Origin: Promethearchaeota archaeon | GTDB taxonomy: Archaea; Asgardarchaeota; Lokiarchaeia; Sigyniarchaeales; SOKP01 | NCBI GenBank assembly: GCA_014730165.1 | Contig: WJIS01000079.1 | Coordinates: forward strand, 1 to 54,313 | DNA length: 54,313 bases | Direction of reading: 5' to 3' | Shown here: piece by piece, positions 1 to 54,313 of the stretch | How the letters are laid out: each line of letters opens with the position of its first letter | Position numbering within the stretch: the first letter of the stretch is position 1 | Notes under the pieces: model-generated | What the model was told of the DNA's origin: nothing | Databases searched by the model: none | The model's input: the letters and a program-made list of their open reading frames with translations, nothing else | Position numbers and translations under genes: made by a program

Positions 1-675
1 AGCAGTATTGCTCATGATTTTAATAATTTATTAACTCTAATAAAGGGATATGCAGATATGGCACAGATGAATATCGAAAATGACCAGAAGACGAATAATT
101 ATCTTCAGGAGATTAGTAAATCAATCAAAGGAGCAGCGAAATTGATCCATAGATTATTGGATATGAGCAGAGAGAACAAATTATATAGAAAAGTCATTAA
201 TGTAAATAGAATTATAAAAAATCTATTAGAAATGCTTTCCTACTTCATCGCAGAGAATATAAGGGTTGAAACTAAACTTGAAGAAAAATTATGGAAAATT
301 AAAGCAAATCCAGAAAAAATCGAGCAAATTTTAATGAATTTAATCATAAACTCAAGAGATGCGATGCCAGAGGGAGGAAATTTAACAATTAACACAAAAA
401 ATATTCTAAGATCAGAAATATCAGATTCTAAGCAGTTAGATTGTCCATATGACCACTTGATTTGTATTTCGGTACAAGATCAGGGGACAGGTATCGAAAA
501 ATCTGAATTGGAAAAAATATTCAAACCTTTTTACACAACTAAAGAAGTGGGAAAGGGAACTGGACTCGGACTTTCAATAGTAAAAAACTTTATCTCCCAA
601 CATAAAGGGTGGATTGAAGTTGATAGTGAAATAAATAAAGGTTCAAATTTCAGAGTTTATCTTCCCTCAATCTAA
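1..675 (+). CDS. Sensor histidine kinase, C-terminal part (5' truncated by window edge)
   Basis: Frame is open from base 1 (SSIAHDFNNLLTLIKGYADM, H-box), then N-box NLIINSRDAMPEGG and G-boxes DQGTGI, GKGTGLGLSIV. Confidence 0.9.
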   Translation, partial: SSIAHDFNNLLTLIKGYADMAQMNIENDQKTNNYLQEISKSIKGAAKLIHRLLDMSRENKLYRKVINVNRIIKNLLEMLSYFIAENIRVETKLEEKLWKIKANPEKIEQILMNLIINSRDAMPEGGNLTINTKNILRSEISDSKQLDCPYDHLICISVQDQGTGIEKSELEKIFKPFYTTKEVGKGTGLGLSIVKNFISQHKGWIEVDSEINKGSNFRVYLPSI

Positions 676-798
676 TATGTATTTTATCCTTCTCCAATTT
701 TATATATATATTATTCTTCAGATACTTACCTTCCAAATGATAGTATTTTTTATCGAAAACTTACTAAATTAAATAATTAAACCAAATAATCTAAAGAG

Positions 799-1740
799 AT
801 GTCGTTGGAAAAGATAAAGGATGAGTTAAAAAAGCTCAAAAAGAAGAAAGATGTGACAATCTTAGCTCATTATTATCAGCCGCTTGAAATTCAGGAAATA
901 GCAGATTATCTTGGAGATTCATTAGGATTATCACGCATCGCGAAAGAAAAAGCAAATTCAGAATATATAATATTTGCTGGTGTTCTGTTTATGGCTGAAA
1001 CTGCTTCGATAATTAATCAAGATAAAAAAGTGTTAATCCCTTCCAGAGATGCGGGGTGCCCTTTATCAGATTTTCTAAATCCTCAACAGATTGAAGATTA
1101 TAGAGATATGTATCCTGAATTACCTATAATCACCTATGTAAATACCACAGCAGAAGTAAAGGCACATTCTGATATCTGTTGTACATCATCGAATTCAGTT
1201 AGAATTATTAATAAAATTGCTAAAAAAAAAAATGTTGATACGGTTATTTTTGGTCCAGACCAAAATTTAGCAAGTTATGTAGCTGAACGAACAGATATAA
1301 AAATAATTAAGATTCCAGAAAATGGTCATTGCCGAGTTCATTCACAATTGTCGGTAAAAGATATAAATAAAGTCCAAAAAGAATATCCAAAGGCTCAAAT
1401 CCTTGTCCATCCCGAATGTAAAAAAAAGGTTAGGGATAAAGCAGATTACATTGGCTCTACAAGTGGGATCTACAATTACGTAAAGAAAAGTAGAAAACAT
1501 ACGGAATTCATTATAGGTACAGAAAAAGGTCTTTTAGAGAGACTTGCTATGGATTTTCCCTCAAAAAAGTTTTATTTAGCTAGTAATAAGTTAATCTGTT
1601 ATAATATGAAAAAAAATAGCTTAGAAACTATCCGAGATATAATGAATGATATCGAGAATGAAAAATATAGAGTAATCGTTCCTAGAGAAATCGTGGAAAA
1701 AGCTATTAAACCTTTGAATAGAATGTTCGAATATTCTTGA
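799..1740 (+). CDS. nadA: Quinolinate synthase
   Basis: AHYYQPLEIQEIADYLGDSLGLSR, VLFMAETASIINQDKKVLIPS..AGCPLSDF, YVNTTAEVKAHSDICCTSSNS, HPEC, GSTSGI motifs. Confidence 0.95.
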   Translation: MSLEKIKDELKKLKKKKDVTILAHYYQPLEIQEIADYLGDSLGLSRIAKEKANSEYIIFAGVLFMAETASIINQDKKVLIPSRDAGCPLSDFLNPQQIEDYRDMYPELPIITYVNTTAEVKAHSDICCTSSNSVRIINKIAKKKNVDTVIFGPDQNLASYVAERTDIKIIKIPENGHCRVHSQLSVKDINKVQKEYPKAQILVHPECKKKVRDKADYIGSTSGIYNYVKKSRKHTEFIIGTEKGLLERLAMDFPSKKFYLASNKLICYNMKKNSLETIRDIMNDIENEKYRVIVPREIVEKAIKPLNRMFEYS

Positions 1741-1767
1741 ATGTCCGTAAGTTTAAATACTTTATAT

Positions 1768-3369
1768 CTAAAGATAATACGTAATCTTTCTCTGATTCTT
1801 ATTTTTTAACCATTTTAAGAAAGTTTTAGTTGGTCTACCTGACCAGATTATATTCGAATTATTGACTAGTTCAAATTTCTTAACATCATTATGGTTAAAA
1901 TTGAACTCTTCCATGATATCACTCAACTTTATGACCCAAGATACAAAATCTTTGTATAACTTCCCATCATAGTCTGATTTAGCATTTGATTTATGAGTTC
2001 TTTCATAAAATTCAATATCAGCAGTATTAAATCCTTGGAAATATCTGTAATTCTGGTTTTGCCATAAAAATTCAATTTTATCATCATTCACATCTCTTAT
2101 ATTACATTCCCACATTTTTACTTTTTCAAGAGAGGGAAATGTTCTTAGATTGTCGGGTATTTCAGTTAGATATTCATTTCCGGAAAGATCAATTGATTTT
2201 AATTTTTGGAGATCCTTAAGATCAGTTAAATCTTTAATTCTATTATTTCTCAGAAATAGGTGCTCAAGATTTTGATTCGCATTTAAACCCGTTAAGTTCT
2301 CAATAATATTATTATTTAATTTTAAACATATTAGTCCATCATAATTTTCTATTCCGCTTAAATTTTTTAGAAGATTATTGGATAAATCCAAGATCTCAAT
2401 TGAACTTTCCTTTCCTTCTAATCCCTCTATATTTTCAATATTTGAAATCTTTTGATTTATCAAGTGAATTTCGGTGTCTTGAGCGATTCCAATTATTTTC
2501 CCGTCATATTTTATAAAATCAAATGGATCCTCATCAAAATATTCAATATTTTGATTTAAGAACCGAATTAATGGGAAGTTTTTTCTCTCTTTATAGTGTT
2601 GATAAATTTCTCTCACGAGAGTTTCCTTATTTTGCTCTTTTATACTATTTTTGATTTTTTGGAAAATTATAGGAAAATGTTTAATGTGAAAATATCGGAG
2701 TATTTGATTAATAATACTGATTATAGCAGGTGTTTGAATCAACTCATCGGTATTTAACAAATCATTCAAACGTCTTACACTTTCATTTAGGATTGGTAAA
2801 TTAATCGTACTAAAAATCGACTCAAATTCATCGGTACTCAATACTTTTAAATATCGTTCCTGAATTAGAAAATTAATAACGCTGGAATGTCCGCTCGAGG
2901 CTCTAAGAGCAACCTCTTCCTTGAATACTTTTCTCGCTTGTGGATCTCCCACACGAACTAATTCCTTTAATAATGGAAATGCGATATTTCTATGTAAAAT
3001 TCTTGTGTCATATCCATTTTCAACCCACGCTTGAATATTTGAACAATGACCCCAAAATTCTACTTCTGGTTTAATTTTATTTCTGACACCAAAATCACGT
3101 TCCATAGATCGATCAAGGTATTCAGCGGCTTCGTCTATGGAATCAATCTCATCATAATCTCTAATATTATCAACGGGTATATTAAGGAGGAGGTACATAC
3201 ATTGTCTGAACATCTGATTTTTTACATAAATGTTTGTTCTTCCATTTTCTAGTTTTAAGGTTATGAATTTATTGATTTTTTTTTCTTTTTGTTGAGTATT
3301 TTTAGCAATCAGCAATAAAGCTATGCTAAAGCTTATGAGTGTTAAAAAAACAATTTTGACAAAGATCAT
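1768..3369 (-). CDS. Leucine-rich repeat protein with N-terminal hydrophobic segment
   Basis: N-terminal VFLTLISFSIALLLIA; repeats IEILDLSNNLLKNLSGI / LICLKLNNNIIENLTGL / LEHLFLRNNRIKDLTDL / LKSIDLSGNEYLTEIP. Confidence 0.75.
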   Translation of the reverse strand: MIFVKIVFLTLISFSIALLLIAKNTQQKEKKINKFITLKLENGRTNIYVKNQMFRQCMYLLLNIPVDNIRDYDEIDSIDEAAEYLDRSMERDFGVRNKIKPEVEFWGHCSNIQAWVENGYDTRILHRNIAFPLLKELVRVGDPQARKVFKEEVALRASSGHSSVINFLIQERYLKVLSTDEFESIFSTINLPILNESVRRLNDLLNTDELIQTPAIISIINQILRYFHIKHFPIIFQKIKNSIKEQNKETLVREIYQHYKERKNFPLIRFLNQNIEYFDEDPFDFIKYDGKIIGIAQDTEIHLINQKISNIENIEGLEGKESSIEILDLSNNLLKNLSGIENYDGLICLKLNNNIIENLTGLNANQNLEHLFLRNNRIKDLTDLKDLQKLKSIDLSGNEYLTEIPDNLRTFPSLEKVKMWECNIRDVNDDKIEFLWQNQNYRYFQGFNTADIEFYERTHKSNAKSDYDGKLYKDFVSWVIKLSDIMEEFNFNHNDVKKFELVNNSNIIWSGRPTKTFLKWLKNKNQRKITYYL

Positions 3370-3515
3370 TGAAGATAACTGGATTGAAGGTGATTGAATT
3401 TTTTATAGAATCATAAGTTAATTCCAACAATTTTATTAGATCTAACTATTTAAAATTCTAATTTTTTAAAATTTCTGGATTATATATCAGTAGAAATATT
3501 ATAGATATCAAGATT

Positions 3516-4814
3516 TTAGTTTATTAACGTATGGCAAATAGGACATTCTTTCCAATCCTTAGAAACTTTTGCCTCACATTTAGGATTTGAACAAATAACT
3601 AATTCCTCCTTTTTAAGCATTTCCTGCTTATACCTTATACTTGCATTATTAGCTTCGTCTATACTTTTTAAAAAAATGTCATTATCTAATGAATTTTTAC
3701 AACGAGCACAAGATTTAGAAAAATCTTGACTAAGTATGGTTTTTCCGCATTTTGGGCAAAATCCTTTTACTTTATCAAGTATCTCATCTACTTCTCGATC
3801 CTTTGTATCTGCAATTGACACAATATTTAAATCTTCATACTGTTCAGAACCTTGGATAATATTTATTAAAGAATTTGTTCCCTCTTTGGATTTTGACAAT
3901 TTCTCAGACTGAACAACTAAATCCATTAAAAATGTTTTTGATATTCCCATATCAATTGCTAGTTTAATAATAAGTTTTTCAATTAACATCTCAAAAGGTT
4001 CCCGAATTCTCTCCCATATTAAATCCATATTTATTAATTTCTTAGCTATTTTCTCAGCCATCTTATCTAAATCATAGATTTGTCTGTATCCTTTTAGATT
4101 TATATGTATGATTTCTTCGATAAGATGATCACCTATCAACCTAAATGTGCTTGTGCCCAGGAGGTCTTCTGAATGGAAAAAGAATACATCATTTTCTCGA
4201 TTAAACATGTAGAATCCCAAATGACTGGACATTATTTTATCCACATAAAAATCGATTCTTAATTTTTTAACCTTATAATGTTTACAAAATTCATTAATTT
4301 CAAATTTATATTCACGCGTAAGCACAGAATTCAGAAAAATATAAAAAAGAGCTAAAAATAATTCACGATTCTGGTTAATCTCAAAGAATTTATCTCCAAT
4401 TTTGGATATCATCCGAAGAATTTGAAATAATATTGACTCTTCAATACCTATTTGTTGATAAAAACTAATTAATTCCGTAGACTTTAGTATAACATCGTTA
4501 ATTTCGTTTATATAGAATATTTCTTTTTCCCTATTATCATAATCTTCATTTAAACCTTCTATTCCCTTTTCTGTGATAAAATAATGCGGTGCACCTTGAA
4601 AGATGCGTTTTTCTATATTATTTTTTTGGAGATGTAATTTTATATATTTTGAAAGAGTGGAACGACTCATATCAGATTTTTCTTGTAAGTTAGAGAATCT
4701 ATGCGGTCCTAAGTTCCTCAAGACAAACAGGATTCGCTTATCATATTCATCCATATCTGAGGCTATTTGGATGACTTTCTTTTCAGTTGTATTACTGATA
4801 TTTGATTGTTCCAT
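3516..4814 (-). CDS. Winged-helix DNA-binding protein with C-terminal zinc ribbons
   Basis: N-terminal HTH (LRNLGPHRFSNLQEKSDMSRSTLSKYIK); C-terminal CPKCGK..CARC and CSNPKCEAKV..CPIC. Confidence 0.7.
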   Translation of the reverse strand: MEQSNISNTTEKKVIQIASDMDEYDKRILFVLRNLGPHRFSNLQEKSDMSRSTLSKYIKLHLQKNNIEKRIFQGAPHYFITEKGIEGLNEDYDNREKEIFYINEINDVILKSTELISFYQQIGIEESILFQILRMISKIGDKFFEINQNRELFLALFYIFLNSVLTREYKFEINEFCKHYKVKKLRIDFYVDKIMSSHLGFYMFNRENDVFFFHSEDLLGTSTFRLIGDHLIEEIIHINLKGYRQIYDLDKMAEKIAKKLINMDLIWERIREPFEMLIEKLIIKLAIDMGISKTFLMDLVVQSEKLSKSKEGTNSLINIIQGSEQYEDLNIVSIADTKDREVDEILDKVKGFCPKCGKTILSQDFSKSCARCKNSLDNDIFLKSIDEANNASIRYKQEMLKKEELVICSNPKCEAKVSKDWKECPICHTLIN

Positions 4815-5062
4815 ATATGATATATCTGAAACTTCATACTTAAACTTAGACTATAATTTTAAAAATTATTGAGGATTTCGAACTATTATATTGATGGCGA
4901 ACTTGATATAAGAAAAATCAAAATAATCAATTTCAGCATTAAATGATGAGATCTTTATTTTTTTAAGAAATAAATTTATAAATCTGTAAGAAATATGATT
5001 TATCGTTTCAGTTCTCAAAATTGGGATGAAATATCTTAATATAATTAAGCATTTAAACATGT

Positions 5063-5251
5063 GTGATGAATTTGTCTATTGAAAATCCGAATGTTATGAA
5101 CAGATTAAAAAAGATTGAGAATAAATTAGAAAATCTCGAGAAAAGAATCGCAAATATTGAAGATTTAGTAGGAAAAAACCCAAAACCGAGAAGACCAGGA
5201 CCTCCCCACCCTGGAAGGGGACCTGAACCTCCGGAGCCATTTAGGTTTTAG
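5063..5251 (+). CDS. Small coiled-coil protein with Pro/Gly-rich tail
   Basis: 62 aa; LKKIENKLENLEKRIANIEDLVG heptads then PKPRRPGPPHPGRGPEPPEPF. Confidence 0.5.
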   Translation: MMNLSIENPNVMNRLKKIENKLENLEKRIANIEDLVGKNPKPRRPGPPHPGRGPEPPEPFRF

Positions 5252-5332
5252 ATCTTCTATACCAACCAATAAGATTTATTTTTTTAGCGATCTTTTAAAA
5301 TATTTATTTTCAAATATAATAAACCAATTTGA

Positions 5333-7378
<2,046 letters not shown>

Positions 7379-7385
7379 TTCTTTA

Positions 7386-7395
7386 TTTTTTTTTT
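7386..7395 (+). terminator. Poly-T tract just downstream of ligA, likely archaeal terminator
   Basis: Run of ten T directly after the ligA stop codon. Confidence 0.4.
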
Positions 7396-7537
7396 ATAAA
7401 TGTTGATAACTTTCTATTTAGTTTATTTTTTTTATACATATTTTATCGAACTGGAGTATGTAATGATCGACAAGAGTATATTAATATTAAAGATTCCTCT
7501 ATAAACTCAAGTATATACAATTTAATGGTGGAAAATT

Positions 7538-7789
7538 ATTACACAATATAGATTTCGTTTAACTGGAGTTCCTCCAGATCAGGCTATAAAACAAATAGAA
7601 GTGGACCCAAATCAATCAATCGCTGAAATAAAGAAAACAGTTCAACGTGAATATAAACTTAACCCGATCCTGGCTATCCAATTCATTTTTAAAGGAAAGG
7701 TTCTCCCTGATGATTTAAAGTTCTCAAAAGTGGGTATCCATCCCAAAAAAGACGTTATTACCGTTATGGCAACACAAGCAGGCGGATAA
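7538..7789 (+). CDS. Ubiquitin-like beta-grasp protein ending in Gly-Gly (start codon probably AUU; ORF track starts at GTG 7601)
   Basis: In-frame translation (I)TQYRFRLTGVPPDQAIKQIEVDPNQSIAEIKKTVQREYKL..IQFIFKGKVLPDDLKFSKVGIHPKKDVITVMATQAGG*; alignable by eye to ubiquitin across the full length. Confidence 0.85.
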   Translation: MTQYRFRLTGVPPDQAIKQIEVDPNQSIAEIKKTVQREYKLNPILAIQFIFKGKVLPDDLKFSKVGIHPKKDVITVMATQAGG

Positions 7790-7962
7790 GTAATAGTAAC
7801 CTTTCTATTTCATTTTATTTTTATTTTTCTTTTCTTCAAAAAGGTTTATTCTAATCCTAAAAAAATTAAAAATTTCTATGCAAAATATTTTGAAATCAAG
7901 AAACTTAATGGTAATATGATTCACTTTTAATAATCATAAAGAAAAAACATTTAAAATAAATT

Positions 7963-8667
7963 TTAATTCTCGTTGAAGGTCTTATCCTTTAAATCCTCAT
8001 CCTGTTTCAATTTGGGTTTTTCAACGATTTCAAATAAATCATTGGGAGTATATTCAGGACGAAAGGATTTAAATTCAATATCTTCAGAAATCTCAATAAA
8101 TTCATCCTTCTCGGTAAGATCAGATTGCTCTGTTTGATCTTCAGCTGTACTAGTTAATATCTTTCCTGTTCTAAGTAAATCTTCTTGAAATTCTTTAAAT
8201 CCCTCACCAGTTTTAGCAGATAATTCAAAATATGTCATACCCTTAGATTTAGCATATTCGATTCCTTCATCTTTTCTAATTGCTCGATTTTTAATATCAA
8301 CTTTATTCGCGAGAAGATAAAACTTTGAAACCCTCTCTGTATTGACCATAGAAAACCAAGAGTCAATGTTCATATAACTTGGGAACCATTCTACCGAATA
8401 TACAAGGATTATGATATCTGCATCGGCAAAAAAGGTATCTTGGAAACTTCGAAATTGTTCTTGTCCCGCAAGATCCCAAATTACTGCTTTCCCATCTTTT
8501 TCTGTAATTTCAAACGAATGGAATTCAATCGCAGTAGTCATCTGAAGTTTTTCTTCAGAATTAAGAGATCCATTCAACCTCTTTGATATGGTTGTCTTTC
8601 CTGTAGCTCCATCTCCGGCTATAACTATTTTAAATACTTTTTTATCTGATAATTGTTTTACCATCAT
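7963..8667 (-). CDS. Ras/Rab-like small GTPase
   Basis: G1 GDGATGKTT, G3 WDLAGQEQF, G4 NKVD, G5 SAK; about 170 aa GTPase core plus acidic tail without C-terminal Cys. Confidence 0.92.
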   Translation of the reverse strand: MMVKQLSDKKVFKIVIAGDGATGKTTISKRLNGSLNSEEKLQMTTAIEFHSFEITEKDGKAVIWDLAGQEQFRSFQDTFFADADIIILVYSVEWFPSYMNIDSWFSMVNTERVSKFYLLANKVDIKNRAIRKDEGIEYAKSKGMTYFELSAKTGEGFKEFQEDLLRTGKILTSTAEDQTEQSDLTEKDEFIEISEDIEFKSFRPEYTPNDLFEIVEKPKLKQDEDLKDKTFNEN

Positions 8668-8732
8668 TTAAACCATCCCTAATTTTATATTATATATATT
8701 TTTGTACTATTTACTTTAAGAACGCCAAACTC

Positions 8733-9053
8733 CTACTTATATCCCCCTAAACTCTTATTGCAGCTAAGTGCTACAAGATTTGGATTATATAGTATATAAG
8801 GAGTGATATAAACTCTCTTTCCATCTAAAACCGTACAATGTCTACATTGCATATCCTTATCTATATAAGCAATCATAGTGTGTACTGCTTTTTTGTCATT
8901 TTTAGAGGAATAATGCATTAATACTATTGGAAAAGGAAAACGCTCAACACTATCAACAACATCTTCTGAAACAACGATTTTAAAGACTCTATTGCATTCT
9001 GAACAAGGTACCATAGTTTCGAATTTAGCGTCCTTTTTAATCTCTGTTATCAT
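8733..9053 (-). CDS. Small protein with two CxxC pairs (zinc-ribbon-like), upstream of the small GTPase
   Basis: MVPCSECNRVFK ... MQCRHCTVL; same strand, 65 bp upstream of the GTPase start. Confidence 0.6.
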   Translation of the reverse strand: MITEIKKDAKFETMVPCSECNRVFKIVVSEDVVDSVERFPFPIVLMHYSSKNDKKAVHTMIAYIDKDMQCRHCTVLDGKRVYITPYILYNPNLVALSCNKSLGGYK

Positions 9054-9225
9054 ATGCTGTAATTGATATACACTGAATTCTTTTGAATCTTCTCTCTAAA
9101 GAGTAAATAGGGATATATAGAAAATTTATGACTATTTATTCTGATCCATGGAAATTGGAAAAATAAGTAATTATAAATAAGATTTTTAATATAAAAATAA
9201 AGTGAGTATTTATTAAATTCTTCTA

Positions 9226-10638
9226 TTAAGCTTGTCCTTTCCACGAGTATTTTTCTGACTTTTTTTCATGAATTTCAGCAATTTTTTTACGTAAATCTCC
9301 CAGTTCCTTACCATGTAAGGGGAAGTAATATAGACTAATGACTCCTAATAATATAAAGATCGATTGTACAATTAAAAGAAGAAATTTTATCCCTACTATT
9401 GCTATAAAATCCTGTGAAGGTGCGTTTCTGATGAATCCAAATAACAACAATATTGAAGTCCCAAATATTGGACCAATGCTCTCACCGATTTTGAGGAAAA
9501 AAGCGTTAGTTCCAAGAATTAATCCCTCTCTACGTTTATTATTCTGAACTTCATCTGAATCAGTAACCAGAGAAAGAACGGGATAATCAAATAGTACATA
9601 TCCTTGCGCAATGAAATTCATAATTAGAAATAACCAAATCAATATCTCCAGTTCTCGGGGTAGAATCACAAAAAAACCGATTATATTAAAAATAATTTGA
9701 AGTATTCCTCCATATATCATCAAGGTTCTCATTTCATATTTTTCAGAAAGTCTTTTATAAATCAGATAACCAATTAAAGCAACCACAGTAGAAAGAAGAT
9801 AATATAACAGCGAAGCTAATATGTAATCCACTCCGAAAATATAGAAATAAGCAAAGACAAAACTTAATCCAAGAGACATGTTAATATGATAGAACACCCG
9901 AAATGAAGTTACTGAAAGAAATGATCGATTAGATATCACTTCCTTAATTGCTGTAATAAGGCCTAGATCGACTTGATCTTCATATAATTCAGGCCTTTCT
10001 TCCAATTTAGATCCAGCATAGAAATAGCAGATCGCAGATATTAGAGCACATATACCCGCATATATCTGAAATGTTAAAAGTCCCATCTCATAAATTAAAA
10101 AGGATAATAAAACGGGTAATGCACCAATTATAAGAAATAATTGATTATTCAATGCCATCTGATTTCTTTCTTTTGTACTTTCCGTTAATTCTGGCATCAA
10201 AGCCATCCAAACTAACCATACAAGCGATAGCAACATATCGAATGCACAGATGCTAACAACAAAATGGATAAATATAATAATTTGATTATTATAACTCCAC
10301 GGAAACCACATAGAAAAAAAGAGGAATGCCCATAGTAAGCCTCCCCATTTAATATATACCAATCTGCGACTTCCCCATTTTTTAAAATCTGTTTTATCGC
10401 TAATACGTCCACCATAGAAATCATTAACGGAGTTAACGATTGCATAAATCACTTGTCCTAATGTAAAAAGAATTTGCTGTAAGCCCAAATCATCCCAGAA
10501 GAAATTCACGTATGTAAGGCTAAAAATCCCACTCAAAATAATATTCGGGAAATTAACTAATGAATATATGGTCCGTTCGCGGCGTGTAAGCTTAAATTGA
10601 TCTTCCATATCAAGAGTTTTAGTATCAACTTTTTCCAT
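9226..10638 (-). CDS. MFS transporter (GPH/MFS_2-like)
   Basis: 470 aa, about 12 hydrophobic segments; NDFYGGRISDKTDFKKWGSRRLVYIKWGG loop motif. Confidence 0.8.
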   Translation of the reverse strand: MEKVDTKTLDMEDQFKLTRRERTIYSLVNFPNIILSGIFSLTYVNFFWDDLGLQQILFTLGQVIYAIVNSVNDFYGGRISDKTDFKKWGSRRLVYIKWGGLLWAFLFFSMWFPWSYNNQIIIFIHFVVSICAFDMLLSLVWLVWMALMPELTESTKERNQMALNNQLFLIIGALPVLLSFLIYEMGLLTFQIYAGICALISAICYFYAGSKLEERPELYEDQVDLGLITAIKEVISNRSFLSVTSFRVFYHINMSLGLSFVFAYFYIFGVDYILASLLYYLLSTVVALIGYLIYKRLSEKYEMRTLMIYGGILQIIFNIIGFFVILPRELEILIWLFLIMNFIAQGYVLFDYPVLSLVTDSDEVQNNKRREGLILGTNAFFLKIGESIGPIFGTSILLLFGFIRNAPSQDFIAIVGIKFLLLIVQSIFILLGVISLYYFPLHGKELGDLRKKIAEIHEKKSEKYSWKGQA

Positions 10639-10766
10639 TTTAAAACAACCTATTATGTGTAATGATAATTGTAAGATACATTCTAATTTTAATTTCTCAG
10701 TTTCCTTAATTCTTATAGAGTTATTTTTATTAGAACTTTTTAATTAATTGTCAAATTTATATTTGA

Positions 10767-12053
10767 GTGATGATTTCAAAAGATTCAAAAATATTTTTGT
10801 TTATACTATTCCTTTATACTTTGATGAGTAAAAGCGAAAAAACTAAAATTGCTATTCAAAAAATTCAACACGATGATATCCATACAGCTGTTTTTAAGGC
10901 ATTAGAATTGATTCACGCAAAAAATCTTTTTAAAAAACCCAATCTAAGTGTATTATTGAAACCAAACATACTAATGAGTAAAGAACCAGAAGGAGCAGTA
11001 GTAACCCATCCGGAAATCGTACGAACAGTTATACAATGGGTTAAACAATTCGAACCTAAAAAGATCATCATTGCCGAATCAAGCGGGACGACTAATAGAG
11101 GTGCTACTGAAAGAGCTTTTATTGGAAGCGGAATTAAATCTGTTGCCGAGGATGAAGAAGTAGAGTGGATCCCATTTGATCAGACTAACAGAAAAATCTA
11201 TCAAGTTAAAGATCCTCTTATCTTGGATAAAATAGCATCATCTCAATTAATAGAGGAAGTGGATATCATCATTAATATTCCTAAATTAAAAACTCATAGT
11301 CAATGTATCTTAACCTGTTCAATTAAAAACATGTTTGGAACTTTAATTCTGGGAAATAAACCAAAAACACATGCGAAATTCCCAAAATACGAAGATTTTT
11401 CCGCTGCGTTAGCAGATATCTATTCAATTTCCAAACCTCAATTGACCGTGGTTGATGGTTACTTGTGTCAGGAAGGAAATGGACCAACGAGAGGAGATGT
11501 CGTAAAAATGGACCTCATTCTTACAGGATATGATCCTGTGGCATTGGACACAGTCGCTTGCGAGATTATTGGCTTTAATCCCGAAGAGGTCTTATATATT
11601 AATAAAGCTGCTGAAAAAGGATTGGGTACCAAAAATTTGGATAAAATAGAGATTCTGGGAGAGAATATTAAAGATGTATATAGAAAATTTGAAAGACCAA
11701 AAATTAAACCTATATCTGTTCCATTACCAAGATGGCTGGCAGATTACGTTGGTGATGTTATCTTTCGAGCATCCATTAAATTCAATCCTTCAAAATGTAA
11801 GCTTTGCTCTACATGTTGGGAGAATTGTCCCGTAAATGCTATATCTCCTCCAGAAATACTGCGAAAGGGGAATATTCCCATTTGGGATAAAAACAAATGT
11901 ATATTTTGTTACTGCTGCGCAGAGTTATGTCCCCATGAAGCTGTAGACTTTAGAATAAATTATATTAGGAACTTTTTTACTTCGAAATTGGGAATAATCT
12001 TCTCAGCCTTCATTATTACAATTGTGGTTATTTTAATTTTAATACTCCTATGA
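10767..12053 (+). CDS. DUF362 family protein with C-terminal 2x[4Fe-4S] ferredoxin domain and terminal TM helix (translation may start at ATG 10824)
   Basis: VLLKPNILMSKEPEGAVVTHPEIV, SCSIKNMFG; CKLCSTCWENCPVNA and CIFCYCCAELCPHEA; hydrophobic C-terminus. Confidence 0.85.
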   Translation: MMISKDSKIFLFILFLYTLMSKSEKTKIAIQKIQHDDIHTAVFKALELIHAKNLFKKPNLSVLLKPNILMSKEPEGAVVTHPEIVRTVIQWVKQFEPKKIIIAESSGTTNRGATERAFIGSGIKSVAEDEEVEWIPFDQTNRKIYQVKDPLILDKIASSQLIEEVDIIINIPKLKTHSQCILTCSIKNMFGTLILGNKPKTHAKFPKYEDFSAALADIYSISKPQLTVVDGYLCQEGNGPTRGDVVKMDLILTGYDPVALDTVACEIIGFNPEEVLYINKAAEKGLGTKNLDKIEILGENIKDVYRKFERPKIKPISVPLPRWLADYVGDVIFRASIKFNPSKCKLCSTCWENCPVNAISPPEILRKGNIPIWDKNKCIFCYCCAELCPHEAVDFRINYIRNFFTSKLGIIFSAFIITIVVILILILL

Positions 12054-12081
12054 ATTAAAATATTCATTAGCTTATTTGAGT

Positions 12082-12119
12082 GATTTAATAATATAATTCC
12101 GATTTAATAGCATAATTCC
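12082..12119. repeat. Two-copy 19-bp tandem repeat upstream of the HD-domain gene
   Basis: gatttaataatataattcc / gatttaatagcataattcc (17/19 identical, head to tail). Confidence 0.7.
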
Positions 12120-12204
12120 AGTTGTTTATAATAAAGAATTTCTTAACCCCTTTATTTTATACTTCGATGTTCTCTAAATTTATTCATTTAAATTCCCGTG
12201 AAAA

Positions 12205-13494
12205 ATGAATTCAAAAGTAGCTAGAGTCTATGATAAATTAAAAGAAATCTTCCTATCTATAGATTCATCCTTTTTTAAACTCCCAGATTCAGAGTTTTTG
12301 AATTCTAATGAAGCTGATCTAGTATTTCAGATGTTCCCTGAATACTATAGAATTATCAGAAAAAGTTTTGATATAGATGAGGAGGAAGCTATTAGAACGT
12401 TAAAACACACTTTCAAAACATTACAGGTTTATTTCTTAATTTTGTCAGATAATTTTGAGTCGAATTTAACTAATGATAAATTTGGTTGTATTAGAGAAGA
12501 ACTAAAAGAGATCGCTGATTTAAATCCAATTATTTTTCCGTTAATTTTACTATTGCATGATATAGGAAGGCCATTCAATAGAACATGGCATACGATAGAA
12601 TCTAAAAATATGATTTATCATAATTCTTTGCTTGATGGATTTGATTTAGAAGAGTTAGAAAAAATCATTGTTCTAATTGTTATTGAGCATCATCTTCTTA
12701 TAGGAACCATATTTACCGGTGAATCTTCGTATCTGGGAAGTATTTCTTTATGGAAATCAATTGCTGAATTAGAACATTCTCTATCTGGTGAATCTATAGA
12801 TATTATTTTTCAATGTTTAAGTGTTTTTACTATTATAGATATTTGGGGATATGACTATTCGACTATTTACGACCATTATTTTGATTATTATACCAATATA
12901 AGACTTAATTTAGCACAAATATTTAAAGAGGTAAATTATAGGAAAGATCTTTCTGGAATGAAAATATTAGAAGAGAAATTGGCTCAATTAGATCATCAAA
13001 ACCTAAAGTGGCGTATTGCTTGTTCATTACGGATATTCCAATTCATTGATACTAAACCCTATTTAACTAAGAGATTCTATTTTAGAAAAATTGAAGAGGG
13101 TTTAGAGCAATTAGGTATGAATTGGAAGCAATTTGAGTCGAGATTGGGAAATTACTGCTCCAGAATCCAGTTTAAATATACTTTGGGGATAATGATGATA
13201 TTAGCAATGAATGAATTTAAAAGAAACCCAATAGATAAATCTTTCAAAATTGAATCAAATATTTTTAATTTTTGGATTGAATGCAGTAAGATAATTTATA
13301 TGTTTCTAAAAAGGAATGAACAACAGAAATCCCCATTATTCTACTATGTATTTGATTTACCTAGAACATGGTTTTTACAAGATTATTATAGAGAGAGAAT
13401 AAAAAAGCCTCTGTTGATAGAAAAAATCAAAAAGAGTAATTTTGATTATAATCATGAAATCTTTGGATATATAAACAAAATTAAGATTAAATAA
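12205..13494 (+). CDS. HD-domain-like protein
   Basis: LILLLHDIGRPFNRTWHTIES ... VIEHHLLIG ... IIDIWGYD resemble HD phosphohydrolase metal motifs. Confidence 0.6.
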   Translation: MNSKVARVYDKLKEIFLSIDSSFFKLPDSEFLNSNEADLVFQMFPEYYRIIRKSFDIDEEEAIRTLKHTFKTLQVYFLILSDNFESNLTNDKFGCIREELKEIADLNPIIFPLILLLHDIGRPFNRTWHTIESKNMIYHNSLLDGFDLEELEKIIVLIVIEHHLLIGTIFTGESSYLGSISLWKSIAELEHSLSGESIDIIFQCLSVFTIIDIWGYDYSTIYDHYFDYYTNIRLNLAQIFKEVNYRKDLSGMKILEEKLAQLDHQNLKWRIACSLRIFQFIDTKPYLTKRFYFRKIEEGLEQLGMNWKQFESRLGNYCSRIQFKYTLGIMMILAMNEFKRNPIDKSFKIESNIFNFWIECSKIIYMFLKRNEQQKSPLFYYVFDLPRTWFLQDYYRERIKKPLLIEKIKKSNFDYNHEIFGYINKIKIK

Positions 13495-13533
13495 TTAGCA
13501 TTAGTAATAAAAAAAATGTAGTTTAATTAGAAA

Positions 13534-14097
13534 TTATCCCCTATCGGGTATTTTACTACATAACAGAGAACCCCCAAGCATCCCATTAATTCCACCAAAA
13601 AGTTCGGCGATTATCGTTAGTACAAGAATAATTATTAATAATGTTTGAGAAACCGGCAAAAAATATGTGATCGATAAAAGTATTATACCATCAACTAGAA
13701 ATAATGAACCAAATATTAGCTTCTTTTTTAAATGGGGGGTAGTTATCGTTTTAAATCTTAAATTAGCATCAAAAATGCCTGTCAAGAGTGCCAATACTGC
13801 GGTAAATGGTAAAGTAAATGAGAGCACTGTGATTGTGGTGTATATAGTATCAAAGTAAAACGTCGGGAATATAAGATTCAATAATGTAAGTATTAAAATA
13901 AACATCGTAAACCCTAAAGGAAGATGTAAGATAATTGGGTGCATATTCAATTCCATAAGTTTCCTTCGCTTTTCTGATACTTCACGTGTAAGTTCTTCAA
14001 ATGCACTTTTCGGTACGCCGCAAGCCGGACAGACCTCTCCTAGTTTGCTCTCTTCAATTATAAATCCACAATTTTTACATCTAACTAATTTAGCCAT
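13534..14097 (-). CDS. Rubredoxin-like N-terminal domain fused to DUF2231-like membrane domain
   Basis: CKNCGFIIEE..CPACGVPKSAFEEL; HPIILHLPLGFTMFILILTLL plus further TM helices. Confidence 0.7.
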   Translation of the reverse strand: MAKLVRCKNCGFIIEESKLGEVCPACGVPKSAFEELTREVSEKRRKLMELNMHPIILHLPLGFTMFILILTLLNLIFPTFYFDTIYTTITVLSFTLPFTAVLALLTGIFDANLRFKTITTPHLKKKLIFGSLFLVDGIILLSITYFLPVSQTLLIIILVLTIIAELFGGINGMLGGSLLCSKIPDRG

Positions 14098-14203
14098 AAG
14101 ATGAATCTTTGATTAGTGATTTTTAAAAATTCTCCTAATAGAAAATCAATCTGATTTATTAAAGCTATAAAAATGAGGAATTAGAATTTAGGATCTTCTC
14201 AAT

Positions 14204-15037
14204 TTAGAGATTAGTTTCTTTCACCTTTTTGAGAAATGCTTGTTTTTTTTTCTCTCCTTTTTTTTCATACTTTGGCCATATTCGTTTTACTTGACTGGGT
14301 AAACACATAATAATTTTTGAGAGAATTCCATCCATTTTAGGAACGCATACTTCAATTTTGTCTTTTAAAATTGCCTTCAGTACACCTTCTGCTACTTCTT
14401 CAGGAGGGACGGGATCATGGAGAAATGTTAACGGTGAGCCACCGTGTTTTGCTTCATATTCTAACATCGGGGTATCAACTGAGTCCGGAAAAATGGTTGA
14501 AACTTTTATATCATATTCCTTAAGCTCTAAGGCGAGGGTCCAATCTAAACCCCTTAATGCAAACTTCGTTGCGGTATATATTGAACTATATGTCTCAGGA
14601 ACTATACCTGCCAATGAAGAAATAGTAATAACATGCCCTTGATTCTGCTCCTTCATGATTGGAATAATTTCTTTAGTGCAAATTATTGCTCCCATAAGAT
14701 TGACATTGATTTGTTTTTCAATATCTTCATAGGTTGTATTTTCAAATAATCCTGGAATGATAATACCAACAGTATTAACTAAAAAATCAATTTTTTGATA
14801 TTTTTCTAAAGTCTTAGAATAGAAGGTTTTGACCTGCTCTTTATTAGTAACATCACATCGAAGCGTGAAAGGTTCTTGTTTCAAATCCTTCGATATTTTT
14901 TTTAATGAACCTTCATCTATATCACCTAATGCGAGTGCTATACCCTCTTTATCAAATAATTTCGCGATTTCTTGCCCAATTCCACCACATGCGCCCATTA
15001 ACACAGCAACTTTACCTTTTAACTCTTCCTTTTTCAT
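14204..15037 (-). CDS. Short-chain dehydrogenase/reductase
   Basis: GKVAVLMGACGGIGQEIA Rossmann motif, NTVG, ITISSLAG, YTATKFAL. Confidence 0.92.
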   Translation of the reverse strand: MKKEELKGKVAVLMGACGGIGQEIAKLFDKEGIALALGDIDEGSLKKISKDLKQEPFTLRCDVTNKEQVKTFYSKTLEKYQKIDFLVNTVGIIIPGLFENTTYEDIEKQINVNLMGAIICTKEIIPIMKEQNQGHVITISSLAGIVPETYSSIYTATKFALRGLDWTLALELKEYDIKVSTIFPDSVDTPMLEYEAKHGGSPLTFLHDPVPPEEVAEGVLKAILKDKIEVCVPKMDGILSKIIMCLPSQVKRIWPKYEKKGEKKKQAFLKKVKETNL

Positions 15038-15191
15038 ATAAATAATTCAACTATATTTTGAGTAATCTATGTGATTTAATATTATATTCAAAAACATAAA
15101 TACTTCATTTTCTTCAACCCAAATATTATCTATTGTTAAAGAAGATAAAGAATTATATGTGAAGAAGATAAGAGGTGATAATGATTAATTA

Positions 15192-15229
15192 TTCAAATTA
15201 CATTAACTTATTTAAATTATGTTGACTTA
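15192..15229. repeat. Imperfect two-copy 19-bp tandem repeat upstream of a small ORF
   Basis: ttcaaattacattaactta / tttaaattatgttgactta (15/19). Confidence 0.45.
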
Positions 15230-15274
15230 ATTTTAGGCAATAAACAAATTGCTTTTGCTAGTGTATTAAATATT

Positions 15275-15463
15275 ATGGTGTGGGGAGGTTCTTTAAACTC
15301 AAAAGGTTCTGATTATCTGAAAAAGCTTCGGGAAGCAGATAAAGTAGTAGGTTTTTTAGATAGGATTAAGGAAAAACTGAAACCGGAAGAAAAGTCCCAT
15401 ATTAAAAAGACGATCGACATAATTAGTGATTATGTGAATAGATTAACCGAGTCAAAAGAATAA
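15275..15463 (+). CDS. Small hypothetical protein (62 aa)
   Basis: ORF MVWGGSLNSKGSDYLKKLREADKVVGFLDRIKEKLKPEEKSHIKK; helical composition, isolated between convergent genes. Confidence 0.45.
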   Translation: MVWGGSLNSKGSDYLKKLREADKVVGFLDRIKEKLKPEEKSHIKKTIDIISDYVNRLTESKE

Positions 15464-15471
15464 GTTAATCA

Positions 15472-16044
15472 TTAAATCTCAGCTATTAATTTTTTAATCA
15501 TATCTATCATTTGATCAGCTGTTTTTTGGATTACCTCTGTGAGTTGAAAATTGAAAAAAGGGAGATCTTCATTCTCATTAATATCATCGATAGTAAGTTC
15601 TCCTTCTTTATATTGAGTGAGTTCCGTAAATCCATCAATACTCTTGGGAACAAATCCGATCATAAACACATCAGTTAATTCCGGTGTTTGTGCTTTTAAA
15701 TAATCGATCACTACATGGATGGGAATGGTGTGGCTCGAAATCGGAACCAAATCAACCATATGTTCACGTTCTATCAAAGCAACGGTTCCGGGTTCTCTAC
15801 TTAATGTACATGTATCAAGAATTACCAAGTGGGTTGGATTAAAATTTGTGATATCTTGGACTCTAGCAAGAGGATCTATACCAGCATTAATAAATAAGAC
15901 TTTATCACTTGAATGAGAGAGTAGTTCAGTTATAATATAGGGTCCAATTCCATCATCTTGCATTTTTTCCTCTCCCAAACCCATAAACACAATTTTTTTG
16001 GCATCCTTAAGTCTATTGAATAATTTATCGTACAAATCTTTCAT
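15472..16044 (-). CDS. Hydrogenase maturation protease (HycI/peptidase M52-like)
   Basis: IVFMGLGEEKMQDDGIGPYIITELL, INAGIDP, THLVILDTC, SSHTIPIHVVIDYLK, MIGFVPKSIDGFTELT. Confidence 0.82.
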   Translation of the reverse strand: MKDLYDKLFNRLKDAKKIVFMGLGEEKMQDDGIGPYIITELLSHSSDKVLFINAGIDPLARVQDITNFNPTHLVILDTCTLSREPGTVALIEREHMVDLVPISSHTIPIHVVIDYLKAQTPELTDVFMIGFVPKSIDGFTELTQYKEGELTIDDINENEDLPFFNFQLTEVIQKTADQMIDMIKKLIAEI

Positions 16045-16142
16045 AACTAACTCTGATAATATTCACTGCTAAATTAAATTATCAATAGATTGTGTTTAAA
16101 AGTAAAATTCATTAGGAAAGTTGGATTTAAATATAATGAGAG

Positions 16143-16742
16143 ATGTCAGATAATTCAAGCGAAAAGGTCCAAATTGAAGGAAAGATCAAAGCAAATAAAG
16201 TAATAGTTATGGATCCCGATGGAATCTCAGAGTTCTATGAAAGCAGTTATATTGGGACAATTGAAAAAAACAATTCGAATGGTGAGGTTTTATATTTAGA
16301 TCCAATCGAAGTTCTTCTATTGAAAGAGAGGCGTCGTATCCTATTATGGCCAGCTAATAATAAAGATAAAGATTTATTTGATTTTGAAGGATTATTGACC
16401 TATTTTACGAAATATGATAAGAATTTATGGCAAAAATATATCATTTATATGGATCTGAGAAAAAGAGGCTATATAGTACGAGGAGGATATGGAGATGGAA
16501 TTGAATTTCGTGTGTTTAAAAGAGGTGCTGATTTTAGAGAAGATTCAGCAAGATATTTGATCTATCCCGTTTTTGAAGGTTCACCTATAGAATTGCGAGA
16601 TCTTGATAAAATTTCTAGAGTTGCACTAAGTTCAAGAAAAGATTTAATTGTCGCTACCGTTGATAGATTAAGCAAACCTATATATTATAGTGTAAAAAAG
16701 TTTGAGATTTTAAATAAAGATATAAGTGGTGATGAGCGTTAA
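16143..16742 (+). CDS. endA: tRNA-splicing endonuclease
   Basis: YMDLRKRGYIVRGGYGDGIEFRVFKRG ... YLIYPVFEGSPIELRDLDKISRVALSSRKDLIVATVD; catalytic Y/H/K region recognisable. Confidence 0.88.
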   Translation: MSDNSSEKVQIEGKIKANKVIVMDPDGISEFYESSYIGTIEKNNSNGEVLYLDPIEVLLLKERRRILLWPANNKDKDLFDFEGLLTYFTKYDKNLWQKYIIYMDLRKRGYIVRGGYGDGIEFRVFKRGADFREDSARYLIYPVFEGSPIELRDLDKISRVALSSRKDLIVATVDRLSKPIYYSVKKFEILNKDISGDER

Positions 16743-18402
16743 CGATAAATTCGTGTGCGATACTTCAGTAATATTTAACGGTCAGATTTTAACATTAATC
16801 GAAGATGGAGAATTAGGTGATACACCTGAAATCTATGTCCCTAATGTTGTAATTGCAGAGGTGGAATACAGATCAAACATTCAGAAGGAAATAGGTTTTT
16901 TTGGGATTAATGTTATGAAAACTTTACGAGAATTAGATAGTGATGGGGAAATTCATTTAAAGATAACTGGAAAAAGGCCTTCGAAGGACGAAATCAAATT
17001 GGCACCCGGAGGAGAATTAGATGCGAAAATTCGAGAAGAAGCAAAAAACATTAATGCGGTTCTCATTACAGCAGACCGAATTCAAGGAGATATAGGTATC
17101 TTTGAAGGTCTTGAGGTTTTTTATGTTAAAGATAAAGTTACTAAAAAACCTACAGAACCCCTTACTCTTAGATTACTGGATTTTTTTGACCCTGATACAA
17201 TGAGTGTTCATCTCAAGCGAAATATCCCACCTTATGCTAAAAAAGGCGGTCCAGGGAGTTGGAGATTAGAAAAAATATCCAATGATATTATTAGTAATAA
17301 ACTAATTGAACAAATTGCCTTAGAAATTGTAGAGTATGTAAGGGAAGATGAGCATTCATTCATAGAAATTGAGAAAACGGGGGCATTGGTTGCTCAAATG
17401 CGTGAATTTAGAATTGTTATAACTCGGCCTCCATTTTCAAATGATGTCGAGATCACCGCAGTAAGACCTCTTGTGAACCTTGAATTAAACGATTATTCAA
17501 TCAATAATAGATTACAGAGGAGACTAGATAAAGCTGAAGGAATACTCGTTTGTGGAGCCCCCGGTGCGGGAAAATCCACATTTTCTGCTGCTTTAGCTAA
17601 TTATTATTTAGAAAATGAAAAAGTTGTAAAGACACTTGAAAGTGTCAGAGATTTACAAGTTAAACCCGAAATTACGCAATATACCAAATTAGATGGTAGT
17701 TTAGAAAATTCAGCCGATATTTTGCTGCTAGTAAGACCCGATTTCACCATATTTGATGAAGTTCGTACAACGGCAGATTTCAAGATTTATACAGATTTTA
17801 GATTGTCTGGAGTAGGAATGATTGGTGTGGTTCATAGTTCGTCTGCTATTGATGCGGTTCAACGATTTATCGGAAGAGTTGAACTTGGAATGCTTCCTTC
17901 CATAATTGATACAATCATCTTTATTAAGGGAGGAGATATTGAAAATGTGTTGGTAGTTAGAATGACAGTCAAAGTTCCATCTGGGTTTAAGGATAAGGAT
18001 CTAGCTCGTCCTGTAATAGAGGTGAGAGATTATGAGACCAGAAGATTAGCATTTGAAATTTATTCTTTCGGTCAAGATATTGTATTAAATCCTATCAATC
18101 CAATTAGAAGGAAAGATGGATTTGATGATTTTGAAAAGTATTCTCCGTTTGAAAGTCATAATAGAAGAAGTAGCGGAGATGAGTTTCATATAGATATTAA
18201 TATTAAAGGAGACAGGATGATAATTACTGCCCCAGATCGATATTCATCCCAAAATATACAGATATTATCAGAGCATAAATTAATATTTACTGGTGCGTTG
18301 AGTAGAAGTGGAGATATAACACTCTCATTGTCACAAAGGGAAGGAAAGAAAATATTGAGAGAAATGGAAAAACATAAAAGAATTTATGGAAAAGTAAAAT
18401 AG
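16726..18402 (+). CDS. PIN (PINc)-domain ATPase with C-terminal KH-like region
   Basis: N-terminal PIN FVCDTSVIFNGQI..EVEYRS..ITADRIQGD; Walker A GAPGAGKSTF; PDFTIFDEVRT; likely start at ATG 16732, overlapping endA stop. Confidence 0.9.
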   Translation: MVMSVNDKFVCDTSVIFNGQILTLIEDGELGDTPEIYVPNVVIAEVEYRSNIQKEIGFFGINVMKTLRELDSDGEIHLKITGKRPSKDEIKLAPGGELDAKIREEAKNINAVLITADRIQGDIGIFEGLEVFYVKDKVTKKPTEPLTLRLLDFFDPDTMSVHLKRNIPPYAKKGGPGSWRLEKISNDIISNKLIEQIALEIVEYVREDEHSFIEIEKTGALVAQMREFRIVITRPPFSNDVEITAVRPLVNLELNDYSINNRLQRRLDKAEGILVCGAPGAGKSTFSAALANYYLENEKVVKTLESVRDLQVKPEITQYTKLDGSLENSADILLLVRPDFTIFDEVRTTADFKIYTDFRLSGVGMIGVVHSSSAIDAVQRFIGRVELGMLPSIIDTIIFIKGGDIENVLVVRMTVKVPSGFKDKDLARPVIEVRDYETRRLAFEIYSFGQDIVLNPINPIRRKDGFDDFEKYSPFESHNRRSSGDEFHIDINIKGDRMIITAPDRYSSQNIQILSEHKLIFTGALSRSGDITLSLSQREGKKILREMEKHKRIYGKVK

Positions 18403-18480
18403 ATACTTATTTAGGATAACTTTCTCATAGAAAAAGTGACTCTTTTGATGACGTTTTATTGGTTATTAAAAATAATTATT

Positions 18481-18504
18481 TATTCTAGATTAACTATTCT
18501 AGAT
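18481..18504. repeat. Direct repeat tattctagat, 14-bp period, upstream of the ArsR-like regulator
   Basis: tattctagat-taac-tattctagat. Confidence 0.5.
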
Positions 18505-18745
18505 CTAGGTTAAAAATTTAAATAATACGATATCTGTAAGATTTTCATAATAGCTTAGAATATTAATTTTGAGATTAAAATGAGCAAATTTTGAGACAAT
18601 TACATAAATCTACATTATATCTTGTTTAAAAAAGATCTAGAAATATGAAAGGATTAATAGAAAAGCTGAAAACCCATATTTAATAAATTATATAAAAATT
18701 AAATAATTTGAATTATTTAGCAACTAAAAACTAAATCTGAAGGAT

Positions 18746-19474
18746 ATGTCAAAACAAAATTCTCCTAAATCAAAGGAAATAGATACTAAGCAGTTAGAAG
18801 AGCAAATAGCACAACAAATAAAAATAGCTGATGCTCTAAATAAGATGATTAGAATTAGAATTCTTACATTATTATGGATTTATAGGGAACAAAGTGTAAA
18901 CGATCTGTGCGAGAAATTAGGAAAAAGCTGGCCAACAGTGAATACACATCTTGAAGCTTTAGAAGAATCTGGTTTGCTCGATATAAGAAGAGTAAAATCT
19001 CCTGGTCCAAAAAATAAGAAATTGTATTCGGTTAAACCCAATATGCTTAAGTATACTCGATTGAATCCAGATTTTCTTAAATTACCTCCAGAAAAGGTTG
19101 TAGAAATTTTAATGAAAGATATAGAATCTGATGCTAAAACGTTAACATTAATTCAAAAGGTTTTGGATGATATTCCCCCCTATCAAGAAGAACTACAAAG
19201 GAAATTAAAACAAATGAGTCCATCTAATGAAAAACTCAAACAATTTTACCTTAAAAAACACATAAATTACTATGTAGAAACACTTGATGAGGAAGATTTT
19301 GAATATTATTTTGAAAAACAAATGGAATTATTTGAAGAATTAGAGGAATTTAAAAAGGAGAAAAAGCAAAAAGATTCTTTAGAAGAAACAGAAAAATCAT
19401 ATATTCTATTCCAAGTAATACTTCCCGTTAGAGAAATTCAAAAAGCTCGTTCTAATCGGTTATGGAAAGTCTAA
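18746..19474 (+). CDS. ArsR-like winged-helix regulator
   Basis: IRILTLLWIYREQSVNDLCEKLGKSWPTVNTHLEALEESGLLDIRRVKSPGPKNKKLYSV. Confidence 0.8.
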   Translation: MSKQNSPKSKEIDTKQLEEQIAQQIKIADALNKMIRIRILTLLWIYREQSVNDLCEKLGKSWPTVNTHLEALEESGLLDIRRVKSPGPKNKKLYSVKPNMLKYTRLNPDFLKLPPEKVVEILMKDIESDAKTLTLIQKVLDDIPPYQEELQRKLKQMSPSNEKLKQFYLKKHINYYVETLDEEDFEYYFEKQMELFEELEEFKKEKKQKDSLEETEKSYILFQVILPVREIQKARSNRLWKV

Positions 19475-19486
19475 TCTGAGATCTAC

Positions 19487-20281
19487 TTATCTATTTTTAA
19501 CATTATGTATTACTTTATCCACTATGGGTATTAAGACATCATTGATATTCTGATGAAATCTCAGATCTGCTTTAGAATCATAAGGTGTGTCTCCTAAATT
19601 TAGGATTATAAGTTTTGCCCCATTTCGTTTTGCGATTCCAGGCATATTTGCAGCGGGTGTGACAACGAGGGATGAACCTATAACCAAAAAAACATCCGAA
19701 CGTTCTGAAGCTTCAAAAGCATCATTTAATTCATCCTCGGGTAATGGATCTCCGAAATTCACAATACTAGATATAATCCTACCACCGCAGTATATACAAT
19801 TAGGTTGATTTTTTCTTATTCGATTAGTTCTATATCCCTTCCCCCATTTCAATTTATCCCAACCTGCTTCCTCAAAAGTCATCTTTTTATTGCAATTCAA
19901 ACATTTAAGAAAATACATATTTCCATGTAATTCCGACATTTTTTCAAAAGGGAATCCCGATTTCGCATGTAATCCGTCCACATTTTGGGTTATAAGAAAA
20001 TCTAATTGTTCAATTTCAAGTAAATCTATTAAAGCTTCATGACCGACATTGGGTTTTACTTGATCCCAAGGAGGACTTTTCGGAGGGGGTAATCCTTTAT
20101 CTCTTCTAGTCCACACACCATCAGGACCTCTATAATCGGGTAACCCGCTCTCCGTTGAAATACCTGCCCCTGTAAATGCAACGGTGTATTCTGAATCAAC
20201 GATCCAATCTGCAACTGTCTCAATTTTATCTTTAAGATTCATTTTTATAATCAAACTATTATAATTCTTAATTATACACAA
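19487..20281 (-). CDS. Sir2-family NAD-dependent deacylase (start may be the internal Met of MNLKDKIE)
   Basis: VAFTGAGISTESGLPDYRG, TQNVDGLHAKSG, HGN, CLNC..CIYCGG, NFGDPLPEDE, IGSSLVVTPAANMP. Confidence 0.95.
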   Translation of the reverse strand: MCIIKNYNSLIIKMNLKDKIETVADWIVDSEYTVAFTGAGISTESGLPDYRGPDGVWTRRDKGLPPPKSPPWDQVKPNVGHEALIDLLEIEQLDFLITQNVDGLHAKSGFPFEKMSELHGNMYFLKCLNCNKKMTFEEAGWDKLKWGKGYRTNRIRKNQPNCIYCGGRIISSIVNFGDPLPEDELNDAFEASERSDVFLVIGSSLVVTPAANMPGIAKRNGAKLIILNLGDTPYDSKADLRFHQNINDVLIPIVDKVIHNVKNR

Positions 20282-20362
20282 ATAAAATCGCTAATTTAAA
20301 ATCTAAGTTTCATGGATTTTTATATGAAATCATAGAAAAAATAAAAATAGCGCAATTAGATT

Positions 20363-21145
20363 TTAAAATGGCCAACCTCCACCACCAGGGAACCGCTTTC
20401 GAGGATGACGATGAGGAAAAGGTATCCATCCAGGTCTACCGAATGGACCATGCCTATTATCATGTAAAACATTATCAATAGAAAGCACAAATCCTAAAAG
20501 GATTCTACGATCTGTTTCATTATCAAGAATCTTCAACGCATATGTATCCTTGAAATCAAATAATCCTCCTAAAAATATATCACGCCATCTATCTGCTTTC
20601 TCAATCTCAGCTACAACTTTTCCTGTAGACAACTCTCTGATTTTATAAGACCATCCCATAAACTCTCCTTGAGCTTCGTACCAACGATTACCACCCGGGT
20701 CTTCTAACCAAAAAAGTGGGCGAAATACAGAAGTAATTTTCTTTTTTATTCTCGCAATTAAAAGTCCATTAGGATCTTTAAGATCTTGGGCTCCTCGTGC
20801 GGAAACGATTTTTTCATGAATCGTAGCTGCAACAACCCCATTCATTTCTAATAACTCAATTTTTTTACGGATATTAAAAATCTTTCTGTTCATTCTTCCA
20901 ATTATCTTACCATTTTCATCCAAAATATCCCCACTTCCCCAATCCCAATATTTTTCTTTAAGAACATAATAATTTCTATTAACATCAAACAAGCTTAAAC
21001 TAGTATTGTTTCTAGTTTCTTTGGGTGTGGTTGCAACTTCATTAGATTCTTCATCTTTTAATTTTTCTCCACAAAATTCACAATAATTATAATTGGAGCC
21101 TTTTAGTTCTGTACCACAATTAGGACAATACATTTTTTCTATCAC
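20363..21145 (-). CDS. Zinc ribbon plus LURP-one-related/scramblase-like (LOR) domain protein
   Basis: CPNCGTEL..CEFCGEKL; beta-rich repeats YYVLKEKYWDWGSGDILDENGKIIGRMNRKIFNIRKKIELLEMNG..; Gly/Pro/His-rich tail. Confidence 0.65.
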   Translation of the reverse strand: MIEKMYCPNCGTELKGSNYNYCEFCGEKLKDEESNEVATTPKETRNNTSLSLFDVNRNYYVLKEKYWDWGSGDILDENGKIIGRMNRKIFNIRKKIELLEMNGVVAATIHEKIVSARGAQDLKDPNGLLIARIKKKITSVFRPLFWLEDPGGNRWYEAQGEFMGWSYKIRELSTGKVVAEIEKADRWRDIFLGGLFDFKDTYALKILDNETDRRILLGFVLSIDNVLHDNRHGPFGRPGWIPFPHRHPRKRFPGGGGWPF

Positions 21146-21245
21146 TTCTGATTAAAATTAATATTGAATCTAGTTAATGTATAATATCAAAAGTTAATTA
21201 AATTACAATAGTCCGATTTTTATCTCATTTTTTAACTTTATAATC

Positions 21246-22037
21246 TTAATTTGTATCTTTGAAATTATCAGCGATCCTCTCAATTAAATTTCGTAGATTT
21301 TCTTTAAGATTATAGTATGAAATTACTTCAATAATACTTTGAATATTATCCAGTGAATCATTTTTATGAGAATCAGTTCCAATTCCTACAAGGATACCAT
21401 TATCCCTAATTTTGTCAAATAATGATTCTTTATAACGACTTGAATAAAATTCAGAGTATCTAGAATTCAATTCGTAATAAATTTGATTAGCTTGCATAAA
21501 CTTCAAAAGAGAATCATAGCCGTAATGAATAAATGTGGATGGATCAAAGTGTGCTAAACCTAATATGGGAAACTTCCCCGAAATAAGAGATTCATTTTTC
21601 CAATATCTAAGAATACGGTCTACAAATTCGATTGACTCCGGATTTTCTAAATATTCAAAGAGTATGATATCAAATTCATTTGGTTTGACTAATTCGGTAA
21701 TATAATCAAAACTACTAGATAAATCAATCTCCACACCCTTTAAAACTCTCAGACCTTTCTTAGTTTCAATGAGAGATTGATTTAGAAAAGAAATCTCTCC
21801 TAAATACCTTTTAATTTTTTGGTGAGTGTCTAAGGTTTGTATAATGTTGCTTTTCCAAGAATTTGAAAGATGATCTGTAATTGTAATGAAATCAAAATTA
21901 AATTTGATGGCAGATTTTACAATCTTTTTAAGAGAATTCTTTCCATCAGAATAATCTGAATGTATATGTAAATTTATTTTTGGTAATTCTTCATTTAATG
22001 AGGAATCTGACAATTTAGGCTGATCTCTTATAACCAT
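21246..22037 (-). CDS. PHP-domain phosphoesterase (histidinol-phosphatase-like)
   Basis: INLHIHSDYSDGKNSLKKIVKSAIKFNFDFITITDHL; ILGLAHFDP; VGIGTDSHKND. Confidence 0.88.
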   Translation of the reverse strand: MVIRDQPKLSDSSLNEELPKINLHIHSDYSDGKNSLKKIVKSAIKFNFDFITITDHLSNSWKSNIIQTLDTHQKIKRYLGEISFLNQSLIETKKGLRVLKGVEIDLSSSFDYITELVKPNEFDIILFEYLENPESIEFVDRILRYWKNESLISGKFPILGLAHFDPSTFIHYGYDSLLKFMQANQIYYELNSRYSEFYSSRYKESLFDKIRDNGILVGIGTDSHKNDSLDNIQSIIEVISYYNLKENLRNLIERIADNFKDTN

Positions 22038-22135
22038 TAAATAGTTTATAAATATAAAGATTTTGTATAATCTCTTTTAATTTAAAATATAGATTTGAAT
22101 AATAAATTCATTATTGATAATATCGGGAAAAAAAT

Positions 22136-22957
22136 GTGAGAAGAATTACATTTGGTAATACAAGTGAAAAGATTCCAATTTTAGGGCAAGGAACTTACGG
22201 TATATTCCCTGATCAGTCTGAAAAGAATTACGAAAATTGGAGGAAAGTATTGAGAAGAGGTATAGAATTAGGTATGACTCATATTGATACAGCAGAAATG
22301 TACGGTGATGGATATTCTGAAAAAATTGTGGGTGAGGTCGCGAAAGAATATGAGAGAGAGGATTTATTTATTACTACGAAGATGCTTCCTTCAAGAAAAA
22401 CGGACTCTCAAATGGAAAGAGCGATAAATAAGAGTTTAGAAAGATTAGACATGGATTATGTAGATCTATATCTCATACATTGGATTGAAGGAGATAGCAA
22501 TCTTAAGAAAATTATGAAGAACTTTGAAACCTTTATCAATAAAGGTAAAACAAGATATATTGGAGTAAGTAATTTCTCGGTTGATCAAGTAAAAGAAGCA
22601 CAGAAATATCTAAAAGAATACTCTTTGGAGACTAATCAGGTTAAGTTTAATATTATAATTCAAGATCAGTTAAAGAAATTTGATTATTATAAAAAAAATA
22701 ATATTACTATCACAGCGTATACACCATTAGCGAAAGGAAATTTAAATGGATTACCGAATGAAAAAATGGGGATAGTAGAAGGATTAGCAGATAAATACAA
22801 TTCAACTAAACTTCAAATCACGTTATCATGGGTAATTAATCAAAAAAATGTTATAGCAATACCTCGAACATCGAATATCAAACATTTAGAAGAAAATACA
22901 AGAGCTTCTAACATCAATCTAACAGATCGAGAAATAAAGAAATTAAGTATTAGCTAA
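22136..22957 (+). CDS. Aldo/keto reductase
   Basis: LGQGTYGI, MTHIDTAEMYGDGYSEKIVGE, ITTKMLPS, DYVDLYLIHW, RYIGVSNFS; GTG start. Confidence 0.95.
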   Translation: MRRITFGNTSEKIPILGQGTYGIFPDQSEKNYENWRKVLRRGIELGMTHIDTAEMYGDGYSEKIVGEVAKEYEREDLFITTKMLPSRKTDSQMERAINKSLERLDMDYVDLYLIHWIEGDSNLKKIMKNFETFINKGKTRYIGVSNFSVDQVKEAQKYLKEYSLETNQVKFNIIIQDQLKKFDYYKKNNITITAYTPLAKGNLNGLPNEKMGIVEGLADKYNSTKLQITLSWVINQKNVIAIPRTSNIKHLEENTRASNINLTDREIKKLSIS

Positions 22958-23000
22958 ATAATTCAAAAATGATTTTATCATTCATCGGTTTCTCAACAGA

Positions 23001-23540
23001 TTAAGCTTCTTCTTCTGGTAATTCTGATTTTTTAACTTTTTCTTTTACTTCCTTTATCTCTTTTATTTCCTCTTTATCTAATTGTTCAACGCCTTCATCA
23101 GGTTTAAAGTTCCTACCTTGATGAACAAGCTCAAAATGTGCTTTATGTTTTAAAATCTCATCATGCAAAGTTTCTAGTTCTTCATTTTCTAACATTCTAT
23201 CAAAAAACTTAATTATACTAAAATACACTTTATCTATAAATGTATCCATTTGGGAAAGCTCATAAGACAAATCTCTCAGAAAATTAAAATCAATCATCAT
23301 CTGAACCTCCTTATTCATGAACTCCTCCTCTACTTTCTTTCGAATTCTTCGTTCTTCAAAATGCGACCAAATTGTTTCATAAATGAAATAATTTATAGAT
23401 TGAACAAATTCCGTTAGGAGAGCAACCCCTCCCGCAGCAGCTAGGTCTTGAGTAGCGACATAAGCTGTTAATGTTCCAAGAACTAGAGTTATCAATCGAT
23501 ATATGACGGTCTTTAATAAACTTCTTTTCCAATCAACCAT
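23001..23540 (-). CDS. DUF2061-like membrane protein with charged C-terminal tail
   Basis: KRSLLKTVIYRLITLVLGTLTAYVATQDLAAAGGVALLTEFVQSINYFIYETIWSHF. Confidence 0.75.
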   Translation of the reverse strand: MVDWKRSLLKTVIYRLITLVLGTLTAYVATQDLAAAGGVALLTEFVQSINYFIYETIWSHFEERRIRKKVEEEFMNKEVQMMIDFNFLRDLSYELSQMDTFIDKVYFSIIKFFDRMLENEELETLHDEILKHKAHFELVHQGRNFKPDEGVEQLDKEEIKEIKEVKEKVKKSELPEEEA

Positions 23541-23561
23541 TTAAAACTCTCCCTCCATAAT

Positions 23562-25451
23562 TTATACCCCTAATGTTTTTAATTCTCTGGTATAATATAT
23601 TTGAACTAAAGCACTAAAAAATAAACTTACTCCAAGAATCAAAAAAGAACTAATTACGATCAATTCACTTCCAGCTTGACTGATATTGAAAGAGATATTT
23701 CCAATTTCAACAATATTTATTATATCACTATAGATTAAAATTGAGAGTAAAATAACAAATAATGAACCGAAGACCTGTATAATTCCCAGGAAAATATTAA
23801 AGAAATATATTAGTTTGATTTGTTTTTTTTGTAACTCTATTATTTGACCTTCACCTATGCTTATGGCTATTTTATCTTTATCAATTTTTCTTACGAAAAA
23901 ATATACAACTTCTCTTAGTGGAATTAGATCAAAAATTACAGTGATAATAGTAACTACCCCAAAAAAGATTAATATCCTAATGAGAATATCATTAAAAATA
24001 ATCTCTCCACCCGGCAAGGTCGTTGAGATGGTTCCAAAGTTATTGATAATTAGGATGATTATCGTAACAAAAACAATAGCACAGGCTTTAATTCCTGCCA
24101 ATGTTAAAACAATTGAATATCGATCTGCGATCTTTAACAGGTAATAGGCAAAACCAATCAAGAGCATTAGGATACCAACAATAATTGCAACGTCTGAAAG
24201 AATGAATGATAATACCAAGCAAATAATACCTACAATAATGGGAAGCAACGGGAAAAATGGTGCTTTAAATGGTCTATCTAGCTCCTTTCTTTTGTATCTT
24301 AAACTAACTGCGGCAAAATTTACAAAAGCTAAACCGAAGAAGTAAATGAAACTTGTCATATTTGCTGCTAAATCAATATTTGAATTTACTAATATTGTAA
24401 TAGTAATTGAGACTGCTGTAGTAACTGCTAAAGAATAGACAGGCATATTCCTTTTTTTATTCACTTTTTGTAATCTATCAGTTACATAATTATCTCTTGC
24501 TAGTGCTTGAAGAACATTTGTTGCTGAGCCTAGAGCCGCATTAATGGCAATTACTGTTGTTATAATAGCAGCAGCGCCCATTAAATAAAATCCAAAAGGA
24601 CCAAGAATATCACCTAATACATCTGCTAGCAGAATTGGTGTTCCAGTTAATCCACTACTATTTCCTCCTATATTTATTAATACTACACTAGTCATAATTA
24701 AATATATTACCGCAGTCACTCCGATTGCTAACATATTGACACGAGGGGCATTTTTCGCTCTATTTTTTAATATCGGATTCAAATGTGCCAGGTTGGATGT
24801 TATTGAAGTGTAGCTGATAAAAAGAAGAGAGAACATTTGAATAACCCCAAATGCTGTAAAATCAGATAAAAGATAACTTGGTTGATATCCTTGGGGATTT
24901 GTAAAAGGTGCGATAAAAATACCTGATAAAGTAAAAAATATAAAAATAGCGATAAATACAACAGTTAACCAGAGTAAGGATTTTATTGCTACATCTTGAT
25001 TTCTAAAATTAGTAATAGTAATTAATAACGTTGCTATAACTCCAAAAAGAGGTAATGGAACATTTATGGTGAAAATTTGGTTTATTACAAGAGCAAATGC
25101 CATTGAAGAAAATACACATGTTCCTATATTCGCTAACCATAAGAAAAAGCCTACAATGTAAGCTAATAAACCACCTAATGCCTCTTTACTAAAATTATAT
25201 GCTCCTCCGGAATAAGGGATGCTTGTAGATAATTCTGAATAATTTAAAGCAGTTAAAAAAATAAGTAGCCCTCCTAAACCTAAACTGATCAGCACTCCAG
25301 GTCCCGCTGTTTCTACCGCAGTACCTAAAAGAATAAAAATTGAGCCTCCAATTCCACAACCAATACCATAAAGAGTTCCTCGTAATATTCCTAACGGTTT
25401 TTCTGAAGATTCCTCAATTACCTTCTTTTCATTATTATTTTTTTTGCTCAA
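23562..25451 (-). CDS. APC-superfamily amino acid permease
   Basis: GILRGTLYGIGCGIGGSIFILLGTAVETAGPGVLISLGLGGLLIFLTALNYSELSTSIPYSGGAYNF. Confidence 0.92.
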   Translation of the reverse strand: MSKKNNNEKKVIEESSEKPLGILRGTLYGIGCGIGGSIFILLGTAVETAGPGVLISLGLGGLLIFLTALNYSELSTSIPYSGGAYNFSKEALGGLLAYIVGFFLWLANIGTCVFSSMAFALVINQIFTINVPLPLFGVIATLLITITNFRNQDVAIKSLLWLTVVFIAIFIFFTLSGIFIAPFTNPQGYQPSYLLSDFTAFGVIQMFSLLFISYTSITSNLAHLNPILKNRAKNAPRVNMLAIGVTAVIYLIMTSVVLINIGGNSSGLTGTPILLADVLGDILGPFGFYLMGAAAIITTVIAINAALGSATNVLQALARDNYVTDRLQKVNKKRNMPVYSLAVTTAVSITITILVNSNIDLAANMTSFIYFFGLAFVNFAAVSLRYKRKELDRPFKAPFFPLLPIIVGIICLVLSFILSDVAIIVGILMLLIGFAYYLLKIADRYSIVLTLAGIKACAIVFVTIIILIINNFGTISTTLPGGEIIFNDILIRILIFFGVVTIITVIFDLIPLREVVYFFVRKIDKDKIAISIGEGQIIELQKKQIKLIYFFNIFLGIIQVFGSLFVILLSILIYSDIINIVEIGNISFNISQAGSELIVISSFLILGVSLFFSALVQIYYTRELKTLGV

Positions 25452-25523
25452 ACTTGAACAACTTCATTTTAGTTTTTTTAATCAAACCTTTATAATGATT
25501 TTTAATGTGAATTTAATGAAAAT

Positions 25524-26960
25524 TCAAGATTTTTCGAGATGGAACACTCCGGAGACAATTGTAAGAGAGGATGCTGTTATAAGTAGCCAGATGATTATGT
25601 CCATATTAATGTCTCCCAAATTTATTAACCCCGTCAAGGAGCCAATTGCATATATTATAAAAAATATTCCCATACAAATTAAAATTCCACCAAAAAATTT
25701 AGAAAGTCGATATATTAATGAAAGGATTTCAAGCCTGTGAATTCTACTCTCTTTATCTCTAATTTCCTTTTCTTGACCTTCCAATTCTACTTTAAGTTTC
25801 TGAAATACTTCTCGAGAATCATTTATACTTTTTTCAATTGTTTCATTTGCTTTTTCAAGCTTTTCATGTTCTCTTCTTACATCTTCCAGCTTTTCTGTCA
25901 ATGCTTCTAATCTTGACTCTCTTTCACCATATTCCTTTTTCGAACGTAGAATATTATCCTTAATTTCGTTTAATCTCTCGTCATTAGCTATAATTAATTC
26001 CTCTTTCTTGGAGATCTCTTCTTCTAAGCTTTTCACTTTCTCCTTTGTATCTTGAATCCGAGATTCAATCTGTACAACTTGTTGTTGTTTCTCTGTCATT
26101 TGATATTTGTATTTTTCTAAAAGCTCTTCATAAGTTTGCCGTTGTTCTTGCATTTCAGGAAATCCTTCCTCATATTCCTTTAATTGATGGTCAATTTCAT
26201 TGATACGATTTTCTTTTTTATCCAATTGTTTATTAAGAAGTTGTAATTCATCTTCTTTAGCATCTATTAAATTGTTCGAATGTTCTAATTCCACTTTATT
26301 CTTGTCAATTGAAACTTTGATCGCTTCATTTTCAGCTTTAAAACTTTTCAATTTCTTTTCTAACGCATTTGCTTCTTCTTGCTTTTTTTCAAGAGCATTT
26401 TCGTTCTCTTCAATTTCTTGTTTAATTTTAGATAATTCATTTCTCAAGTCTTCTTTCTTGACGACTTTCTCCTTGACATCATCAGATAGAACAATTAAAT
26501 CTACTTGGCGTTGCTCATAGTTTTTCACTAATTGTTCGTTATTTTTTAAAAGCTCTTGATATTCTTCTTCTAAATTTTCCTTACTTTCCCGTATAATTTC
26601 TAATCTTTCTTCCAAGTTTTGCAATTCATCAGTTTTCCGATTATATTTCTCCTCTAATGAGGATAAAGTCTCCTGTAACCCCACTAGATATTTCTGCTTA
26701 TCATTGATTTTTTTTGTAATAGTTTCAATCTGAGATTTTGCTTCTTGAATCTCTTTATTTAATTCTTGTACTGTTTGGTCGTCAATATCTTTTTTTTCAA
26801 TACCTTTTTCAATCGCTTCAATACTATTCTCAAAGGTTCTTAGATTTTTGTCAATTATATCTCTTGAATCCTTAGCTTTTGTAAGAAGTTCTTTATCAAC
26901 CTTTTCTAATTCCTTTTCTAATTTATTATTTTTCTCGTTTCCACCATTCTCATCTGTCAT
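25524..26960 (-). CDS. Long coiled-coil protein with C-terminal transmembrane hairpin
   Basis: about 400 aa of continuous heptad-type sequence followed by two hydrophobic segments (FFGGILICMGIFFIIYAIGSL; IIIWLLITASSLTIVSGV). Confidence 0.75.
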   Translation of the reverse strand: MTDENGGNEKNNKLEKELEKVDKELLTKAKDSRDIIDKNLRTFENSIEAIEKGIEKKDIDDQTVQELNKEIQEAKSQIETITKKINDKQKYLVGLQETLSSLEEKYNRKTDELQNLEERLEIIRESKENLEEEYQELLKNNEQLVKNYEQRQVDLIVLSDDVKEKVVKKEDLRNELSKIKQEIEENENALEKKQEEANALEKKLKSFKAENEAIKVSIDKNKVELEHSNNLIDAKEDELQLLNKQLDKKENRINEIDHQLKEYEEGFPEMQEQRQTYEELLEKYKYQMTEKQQQVVQIESRIQDTKEKVKSLEEEISKKEELIIANDERLNEIKDNILRSKKEYGERESRLEALTEKLEDVRREHEKLEKANETIEKSINDSREVFQKLKVELEGQEKEIRDKESRIHRLEILSLIYRLSKFFGGILICMGIFFIIYAIGSLTGLINLGDINMDIIIWLLITASSLTIVSGVFHLEKS

Positions 26961-27412
26961 TTTATTTAAACTCTGGATTATATGATTTTATGGAATATTG
27001 TCAATAAATAATTGAATTTAAAATTTTTAAAAATTGTCTTTATATAAATATAAAAAACAGATCTTTTGCCTAGATGAATCTTTGATTAAAAGAGTATTAT
27101 AAAATATAGATCTTTGATTCATAATAACCATCTGCTTAATTAAATCCTTAAGAATTAATACTTATTCTATTTTTTAAACTTTTATTTTTTAAATTTTTCA
27201 TTCGACAAAAGTTCGATTTTGGATTAGTATTACTATCTTTCTAATTAAAATATATTTATAATGATTTATTCAATACCGTAGATAATCAAATCTTCAAAAC
27301 TAAATTAAATTATTGATAATTTTAATCAGAATTTTAGAACTATTCAAGAATCTAAATTGAGTTCTTTGTTTGGATTTTTAAAAATAATAATATTATCAAT
27401 AGTAAATTGGCT

Positions 27413-28903
27413 TCAAATTTCATTGTAAAGTTTTACATTAATAAATATCGAAAAAGATCGTGGACCAAATGTGACCATAATATAATAGTTTTCTCTTCCT
27501 CCAATATCTAACTTTCCGTCAATAACTGGCAGTATTAGTTGTCGATTCCCATATGTAGTAGCTAGATCATGGTCTAAACGATTAAAATCTGCTCTGTTTT
27601 CTAATGCTCGTACCGTGTGAAAATTTTCTCCGCAATCTTCCCGAGATATTTCTGCAAACTTATAGTGCAAATCTAAATAGTTTCCATATTCATGCTCATT
27701 TACAATCAGTGAAGTAGTAGTATGATAGGATCTAATAAAAACCTCCCCATTTTTGTTTGTATTTTCACGACTAATTGTATCCTTAAGAAGATCTTTGATA
27801 ATATCGGTTAAAAATATTAATTGAGTAATGCTATAACTTCGCAATTTTAATTTATATCGACAAATTGTTTCGTTTTGGGTTTTAATGGCTTTTTCTTCTT
27901 GGATACTAATTAATGGGTTAAATAGACTAAAGTTTGTTTTTAAGTCTTTTTTTGCAATATTTAAATTCAATCTATTCCCATTTCTAAATGCCCATGTTCG
28001 CAATAAACATTTCTCAGCAAATGATAGATTCTCTGTTGCTTCCCAGAAACCTCTAACGATCTGAGAGATTTCTAAAGTTGGACTCGCACTTCCAATAAGA
28101 AGTCTATGCCATGAATTCTGTATAAATCCTTTCAATTTAAATAATTTTAAGAAACAATCTTTTGGAGTCATCCCTCCAAAAGTCCTGGGATCAATTTCTA
28201 TCCATATATTGTTAAAGTATTTTAAAAGTTGATAAAAAATCTCGATATCACCGGAGATATCTAAACCACTTAATATAAAAATATTTTCGGGATATTTTGA
28301 AATAAAGGAATGGATAGCTTCCTGTGTAAGTATATTATCGTGATAATCTTGAAAGTATGAATTACATAAATCAATTTTCATAATTAGATTATTTTCCTTT
28401 GCATAATCTAATATATTTCGTAAATTTGGGTTTTTATCATTTAAATTCAAATTGGAGTATGCGGGATAAATCGCAAATCCTATAATATTACAACATTGTT
28501 GATATTCTATAACTTTTGAGATTATAGTTTCTGCTTTTTGATCTTCCGAGAGATCAAACGAAAGGATAACTTTGAACAATGAAGGATCGATTTTAGCTAT
28601 CCGAATAGCGTCTTCATTCTCTATGCCATAATCTCTTCCCAAGTTCATAGCCTGAAGATAAACTGATTCTATCTGTGCACAATTAATTTCAACCTTAAAA
28701 TCCTCAAGAGTAATCTTTCTTCTATAGAAATATGGATGATTCTGTTTATTCTTCAAATTTAAAAGTCTTTTCAGTTTTTCTGATTTCCCCTTAGATTCAA
28801 AAATAGGCCAAACTAAGCTATCTATCTGTGGATATAAGAAAGCATTAGCAAATTTCTCACCAAATATACAAGAGAAATCGGGTTGATATAATCTTTCCAA
28901 CAT
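27413..28903 (-). CDS. Amidohydrolase-like TIM-barrel domain fused to C-terminal UPF0047/YjbQ domain
   Basis: C-terminal FIRSYHTTTSLIVNEHEYGNYLDL..FHTVRALENRADFNRLDHDLATTYGNRQLILPVIDGKLDIGGRENYYIMVTFGPRSFSIFI is YjbQ-like; N-terminal part resembles amidohydrolase barrel. Confidence 0.72.
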   Translation of the reverse strand: MLERLYQPDFSCIFGEKFANAFLYPQIDSLVWPIFESKGKSEKLKRLLNLKNKQNHPYFYRRKITLEDFKVEINCAQIESVYLQAMNLGRDYGIENEDAIRIAKIDPSLFKVILSFDLSEDQKAETIISKVIEYQQCCNIIGFAIYPAYSNLNLNDKNPNLRNILDYAKENNLIMKIDLCNSYFQDYHDNILTQEAIHSFISKYPENIFILSGLDISGDIEIFYQLLKYFNNIWIEIDPRTFGGMTPKDCFLKLFKLKGFIQNSWHRLLIGSASPTLEISQIVRGFWEATENLSFAEKCLLRTWAFRNGNRLNLNIAKKDLKTNFSLFNPLISIQEEKAIKTQNETICRYKLKLRSYSITQLIFLTDIIKDLLKDTISRENTNKNGEVFIRSYHTTTSLIVNEHEYGNYLDLHYKFAEISREDCGENFHTVRALENRADFNRLDHDLATTYGNRQLILPVIDGKLDIGGRENYYIMVTFGPRSFSIFINVKLYNEI

Positions 28904-29090
28904 AATTGATCTAATTTTAATTCTGTTTAATAGTTTAGCTTAACAATGTCTTTATGATTCTTATTAAATTATATTAGATTCGTGATAATTAATTAATTGA
29001 AATTTTAAAATTAGATGAGATGCTTAATTATATAAATCGGGATAGATAGCCGAAATAGCGATCAACTAATAAAAGAAAAACATTAATCAA

Positions 29091-31073
29091 ATGTTTACTA
29101 ACAAGAATATTGAAAGAATTCAAAAGAATAAACCAATCTTTATTAAACCCAATATTGGACAACCTATCCTTCTTAATTTACAGGAAGAGATCGAATCAAA
29201 TGGAAAATCATCTAATAATATAGATTTTGATTTATTTGGTTTATATGTTTCTAAAATTGATATTAATGAAGTAATGAAGAATTTAGAGGATAATGTCTAT
29301 TTACAACCAGTTTTAGCTGGAAAAGGAGAATTTAATGAGAGAAGAGGAAAACTAATAAAACTTTCAATTCTAAAGGTGAGTAAAGTATTATCCCCTAATT
29401 TAAAGAAAAAAGTATATCCTACGGAAAATAGTTGTGAAATATGGGATATTTATCATAACATTCGGAAAGGAGGGTTTAAAAAATCCAGGAGAGATACCCT
29501 TTTTAAATGTGAAGTAAGTTTTCGTGTACCTAATGATTTAGCTGATCTTATAGATGAATTTAATGTAATTTTATTTGACTTAATCGTATATTTTAATAAT
29601 CACAAACAGAAACGAGTTAATTATCATAGTATAGCATTGTTTAATAAAAGTTGGGAGAATTTTCGTTTTATTCACGCAACAGATACACATATAGCTAGAA
29701 GGAATGATTTTATATATAAATTTTTGAAAAAGGAGAAAAATAAGAAGAAGAATGATAATCAATTAGGAACTGAAGATCTTAATCACGAGGTTTTGGAATA
29801 TGATTTTGAATTTGAAGAGGAATTTCAGCATGAAAATCTGGAAATATTTAGACATGGTAAGTTTAACTTTAATTATAATTTAAGATTGTTTATCTCAAAA
29901 GTAAATAAGCTTTGTTCGAATGGAAAACTTGATTTTATTGTCTTAACTGGTGATATTGTAGATTTTGTTGATACAGCGAATACGGATGAGTATTATGATA
30001 ACAATTTTCAGTTTTTTTTGGATATTCTTTTAGGCATACAACGTGAATTAAAAGTTGAAATACCAGAGCATATTAATAAAGAAGAGCTACTAGTACCGAT
30101 ATTTACTATTGTAGGAAATCATGATTATAGAAAGGGATATTATAGCATTAAAACGGGTATTATTTATAAAAAATTTGGGCTGGAAAAGAAAGATGTTAAG
30201 AATTATAAAGATGATAAATATTTCAATTATTTTCGATCTATGTATTCAAGAACTAAATTCCTAGAAGATTACTTCAAATTCATAAATCCAAACCGTAATT
30301 TCAAAATTGATATCGGAAAGGACTATTCACTTATATTCTTGGATACTGGAATTGATTCCATAGCAAATTTATTTGGTTTAATGAGAAGTGCACCAAGTAC
30401 TAGAGGATTAAAAGATTATCAAATAGAATCGTTACGAAATTATATCATCCAATCTCAAAATAGAAATGTGATAGTGTTTATGCATACTCCTCCTCTTTCC
30501 CCTAATTTAGGTCCTTGGAAAAAATGGAGACTTAGAAAAAGATTTGGATTGAAACGAAAGGTCGAATGGTATGATTTTTATGAACAAAATATTGAAAAAT
30601 ATACAGGAAGTAAAAGGATAGACTCAATATTATATTTTAAATATCAAACTATTATGTATAATTGGGACATATTGATGGAAATTTTATCGGGCTCAGATAA
30701 AATAATTAGAAGAAAGATTGATTTGGTATTCTGTGGACACACTCACACCTTAAAAGAATTTCGCATTAGAGAAGCGAAAGAGGCGGAGAAACAGAAAGTT
30801 AATTTGGGGTTTTATTTTATTCCATTTTATTTAAAGGGACCTTGCAAGATATATACTAATCGATATAGGGATATTATTAAAAAATTTGATAATATTTTAG
30901 ATTTGAAAAGCTGGTTTGATGCTAAAAAACCATTCATATTTCAAACACAAGGATTGGGACCCTTATCATCTAAATTTAAAGTCAAGTCTCCTGGATTTAG
31001 ACTTGTCACAATAAAAAAAAACCAAGTGGTTAATATAGCCGTTTATTCAATGCAAATAAAATCTAAAGAATAA
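29091..31073 (+). CDS. Calcineurin-like metallophosphoesterase
   Basis: FIHATDTHIARR, VLTGDIVDF, VGNHDYRKG, VFMHTPPLSP, VFCGHTHTLKE. Confidence 0.88.
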   Translation: MFTNKNIERIQKNKPIFIKPNIGQPILLNLQEEIESNGKSSNNIDFDLFGLYVSKIDINEVMKNLEDNVYLQPVLAGKGEFNERRGKLIKLSILKVSKVLSPNLKKKVYPTENSCEIWDIYHNIRKGGFKKSRRDTLFKCEVSFRVPNDLADLIDEFNVILFDLIVYFNNHKQKRVNYHSIALFNKSWENFRFIHATDTHIARRNDFIYKFLKKEKNKKKNDNQLGTEDLNHEVLEYDFEFEEEFQHENLEIFRHGKFNFNYNLRLFISKVNKLCSNGKLDFIVLTGDIVDFVDTANTDEYYDNNFQFFLDILLGIQRELKVEIPEHINKEELLVPIFTIVGNHDYRKGYYSIKTGIIYKKFGLEKKDVKNYKDDKYFNYFRSMYSRTKFLEDYFKFINPNRNFKIDIGKDYSLIFLDTGIDSIANLFGLMRSAPSTRGLKDYQIESLRNYIIQSQNRNVIVFMHTPPLSPNLGPWKKWRLRKRFGLKRKVEWYDFYEQNIEKYTGSKRIDSILYFKYQTIMYNWDILMEILSGSDKIIRRKIDLVFCGHTHTLKEFRIREAKEAEKQKVNLGFYFIPFYLKGPCKIYTNRYRDIIKKFDNILDLKSWFDAKKPFIFQTQGLGPLSSKFKVKSPGFRLVTIKKNQVVNIAVYSMQIKSKE

Positions 31074-31080
31074 TGAATCT

Positions 31081-32043
31081 TTATTTCTTGTTTATTAACT
31101 TAATTACTTCTTCATATGTTGTATCTGACATAGGTCCAAAAAACTCAACTTTGAGAGCACCAGCTGCATTTGCAAATTTTCCTGTTTTTTCTAAATCCCA
31201 ATTGAGTAAATACCCAACTATAAATGCTCCACCAAAAGCATCTCCCGCTCCTGTTGGATCAACCTCTTCAACTTTAAACGATGGAACCTCGATTCCATCA
31301 ATGATTTCCGAGCTGAAAATTTTACATCCCTTATTACCCCGTTTCAAAACAACTATTTCTGGTCCATGATTGAGTAATTGTTTACATGCTTCCTCTCCTC
31401 CCTCAATTCTAGCTAACATTTCAGCCTCTTCCCCACTAGGAAGTAATATCGTCGTATCTTTTAGTACAGGTTCACAAATTTCTATAATCTTATCTATTTC
31501 CATCATCTCGGGACGGAGGTTTGGATCAAAAGAGATGATAACTTCTGGATTTGCCGTCTTAGCTATTCTAATAGCTTTATAACATGCTTCTTTAGAGTGT
31601 TCACTAATAGAAAGAGCACTCCCCATAATATGCAAGCATTGAATATTCTTAAAATAATCTGAGTTAACATCATCTGGATGTGTAGCTCCTGCTGCTCCCG
31701 CTGCGAAGATGAATTTACGAGATCCATCCGAATTATATTGATTAAACGCTATACCTGTAGTTTGTGTATTATCTACACGTATTTGGGAAATATCAACATT
31801 ATCCTTTTTGAATTTGTTTATGATACAAGAACCAAATTCATCATTTCCAATTACACCTACGAATCCAGTTGATAAATTATATGGTTTCGATAATCGAGCA
31901 GCGGAATCTATAAAGTTAGCTGGTGCTCCGCTTGGGAATGGCCCTCTATAGGTTCTCCCAACCTCTCTATGAGGGATATCTATTTCAGTTCTCATTATCT
32001 CAACGAGAAGTTCTCCTAAACATAAAATTTCCGGAGCTGTCAT
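31081..32043 (-). CDS. PfkB-family carbohydrate kinase
   Basis: ILCLGELLVEIM, FPSGAPANFIDSAARLS, VGVIGNDEFG, SFDPNLRPEM, VDPTGAGDAFGGAFIVGYL. Confidence 0.95.
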   Translation of the reverse strand: MTAPEILCLGELLVEIMRTEIDIPHREVGRTYRGPFPSGAPANFIDSAARLSKPYNLSTGFVGVIGNDEFGSCIINKFKKDNVDISQIRVDNTQTTGIAFNQYNSDGSRKFIFAAGAAGATHPDDVNSDYFKNIQCLHIMGSALSISEHSKEACYKAIRIAKTANPEVIISFDPNLRPEMMEIDKIIEICEPVLKDTTILLPSGEEAEMLARIEGGEEACKQLLNHGPEIVVLKRGNKGCKIFSSEIIDGIEVPSFKVEEVDPTGAGDAFGGAFIVGYLLNWDLEKTGKFANAAGALKVEFFGPMSDTTYEEVIKLINKK

Positions 32044-32333
32044 TATTTTAATCTATACTTTATGTATTTTTTTAATTCATATATTCTTTAATATAGTTTT
32101 AGTATTTATTGTATTCTTTAAAGCATTTATCAGTTTAGAAAGTTTCAATTTAAGAATTATAAATGAATTTATAAGTTAGAAATTTTGTTTTCTTCCTAAT
32201 TTGATCAGGACAACCTTTTAAGTAATAATAACTAGCAAGCTATTGAATTAAGTCTAAGAAAAAAAGAGGATACTATATTAATATATTGAAATAACGTAGA
32301 TATATTAAGAAACAAAAATAATGATAAAAAAAT

Positions 32334-33275
32334 ATGATAGTAGATTCTCACGTTCATTTGTTCTTTGAAAAAAGTGATCCTGAGGAATTTTTTATAGGTT
32401 GTTCCACTGCGGGAGTATCTATATTCGGTAAAAATAAACCTTTAGATGAAAGACAAGATCCAGAACAACTCTATGAACAACAACTCGATATCCTTTCAGA
32501 TAAAGACGGATCAAGATTAATTGGTGAAATGGATAAAGCTAAAATTGATAAAGCAATTTTATTACCTTTGGATTTTTGGTTAAAATATCCTAAATCTGAC
32601 CATCAAGGGATTTCAATAAAAGAAAAAAACAAAATATATAGTGATGTAGTTAAAAAATATCCAGATCGATTTAAAACATATTTTGGAATTGATCCAAGAC
32701 GAAAAGACGCAATAAAGTTATTGAATGAAGCTATGAAAAAGTGGGAACCCGTAGGATTAAAAATACATCCTACTGCTGGTTTCTACCCCGATAATGCAAT
32801 ATGCTTTCCACTTTATGAGACGGCTATAGATTATGGAATACCAATTTTGATCCATAGCGGACAAGAACCCGCACCGATGGAAGCTAAATGGAGCCATCCA
32901 ATGTATATAGATACAGTTGCTGCTAATTATCCCGAGGCAACAATTATTATTGCTCATTGTGGACATGGATGGTGGCGGCAAGCTTTAGATATCGCGATAA
33001 TGAAACCCAACATTTATGTTGATTTTTCTGGATGGCAACCATTATTTAATTTAAATCCCCACTATTTTTGGGAACCCTTAAGGTTCGCCATAGACACCTT
33101 AGGTCCTTGGAGAGTTTTATTTGGGTCTGATGGGAGTATGCTTGATGTGTTTCTCTCACCCAAAAAATGGGCAAAAGTTATAGCAAATCCGTCAAGAACA
33201 ACTGAAATTAATTTTACTCAAGCGGAAATAGAGATCTTCATGGGTAAAGCCGCTCAAAAATTATATAATCTATAA
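32334..33275 (+). CDS. Amidohydrolase (Amidohydro_2-like)
   Basis: MIVDSHVHLFF, GLKIHPTAGFYPDN, PILIHSGQEP, TIIIAHCGHGWW, RVLFGSDGSM. Confidence 0.9.
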   Translation: MIVDSHVHLFFEKSDPEEFFIGCSTAGVSIFGKNKPLDERQDPEQLYEQQLDILSDKDGSRLIGEMDKAKIDKAILLPLDFWLKYPKSDHQGISIKEKNKIYSDVVKKYPDRFKTYFGIDPRRKDAIKLLNEAMKKWEPVGLKIHPTAGFYPDNAICFPLYETAIDYGIPILIHSGQEPAPMEAKWSHPMYIDTVAANYPEATIIIAHCGHGWWRQALDIAIMKPNIYVDFSGWQPLFNLNPHYFWEPLRFAIDTLGPWRVLFGSDGSMLDVFLSPKKWAKVIANPSRTTEINFTQAEIEIFMGKAAQKLYNL

Positions 33276-33366
33276 TTTTAACTATTTTTTTTTTAAACTA
33301 TATTTTTAAAGTAATTGTTATTATTTCTGCACATAGGTAAAAAATACAAGATTGAGTTGAAATTAT

Positions 33367-33789
33367 ATTTCAGAAAATAGATTTGAAATTAATCCATACG
33401 ATTATTCCAAGCATTTTTTCACTGAAACAGCGTTGTTAGTTTCGATGAGCACCGATGGCAAAATTAATGTAATGGCTTTAGATTGGAAAACTATTGGAGA
33501 ACTCTGGCATATCCCTGTAATTACAGCAGCAGTTGCTCCTAGTCGTTATTCATTCTCTCTTCTAACAGACGGGATTAAGGAGTTTACGATCAATATACCA
33601 TCACCCAAAATCAATAGTGCAATCATTATAGTAGGTTCCAAATCTGGGAGAAATACAGATAAGTTTAGAGATGCCAATTTAGAACCGATAAAGGGTGACC
33701 AAACTAAAGTTCCAACGATCAAAGATTCCTTATTAAGTTACGAGTGTAAAATAGTTCATGAAACTAAATCTACAGATTTAAAAAAATAA
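33367..33789 (+). pseudogene. Flavin-reductase-like (FMN-binding split barrel) protein, probably truncated/decayed; ORF track has TTG start at 33433
   Basis: In-frame extension NPYDYSKHFFTETALLVSMSTDGKINVMALDW..; stops at ..LLSYECKIVHETKSTDLKK, shorter than typical family members. Confidence 0.45.
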
Positions 33790-33859
33790 TTAAGTATCGT
33801 CTACAAAAAAATTAGAATTAATTTATTGAAATTAATTTTAAAATAAGAGGCGTTCCAAT

Positions 33860-35287
33860 ATCACGGATAAAATTGAATATCTTTGCACTAATTGCAATCA
33901 TAGGATTATAAGTACGAAGATCGAGTACAAATGTCCAAAATGTGATAATTTATTCTTAGTTAACACAGATTTGGACAAATTTAAGACTTTCTATGATAAA
34001 GACCCGAAAATAGAAAAATTTTGGGACTTTGTGGAACTGTTTCCCTTTTTAAATCGAAATTATATTGTTAGTCTCGGAGAGGGTATGAGTCCTTGTAAAC
34101 GATCTAAGAAATTTCATGAAATTTTAGAAATCACGAATTTGTATTTTAAAGATGAAATTCATAATCCTACAAATTCATTTAAAGATAGAACCGCTGCATT
34201 ACTGATTTCTCATTCAAGGAATTTAGGATATGATAAAGTAGTATGTGCTTCAAATGGAAACCAAGGGGCATCAATAGCGGCATATTCCTCTTTAGAGGGA
34301 ATGAAATGTGTTAATTTCGTTCCGAAGAATATTGATATTGGTAAAAAAGCTCAAATGATTGCGAATAATTCTGAAATAATTACGGAAGGTGAAACTGTTG
34401 ACGATTCTATCCAGAAAGTTTTAAGTAAGGATTATATAGAATTTTATCAATGTACTCCAGAATTAAATCCCTTAACAATTGAAGCTCAAAAAACAATTTC
34501 ATTAGAAATTTTTCAGCAGATTGGTCAAATAGATTCTATAATCACTCCGATGGGGAGTGGAGGTTTAATGGTAAGTTTATGGAAAGGATTTAAAGAATTA
34601 TTTGAGATCGGTTTAATCAAAAAGATTCCTAGAATAATAGGTGTTCAATCGCAAATATCTTCGCCAATAGTGAATGAAATAAACAAGAAGATTGTTCATA
34701 ATCAAACTAATTACACCACAAAATCCCATGCTTTAGGCATCCTTGTTAAAAATCCTTTTTATAAAGAACTCTGCAAAGAAATTATCAAAAACACTAATGG
34801 TTTCGCAGTTGCTATATCAGAAGGTGTTATGTTAACGTTTGCTGAGGAACTTGCCAGAATAGAAGGAATTTTTGCTGAACCTGCTTCTGCCTTAACGATT
34901 GCTGCCTTGAGTCAATTAAGAGAAGAAAACAAATTTGAAACGAATGAAAAAATTGTATGTATAATTACTGGATCTGCTATCAAAACACCTTATGTCTTAG
35001 AAGCCTTGTCAAATAGAGCAAAAACTGCTGGAATGGGTAGTCTTTTAAGCAGTAAATTAAAAATTTTATCACAAATTTCGATATCTAAAAAAAAAGGATT
35101 ATATGGGACTAAATTAAAGGAGATGATAGGTTCCATTAGTCTTGCTGCAATTTATCAACATTTAAAAGAATTAGAAGAGAAAAATTTAATTGTAAGAAGA
35201 AAGGAGGGGAAGACAGTACTTTATACTATTACTGATAAAGGAAAAAAGGTTTTAGAAGCTTTAGAAACTTTGATTACTTTATTTTAA
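33860..35287 (+). CDS. Threonine-synthase-like PLP enzyme with N-terminal zinc ribbon and C-terminal winged helix (start probably AUC; ORF track starts at TTG 33971)
   Basis: Zinc ribbon YLCTNCNHRI..YKCPKCDN; PLP motifs DEIHNPTNSFKDRTA, ASNGNQGASIAAYS, MGSGGLM; C-terminal LKEMIGSISLAAIYQHLKELEEKNLIVRRKEGKTVLYTITDKGKK. Confidence 0.87.
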   Translation: MTDKIEYLCTNCNHRIISTKIEYKCPKCDNLFLVNTDLDKFKTFYDKDPKIEKFWDFVELFPFLNRNYIVSLGEGMSPCKRSKKFHEILEITNLYFKDEIHNPTNSFKDRTAALLISHSRNLGYDKVVCASNGNQGASIAAYSSLEGMKCVNFVPKNIDIGKKAQMIANNSEIITEGETVDDSIQKVLSKDYIEFYQCTPELNPLTIEAQKTISLEIFQQIGQIDSIITPMGSGGLMVSLWKGFKELFEIGLIKKIPRIIGVQSQISSPIVNEINKKIVHNQTNYTTKSHALGILVKNPFYKELCKEIIKNTNGFAVAISEGVMLTFAEELARIEGIFAEPASALTIAALSQLREENKFETNEKIVCIITGSAIKTPYVLEALSNRAKTAGMGSLLSSKLKILSQISISKKKGLYGTKLKEMIGSISLAAIYQHLKELEEKNLIVRRKEGKTVLYTITDKGKKVLEALETLITLF

Positions 35288-35292
35288 AATTA

Positions 35293-35928
35293 CTAAGTCT
35301 TTTGTACACTTTGTGTATCTTCCAGTTCAATTGTAAGAAATACTTTTTCAAAAACTTGAGGTAAATTCTGATTAATTATATTCCTTGTTCCAGCTATAAA
35401 GATTAATGAAATTAAGCCACTTATACCGAATTGAATGATTCCATTTAATAGTAATTCATATAATGCAGGTCCAAGTCCAAATAATAATATTTCATATAAT
35501 AAATAACCAAATGACATCCATAAGCCTCCAACAACTACACCAATTATATCCCTATAATTTAATTTCTCTCCATATCTCTTTGGATCAGCAATTAATCCTA
35601 TTATCAGGCCTTCTATTGCTTTAATGATAAAGGTTCCAGGAGCAAATAAAGGATACCCTAATAGAATATCTGCTAAACCAGATCCGATTCCTCCGGCAAC
35701 CGAACCGATAACTGGACCAAATAATAAAGCTGTTATCATTACTCCCGCATCTCCGATGTTTATAAATCCTTGCGTTACGGGGATGGGGATAGCGATCACC
35801 ATCGTTAATACACATACTAAAGCGCCAAAAATACCTATTAAGGAAAAAATTAACTCATTAAAAGCTAAGAAATAACCATGAAATTGCTTAGTTTCTTTGG
35901 AATTCTTATTTTCCATTTTAAGCATCAT
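35293..35928 (-). CDS. ECF transporter S component (riboflavin-type-like)
   Basis: FINIGDAGVMITALLFGPVIGSVAGGIGSGLADILLGYPLFAPGTFIIKAIEGLIIGLIA. Confidence 0.82.
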   Translation of the reverse strand: MMLKMENKNSKETKQFHGYFLAFNELIFSLIGIFGALVCVLTMVIAIPIPVTQGFINIGDAGVMITALLFGPVIGSVAGGIGSGLADILLGYPLFAPGTFIIKAIEGLIIGLIADPKRYGEKLNYRDIIGVVVGGLWMSFGYLLYEILLFGLGPALYELLLNGIIQFGISGLISLIFIAGTRNIINQNLPQVFEKVFLTIELEDTQSVQKT

Positions 35929-35958
35929 TAATAATTTTTTTATTAATTCAATTAATGT

Positions 35959-35994
35959 AAGTTTGATCTTATATATAAGTTTGATCTTATATAT
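35959..35994. repeat. Perfect two-copy 18-bp tandem repeat upstream of the ECF S-component gene
   Basis: aagtttgatcttatatat x2, 31 bp upstream of the start codon of the minus-strand gene. Confidence 0.8.
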
Positions 35995-36061
35995 GCAAAA
36001 ATATGATATCTATTCGATAGATCATAAATTAGATAAAATAATATAAAAAAGATTATAGAAT

Positions 36062-36715
36062 TTATTTTTGTTTTTCTAGATATTCTGGTTTAATTTTAGT
36101 AACACGCTTAACGATTTTTGCTTGAAGTTCTAATGTGATTTTGGTTTTTGATTCAGAAGGAATCGAAATCTTGAATTTATAAGTTGGTTCTTCGATTTCA
36201 GTGGGTTGAGGAGTAGATTTAATGTAGGTAATATCTTTCGTTTGTTTAAAGTTAATTTCAATATCAATTGGTTCTTCTAATTTATTTTCAATATTAATAA
36301 GTCTTGAAATTCTGTCATATCTTGTTCGCACTTCTATGTGTTCTTTTGGACTCTTAGCATCCTCAAAGCTGATTTTCGGGTCACCCTCCTTTACATGAAC
36401 GATATCATCGTCTACTAAGATATCATCATCAATCATATCTTCAGAGATTATTTTAGAACCAACACATTCAGAAATATTAAGAAATAGAAAAGGTAAATTA
36501 TTCTTATATAGAACCATCGGAGAGTTTGGAGGGATTTCCACCGGTTCTCCAGCTTTTAATAAGATATATTTTACGATTGCGTATTGATTTATTTTATTAG
36601 AAAACACGGAATTTGAGGTGTATTGAATATCTATCTTTCTTTCAATAGTGAGCTTACTTTTAGATTTAAACCACTCTAATTTTACTTTTTTCCTGGTTGG
36701 AATTGATGCTTTCAT
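36062..36715 (-). CDS. DUF4139-like C-terminal half protein
   Basis: VHVKEGDPKISFEDAKSPKEHIEVRTRYDRISRLINIENKLEEPIDIEI, 11 bp downstream of companion gene. Confidence 0.5.
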   Translation of the reverse strand: MKASIPTRKKVKLEWFKSKSKLTIERKIDIQYTSNSVFSNKINQYAIVKYILLKAGEPVEIPPNSPMVLYKNNLPFLFLNISECVGSKIISEDMIDDDILVDDDIVHVKEGDPKISFEDAKSPKEHIEVRTRYDRISRLINIENKLEEPIDIEINFKQTKDITYIKSTPQPTEIEEPTYKFKISIPSESKTKITLELQAKIVKRVTKIKPEYLEKQK

Positions 36716-36726
36716 TTTTTTACCTC

Positions 36727-37494
36727 CTATAATAATTTCTTAAATCGCTGAGTTCTTTTTAGCTTCGCAGGTTGAACATTTTGAAACCTATTCAATTCCC
36801 CAAGCATCTCATTCCTAAGATTTGGGGCTTGAGCGACAGACTCTTGGGGCGGAACAACATTACTTATATGATCATGCTCAAATCCCTTAGAGGGAAGCTG
36901 AAAAATGGCAAAATTCAACTGCACATTATCGTAAGAAAACCCTGTTTGATTATTCACTATAAGAAATCCTTCTAATTCCGCTTCTTTTCCACTATCATCA
37001 ATATTAACTTGAAGTGTTGTATTCCATCTAATTCTGGTATCTTTTATGAAATATAAGATCTTTACTTTAACTTCTCCTTCATCTTTTGCATTTATGATAA
37101 AGTTAAAAGTTCCTTTCATATCAGAGTATGTTCTATACTTACTTGCTTCACATAATCTTGTGATTCTTTCTCGCATTTCACGTGTGAAATCAATTGAATA
37201 GGAGATTATATTACTTGCAGCAGATTTTTCGCGATCGATTATTTGATTTGATGTTTGGGTATCGGGCAAACTAACCGTAGTTTGTTGCAACGTAAACTTC
37301 TGTTGATCTTCTGGTTGAAGATATTCTAATAGAATGTCTGCGGAATTAGGATCGAAGCTTGCGGGTACATTTTGAATCTCAAATTGATTTGATCCTTGTT
37401 GCAGAGAAACCTTTATTTCTCGTTCTACTATTCCCCCCCCAGCATTAAAAATTACTAATCTAACTACTTTTGGGTCAATTAACATGGAGTTCAC
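36727..37494 (-). CDS. DUF4140/DUF4139-like N-terminal half protein
   Basis: VRLVIFNAGGGIVEREIKVSLQQGSNQFEIQNVPASFDPNSADI; VKILYFIKDTRIRWNTTLQVNIDDSGKEAELEGFLIVNNQTGFSYDNVQL. Confidence 0.6.
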   Translation of the reverse strand: MNSMLIDPKVVRLVIFNAGGGIVEREIKVSLQQGSNQFEIQNVPASFDPNSADILLEYLQPEDQQKFTLQQTTVSLPDTQTSNQIIDREKSAASNIISYSIDFTREMRERITRLCEASKYRTYSDMKGTFNFIINAKDEGEVKVKILYFIKDTRIRWNTTLQVNIDDSGKEAELEGFLIVNNQTGFSYDNVQLNFAIFQLPSKGFEHDHISNVVPPQESVAQAPNLRNEMLGELNRFQNVQPAKLKRTQRFKKLL

Positions 37495-37603
37495 AATTAT
37501 TTATTTCAAATTTAACTATAAAATGAATAGCATTTATCATATATATTCCTTAATTTAAAATCTAAAATTTAAGCAAAATCCATTTTGAAATGAGAGTTCA
37601 CAC

Positions 37604-38383
37604 TTATTTTTGACATTTCGGGCAATAATATCCATGACGGCTCGAAATTTTTAATTTTTCAATTTGAGAATTACATATTGGACATTTATCCTCCTTACTT
37701 CTATGAGGGACAATATAATTCTTAGGATATCCTTCTAATTCTTTTTTATAACTTATTACATCTCGGAGCACATCTTTCATAATCTTAAAAAGCTTAGAGA
37801 TTTCGCTATCCTCCAAATCAGAGATTTTTCTTTTAGGATATATATGTGCTTGGAATAAGATCTCATCGGAATATAAATTACCAATACCACTCACGGCGGA
37901 TTGATCCATTAAAGCAGTTTTGGCATAGGAACGTCTCTTCCGATTCATTATTTTTTTGAAATCCTCAAAAGAAACCTTTAAGGCATCTGGACCTAAATCT
38001 ATTTCTTTAATATAGGAACTAAGATCCTCAATAATTTGTACTTTTCCAAATTTTCTTATTGAGATATATGAGAGAAAACCATCTGAGAGAAATTTGAAAA
38101 TAACCTTACTATATTCAGGTTCCTCATCTTTTTCAGTAAAATATTCTATAGATCCTGACATTCCGAAATGAAATAATAAGTGGTTAGAGTTTATTTTTAA
38201 AAACAGATACTTACCATGTCGTATCGTAGAATCAATTTTTCTATTAATCAATGCATCTTTAAACTTTTTTTTGGGATTTTTTAATACATAGTCATCTCTA
38301 TAATATATATCACCGATCTCTTTGTTTATTGATGTTTCATTGATAATACTTCTAAATTTCTCAACTTCCGGTAACTCGGGCAT
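37604..38383 (-). CDS. Formamidopyrimidine-DNA glycosylase / endonuclease VIII family (Fpg/Nei)
   Basis: N-terminal MPELPEVEKFRSII, HGKYLFLKI, HFGMSGSI, DQSAVSGIGNLYSDEILFQAHIYP, zinc finger CPIC..CPKC. Confidence 0.95.
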   Translation of the reverse strand: MPELPEVEKFRSIINETSINKEIGDIYYRDDYVLKNPKKKFKDALINRKIDSTIRHGKYLFLKINSNHLLFHFGMSGSIEYFTEKDEEPEYSKVIFKFLSDGFLSYISIRKFGKVQIIEDLSSYIKEIDLGPDALKVSFEDFKKIMNRKRRSYAKTALMDQSAVSGIGNLYSDEILFQAHIYPKRKISDLEDSEISKLFKIMKDVLRDVISYKKELEGYPKNYIVPHRSKEDKCPICNSQIEKLKISSRHGYYCPKCQK

Positions 38384-38645
38384 TTAGTTTCTTCCTCAAT
38401 AACCTATATTATTTTGAAATAATAAACCATATCATTATAGAATTTAAATATTTTTTTAATTCAATTTAGATATTAAGAAATTTTGCTAATTATGTTTAAG
38501 AGAACTTTTTTATTCAAATAAATAAAAAACTGATTCAAAGTCTTCAAGAGACCAAATAGAATTATTTTGAAGTTAAATTTAAATAACCTTACACGAAAAT
38601 AATGGTATACCACTTATTCTAAAATAAAGATTGTAGGTAAAATAA

Positions 38646-38945
38646 TTGGTTCAAGAAGAGGATTTAAACGCAGATGTAATTTATTTTCTAGGCGAGAAAT
38701 TAGGAACTAAATTGAATATTTCTCCACCCGCCGCCAGAGGCTTGCTAAAATTGGCGATGAAAGATGAATTAGGTCCGTTTAAACTTATTGAAGAAATAAA
38801 ATATGAGGATTATAAGCAAATAATTTTAAATTCCTTAAGTAAACGATTGAAAGAATTAGAAATAGATAATTATGAGGAAATAATTCAATATTTAAATGTT
38901 GTTTTAACAAAGAGTCAATCCCTAATAACCCTAGGGAGGATTTAA
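38646..38945 (+). CDS. Conserved-looking small protein of unknown function (TTG start)
   Basis: 99 aa ORF: DVIYFLGEKLGTKLNISPPAARGLLKLAMKDELGPF..; spaced tightly before membrane sensor gene. Confidence 0.55.
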   Translation: MVQEEDLNADVIYFLGEKLGTKLNISPPAARGLLKLAMKDELGPFKLIEEIKYEDYKQIILNSLSKRLKELEIDNYEEIIQYLNVVLTKSQSLITLGRI

Positions 38946-39001
38946 TATAAATCTTATAATAATGATATTTATACGCAATAAAAAGATAGTACACAAATGA
39001 G

Positions 39002-39796
39002 TTGATTAAAATAGAAGATTTACTGGGTATTTTTGCTGTTAGTATATTACTAGTATTCATTGGAACTCTATTTTTCTTAGGAATATATTTAATTATAAGA
39101 GCTTATCAGACAAGCGAGTATAAGATATTGTTCGTTTCATGTGCTTCTTTTTCCATTGCAATTGGATTTATAGGAAGTAATGTTCTAAGTTTAGGAAGGA
39201 CATTTGAAGAAGTATTTGTTGTCGCAGGATTTATTTCATTATCCATGTTTACATTTTTTACGTTTCATAGATCAAGAAAAAGGACTTTCTTAGTATTGCT
39301 TTCAATTATTATCTTAGGAATTTTACTATTTATTACAAAATCTCTGTTTGTTATATTTCCTATAATTAGTATTGGGTACTTTTACAAAATTTTGGATACA
39401 GCCTTCACCTTTTTAGTTTTCTTCTGGTTGGGATTTTCATCATACAAAATATATAGAAGTATAAAGGAATATAATGTCCAACACTGGATTAAATTTAGAT
39501 ATAAAGTTATATCATTTACATCCTTCATAACAAGTTTCCAAACTATCCCTGAACTTTTTCTTGAACCCAGTATAACTTATACTGATACTGAAAATATAAT
39601 CGTTTCAGTTGTTTTCATGATCACCTTATTTATTACAATAATCTTTTCAAGTGGATTTTTACTAGCTTGGTTTATCCCAGATTCTTTAAAAAAATATTTA
39701 AATAGAGATTATCAAGTAAGTGAGAGTTTAGATATGCCAGAGGAAGAATTATACAATCTAATTAGAAGAGAAAGAAACCATCCAAAAAAATCGTAG
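39002..39796 (+). CDS. Polytopic membrane protein, probable sensor input protein (TTG start)
   Basis: 264 aa with about seven hydrophobic segments, immediately upstream of a histidine kinase. Confidence 0.6.
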   Translation: MIKIEDLLGIFAVSILLVFIGTLFFLGIYLIIRAYQTSEYKILFVSCASFSIAIGFIGSNVLSLGRTFEEVFVVAGFISLSMFTFFTFHRSRKRTFLVLLSIIILGILLFITKSLFVIFPIISIGYFYKILDTAFTFLVFFWLGFSSYKIYRSIKEYNVQHWIKFRYKVISFTSFITSFQTIPELFLEPSITYTDTENIIVSVVFMITLFITIIFSSGFLLAWFIPDSLKKYLNRDYQVSESLDMPEEELYNLIRRERNHPKKS

Positions 39797-39874
39797 ATAT
39801 CTATACTCAACTTAGAAGATAATAAATCAATTTTGATTATATATATTAATTAAAATCAATAAAACATTAAATTA

Positions 39875-41413
39875 TTGATATTAAGAATGCAAGATGAAGA
39901 TATGGTTAATCTGGATTTTTTTGAGAAATTATTTGAAAATTATCCAGATTTAGTCTTTATTATTAATGCAGAAGGAAAATTTATCAAAACCAGTAAGGGT
40001 GTTATGAAGTATGGAGTTAATAATATTGATGATTTAATTGGAAAAAACATTTTTGATTTTCTAAAAGACGAAAAAAAGATATTAGTACAGCAACAACTGA
40101 AATATGTATTATCTAATCATTTCACCAAGATAGAACGCATAGAATTTGAAACTCTCAACGGAAATCAATATTTTGGAGAGATAACTGCCTCCCTCATTGG
40201 AAATGAAAGTGAAAACTCAGTTCTAATCTTAGTCGTAATAAGGGATATTACGAAACATGTACATCTTGAACGAGAACTCAAGGAAAACAAAAAAATGTTC
40301 CAATTGGTAATTGATAATATTCCTCAATATATTTTTTGGAAAGATATTGATTCTGTGTATTTAGGTTGTAATGAGAATTTTGCTCGAGTTGCGGGAGTAG
40401 AAAAGCCGGAACATATCATCGGTAAAACGGATTATGATTTAGCGTGGAAAAAATCTGAAGCAGAATCTTTTTATGAGATTGATAGAGTAGTAATGGAATT
40501 AAATAAACCAGAATTTGACGTTATAGAACCTCAATTACAAGCAGATGGTAAAGAAGCATGGTTAAAAACAAATCGTATCCCTCTCCATGATTCTAAAGGC
40601 GAAGTTATCGGGCTCTTGGGAACTTATGAAGATATTACTAAACAACTTGAATCTAGGTTAGCTTTGAAAGAATCCGAAAAAAAATATAAAACTGCGTTCA
40701 ATAGAGCGGAATTTTATAAAGATATATTTACCCATGATATAGGTAATATCTTACAAAGTATTTACTCCTCGGTTGAGATTTGTCGGATTTGTAAGGATGA
40801 CCCCGAAAAGATAAATGAATTAGATATTTTGCTGAAAACTATCGAAAATGAAACAAATAGAGCAGCGAGATTAATAAATAACATTAAAAAGCTTTCAAAA
40901 ATCGATTCCGAGGAGAAATTGCTAAAGTCGATTGAAATCCATCAGGTAATCAGAAATGTGGTACATGAACTTAGAATAAAATATTTACATAAAAAGATTA
41001 TCATAATAGAGGAATTTATTGAAAAATTAAACCCAGTTATTAATGCGAATGAATATTTTGAAGATGCAATTTACAATATCATGTTAAATTCTATAAAACA
41101 TAATGAAAGTAAAGTTATTAAAATAAAGATAAGAACCTCTTTACTCACCTTTCATAATCATTATAAGGTAAAAATTGAATTTATTGATAATGGAATTGGT
41201 ATGTTAGATGCTCAAAAGGAAGTATTATTAGAAAGTCGAAATTATAAAGATAAAAGTATTTTCAAAAGGACAGGAATAGGTCTATTATTAGTCAAGAAAA
41301 TAATTAATTACTTTGATGGGGAAATATCGATTAAAAACAGAATAATTAGTGATCATTCAAAGGGTACAAATTTTACTCTCATAATTCCTTTTAAACTCAA
41401 TAAGGATTATTAA
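39875..41413 (+). CDS. PAS-PAS sensor histidine kinase (start probably ATG 39887)
   Basis: PAS repeats ([49 protein letters not shown]), H-box [45 protein letters not shown]. Confidence 0.92.
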
Positions 41414-41464
41414 ATTTTGAAAAATATAGAAAAAATAAAAAAAAAATTCAATTCATAGGATGCC

Positions 41465-42418
41465 CTATAGATTACTGTATGTAATGAATTTCTGTTCTGA
41501 ACCAATCGAATAGATTTCAAACGATTTCCCCTTCTTTGTTTCGCAGAAAAATTGTATCATTGGAAACAAATGGATTTTTGTGATAATATTTGTATCATCG
41601 TCTTTTTCATAATTCTTATAATCCTTTCCAGCGTTTTTAATTGTTTTCTTAATATCTTTATTATAATATCCTAATGAAGCTTCAGCTTTTTTATCCAGAG
41701 TTTTAAAATCATCAAATTTTATCCCTTCTACTTCATCAATAAGTTTATGTAAATCCTCTTCCATCTCTTTTTCGTATTTGGTTTTTGCGCTGCTATGAAG
41801 TACTGGCATTCCGGTTACCACTCTCTTGAAGGGAACGGGTAATATCTGATATTTATAAAAGTTTTTTTGACCATCACATTCTTTACATCTTTCTCTTACT
41901 TTTCCCGTTCCATAACAATTACCACATGGATATTCAAATACTTTTTTCTGCTTATCTTGCTCTTCTCCTTCTAAAACGATAAGTTTGTCTTGTTGTTTCC
42001 CCGAGCCGCCACAAGAGCCACATTTCTCTTCTGAGTATCCCTTTCCACTACATCTCGAACACGCTTCAGCCTTAAGTGTATTATACATTGGGACCACATC
42101 ATCTTCATCCCAATTATCTTTGTCAACATCCCCCTTGAAAGCAAAGAATGTTTCTTTTGCAACTTTATCTGCCCTAACTAATTCCTCATCACCTTTAGCT
42201 TTTGCTGGTTCAATAACTTTTTTAATAGCAAAATAAATTGCGGCTTCTTTCTTTGTCTCTTTAACCGTTTCAGCAGCAGAGATAGCGTCTGGGGAGAAGA
42301 CAGCACCTTTAGTCCCAAATTGTTTCTCCATTGTTTTTTTATCTTTTCTTACAGCCTTTTGCTTCCATTTGTCAAATACATCGTCTAAATTCGGACTTTT
42401 AATTCTTACATCTGCCAT
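41465..42418 (-). CDS. J-domain-less protein with DnaJ-type cysteine-rich zinc domain
   Basis: Four CxxCxGxG-type motifs: CSRCSGKG, CGSCGGSG, CGNCYGTG, CKECDGQK. Confidence 0.8.
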   Translation of the reverse strand: MADVRIKSPNLDDVFDKWKQKAVRKDKKTMEKQFGTKGAVFSPDAISAAETVKETKKEAAIYFAIKKVIEPAKAKGDEELVRADKVAKETFFAFKGDVDKDNWDEDDVVPMYNTLKAEACSRCSGKGYSEEKCGSCGGSGKQQDKLIVLEGEEQDKQKKVFEYPCGNCYGTGKVRERCKECDGQKNFYKYQILPVPFKRVVTGMPVLHSSAKTKYEKEMEEDLHKLIDEVEGIKFDDFKTLDKKAEASLGYYNKDIKKTIKNAGKDYKNYEKDDDTNIITKIHLFPMIQFFCETKKGKSFEIYSIGSEQKFITYSNL

Positions 42419-42670
42419 TTTTTCATTAACTCCAATTTTTTATACAAATCTGTCATTATTTTGATTGAATATCAACTATTTATGCAATATAAACCTATAA
42501 AATACTTTAAAAATGTTTTCAAAAAATAAATAGTTTTAAGTAGGTTAACTTTATTTTTTATATAAAAGAATTTTTAATTAATTAACCAGACTAATCTATT
42601 AGGTTTATTTAATTAAGATTTATCACTAATAAAATAATTATACTCTTATCGTATATATCGGTTATTAGAA

Positions 42671-42832
42671 ATGTCAGCAGAAGAAAAGCAGTCAGTAGAA
42701 TATTTTTTGCAATGGATTGAGAATGGAGGCGTATCGGACTGGATCGAGCATTTTCTAAATCAGGGAAATGAGGAAAAGCTCAGAGAAGTTAAACAAGTAT
42801 ATGATAAAATAAAACAAATCTTTGGATTTTAG
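42671..42832 (+). CDS. Small acidic protein (53 aa), below the ORF-track length cutoff
   Basis: ATG ORF MSAEEKQSVEYFLQWIENGGVSDWIEHFLNQGNEEKLREVKQVYDKIKQIFGF*. Confidence 0.5.
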   Translation: MSAEEKQSVEYFLQWIENGGVSDWIEHFLNQGNEEKLREVKQVYDKIKQIFGF

Positions 42833-43063
42833 AGTTTTGTTTATTCTTATCGAATCTTACCGTGATTTGACTCGATGTTCTAACCAAATCTCATCTTTTG
42901 GTTAAATTTTTTTTGTTCAATATTTATCAATAATACTATTTAGGAAATATCTCTATTTTTTTATAGATTGTAGTATAGAGGCTTTAAGATATATTGAAAA
43001 ATTCTATAATTGATGCTTACTTATCTAAATTAAAAATTTTTTTGCCAAGAATACATTTTTGGA

Positions 43064-45739
43064 ATGACAAATTTACGGAAGAATTATTTTATAGTATTAG
43101 ATAGAGATAATTCAAAACGGAATGAACTGGTTTATGATGTTAATTTTTTCTATTTAAAATCATTAAAAAGAAGTAAGAAAAAATCTTTCTCCTACATCAG
43201 TAAACCATTCTTCAGAGGACACGTAATATTTGGTCTGGATTTTAAAGATAAACTGCGTCCTTTAAGATTTGAAAAGATTCAAAAGGACGGAGAGATAACG
43301 CCGGTTGATCCAAAGTTATTTAAAAAGTTTCTTATTGCTGATGAGAATAAATATATCGCCTTTTCCTCTCAAGCTTCTTATGAGGAACAAAAACCCATTC
43401 TTGATATGCTTAGCAGTTTTCAAATTGATAAATCAAAAGTCATTAAGTTAACTTTTTGTAAAGCATGTTTAGATGATAAGAAATTTAAAATCTTAGATAA
43501 GGGACATCAAATAAAATCTTTTAAAAACAAAATCCTCTGTCCAAATTGCGCATTAGATATAGTTTTACGACAAGCAAACATTAGAAATTTAGTTAGTAAT
43601 GAAAGATTTAGCCCAAAATTGAAGAACTTTTTTCGACATCTTATATTGAAATTTAAGGATATTCATAAAGTATTAGATTCATTCAAACCAGGATTTAATC
43701 CATCAAAAAATAAGGATATAACATTATATGATGTAGAAACAAATACTCCAGTAAATAAAAAATACCTGAACTTTCATGTGGATGATCTTAACATTCAAAA
43801 GAAATTCAAAAAACTTCTAACGGATTATAAAATCACAAAACTCTTACCCATACAAGCTTTAGCTGTTGAGAGGGGTTTACTTACAGAATTCAATGATCAA
43901 TTGATTATGGCCCCAACCTCGGGAGGAAAAACACTGGTAGGTGAATTAGCGGGAGTTTCTAATGCCTTGAGAAACAAGAACGATAAAATGCTTTATTTAG
44001 TCCCTATCGTTGCTTTAGCAAATATAAGGGAAGTTGAGTTTAAAGAAAAATATAGCAAAATTGATCTCAGAGTTATTAAAAAAGTCGGGGAGTCGTTATT
44101 AGATAAGAAAAATATAGATAATCTAGAAGATCTAAAAGACTCGGATATTATTGTTGCAACATATGAAGCAATTGATTACATTTTAAGGAGTGGTAATAAA
44201 AGTATATTAGGGAAAATTTCAACAATAATTATTGATGAAATCCAGACTTTAATAGAACCAGAACGGGGATTTATCCTGGACGGATTAATCTCACGATTAA
44301 AATCAATTTATAAACAATCGCAATATCTCTATTTAAGTGCTACAATTGGAGAACCTGAGATTCTAGCTAAAAAACTCGGGAGCCAATTGATAAGATATTC
44401 TAATCGCCCTGTTCCGATAGAACGCCATCTATTGTTATGTCAAAATGAAAAAGTGAAGCTTCGATATATTACAAAATTAGTAAGATCAGCATTTTCTGTA
44501 AAATCGGAATATGGATTCAAAGGACAAACTATTATATTTACTAACGCTCGAAAAAAATGTGAATCTATAACTACTTATCTCAATAATAAAGGTATTTGGG
44601 TACGTTCTTACCATTCCGGATTAACAAATGAAGAAAGAAAAATAATCGAAAAAGAGTTCCAAACTCAGAAAATATCTGGTGTAGTTGCGACAGCAGCTTT
44701 AGCAGCGGGGGTAGATCTACCGGCAAGTCAAGTTATATTTGAATCATTAGCTATGGGAATAAAATGGTTGACAGTAGCAGACTTCGAACAAATGCTCGGC
44801 AGAGCAGGTAGATTAAAAAAACATAAATTGGGTAGGGTTTTTTTATTAGTTCAACCCGAGAAGATTTACTCACCAAAAATGGAGATCACTGAAGAAAATA
44901 TTGCTATTCGATTATTAAACGGGAAAATTAGAGATTTTGAGTTAGAACCAAATGAAGATCGTTCTTTAACAGAGTTGTTAGCTTTTATTTCTATGCATAA
45001 TAAAGGTATCTCGAATTATGAAGTAGAGGGATTTTATAATTCTCTAATCAATGGAGAGTATGAAATCAATGCAATGATAAATAAATTGAAAAATATGAAA
45101 CTAGTTATTGAAAAAGAATCTAGATTTATTCAGATTACAGATTTAGGTAGAGCTATAGCCAAATCCTTCTTTACAGTTGAGAAAAGCTTCGATGTAATCC
45201 AAATGATTAAGAATAAAAGCCAATCCATTAAAGAAATTGTATTGAACATCAGACCCTTGAGGAATGTCTATTTGTCAAAATCCGTGGTTGCTGACTTATC
45301 AAAAAATGTCAATATGAAATATTTCTCTAATAACTTTTTTAGCGCTTCAGTCCTTAGTTTAATGGATGCTGAATATGTCAAGAAGAGAAAGAAGTTTTCA
45401 CGTGGATTTATCGATCTTATCTTAAAATGGATTAATGATATCTTTATTTGTTCATGTAAAGAAAATCCATATTGTGAATGTGGAAGGTTAAACCTTGAAA
45501 AAATTATTCTTGATTTGAGGATTGAGGATAAGATGTCTGTTGATGAAATATATCAGTTTTTAGAGGATGAATATCAGATTCTTATTTTTAAAGGGGATCT
45601 AATTGACTATTTAGAAAGTCTAATTTATTCTTTTGAGAGTATCAAAAATATAGTTGACGGAATTCCTAATTTAAGTTCTCAATATGAAAGAGAACTACAA
45701 GAAATCCCAGAGATCGTTAAGAAAATTAAAGGTATATGA
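43064..45739 (+). CDS. Ski2/Hel308-like SF2 DEAD/DEAH helicase with N-terminal Cys motif (archaeal DUF5814-like)
   Basis: APTSGGKT, LVPIVALAN, ATYEAIDYI, IIDEIQ, LSATIGEPE, VVATAALAAGVDLPASQVIFES, MLGRAGR; CKAC..CPNC. Confidence 0.9.
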   Translation: MTNLRKNYFIVLDRDNSKRNELVYDVNFFYLKSLKRSKKKSFSYISKPFFRGHVIFGLDFKDKLRPLRFEKIQKDGEITPVDPKLFKKFLIADENKYIAFSSQASYEEQKPILDMLSSFQIDKSKVIKLTFCKACLDDKKFKILDKGHQIKSFKNKILCPNCALDIVLRQANIRNLVSNERFSPKLKNFFRHLILKFKDIHKVLDSFKPGFNPSKNKDITLYDVETNTPVNKKYLNFHVDDLNIQKKFKKLLTDYKITKLLPIQALAVERGLLTEFNDQLIMAPTSGGKTLVGELAGVSNALRNKNDKMLYLVPIVALANIREVEFKEKYSKIDLRVIKKVGESLLDKKNIDNLEDLKDSDIIVATYEAIDYILRSGNKSILGKISTIIIDEIQTLIEPERGFILDGLISRLKSIYKQSQYLYLSATIGEPEILAKKLGSQLIRYSNRPVPIERHLLLCQNEKVKLRYITKLVRSAFSVKSEYGFKGQTIIFTNARKKCESITTYLNNKGIWVRSYHSGLTNEERKIIEKEFQTQKISGVVATAALAAGVDLPASQVIFESLAMGIKWLTVADFEQMLGRAGRLKKHKLGRVFLLVQPEKIYSPKMEITEENIAIRLLNGKIRDFELEPNEDRSLTELLAFISMHNKGISNYEVEGFYNSLINGEYEINAMINKLKNMKLVIEKESRFIQITDLGRAIAKSFFTVEKSFDVIQMIKNKSQSIKEIVLNIRPLRNVYLSKSVVADLSKNVNMKYFSNNFFSASVLSLMDAEYVKKRKKFSRGFIDLILKWINDIFICSCKENPYCECGRLNLEKIILDLRIEDKMSVDEIYQFLEDEYQILIFKGDLIDYLESLIYSFESIKNIVDGIPNLSSQYERELQEIPEIVKKIKGI

Positions 45740-45754
45740 ATCAACTAAAAATAA

Positions 45755-46933
45755 TTATAAAATATGGATTTCTACTATATCCTCGTCCTTAAGTTTATAT
45801 TCTAATCCCACTCTCTTACGTTCTTGTCTTGCTCCTTCTCTAATAACCGTTGCAAAATCAAACTTCTCAAGGAATGACCGATGAATCTTTAAAGCAACGT
45901 CTCTAACTTTTGCTCCTTTATTAACTAATAATGGTTTTTCAGCAACTATACCCGCATTCATAGTATAAATCTTTATTTTTTCAAGATAATTCAATATAAT
46001 TTCCCCAAAATTATCGGGAAACATTGCTTTCTTCACACTGGTACCGATGATAATTGGAAATTCATCGCTATACTGATCTTCCATCAATTCGAATTTCTCC
46101 TCTGTGTGAGGTAGATCCCCCTTAGTTCCTATTAAAATTGCCTTCTTATATACCATAGATGGATTTAGAGTATCAAGAACTTGATCAATAGTTATCTTCC
46201 CATTAACTTTTACTACACAATTTACTATTCCATTTGCTCTAATAATTTCTTTAATTCTATCCGTTAAATCTATTATTTCTTTTGCTTGTTTTGTAAGATA
46301 AAAGATTTGGATTTTGTTCGAACCCGTCTTTTCAATATCTAACGGCGGAGGTTCTTCATTAATCCTGATATCCGCGTTTGAAAGTTCAGTTTTTAATAGA
46401 CTTAGCTGTTGACCTATATTTCTAGTTAAATCAATACAGATACAAATTAAATCACATGCTCGGATTTGAGCAAGAATTTCTTTACCATTTCCTACACCTT
46501 TTGAAGCATCTTCCATGATTGCGGGCATATCTACAATTTGAAATCCTATTCCTTCATACTTATAAATCCCTACTTCCGGTAATGCATTAAAACTACCGAT
46601 CTGATCTTTTGCAGCACCTGTAAGAAAATTAAGCAGAGCTGTTTTTCCAACTCCAGGATTGTAATAATCACTAATAAAAATTAATTGTATCCCTTCTTTT
46701 TTTATCGAAAAAGGACTTACCACTTTCGCAGTGGATTTTCGCTTCCTATCTTCTTTTTCCCTTTTTAGTTTTGCTAATCGAGATTTATTAAGAGCTACAA
46801 TTTTCTCAGTAGCTTTATGTTTTGGAATAAGTGAAAGGAATTGTTCCAATTTTTTTATTTTCTCATCAATCGATGTTGCGTCAAGATATTCTTTATACTT
46901 TGCTTGTGCTTCTGATCCGATATTGGAAGACAT
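45755..46933 (-). CDS. DRG-family TGS-domain GTPase with degenerate G1/G3
   Basis: N-terminal LSLIPKHKATEKIVALNKSRLAKLKRE; YNPGVGKTALLNFLTG; VDMPAIMEDASKGVGNGKEIL; IGTKGD; C-terminal TGS KPLLVNKGAKVRDVALKIHRSFLEKFDFATV..RVGLEYKLKDEDIVEI. Confidence 0.88.
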   Translation of the reverse strand: MSSNIGSEAQAKYKEYLDATSIDEKIKKLEQFLSLIPKHKATEKIVALNKSRLAKLKREKEDRKRKSTAKVVSPFSIKKEGIQLIFISDYYNPGVGKTALLNFLTGAAKDQIGSFNALPEVGIYKYEGIGFQIVDMPAIMEDASKGVGNGKEILAQIRACDLICICIDLTRNIGQQLSLLKTELSNADIRINEEPPPLDIEKTGSNKIQIFYLTKQAKEIIDLTDRIKEIIRANGIVNCVVKVNGKITIDQVLDTLNPSMVYKKAILIGTKGDLPHTEEKFELMEDQYSDEFPIIIGTSVKKAMFPDNFGEIILNYLEKIKIYTMNAGIVAEKPLLVNKGAKVRDVALKIHRSFLEKFDFATVIREGARQERKRVGLEYKLKDEDIVEIHIL

Positions 46934-47109
46934 TTCAAATTCCTTGAGAAAATATATTGTTTTTATAACCTAATTAAATAAAACATCCATATTAAATAAT
47001 CATAGACTACAAAAAAAAATTAATATCTACTTTAAGGATCGATATAATAATAAAGATTTAAGACTTAGAATAACAAATCCTAAAACATTTTTAAAAATCT
47101 AAAAAATAA

Positions 47110-47571
47110 TTAGAATATTGAACGAAATCGATCTTCGGTCTTCAATCGGAGATCTCCAAGAACATCATCTATTCTGGTTGTAAATCTCTTTTCAAAATAT
47201 TTCTTCTTTTTAGAAAAAATATCATTACGCGGAAATCTATTTAAAAAATGAGCATTAATTTCTTTTAGATGTTTTTTAACCACATCTGTTTCTGTTTCCT
47301 TTTCGATTATAGCATAATATAGTAATGGTTGAGTATTATCCTTTTCTTCTGAACCAGGTAAAGCTATTAAGTCCGAATAACAAACTAATTTAAATGATGC
47401 TAATGAAACAACATTAATATCATCACCAAAGACCTCAGAGCTGAAACTTTCTAATGCAGAAAGAAAACCAGCACGTAAATTAGGATCAAGAACATTATCA
47501 GAAGCAGAATAATACTGTCTCTCAAAAATATTTCTATTACCTAAATTAATACCTAATTCGAGTATAGCCAT
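47110..47571 (-). CDS. Putative longin/roadblock-like protein
   Basis: beta-alpha-beta-beta-alpha pattern: MAILELGINLGNRNIFERQYYS / DPNLRAGFLSALESFSSEVFG / INVVSLASFKLVCYSDL / QPLLYYAIIEKETETDVVKKHLKEINAHFLNRF. Confidence 0.45.
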   Translation of the reverse strand: MAILELGINLGNRNIFERQYYSASDNVLDPNLRAGFLSALESFSSEVFGDDINVVSLASFKLVCYSDLIALPGSEEKDNTQPLLYYAIIEKETETDVVKKHLKEINAHFLNRFPRNDIFSKKKKYFEKRFTTRIDDVLGDLRLKTEDRFRSIF

Positions 47572-47762
47572 ATCATCTACTCTTGCTTTCTTTTTTATAA
47601 GAACTGAATTAACTTAAAATTCCTACTACAATAATTTCATTTTATACTTATAATTTTAATTATTCAACTAGTATAATGATTATTTATTAAGACATATAGA
47701 GTCCAATTTTAAAATGAATGTTATTTAATTCCTCTTAAGTAAGGGAGTAAAATATTTCTATT

Positions 47763-48620
47763 TTACGAGTTGAATTGATTTTTAAAACAAATTAATGTAT
47801 TCTGCATTAGTGATGCAACTGTCATCGGACCAATCCCCCCCGGATTAGGAGTAATTGCATATGCTTTCTCAAATACCTCGTCATAATTTACATCACCACA
47901 AAGCTTTCCATTAACTCTATTTGTACCAACATCGATTAATACTACGCCTTCTTTAATTTTTTCTTTAGTGATAAAATTTGGATGTCCAACAGCAACAATC
48001 AGTATATCCGATTGCTTCATAAAATTTTCGATATTCTTAGTTTTTGAATGGCATATTGTGATTGTAGCATTTCTATTTAAAAACATAAAAATCAAAGGCT
48101 TCCCAACGAGATTTGATCGATTGATTATTGTCACATTTTTTGATTCGATCTCTATATCATAATGTTCCAATAATGTGATAATTCCTTTTGGAGTACATGG
48201 CGCTAAGGTTTCCTTATAATCAAACAATTTTCCTCTATTTATATAAGAAAATCCATCAACATCCTTCGAGGGATTAATCTTTTGGATAATCTTATTTGTC
48301 TCCTTTCTCAAGGGTTCTGGGAGGGGTAATTGTAGCAAAATAGCATGAACATTATCATCTTTATTTAATTCTTCGATTTTATGGATAAGCTTCTTAGAAG
48401 AAATATTTTCATCTAAGGAAATCATCAAAGAATTTATCCCCACCTCCTGGCACGTTCTATGCTTAATCTTAATATACACTTCAGAGGCAGGATTAGTTCC
48501 AACTAAAATTGTTGCTAAACTTGGTGTATGTCCAGTTTCTTGTTTTATTTTTTTTATCTCTTGAGATAATTCAGAATTTAATTTGGAGGCTAATTTTCTT
48601 CCATCCAGAATTATTGTCAT
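47763..48620 (-). CDS. folD: Bifunctional methylenetetrahydrofolate dehydrogenase/cyclohydrolase
   Basis: PSLATILVGTNPASEVYIKIKHRTCQEVGI, AILLQLPLPEPL, DVDGFSYINRGKL, PCTPKGIITLLEHYDI, NRSNLVGKPL, TPNPGGIGPMTVASLMQNT. Confidence 0.97.
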   Translation of the reverse strand: MTIILDGRKLASKLNSELSQEIKKIKQETGHTPSLATILVGTNPASEVYIKIKHRTCQEVGINSLMISLDENISSKKLIHKIEELNKDDNVHAILLQLPLPEPLRKETNKIIQKINPSKDVDGFSYINRGKLFDYKETLAPCTPKGIITLLEHYDIEIESKNVTIINRSNLVGKPLIFMFLNRNATITICHSKTKNIENFMKQSDILIVAVGHPNFITKEKIKEGVVLIDVGTNRVNGKLCGDVNYDEVFEKAYAITPNPGGIGPMTVASLMQNTLICFKNQFNS

Positions 48621-48645
48621 AATAAATCAAAAAACTTTTTATTGT

Positions 48646-49728
48646 TTATATTCTACGTTTTTGCCAGTAATATGCAATAAAAGCAATTACTACCCCTATA
48701 ACTCCAAGCACAATTAGAAGTATTATCCAGTTGAATTCTACAACACCAATATTTTCATTCAGAGAAGAAATTGCATCTAACTCAAAAAGTGTATTGAATG
48801 CATAATATGAAGAGATAACGCTGGATTGCTTTTGAGCAAGATTTTGAGAACTTGAGAATCCACCATCTAAAGTGGTTTGTTGATCTAATATCCATTCTAT
48901 GGTTTTTTGACGATTAGGAATTTCAAGAGAATTCAATAGTGTTAATGCTTTAATTGCTTGAAATGTGCTACTGATGAGACTGACATCTGATTCTGAAGAT
49001 GAAACATAACCACCATCGAAATTATGGAAGCTCTTAAGATATTCTACTGTTTTAGTTGAATTAGAAAAGTCTCCCAATGTACCAAGCTTAAATATTAGGA
49101 GCGTCGCAAAGTATGTATTTGATAACTTTGATGATAAAGAAGAATTCCCTCCATACCCGCCATCCTCAGCATTATAACATGAATTTATCCAGTTCTTATG
49201 GATTGAAGTACTATTAATATTTGCATTGATTAAATCGTAAGATTCCAAAGCGAAATACGTAGAAGTTAAACTAGGAGCTTTAGTTCCATTTGTGGGAGAA
49301 AAACCTCCACCAGACTTTTCGGTTTGATTGAGATAAATCTCCACTTTTAATAATAAAGATGATGAAAGTGATGCTCCTAATTGATCAATTGAGTTTAGGA
49401 GATGATAAACATCATAAATAGGAACTACTTCATCTGTAAGAATTGATTCTAGGGTTGACTTTAAATTATTTCCTAATTCTGATTGACTAAACCCTTGTGG
49501 AAATACATTATAATAATATAAAATATCTAAAGCATAATTAGTAGATTCATATGAGACGACATCGTTCACGATTCCATTAGAAAATCCATCATCAGAAACA
49601 TATGTAGAATTTATAAAATCTACTAAATATACACTTCTTAATTTAGCAACGGATAACGGAGTAAGTAGTAATAATACGAGACTTACTACTGAAATAATTG
49701 AAATTTTTTGAAACTTATTCTTCAACAA
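48646..49728 (-). CDS. Secreted/membrane-anchored protein with prenyltransferase/squalene-cyclase-type alpha-toroid repeats
   Basis: N-terminal signal-like segment, repeats (GGGFSPTNGTKAPSLTSTYFALESYDLI; DGGYGGNSSLSSKLSNTYFATLLIFKL; DGGYVSSSESDVSLISSTFQAIKALTLL; DGGFSSSQ), C-terminal TM IILLIVLGVIGVVIAFIAYYWQKRRI. Confidence 0.8.
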   Translation of the reverse strand: MLKNKFQKISIISVVSLVLLLLTPLSVAKLRSVYLVDFINSTYVSDDGFSNGIVNDVVSYESTNYALDILYYYNVFPQGFSQSELGNNLKSTLESILTDEVVPIYDVYHLLNSIDQLGASLSSSLLLKVEIYLNQTEKSGGGFSPTNGTKAPSLTSTYFALESYDLINANINSTSIHKNWINSCYNAEDGGYGGNSSLSSKLSNTYFATLLIFKLGTLGDFSNSTKTVEYLKSFHNFDGGYVSSSESDVSLISSTFQAIKALTLLNSLEIPNRQKTIEWILDQQTTLDGGFSSSQNLAQKQSSVISSYYAFNTLFELDAISSLNENIGVVEFNWIILLIVLGVIGVVIAFIAYYWQKRRI

Positions 49729-49825
49729 GAAAACCTCTAATTCATTTTACAAATTTAATTTTGTAAAATCTATCTTTAAATTAAAAATTAACTAGATCAG
49801 AGCAAGAAATTAGAAAATTTGAAAA

Positions 49826-51364
49826 TTAGGAGGAAAATACTTGGGAAATATCACGATATAGAACATCTTTGTTTGCTTGAAATTCTTCTTGAGTAATAAA
49901 TAGATTTCTAAATGAGGGTAGACTTCCTAATATCGCAGCACCGTTAAAAATAGCATGAAGTAGATTATTAGGTACAAAAAATTTGATAATTTTTCTAGAT
50001 TTATCAGTGGAATCTTCAAACTCACTCGCAACACTAGGGATGGTGGGCGTGCTTTTTGGGGGAGGTGCACTCTCAAGCTTTTTATCTTCCAAATTAAAAC
50101 CACAATAAGGGCAAAAGGCAGAGTCTTTATCTTTAATTTCCTTATTACATAAGGGACATTTAATTACTCCTTTAGCAGTATCAGGATTTTGCGAGTCAAT
50201 GTCTAAAGATATCTGAGGTAAATTAAGATCAGCATCACATTGAGGACATGTTGTTTTCCCATCAGATAAATCAACTAATGTTCCACATTTCGGACAGTTA
50301 TCTTTATCCTTTTTAGCTGCGGTCATAACAGGTTTCAATTGATTTGCTTCATTTTTATTAAACTCATCTTCATGGGGCTTAGGAATTTCTCCTAATTGAG
50401 GTAATAATCGATCAAGTTCAAATTTAAGTCGTTCTTCGAAACCACTATGCATTAAGTTTCCTCCAGAAAGCACTATATGGGAGAGTAGATCTCCCCAATA
50501 ATCCCGATCTATACTTTGTAGACAAGAAATAACCGCATTTGCTACATTTTGAGAATTTGAACCGATCATAGTAGGTTCAAATAAAACTTCAGGAGCTTCA
50601 TAGAGGATGTGATGAGGTATTTCCACGGTTGAACCATCCGGCATTGGATATGAGATGTTATCTCGTTGAATTTCTGGAGGATTATCTGGATCTAATACAA
50701 AATAGCAATTCTTTTCCTTCAATTCCTTGATTATTTCATCTGACGCTGATGATGATAGACTTATTCCCTCTCTCATCATTAATGATTTCAGATTATGACT
50801 TATATCCATACCAGCTAAATTTAATCTTTGAACAGATTTATATATTATTTGGCCATTAATAATTGGGACAATCCATGTTGTTCCATCTCCACTCTCTATG
50901 ATCAATCCAGTTGTGAGCCCAACAGAAAAACAAGAGAGGATTGGAGAAGGGACCATTATAATACTCTTAACTTGATGTGTTTCATACAAAACTCGTGCTA
51001 CAAATTCTTTAATCTCGTTAGAGACAAAAGGAGCTTCTACATATAATATGGGATAATTCTCAAAACTTTCTATTCTTAGGAGATTATAGAAAATATGATT
51101 TAAGATTTGGTAAAACTCATCCCAATCCATTATATTTCCACGTTGGATAGGATGTGATACTTTTAATACTCCTCTCATACGCATAGCATCTTCTCCTACA
51201 TACACATTTCGTGCATCCACATCTACCATAACAGAAGTGTATTTTTCAGTTCCAGTAATACATGGAAAAATATATCTTGGTTCAGATTCTCCAGCAAAAC
51301 CAACTTTCACATACGCTGAACCGAGATCGATTATAATTGGTGTTCCAGAGGGAGGTAATGACAT
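49826..51364 (-). CDS. Actin-related protein with inserted double zinc ribbon
   Basis: PIIIDLGSAYVKVGFAGESEPRYIFPCITG, GVLKVSHPIQRGNIMDWDEFYQILNHIF, GLIIESGDGTTWIVPI, HIVLSGGNLMHSGFEERLKFEL, FNGAAILGSLPSFRNLFITQEEF; insert with CPKC..CPQC and CPLC..CPYC. Confidence 0.93.
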   Translation of the reverse strand: MSLPPSGTPIIIDLGSAYVKVGFAGESEPRYIFPCITGTEKYTSVMVDVDARNVYVGEDAMRMRGVLKVSHPIQRGNIMDWDEFYQILNHIFYNLLRIESFENYPILYVEAPFVSNEIKEFVARVLYETHQVKSIIMVPSPILSCFSVGLTTGLIIESGDGTTWIVPIINGQIIYKSVQRLNLAGMDISHNLKSLMMREGISLSSSASDEIIKELKEKNCYFVLDPDNPPEIQRDNISYPMPDGSTVEIPHHILYEAPEVLFEPTMIGSNSQNVANAVISCLQSIDRDYWGDLLSHIVLSGGNLMHSGFEERLKFELDRLLPQLGEIPKPHEDEFNKNEANQLKPVMTAAKKDKDNCPKCGTLVDLSDGKTTCPQCDADLNLPQISLDIDSQNPDTAKGVIKCPLCNKEIKDKDSAFCPYCGFNLEDKKLESAPPPKSTPTIPSVASEFEDSTDKSRKIIKFFVPNNLLHAIFNGAAILGSLPSFRNLFITQEEFQANKDVLYRDISQVFSS

Positions 51365-52256
51365 TTAAATTCAATATTTAACAAGTTATTTTTTAAAAAT
51401 ATATTAAACTATGATTATCACAATAATTTAATTTTAACCTTTTAATTTTTTCTTTTCAAGAGTTAAGGTTTGATTTAAATATGTGTTATAATCTAAATTG
51501 ATAAGTATTCTATATGACATAGACTAAGCATAAAAAACTGATCATTAGAAATAATAAAAAGTATATAATAAAATGGGTTATCAACCTCTATAATTCCTTT
51601 TTCATGACTCATTGTGAATAAATCACAAGATTTTTTCCCCTGGATGAGGAGGAAACATTAGTTTTAAAGTTTCCCACCTATGACAAGAGCCACCTTTCTG
51701 TGATATAAAGTTTTTCATATGGAAATGACCTACTTATGTAAAACCTTTTCATTTCTATTATAGAGGACTTTAAATAATCCATTTTAAAATATACCTTGAA
51801 AACTCTTTTTCTTACTTTTCAGAAAAAAGGTTTACACAAATAGATCAAGTGTAGGAGTGTGCCTTTTAAAGGTTTATATCGCTAAATATTTTCTATCCTA
51901 TTTATATAAGTAAAACAAGATAGGTGAATGTTGTTTAACCAGTTTATAAAAATATATGTTCTTTTTTTTGTTACACTTTTGTAAAATCAATTATGTTGAT
52001 CACCCCAATCAAACTATGTTCGAAAAAAAATGAGAGAAACTTCTTTTGAATGAGGAGAATGATTTCGAAGTCTGGGGATCGGAATTTTGAATAGTTTTAA
52101 AAGAATGTATAAATTTAAGAGAATTTACAATTTTTGATATTAGTTTGAATTATTATAAGTCTGAAAGAATTCATATTAATTTAATAATAGTTGAAAAGTA
52201 TGGAACCTATAGTTAAAATATAGTATAATTTTCACTATTATCAAATATATATTGCT

Positions 52257-52694
52257 TTAAATATCAGAGAGATATTCCATTAATTTCTTTAGTATATCCT
52301 TTTCAAGTACTAAACCAATTAATTTATTATCAGTATCTACAATAGGTAAACGCTCAATATTATTATCAAACATTAGATTTAATATTTTTTTGATTGTATC
52401 ACCTCTTCTCGCAACATACGGTTCCGGTGTCATTAAATCTTTTACTAACGTATTAGGTGATTCTAAAGACATCGCAAATCTTGCTAATCTAATATCTCTT
52501 TGAGTAATAATGCCTAAAAGTTTCATCTTCTCCTTAGAATCAACCACAGGCAACCCTCCGATGTTTTTTCTTAGCATTAACAGTTCCGTTGTACTTATTT
52601 TTTCATTTGGAGTTATAAATAAAGGGTCTTCTATCATTAATTCGGAAACTTTAATTTTACCAAATGAATCTAATGTTGGTTCCTTTTGTGTCAT
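52257..52694 (-). CDS. Two-CBS-domain protein
   Basis: MIEDPLFITPNEKISTTELLMLRKNIGGLPVVDSKEKMKLLGIITQRDIR ... DLMTPEPYVARRGDTIKKILNLMFDNNIERLPIVDTDNKLIGLVLEKDIL. Confidence 0.93.
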   Translation of the reverse strand: MTQKEPTLDSFGKIKVSELMIEDPLFITPNEKISTTELLMLRKNIGGLPVVDSKEKMKLLGIITQRDIRLARFAMSLESPNTLVKDLMTPEPYVARRGDTIKKILNLMFDNNIERLPIVDTDNKLIGLVLEKDILKKLMEYLSDI

Positions 52695-52779
52695 TATTAA
52701 ATCTAATGTCGTTTATTCTTAAATTGACATCTCTAATAACTTAATAAAATGAATAATTTAATTTTGAATTAAAAGATAA

Positions 52780-53187
52780 TTAATTGGATTTATTCAATAT
52801 ATTTTTTATTCGGATTCGCATTTCTTCCACCTCTGAAGAAGCTGTTTGATAATATTGAAGTAAATATTCCCCCCAATCATTTAATTTTATCCATCCCCCT
52901 CCACCACTTCCTCCTTTGCTCGTTATCACTGCGGCCTTCCCCGTACGCTTCTCGATACGTTTTAAAATATTCCAAGCATATTTATAAGAATAACCACATT
53001 GTTTTGCGGCTTTAGTTAACGATCCTTTTTCACTTTCATTATTTCTAATATATTCCAGAAGTTTTGCCCACCCCTGTCCTAAAATATTTTTCCCGTCAAA
53101 CTCGAGCCAAATCTTTATTCCAAAATCAACATTCGGTTTTAATTCATCTAATCTAACAGAAGCAACTTTAGTAGATTCTTCCTCCAT
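52780..53187 (-). CDS. ModE N-terminal-like winged-helix regulator
   Basis: GQGWAKLLEYIRNNESEKGSLTKAAKQCGYSYKYAWNILKRIEKRTGKAAVITSKGGSGGGGWIKLNDWGEYLLQYY. Confidence 0.88.
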   Translation of the reverse strand: MEEESTKVASVRLDELKPNVDFGIKIWLEFDGKNILGQGWAKLLEYIRNNESEKGSLTKAAKQCGYSYKYAWNILKRIEKRTGKAAVITSKGGSGGGGWIKLNDWGEYLLQYYQTASSEVEEMRIRIKNILNKSN

Positions 53188-53294
53188 ACTTATTAAATAT
53201 ATTTAGAATATTAATAACTTTAATTTTTAAAAAAGATAAATAAATTAAATAAAAGAGCATTTAATAGCTTAAAACCAATTAAGGGAGTTAGAAT

Positions 53295-54041
53295 ATGTTT
53301 TTTAATCGTGGAGCGCCTAAAAAAGGAAAAAAGATTATTGAGAATTTATTCTTTTTTCATGAAACTCAAATGTTAGATTGTAATCAATATATTATTAAGA
53401 ATGATCAAAAGGATGAATTAGTGATATTCGATGCAGGAAATGGTTTATCACTTGATGGGCTTATTGATGGCATGAAAAAGCTTAATTTGAGTTATGAAGA
53501 TATTACCAGCGTGTATTTAACTCATGAGCATGTGGATCATGTCGTGGGAATTTATCCGTTATTGGAAAAGATGGAAAATGATCCTCCAACTATTTTTGCT
53601 TTTGGGGAAACCGCGAAAATAATTCGGGAAGGAGATCAATCAAAAATTATTCCCGGCAACTTAGGAATAAGTCCCAAAATGTTTGGAATTAATATCAAAC
53701 CCTTAGATGTGGTGGAATTAGATTTAGAAAATCCTGTAAAAATTGGAAATGATTTCTCATTTAAAATTTATCATACACCTGGACATTCACTTGGATCTAT
53801 TACATATTACGAGCCAAACTTAAAGATTCTTATCCCCGGAGACTTAGTGTTTACAGGAGGTAGTTTCGGGCGATATGATTTTCCAGGGGGCTCTCTTAAA
53901 AAGTTGCAAGAGTCTATCGAATATGTGAATAATCTTGACGTAACCCACCTCTTACCCGGTCATATGGGAGTAAGTAATAAAGGAAATGAGCAAATTAAAC
54001 ATTCAAATAGAATGGTTCATTCAGTTGGAGGCTTTTTTTAG
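53295..54041 (+). CDS. MBL-fold metallohydrolase
   Basis: YLTHEHVDHVVGIYPLL, YHTPGHSLGSITYYEPNLKILIPGDLVFTGGSFGRYDFPGG, LLPGHMG. Confidence 0.95.
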   Translation: MFFNRGAPKKGKKIIENLFFFHETQMLDCNQYIIKNDQKDELVIFDAGNGLSLDGLIDGMKKLNLSYEDITSVYLTHEHVDHVVGIYPLLEKMENDPPTIFAFGETAKIIREGDQSKIIPGNLGISPKMFGINIKPLDVVELDLENPVKIGNDFSFKIYHTPGHSLGSITYYEPNLKILIPGDLVFTGGSFGRYDFPGGSLKKLQESIEYVNNLDVTHLLPGHMGVSNKGNEQIKHSNRMVHSVGGFF

Positions 54042-54192
54042 ACGATTAATCGGGCTTCTTTTATATATAATTGAAACCTACCGTAATATGCTCAAAATTA
54101 CTTATCATACTCTATATCTATTTATTATAAGTTATCATTAAACCTTAGAAAAAAACCAAAGCAAATACTAATTATTTAAAAATGGATGTCTA

Positions 54193-54312
54193 TTATTCAC
54201 CCAAATTAAGAGGATCCTCAAGGGGTTCTGAGATTCCGAGTTTGTCAGCAAATCTAAGAATGAACTTTTTTCTGTGCTCATATGTGAGATCCAAAAATAT
54301 GAACACAGGAGC
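54193..54312 (-). CDS. C-terminus of an unidentified protein truncated by window edge
   Basis: Minus-strand frame open to the window edge: ..APVFIFLDLTYEHRKKFILRFADKLGISEPLEDPLNLGE*. Confidence 0.4.
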   Translation of the reverse strand, partial: APVFIFLDLTYEHRKKFILRFADKLGISEPLEDPLNLGE

Positions 54313-54313
54313 A

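Follow-up and report, generated by a model that had tools for sequence, protein, structure and literature searches.

Predicted AUU initiation of a ubiquitin-like gene and a candidate class of near-cognate-start genes in Lokiarchaeia

At which codon does translation begin in a ubiquitin-like (Ubl) gene whose frame opens without a canonical start? The question is posed by contig WJIS01000079.1 of a Promethearchaeota archaeon (assembly GCA_014730165.1), analyzed here over its full length of 54,313 nt, referred to as the window. A sequence-only reading had proposed an AUU start at one of two adjacent ATT codons, 7535 or 7538, and had named an indel or frameshift from an upstream ATG as the alternative. 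Its description of the region is correct. The stop codon TAA is followed by TGG TGG AAA ATT ATT ACA CAA TAT AGA TTT CGT TTA ACT GGA, and ATG, GTG and TTG are absent from the frame up to GTG 7601. The Shine-Dalgarno (SD)-like GGTG, announced at 4-8 nt before the ATT codons, occupies 7527-7530, 4 nt upstream of ATT 7535 and 7 nt upstream of ATT 7538. The features of the locus are collected in Table 1.

Table 1. Coordinates of features at the Ubl locus of the window.
Feature	Position	Strand	Basis
Ubl coding sequence, predicted ATT start 7538-7540, 83 aa, C-terminal ATQAGG followed by TAA	7538..7789	+	Pfam, AlphaFold2, Foldseek, ortholog start alignment
Putative near-cognate start codon ATT	7538..7540	+	Aligned with sister-species ATG; ATT/ACG in Lokiarchaeaceae genomes
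Shine-Dalgarno-like GGTGG, 6 nt 5' of the start	7527..7531	+	GGTG complementary to the 16S 3' end; duplex -6.2 kcal/mol
In-frame TAA, bars any in-frame start further upstream	7523..7525	+	Sequence
Out-of-frame mini-ORF ATG GTG GAA AAT TAT TAC ACA ATA TAG, not the Ubl start	7525..7551	+	Sequence; no ortholog start aligned
GTG, first canonical codon in frame (residue/codon 22), rejected as start	7601..7603	+	Fold model, orthologs

The encoded protein belongs to the ubiquitin family PF00240 (E 1.9e-10, 40.8 bits against a gathering cut-off of 25.4; Pfam). An AlphaFold2 model built from 26 orthologs reached a pLDDT of 92.3 and places strands at residues 2-8 and 17-22. Foldseek matched the model to ubiquitin (1ubq, TM 0.77/0.83), identifying the beta-grasp ubiquitin fold, and further to SUMO, NEDD8 and the Caldiarchaeum ubiquitin 6fnn. 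The C-terminal GG is invariant among orthologs, and a gene for an E2 is present in the same genome. The gene is predicted to encode a ubiquitin-type modifier that would undergo conjugation. An Rfam search of window positions 7000-8200 yielded no match.

Many orthologs, e.g. L004, L005 and L018, carry one or two residues past the GG (GGI, GGF, GGEQ), so that trimming would be needed ahead of conjugation. The genome of the window harbors a second Ubl domain (C234:489-731, L002), which lies within a 452-codon open frame and shares about 54% identity with the window Ubl; in genome G003, a Ubl domain is located within a frame of 4221 codons. Directly upstream of the Ubl gene, the window encodes a NAD-dependent DNA ligase of bacterial type, LigA (5339-7378, + strand); a match to LigA lay beside Ubl in just 7 loci. 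In the window, LigA separates the Ubl gene from that of an HTH-like protein (3516-4814, - strand); by tblastn, the HTH-like protein was matched at 90 of the searched Ubl loci.

Ubl orthologs were taken from whole genomes and contigs; the Lokiarchaeaceae set comprises 49 copies, paralogs included. The ortholog starts align at window position 7538, those of a few orthologs from other families being shifted by a single codon in one direction or the other. This places the start at the second ATT and not at 7535. The codon at this position is ATG in 29 of the 49 copies, ATT in 15, ACG in three and TTG in two. Nine ATT copies occur in genus g8, three in g4 and one each in g6, g2 and g1, the last being the window itself. 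The other four genomes of g1 have ATG at this codon; ATT in the window is a single-lineage state within its genus. On a ribosomal-protein tree of 30 genomes, the start changed between canonical and near-cognate at least four times, counted irrespective of direction. In nearly all ATT/ACG copies an in-frame stop is found 2-9 codons upstream, usually 2-5, often within the SD itself (GTGTGATAAAAA ATT). No canonical codon intervenes between stop and start in 17 of these 18 copies; the exception is the copy of genome G081, in which a pair of TTG codons occurs at a long distance upstream.

The codons ahead of GTG 7601 have a coding pattern of variation. Comparison of the 18 near-cognate orthologs over codons 2-22 gives 19 codons that differ in synonymous ways only, two that include an amino-acid change and no invariant one. 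The synonymous-only variation indicates that these codons are translated. Pairwise differences by codon position amount to 364/17/1619 in codons 2-22 and to 882/907/685 in the 36 nt upstream of the start. All 15 AUN starts of this set are ATT; internal isoleucine codons switch among ATA, ATT and ATC.

SD pairing was calculated against the 16S 3' end GGATCACCTCC, taken from the relative G064. The GGTGG of the window corresponds to GGGTGTGAT in relatives, and at least 4 nt of SD occur at similar spacing in 18/18 near-cognate Ubl orthologs. Mean pairing is -8.3 kcal/mol in these versus -4.4 kcal/mol in ATG orthologs (p 1e-6, the species being non-independent). Within genus g8, ATT copies range from -5.1 to -10.9 kcal/mol, ATG copies from -0.9 to -3.8 kcal/mol. 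Unambiguous long ATG genes (342, from G064 and G022) average -3.2 kcal/mol versus -2.4 kcal/mol for shuffled sequence, and ten near-cognate examples, picked from the further genes described below, average -7.5 kcal/mol. SD motifs have been described as rare in Lokiarchaea (PMC7531240, PMC12993045). Judged from these pairings, strong SD motifs accompany near-cognate starts, and ordinary ATG genes of Lokiarchaeia mostly do without them.

Taken together, the position of the ortholog starts, the upstream stops, the synonymous variation and a strong SD at near-constant spacing support the AUU start that had been suggested. The probability that Ubl translation starts at AUU 7538 is put at about 85%. 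An ordinary ATG miscalled as ATT, with G as the true base, would agree with the ATG in other genomes of the genus. It is improbable, for 14 other species likewise have ATT where this codon aligns, and the ATT starts of aIF1, E2, GTPase and PPAT within the same genome make an ATG-to-ATT assembly error unlikely. Initiation at ATG 7525, connected to the Ubl frame by a +1 frameshift or by an indel of the assembly, derives its appeal from that ATG lying only 13 nt upstream, where a one-base difference would yield an ATG-started frame. The codon is indeed out of frame and opens a nine-codon mini-ORF running only to its TAG. However, the start of the orthologs lies 13 nt past this ATG and in the frame already open here, near-cognate orthologs are without a comparable upstream ATG, and the sequence upstream of the Ubl start is not conserved in frame; the frameshift or indel is highly improbable. 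Membership among frameshift genes was rejected because a conserved upstream out-of-frame start is absent from orthologs, which start in frame at 7538. The least credible proposal, with a chance close to nil, has the protein start at GTG 7601 and the frame before it open by chance. That codon is the first canonical one in frame, but the 21 residues ahead of it hardly change among orthologs, their codons varying synonymously, and they make up two strands of the fold, which a start at GTG would remove as had been foreseen. It is matched by the start of 0 orthologs, the outcome that the proposed ortholog comparison had been meant to settle.

The AUU start of the Ubl gene is not isolated. Start codons other than AUG, GUG or UUG at a conserved start position were found for Ubl, aIF1, E2, an Arf/Ras-like GTPase and PPAT. 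The tallies for the latter four genes, all within Lokiarchaeaceae, were read by eye from sequence contexts, with no script; among the reciprocal best hits, many antisense shadow ORFs were likewise removed by eye. Lokiarchaeaceae aIF1, represented in most genomes by a single SUI1 match, is near-cognate in 28 of 29 readable copies (ATT 22, ATA 5, ATC 1, GTG 1), with AAAGGTTGTGATAA GAC AGC ATT AAA GAC GAC as an example of the context. In some copies of aIF1, as of the other three genes, a GTG or TTG stands in frame a few codons ahead of the near-cognate codon, a potential alternative start. Elsewhere among Asgard families, aIF1 starts with ATA and an SD in several, with GTG or CTG in others and with ATG in others again. 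The UBC-type E2 (PF00179, E 7e-26) starts near-cognate in 16/26 copies (ATT 10, ATC 6, ATG 8, TTG 2); an in-frame GTG just upstream could serve as start in seven of the 16. The GTPase, which in many genomes shares a contig with E2, is near-cognate in 25/26 (ATT 18, ATA 6, ACG 1, ATG 1). It is usually preceded by GGTGA, whose TGA stands in frame two codons upstream of the start; four of its ATT starts are preceded by a GTG in frame. PPAT is near-cognate in 17/28 (ATT 15, ATA 2, ATG 11), and at least two of these cases have an in-frame TTG upstream.

In nine clusters of control genes, near-cognate starts amounted to 3/218. All belonged to ribosomal protein eS4 (ATA, 3/26), and the other eight clusters had none. 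The eS4 cases come from three g6 genomes (L164, L166, L167), where ATA follows AGGAGTGA. The genome of the window has ATT starts in all five genes: Ubl, aIF1 (L215), E2 (L324), GTPase (L425) and PPAT (L398, with a TTG upstream). This recurrence points to a putative class of genes in Lokiarchaeia that start at near-cognate codons (AUU, AUA, AUC, ACG) and are cut short by annotation.

A scan covered 1,524 gene models from Lokiarchaeial DNA alone (G064, 1.2 Mb; G022, 0.8 Mb; the window). Forty-seven models appeared to be coding upstream of any canonical codon. The codon placed by an SD was ATT, ATA or ATC in 16/28 such ORFs, compared with a background of 17% (p 1.4e-6). As a rough range for Lokiarchaeial genomes only, near-cognate starts would account for 1-3% of genes. 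Some of the flagged ORFs may be fragments or selenocysteine (Sec) genes. Two SelD-like ORFs of G064 (C1 near 1127250 and 1128519) have an upstream in-frame TGA before an S/N-C-K motif and are possible selenoproteins; not all flagged ORFs can therefore be equated with near-cognate starts. A tRNA-Sec gene is located at L239:19262-19354. As a general explanation, a selenocysteine reading of upstream TGA is superfluous, the upstream stops being a mix of TAA, TAG and TGA. An initiator tRNA was not found in the scanned part of G064, which is uninformative because introns are common in archaeal tRNA genes.

A PALP-type enzyme with a C-terminal winged helix (Pfam; window 33842-35284, + strand) has no canonical codon among its first 43 codons. 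An SD-like AAGAGGCG stands ahead of its ATC/ACG/ATT codons, and the homolog in G022 has GTG. At window 15170-15463 (+ strand), the SD AGAGGTGAT is followed by an ATG whose frame is closed after 14 codons; another frame, read from an ATT, stays open over about 90 codons. Either initiation at a near-cognate codon or a frameshift would account for the pattern.

For the Ubl gene, the SD motif GGTGG would bring AUU into the P site of the 30S subunit. This codon is presumably read by the initiator Met-tRNA despite a mismatch at the third position, and the protein would still begin with methionine. Rejection of AUU complexes by aIF1 would turn the AUU start of its own gene into a negative feedback. 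Other AUU genes, including those of ubiquitin and E2, would fall under the same control. Eukaryotic eIF1 (SUI1) is reported to autoregulate through its own poor start context, in work by Ivanov of 2010 to which PMC6237735 refers. Bacterial IF3 autoregulates via the ATT start of infC and represses the GTC start of Streptomyces sigR (PMC5472188). Archaeal aIF1 destabilizes non-AUG complexes, according to a passage of PMC6237735 citing earlier work on S. solfataricus. Control by aIF1 is proposed because of these archaeal aIF1, eIF1 and IF3 precedents, which stem from other lineages and partly from in vitro experiments. That aIF1 regulates AUU-start genes, itself included, is given slightly less than even odds. 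More tentatively, Lokiarchaeia may possess two initiation modes, with AUG genes mostly devoid of SD beside an SD-dependent near-cognate regulon (AUU/AUA/AUC/ACG) that includes aIF1, ubiquitin modifier and E2, and in which the level of aIF1 would set the output of the ubiquitin system. If this is true, the IF3/infC type of control would have its archaeal equivalent, made from an eIF1 homolog.

The near-cognate starts may also be real yet unregulated, a strong SD making it cheap for AUG to drift to AUU, AUA or ACG and to return. For Ubl, such drift, compensated by the SD, is the chief competing explanation, a serious candidate at somewhat below an even chance. The switches of the Ubl start on the 30-genome tree favor it, as does the trade-off between SD strength and start codon in genus g8, where ATT copies have the stronger motif. 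The alternation of ATG with ATT/ACG in Ubl fits drift as well as it fits regulation. On the other side, aIF1 and the GTPase keep a non-AUG start in nearly every genus even though a single mutation would give AUG, and this near-constancy argues against drift for those two genes. The ATA, CTG or GTG starts of aIF1 in several other Asgard families also speak against it.

Near-cognate initiation as such is already known, and the Asgard occurrence, a variant of it, has apparently not been reported in the open literature: no report was found in open-licence full texts, among which few subscription papers or preprints are covered. Gene finders limited to ATG, GTG and TTG would cut or miss the N-termini of important genes such as ubiquitin, E2 and aIF1 in the archaea closest to eukaryotes. 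In a lineage regarded as poor in SD (PMC7531240, PMC12993045), the motifs would emerge as accompanying weak start codons. A testable question is raised as well: whether autoregulation by start-codon stringency in the eIF1/aIF1 family is pre-eukaryotic.

In its ubiquitin fold, its C-terminal GG and the UBC-type E2 in the same genome, the window gene resembles the ubiquitin systems of Asgard archaea (PMC9192718) and the ubiquitin of Caldiarchaeum (6fnn). It differs in the near-cognate start codon; start codons are not mentioned in the text of PMC9192718. Eukaryotic eIF1 is a homologous fidelity factor that likewise has a weak start in its own gene. There, the weakness resides in the context of an AUG reached by scanning, whereas here a near-cognate codon is combined with a strong SD. 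Bacterial infC with its AUU/AUC start is a further parallel. In both, the gene of a start-fidelity factor begins with a near-cognate codon, in 28/29 Lokiarchaeaceae copies in the case of aIF1; further genes with non-canonical starts can come under the same control, as does Streptomyces sigR (PMC5472188). In Lokiarchaeia, by contrast, the factor is aIF1 acting with archaeal ribosomes, the class holds ubiquitin and E2 genes, and the regulation is a proposal.

What the first reader, a model, noticed from the sequence alone, without database searches (positions are those of the whole stretch)
49826..51364. Actin-related protein carrying a two-zinc-ribbon insertion
Seen directly: residues 1 to about 324 read as an actin fold (nucleotide-binding loops DLGSAYVKVGFAGE, ESGDGTTWIVPI, LSGGNLMHSGFEERLKFELDRLLP), and residues about 458-512 resume as the canonical actin C-terminus (KIIKFFVPNN..IFNGAAILGSLPSFRNLFITQEEF). 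Between them lie about 130 residues (roughly nt 49994-50392) with two CxxC..CxxC zinc ribbons (CPKC..CPQC; CPLC..CPYC) and low-complexity linkers. By comparison with actin, the insert falls between the ..LAPS and KIKIIAPP segments of subdomain 3. Inference: the zinc module could dock a partner (nucleic acid, ubiquitin-like protein or membrane complex), or block polymerization and make this a regulatory Arp. I am not aware of such an architecture in characterized actins.
Basis: partly seen in the sequence, partly recalled or inferred. Interest (0 to 1): 0.85.

Follow-up and report, generated by a model that had tools for sequence, protein, structure and literature searches.

The report
Asgard actin relative with zinc arm
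A whole order of Lokiarchaea, microbes related to the ancestors of complex cells, carries an actin-like protein with a flexible zinc-binding arm inserted where actin subunits touch each other in a filament, and its gene almost always sits next to one for a probable cell-surface protein, which suggests an actin regulator or anchor that I could not find described.

Summary
The ORF at 49826-51364 (-) is a 512-aa actin-family protein whose fold is interrupted at residues ~325-457 by two CxxC..CxxC zinc ribbons. It is not an artefact: it is an orthologous family found in 72 of 82 genomes of the same order (Lokiarchaeia) and nowhere else in ~230 Asgard genomes searched. ZnR1 is invariant; ZnR2 is absent in one family and in Ca. 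Lokiarchaeum ossiferum. The L. ossiferum copy is the published actin homologue UYP44711.1 (its RT-qPCR primers match exactly), so the gene is known as an ARP, but I found no description of the insert.

AlphaFold2 gives an intact actin fold with a flexible insert. The insert replaces the 322-325 loop that touches the next subunit in F-actin. Hydrolysis residues Q137 and H161 are lost, and the barbed face has diverged while the pointed face is kept. The gene just downstream (median gap 146 nt) encodes a membrane-anchored, probably extracellular alpha/alpha-toroid protein; the pair persists where the surrounding gene order is lost.

Best reading: a non-homopolymerising regulatory Arp whose zinc arm docks partners, probably at the membrane, possibly capping Lokiactin barbed ends. 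The mechanism is inferred. New variant of a known kind.

The parts
49826..51364 (-). Zinc-ribbon actin-related protein (ZnR-ARP), 512 aa
50393..51364 (-). Actin core, residues 1-324 (subdomains 1, 2, 4 and most of 3; P1 and P2 nucleotide loops)
   Evidence: Pfam Actin 8-323; model pLDDT mostly above 89 over residues 1-330, with dips at residues 41-70 and near 201-245; invariant nucleotide-site residues
49994..50392 (-). Insert, residues 325-457, replacing the actin 323-325 loop of subdomain 3
   Evidence: linkers pLDDT <50 at residues 336-350, 384-399, 428-456
50234..50296 (-). Zinc ribbon 1 (C357-xx-C360 ... C373-xx-C376), conserved in all orthologues aligned
50099..50158 (-). Zinc ribbon 2 (C403-xx-C406 ... 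C418-xx-C421), absent in family f4 and in Ca. L. ossiferum
49829..49993 (-). Actin C-terminal segment resumed, residues 458-512
   Evidence: residues 461-500 pLDDT 92-96
48646..49728 (-). Conserved downstream neighbour: signal/anchor helix, alpha/alpha toroid (PF00432), C-terminal TM helix, short basic tail; 360 aa
   Evidence: both genes in 70 of 72 genomes with the ARP, counted
52780..53187 (-). ModE-like HTH protein, upstream neighbour conserved in f1 and f3 (38-94 bp from the ARP in f3); association with the ARP uncertain
47763..48620 (-). FolD-like gene (named from its sequence, no family search run), downstream neighbour in f1-f3; probably conserved synteny only

Best explanation
This is a lineage-specific, non-homopolymerising, regulatory actin-related protein of one lokiarchaeal order. 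SHOWN by sequence or structure model: a complete actin fold with a conserved nucleotide site; a flexible arm with one or two zinc ribbons replacing a subdomain-3 loop; loss of the residues that drive ATP hydrolysis; a diverged barbed face beside a retained pointed face; descent as one clade; and near-constant adjacency to a gene for a membrane-anchored alpha/alpha-toroid protein. INFERRED: the protein binds ATP but hydrolyses it poorly, cannot accept a further subunit on its barbed face, and works as a docking subunit. Its pointed face (D-loop and 243-245 loop) would engage Lokiactin, for example the barbed end of a filament, while the zinc arm recruits a partner at the cytoplasmic side of the membrane, in a pathway that also needs the cell-surface toroid protein. 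Step-by-step estimates: architecture 0.97; regulatory and not homopolymerising 0.7; functional link with the surface toroid protein 0.5; barbed-end cap or anchor specifically 0.2-0.25.
For: Architecture and conservation. Fold intact with a flexible insert: pLDDT 82.5, core mostly >90, linkers <50; actins matched with TM 0.89-0.93 by target length. Nucleotide site: D11, G13, K18, G156, G158, G182, E214, G301, G302 identical in 57/57 orthologues. Hydrolysis/sensor residues changed: Q137 to T/S in 56/57, H161 kept in 3/57, H73 to R in 57/57, D154 to E in 55/57, while the same genome's two Lokiactins keep all four. The insert replaces residues 323-325, inside the loop that touches 243-245 of the neighbour in F-actin (PMC7247010). 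Identity to own Lokiactin: pointed-face positions 0.44, barbed-face 0.25, against 0.34 and 0.60 for Lokiactin versus muscle actin. Single clade, support 100/100. Adjacent toroid gene: both genes in 70 of 72 genomes with the ARP, both absent in 9 (counted), including one 100% complete genome (G099) and one single-contig genome (G095). The L. ossiferum copy was assayed by published RT-qPCR (PMC9834061), whose primers match exactly.
Against: No experiment on this protein's function. The face asymmetry is modest (permutation p 0.018, circular shift p 0.029), and the interface position lists come largely from my own knowledge of F-actin, checked only in part against PMC7247010. The toroid protein's predicted cytosolic part is only a few basic residues, so a direct grip by the zinc arm is not obvious. 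Gaps between the two genes (median 146 nt) and a conserved AT-rich motif between them suggest the toroid gene may have its own promoter. Two genomes (G160, G161) keep the ARP without the toroid. A long flexible insert need not block polymerisation if it swings clear of the interface.
Confidence: 0.45

Rival explanations
1. It is a polymerising paralogue of Lokiactin: the flexible linkers let the zinc arm hang off the filament side, decorating a filament (homopolymer or copolymer) with docking sites.
For: Linkers predicted disordered, so the arm could swing clear; D-loop and 243-245 loop well conserved; C-terminal actin segment resumes at high confidence.
Against: Insert sits in the longitudinal 322-325/243-245 contact (PMC7247010); W-loop residues (Y166 to I, E167 to N, Y169 to Q), 287-288 and the C-terminus have diverged; Q137 and H161 lost.
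Confidence: 0.2
2. It is a subunit of a non-cytoskeletal machine, like the nuclear Arps of chromatin remodellers, with zinc ribbons binding nucleic acid or other proteins; the toroid neighbour is only conserved synteny.
For: Arp8 is a precedent: ATP-bound, insertions at Arp hot spots, monomeric (PMC3510490); weak PDB hits of the insert include transcription-factor zinc ribbons among other zinc proteins (none convincing); FolD and HTH neighbours are also conserved in part of the order.
Against: No chromatin or DNA-repair gene is a conserved neighbour; the ARP-toroid pair outlasts the other neighbours, persisting in family f4; generic double zinc ribbons are not specific to nucleic acid.
Confidence: 0.2
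3. The zinc ribbons only stabilise or redox-tune the protein and have no partner; the protein is an ordinary Arp with a decorated loop.
For: Linkers are poorly conserved outside the cysteines; ZnR2 is dispensable in f4 and L. ossiferum.
Against: ZnR1 is kept in every orthologue aligned from an entire order; the arm is separated from the core by long disordered linkers, a poor design for stabilisation but a good one for docking.
Confidence: 0.12
4. Assembly or annotation artefact (fusion of two genes).
For: None beyond the unusual architecture; one MAG (G132) has the gene split between two frames, which affects only that genome.
Against: The same architecture in 57 orthologues, including single-contig genomes.
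Confidence: 0.01

Closest known systems
Asgard ARPs, in particular UYP44711.1 of Ca. Lokiarchaeum ossiferum (PMC9834061)
   Same: Same orthologous family: the published RT-qPCR primers match the L. ossiferum orthologue (L068) exactly; placed there among ARPs and measured at lower transcript level than Lokiactin.
   Different: That paper's main text contains no mention of zinc; the L. ossiferum copy has one zinc ribbon, the window copy two.
Lokiactin (L002, L003 in the same genome)
   Same: Actin fold, nucleotide site, pointed-face loops.
   Different: 36% and 34% identical; Lokiactin has no insert and keeps Q137, H161, H73 and D154.
Eukaryotic Arp8 (INO80)
   Same: ATP-site actin fold with insertions at Arp hot spots, one small one at the barbed-end side of subdomain 3; Q137, H161 and H73 replaced; monomeric (PMC3510490).
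   Different: Arp8's main insertions are elsewhere (D-loop, hydrophobic plug) and no zinc ribbon came up in the passages I read; Arp8 works in chromatin remodelling.
Arp2 and Arp3 of the Arp2/3 complex
   Same: Insertions relative to actin serve complex-specific docking and regulation (PMC4947185).
   Different: No zinc ribbon in them to my knowledge; Arp2/3 leaves the barbed face free for growth, whereas here the barbed face carries the insert.
Double zinc ribbon domains (PF12773 DZR, PF13248, PF13240)
   Same: The insert matches these Pfam models.
   Different: I know of no characterised actin-family protein with them as an internal insert.
Protein prenyltransferase beta subunits (for the neighbour)
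   Same: Alpha/alpha toroid; Foldseek best hits are RabGGTase and FTase beta subunits, TM up to 0.74 by target length.
   Different: The neighbour has a signal/anchor helix and a C-terminal TM helix and no fully conserved set of zinc ligands; enzyme activity is not indicated.

Membership tests
Actin family (PF00022) | Full actin-domain match including C-terminal segment | tested here: met
   Pfam 8-323 at 235.8 bits; C-terminal segment aligned by phmmer, MAFFT and in the model
Actin family (PF00022) | Nucleotide-binding residues | tested here: met
   D11, G13, K18, G156, G158, G182, E214, G301, G302 identical in 57/57
Conventional (filament-activated) actin | Hydrolysis residues Q137 and H161 | tested here: not met
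   Q137 to T/S in 56/57; H161 kept in 3/57
Conventional (filament-activated) actin | Forms filaments | not testable with these tools
   Only indirect: insert in the 322-325 contact and diverged barbed face
Lokiactin (canonical Asgard actin) | Groups with Lokiactins in the tree | tested here: not met
   Separate clade, 100/100 support
Double zinc ribbon (DZR) | Two CxxC..CxxC knuckles above the family cut-off | tested here: met
   DZR 28.9 vs 27.3 bits; 22 of 23 members match at E <= 0.001
Double zinc ribbon (DZR) | Binds zinc | not testable with these tools
   No metal assay
A particular eukaryotic Arp subfamily (Arp1-Arp11) | Orthology in a tree with eukaryotic Arps | not tested
   No eukaryotic Arp sequences were included in my tree; PMC9834061 places UYP44711.1 among ARPs of eukaryotes and Asgards
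ZnR-ARP orthologous family defined here | ZnR1 at the 322-326 position plus adjacent toroid gene | tested here: met

The most novel reading that the evidence does not exclude
The ZnR-ARP is an archaeal barbed-end terminator and anchor: it docks on Lokiactin filament ends through its intact pointed face, blocks further growth with the zinc arm, and ties the end to the membrane in a system with an extracellular toroid protein, so that filament ends are linked to the cell surface in Asgard archaea.
Probability: 0.18. Interest if true: 0.88.

Novelty: new variant of a known kind. Interest (0 to 1): 0.66.

Why it matters
How Asgard archaea regulate and anchor their actin cytoskeleton is an open question for eukaryogenesis; profilins and gelsolins are known, but I found no function described for Asgard Arps. 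An Arp built with a zinc-ribbon arm exactly in the filament contact, in an entire order and in a cultured organism (Ca. L. ossiferum), is a concrete target: transcripts of the copy there have already been assayed. The linked surface protein gives a testable membrane connection. It also suggests that adding docking modules at Arp insertion hot spots happened within archaea as well as in eukaryotes.

Tried and rejected
Viral contigs: no relative. Assembly artefact: rejected on 57 orthologues. Occurrence outside the order: a profile of insert plus C-terminus over 229 Asgard genomes gave only plain actin C-termini or unrelated zinc-ribbon proteins outside f1-f4. Specific zinc-ribbon relatives in the PDB: only weak, mixed hits. 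NCBIfam: no family above cut-off. Toroid-like proteins in sister families (G082-G085) are not next to an ARP; in two of them RWD-domain genes, and in one a ThiF/E1-like gene, lie nearby. N-glycosylation sequons as a test of extracellular location: mean 6.0 vs 4.6 in shuffles for the family, but 6 vs 5.7 in the window protein, so inconclusive. Direct docking of the zinc arm to the toroid tail: considered, weak, because the predicted cytosolic tail is only a few residues. Literature searches found no description of an Asgard actin with a zinc-ribbon insert, but the library holds only open-licence papers. Sigma-70/terminator scan: no excess over shuffles, and not suited to archaea.

Full report
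WHAT IS THERE. The window belongs to a lokiarchaeal genome (G000, 4.65 Mb, 98% complete; nearest named relatives are Candidatus Lokiarchaeota MAGs). The ORF at 49826-51364 (-) encodes 512 aa. Residues 8-323 match Pfam Actin at 235.8 bits, and residues 357-422 match the double zinc ribbon family. The actin C-terminus resumes at about residue 460. Against actin numbering, the insert lies between P322/S323 and K326, i.e. in the loop after a helix of subdomain 3 and before the next strand (this site is called alphaK/beta15 in the Arp literature, from my own knowledge).

IS IT REAL. In 232 genomes of the phylum, full-length relatives with the insert (57-65% identity) occur across most of the same family, and more distant ones (35-51%) in one genus of that family and in three other families of the same order. 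I aligned 57 orthologues. All have zinc ribbon 1; 52 also have zinc ribbon 2; the five with only ZnR1 are four f4 sequences and G091. From I count 72 of 82 genomes of the order with the gene (three of these are cut at contig ends or split between frames). A profile of insert plus C-terminus found the combination nowhere else in 229 Asgard genomes. In a tree with other Asgard actins and muscle actin, the family is one clade (100/100), f4 is sister to the rest, and it is separate from Lokiactins and from the other ARPs of the same genomes. So ZnR1 was probably present in the common ancestor of the order; ZnR2 was either gained before f1-f3 diverged or lost in f4; L. ossiferum lost it separately (inference).

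LINK TO PUBLISHED WORK. G091 is a single 6.04-Mb contig. The RT-qPCR primers published for UYP44711.1 of Ca. Lokiarchaeum ossiferum (PMC9834061) match its orthologue exactly, and those for the other three actin homologues do not match this locus. So this family is one of the four published actin homologues, assigned there to ARPs and transcribed at a lower level than Lokiactin. The main text does not mention zinc. Other literature searches found no description of the architecture, with the caveat that only open-licence papers are held.

STRUCTURE. AlphaFold2 on 60 sequences: mean pLDDT 82.5, pTM 0.73; actin core mostly above 90, resumed C-terminus 92-96, ribbons about 72-80, linkers 336-350, 384-399 and 428-456 below 50. 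Foldseek against the PDB returns actins with TM 0.89-0.93 by target length. The insert is compatible with the fold and tethered by flexible linkers.

FUNCTIONAL RESIDUES. The nucleotide site is kept (nine residues identical in 57/57). The hydrolysis and sensor residues are not: Q137 to T/S in 56/57, H161 kept in 3/57 (usually W), H73 to R in 57/57, D154 to E in 55/57. The two Lokiactins of the same genome keep all four. Arp8 shows the same kind of change (Q137 to E, H161 to S, H73 to R) and has only low basal ATPase activity (PMC3510490). In F-actin, residues 322-325 of one subunit contact 243-245 of the next (PMC7247010). The family keeps P243-D244-G245 in 57/57 and D-loop M44 in 56/57, while Y166, E167, Y169, 287-288 and the C-terminal residues on the barbed face have changed. 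Identity to own Lokiactin is 0.44 at pointed-face positions and 0.25 at barbed-face positions (permutation p 0.018; circular shift p 0.029), although between Lokiactin and muscle actin the barbed face is the better conserved one (0.60 vs 0.34). The interface lists are partly from my own knowledge, so this is suggestive, not strong.

NEIGHBOURHOOD. Directly downstream on the same strand lies a 360-aa protein (48646-49728) with a signal/anchor helix, an alpha/alpha toroid of the prenyltransferase type, one C-terminal TM helix and a short basic tail. A blast match to it follows the ARP gene in 57 of 62 distinct orthologue loci, all on the same strand, with a median gap of 146 nt; L069 has a more diverged copy as well, and some of the rest are cut at a contig end. 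By genome: both genes in 70, ARP alone in 2 (G160, G161, where a transporter-like gene follows), toroid fragment alone at a contig edge in 1 (G100), neither in 9 including G099 (100% complete) and G095 (one contig). Adjacent genes are lost together in incomplete assemblies, so only the near-complete cases count as evidence. In the f4 loci examined, ARP and toroid are the adjacent pair that remains of the local gene order. FolD and a ModE-like HTH gene are neighbours in f1 and much of f3 but were not found in f4. The basic residues at both ends put the toroid outside the cell by the positive-inside rule (inference; sequon counts were inconclusive). A conserved AT-rich motif precedes the toroid gene in f1, so co-transcription is not shown.

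MOST LIKELY MECHANISM. A regulatory Arp that binds but hardly hydrolyses ATP, does not form homofilaments, engages Lokiactin through its pointed face, and recruits partners with the zinc arm, in a pathway shared with the surface toroid protein. Capping or anchoring of barbed ends at the membrane is the sharpest version and is speculative. The tail of the toroid protein is too short to be an obvious direct ligand; a third partner is likely if the link is real.

KNOWN OR NEW. It works like eukaryotic Arps that use insertions at hot spots for docking (Arp8, Arp2/3 subunits). It is a member of the actin family and not a Lokiactin; orthology to a particular eukaryotic Arp was not tested. The zinc-ribbon cargo and the surface-protein pairing are, as far as I could find, undescribed. 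I rate it a new variant of a known kind.

Noticed in passing
window 48646-49728 and orthologous loci: Membrane-anchored alpha/alpha-toroid protein conserved beside the ARP across the order; no fully conserved prenyltransferase zinc ligands, although C184 is kept in 50 of 55.
   Followed up: yes
window 49729-49825 and the same intergenic region in f1 loci: Conserved AT-rich motif (about AGTTAATTTTTAATTTnAAGnTAAATTTAAAAAATTAA) just upstream of the toroid gene; in the window it includes the inverted repeat ATTTTACAAAATT/AAATTTGTAAAAT. Possibly a promoter or operator.
   Followed up: partly
L077:594-1232 and 2237-2932: Two ESCRT-III (Snf7) genes 3-6 kb upstream of the ARP in one f4 genome.
   Followed up: partly
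L095 and L096: In sister families of the class, toroid-like membrane proteins lie near RWD-domain genes and, in L096, a ThiF/E1-like gene, without any ARP.
   Followed up: partly
G000: L001-L006: The genome encodes six actin-family proteins: two Lokiactins (82% identical to each other), the ZnR-ARP, one further ARP and two very divergent ones.
   Followed up: partly
L082 (G132:C12): In one MAG the ZnR-ARP gene is split between two frames near residue 410, a probable sequencing or assembly frameshift.
   Followed up: no
L078 and L079 (G161, G160): In two genomes of the window's own genus the toroid gene is missing and a sugar-transporter-like gene follows the ARP.
   Followed up: partly
L112 and L119 (G231): Another Asgard genome has actin-family ORFs of 571 and 753 aa, longer than plain actin; their extra parts were not examined.
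   Followed up: no
window 47110-47571: Unknown 153-aa protein, 66-77% conserved throughout family f1 and without a Pfam or NCBIfam match, next to the TGS-domain GTPase gene.
   Followed up: no
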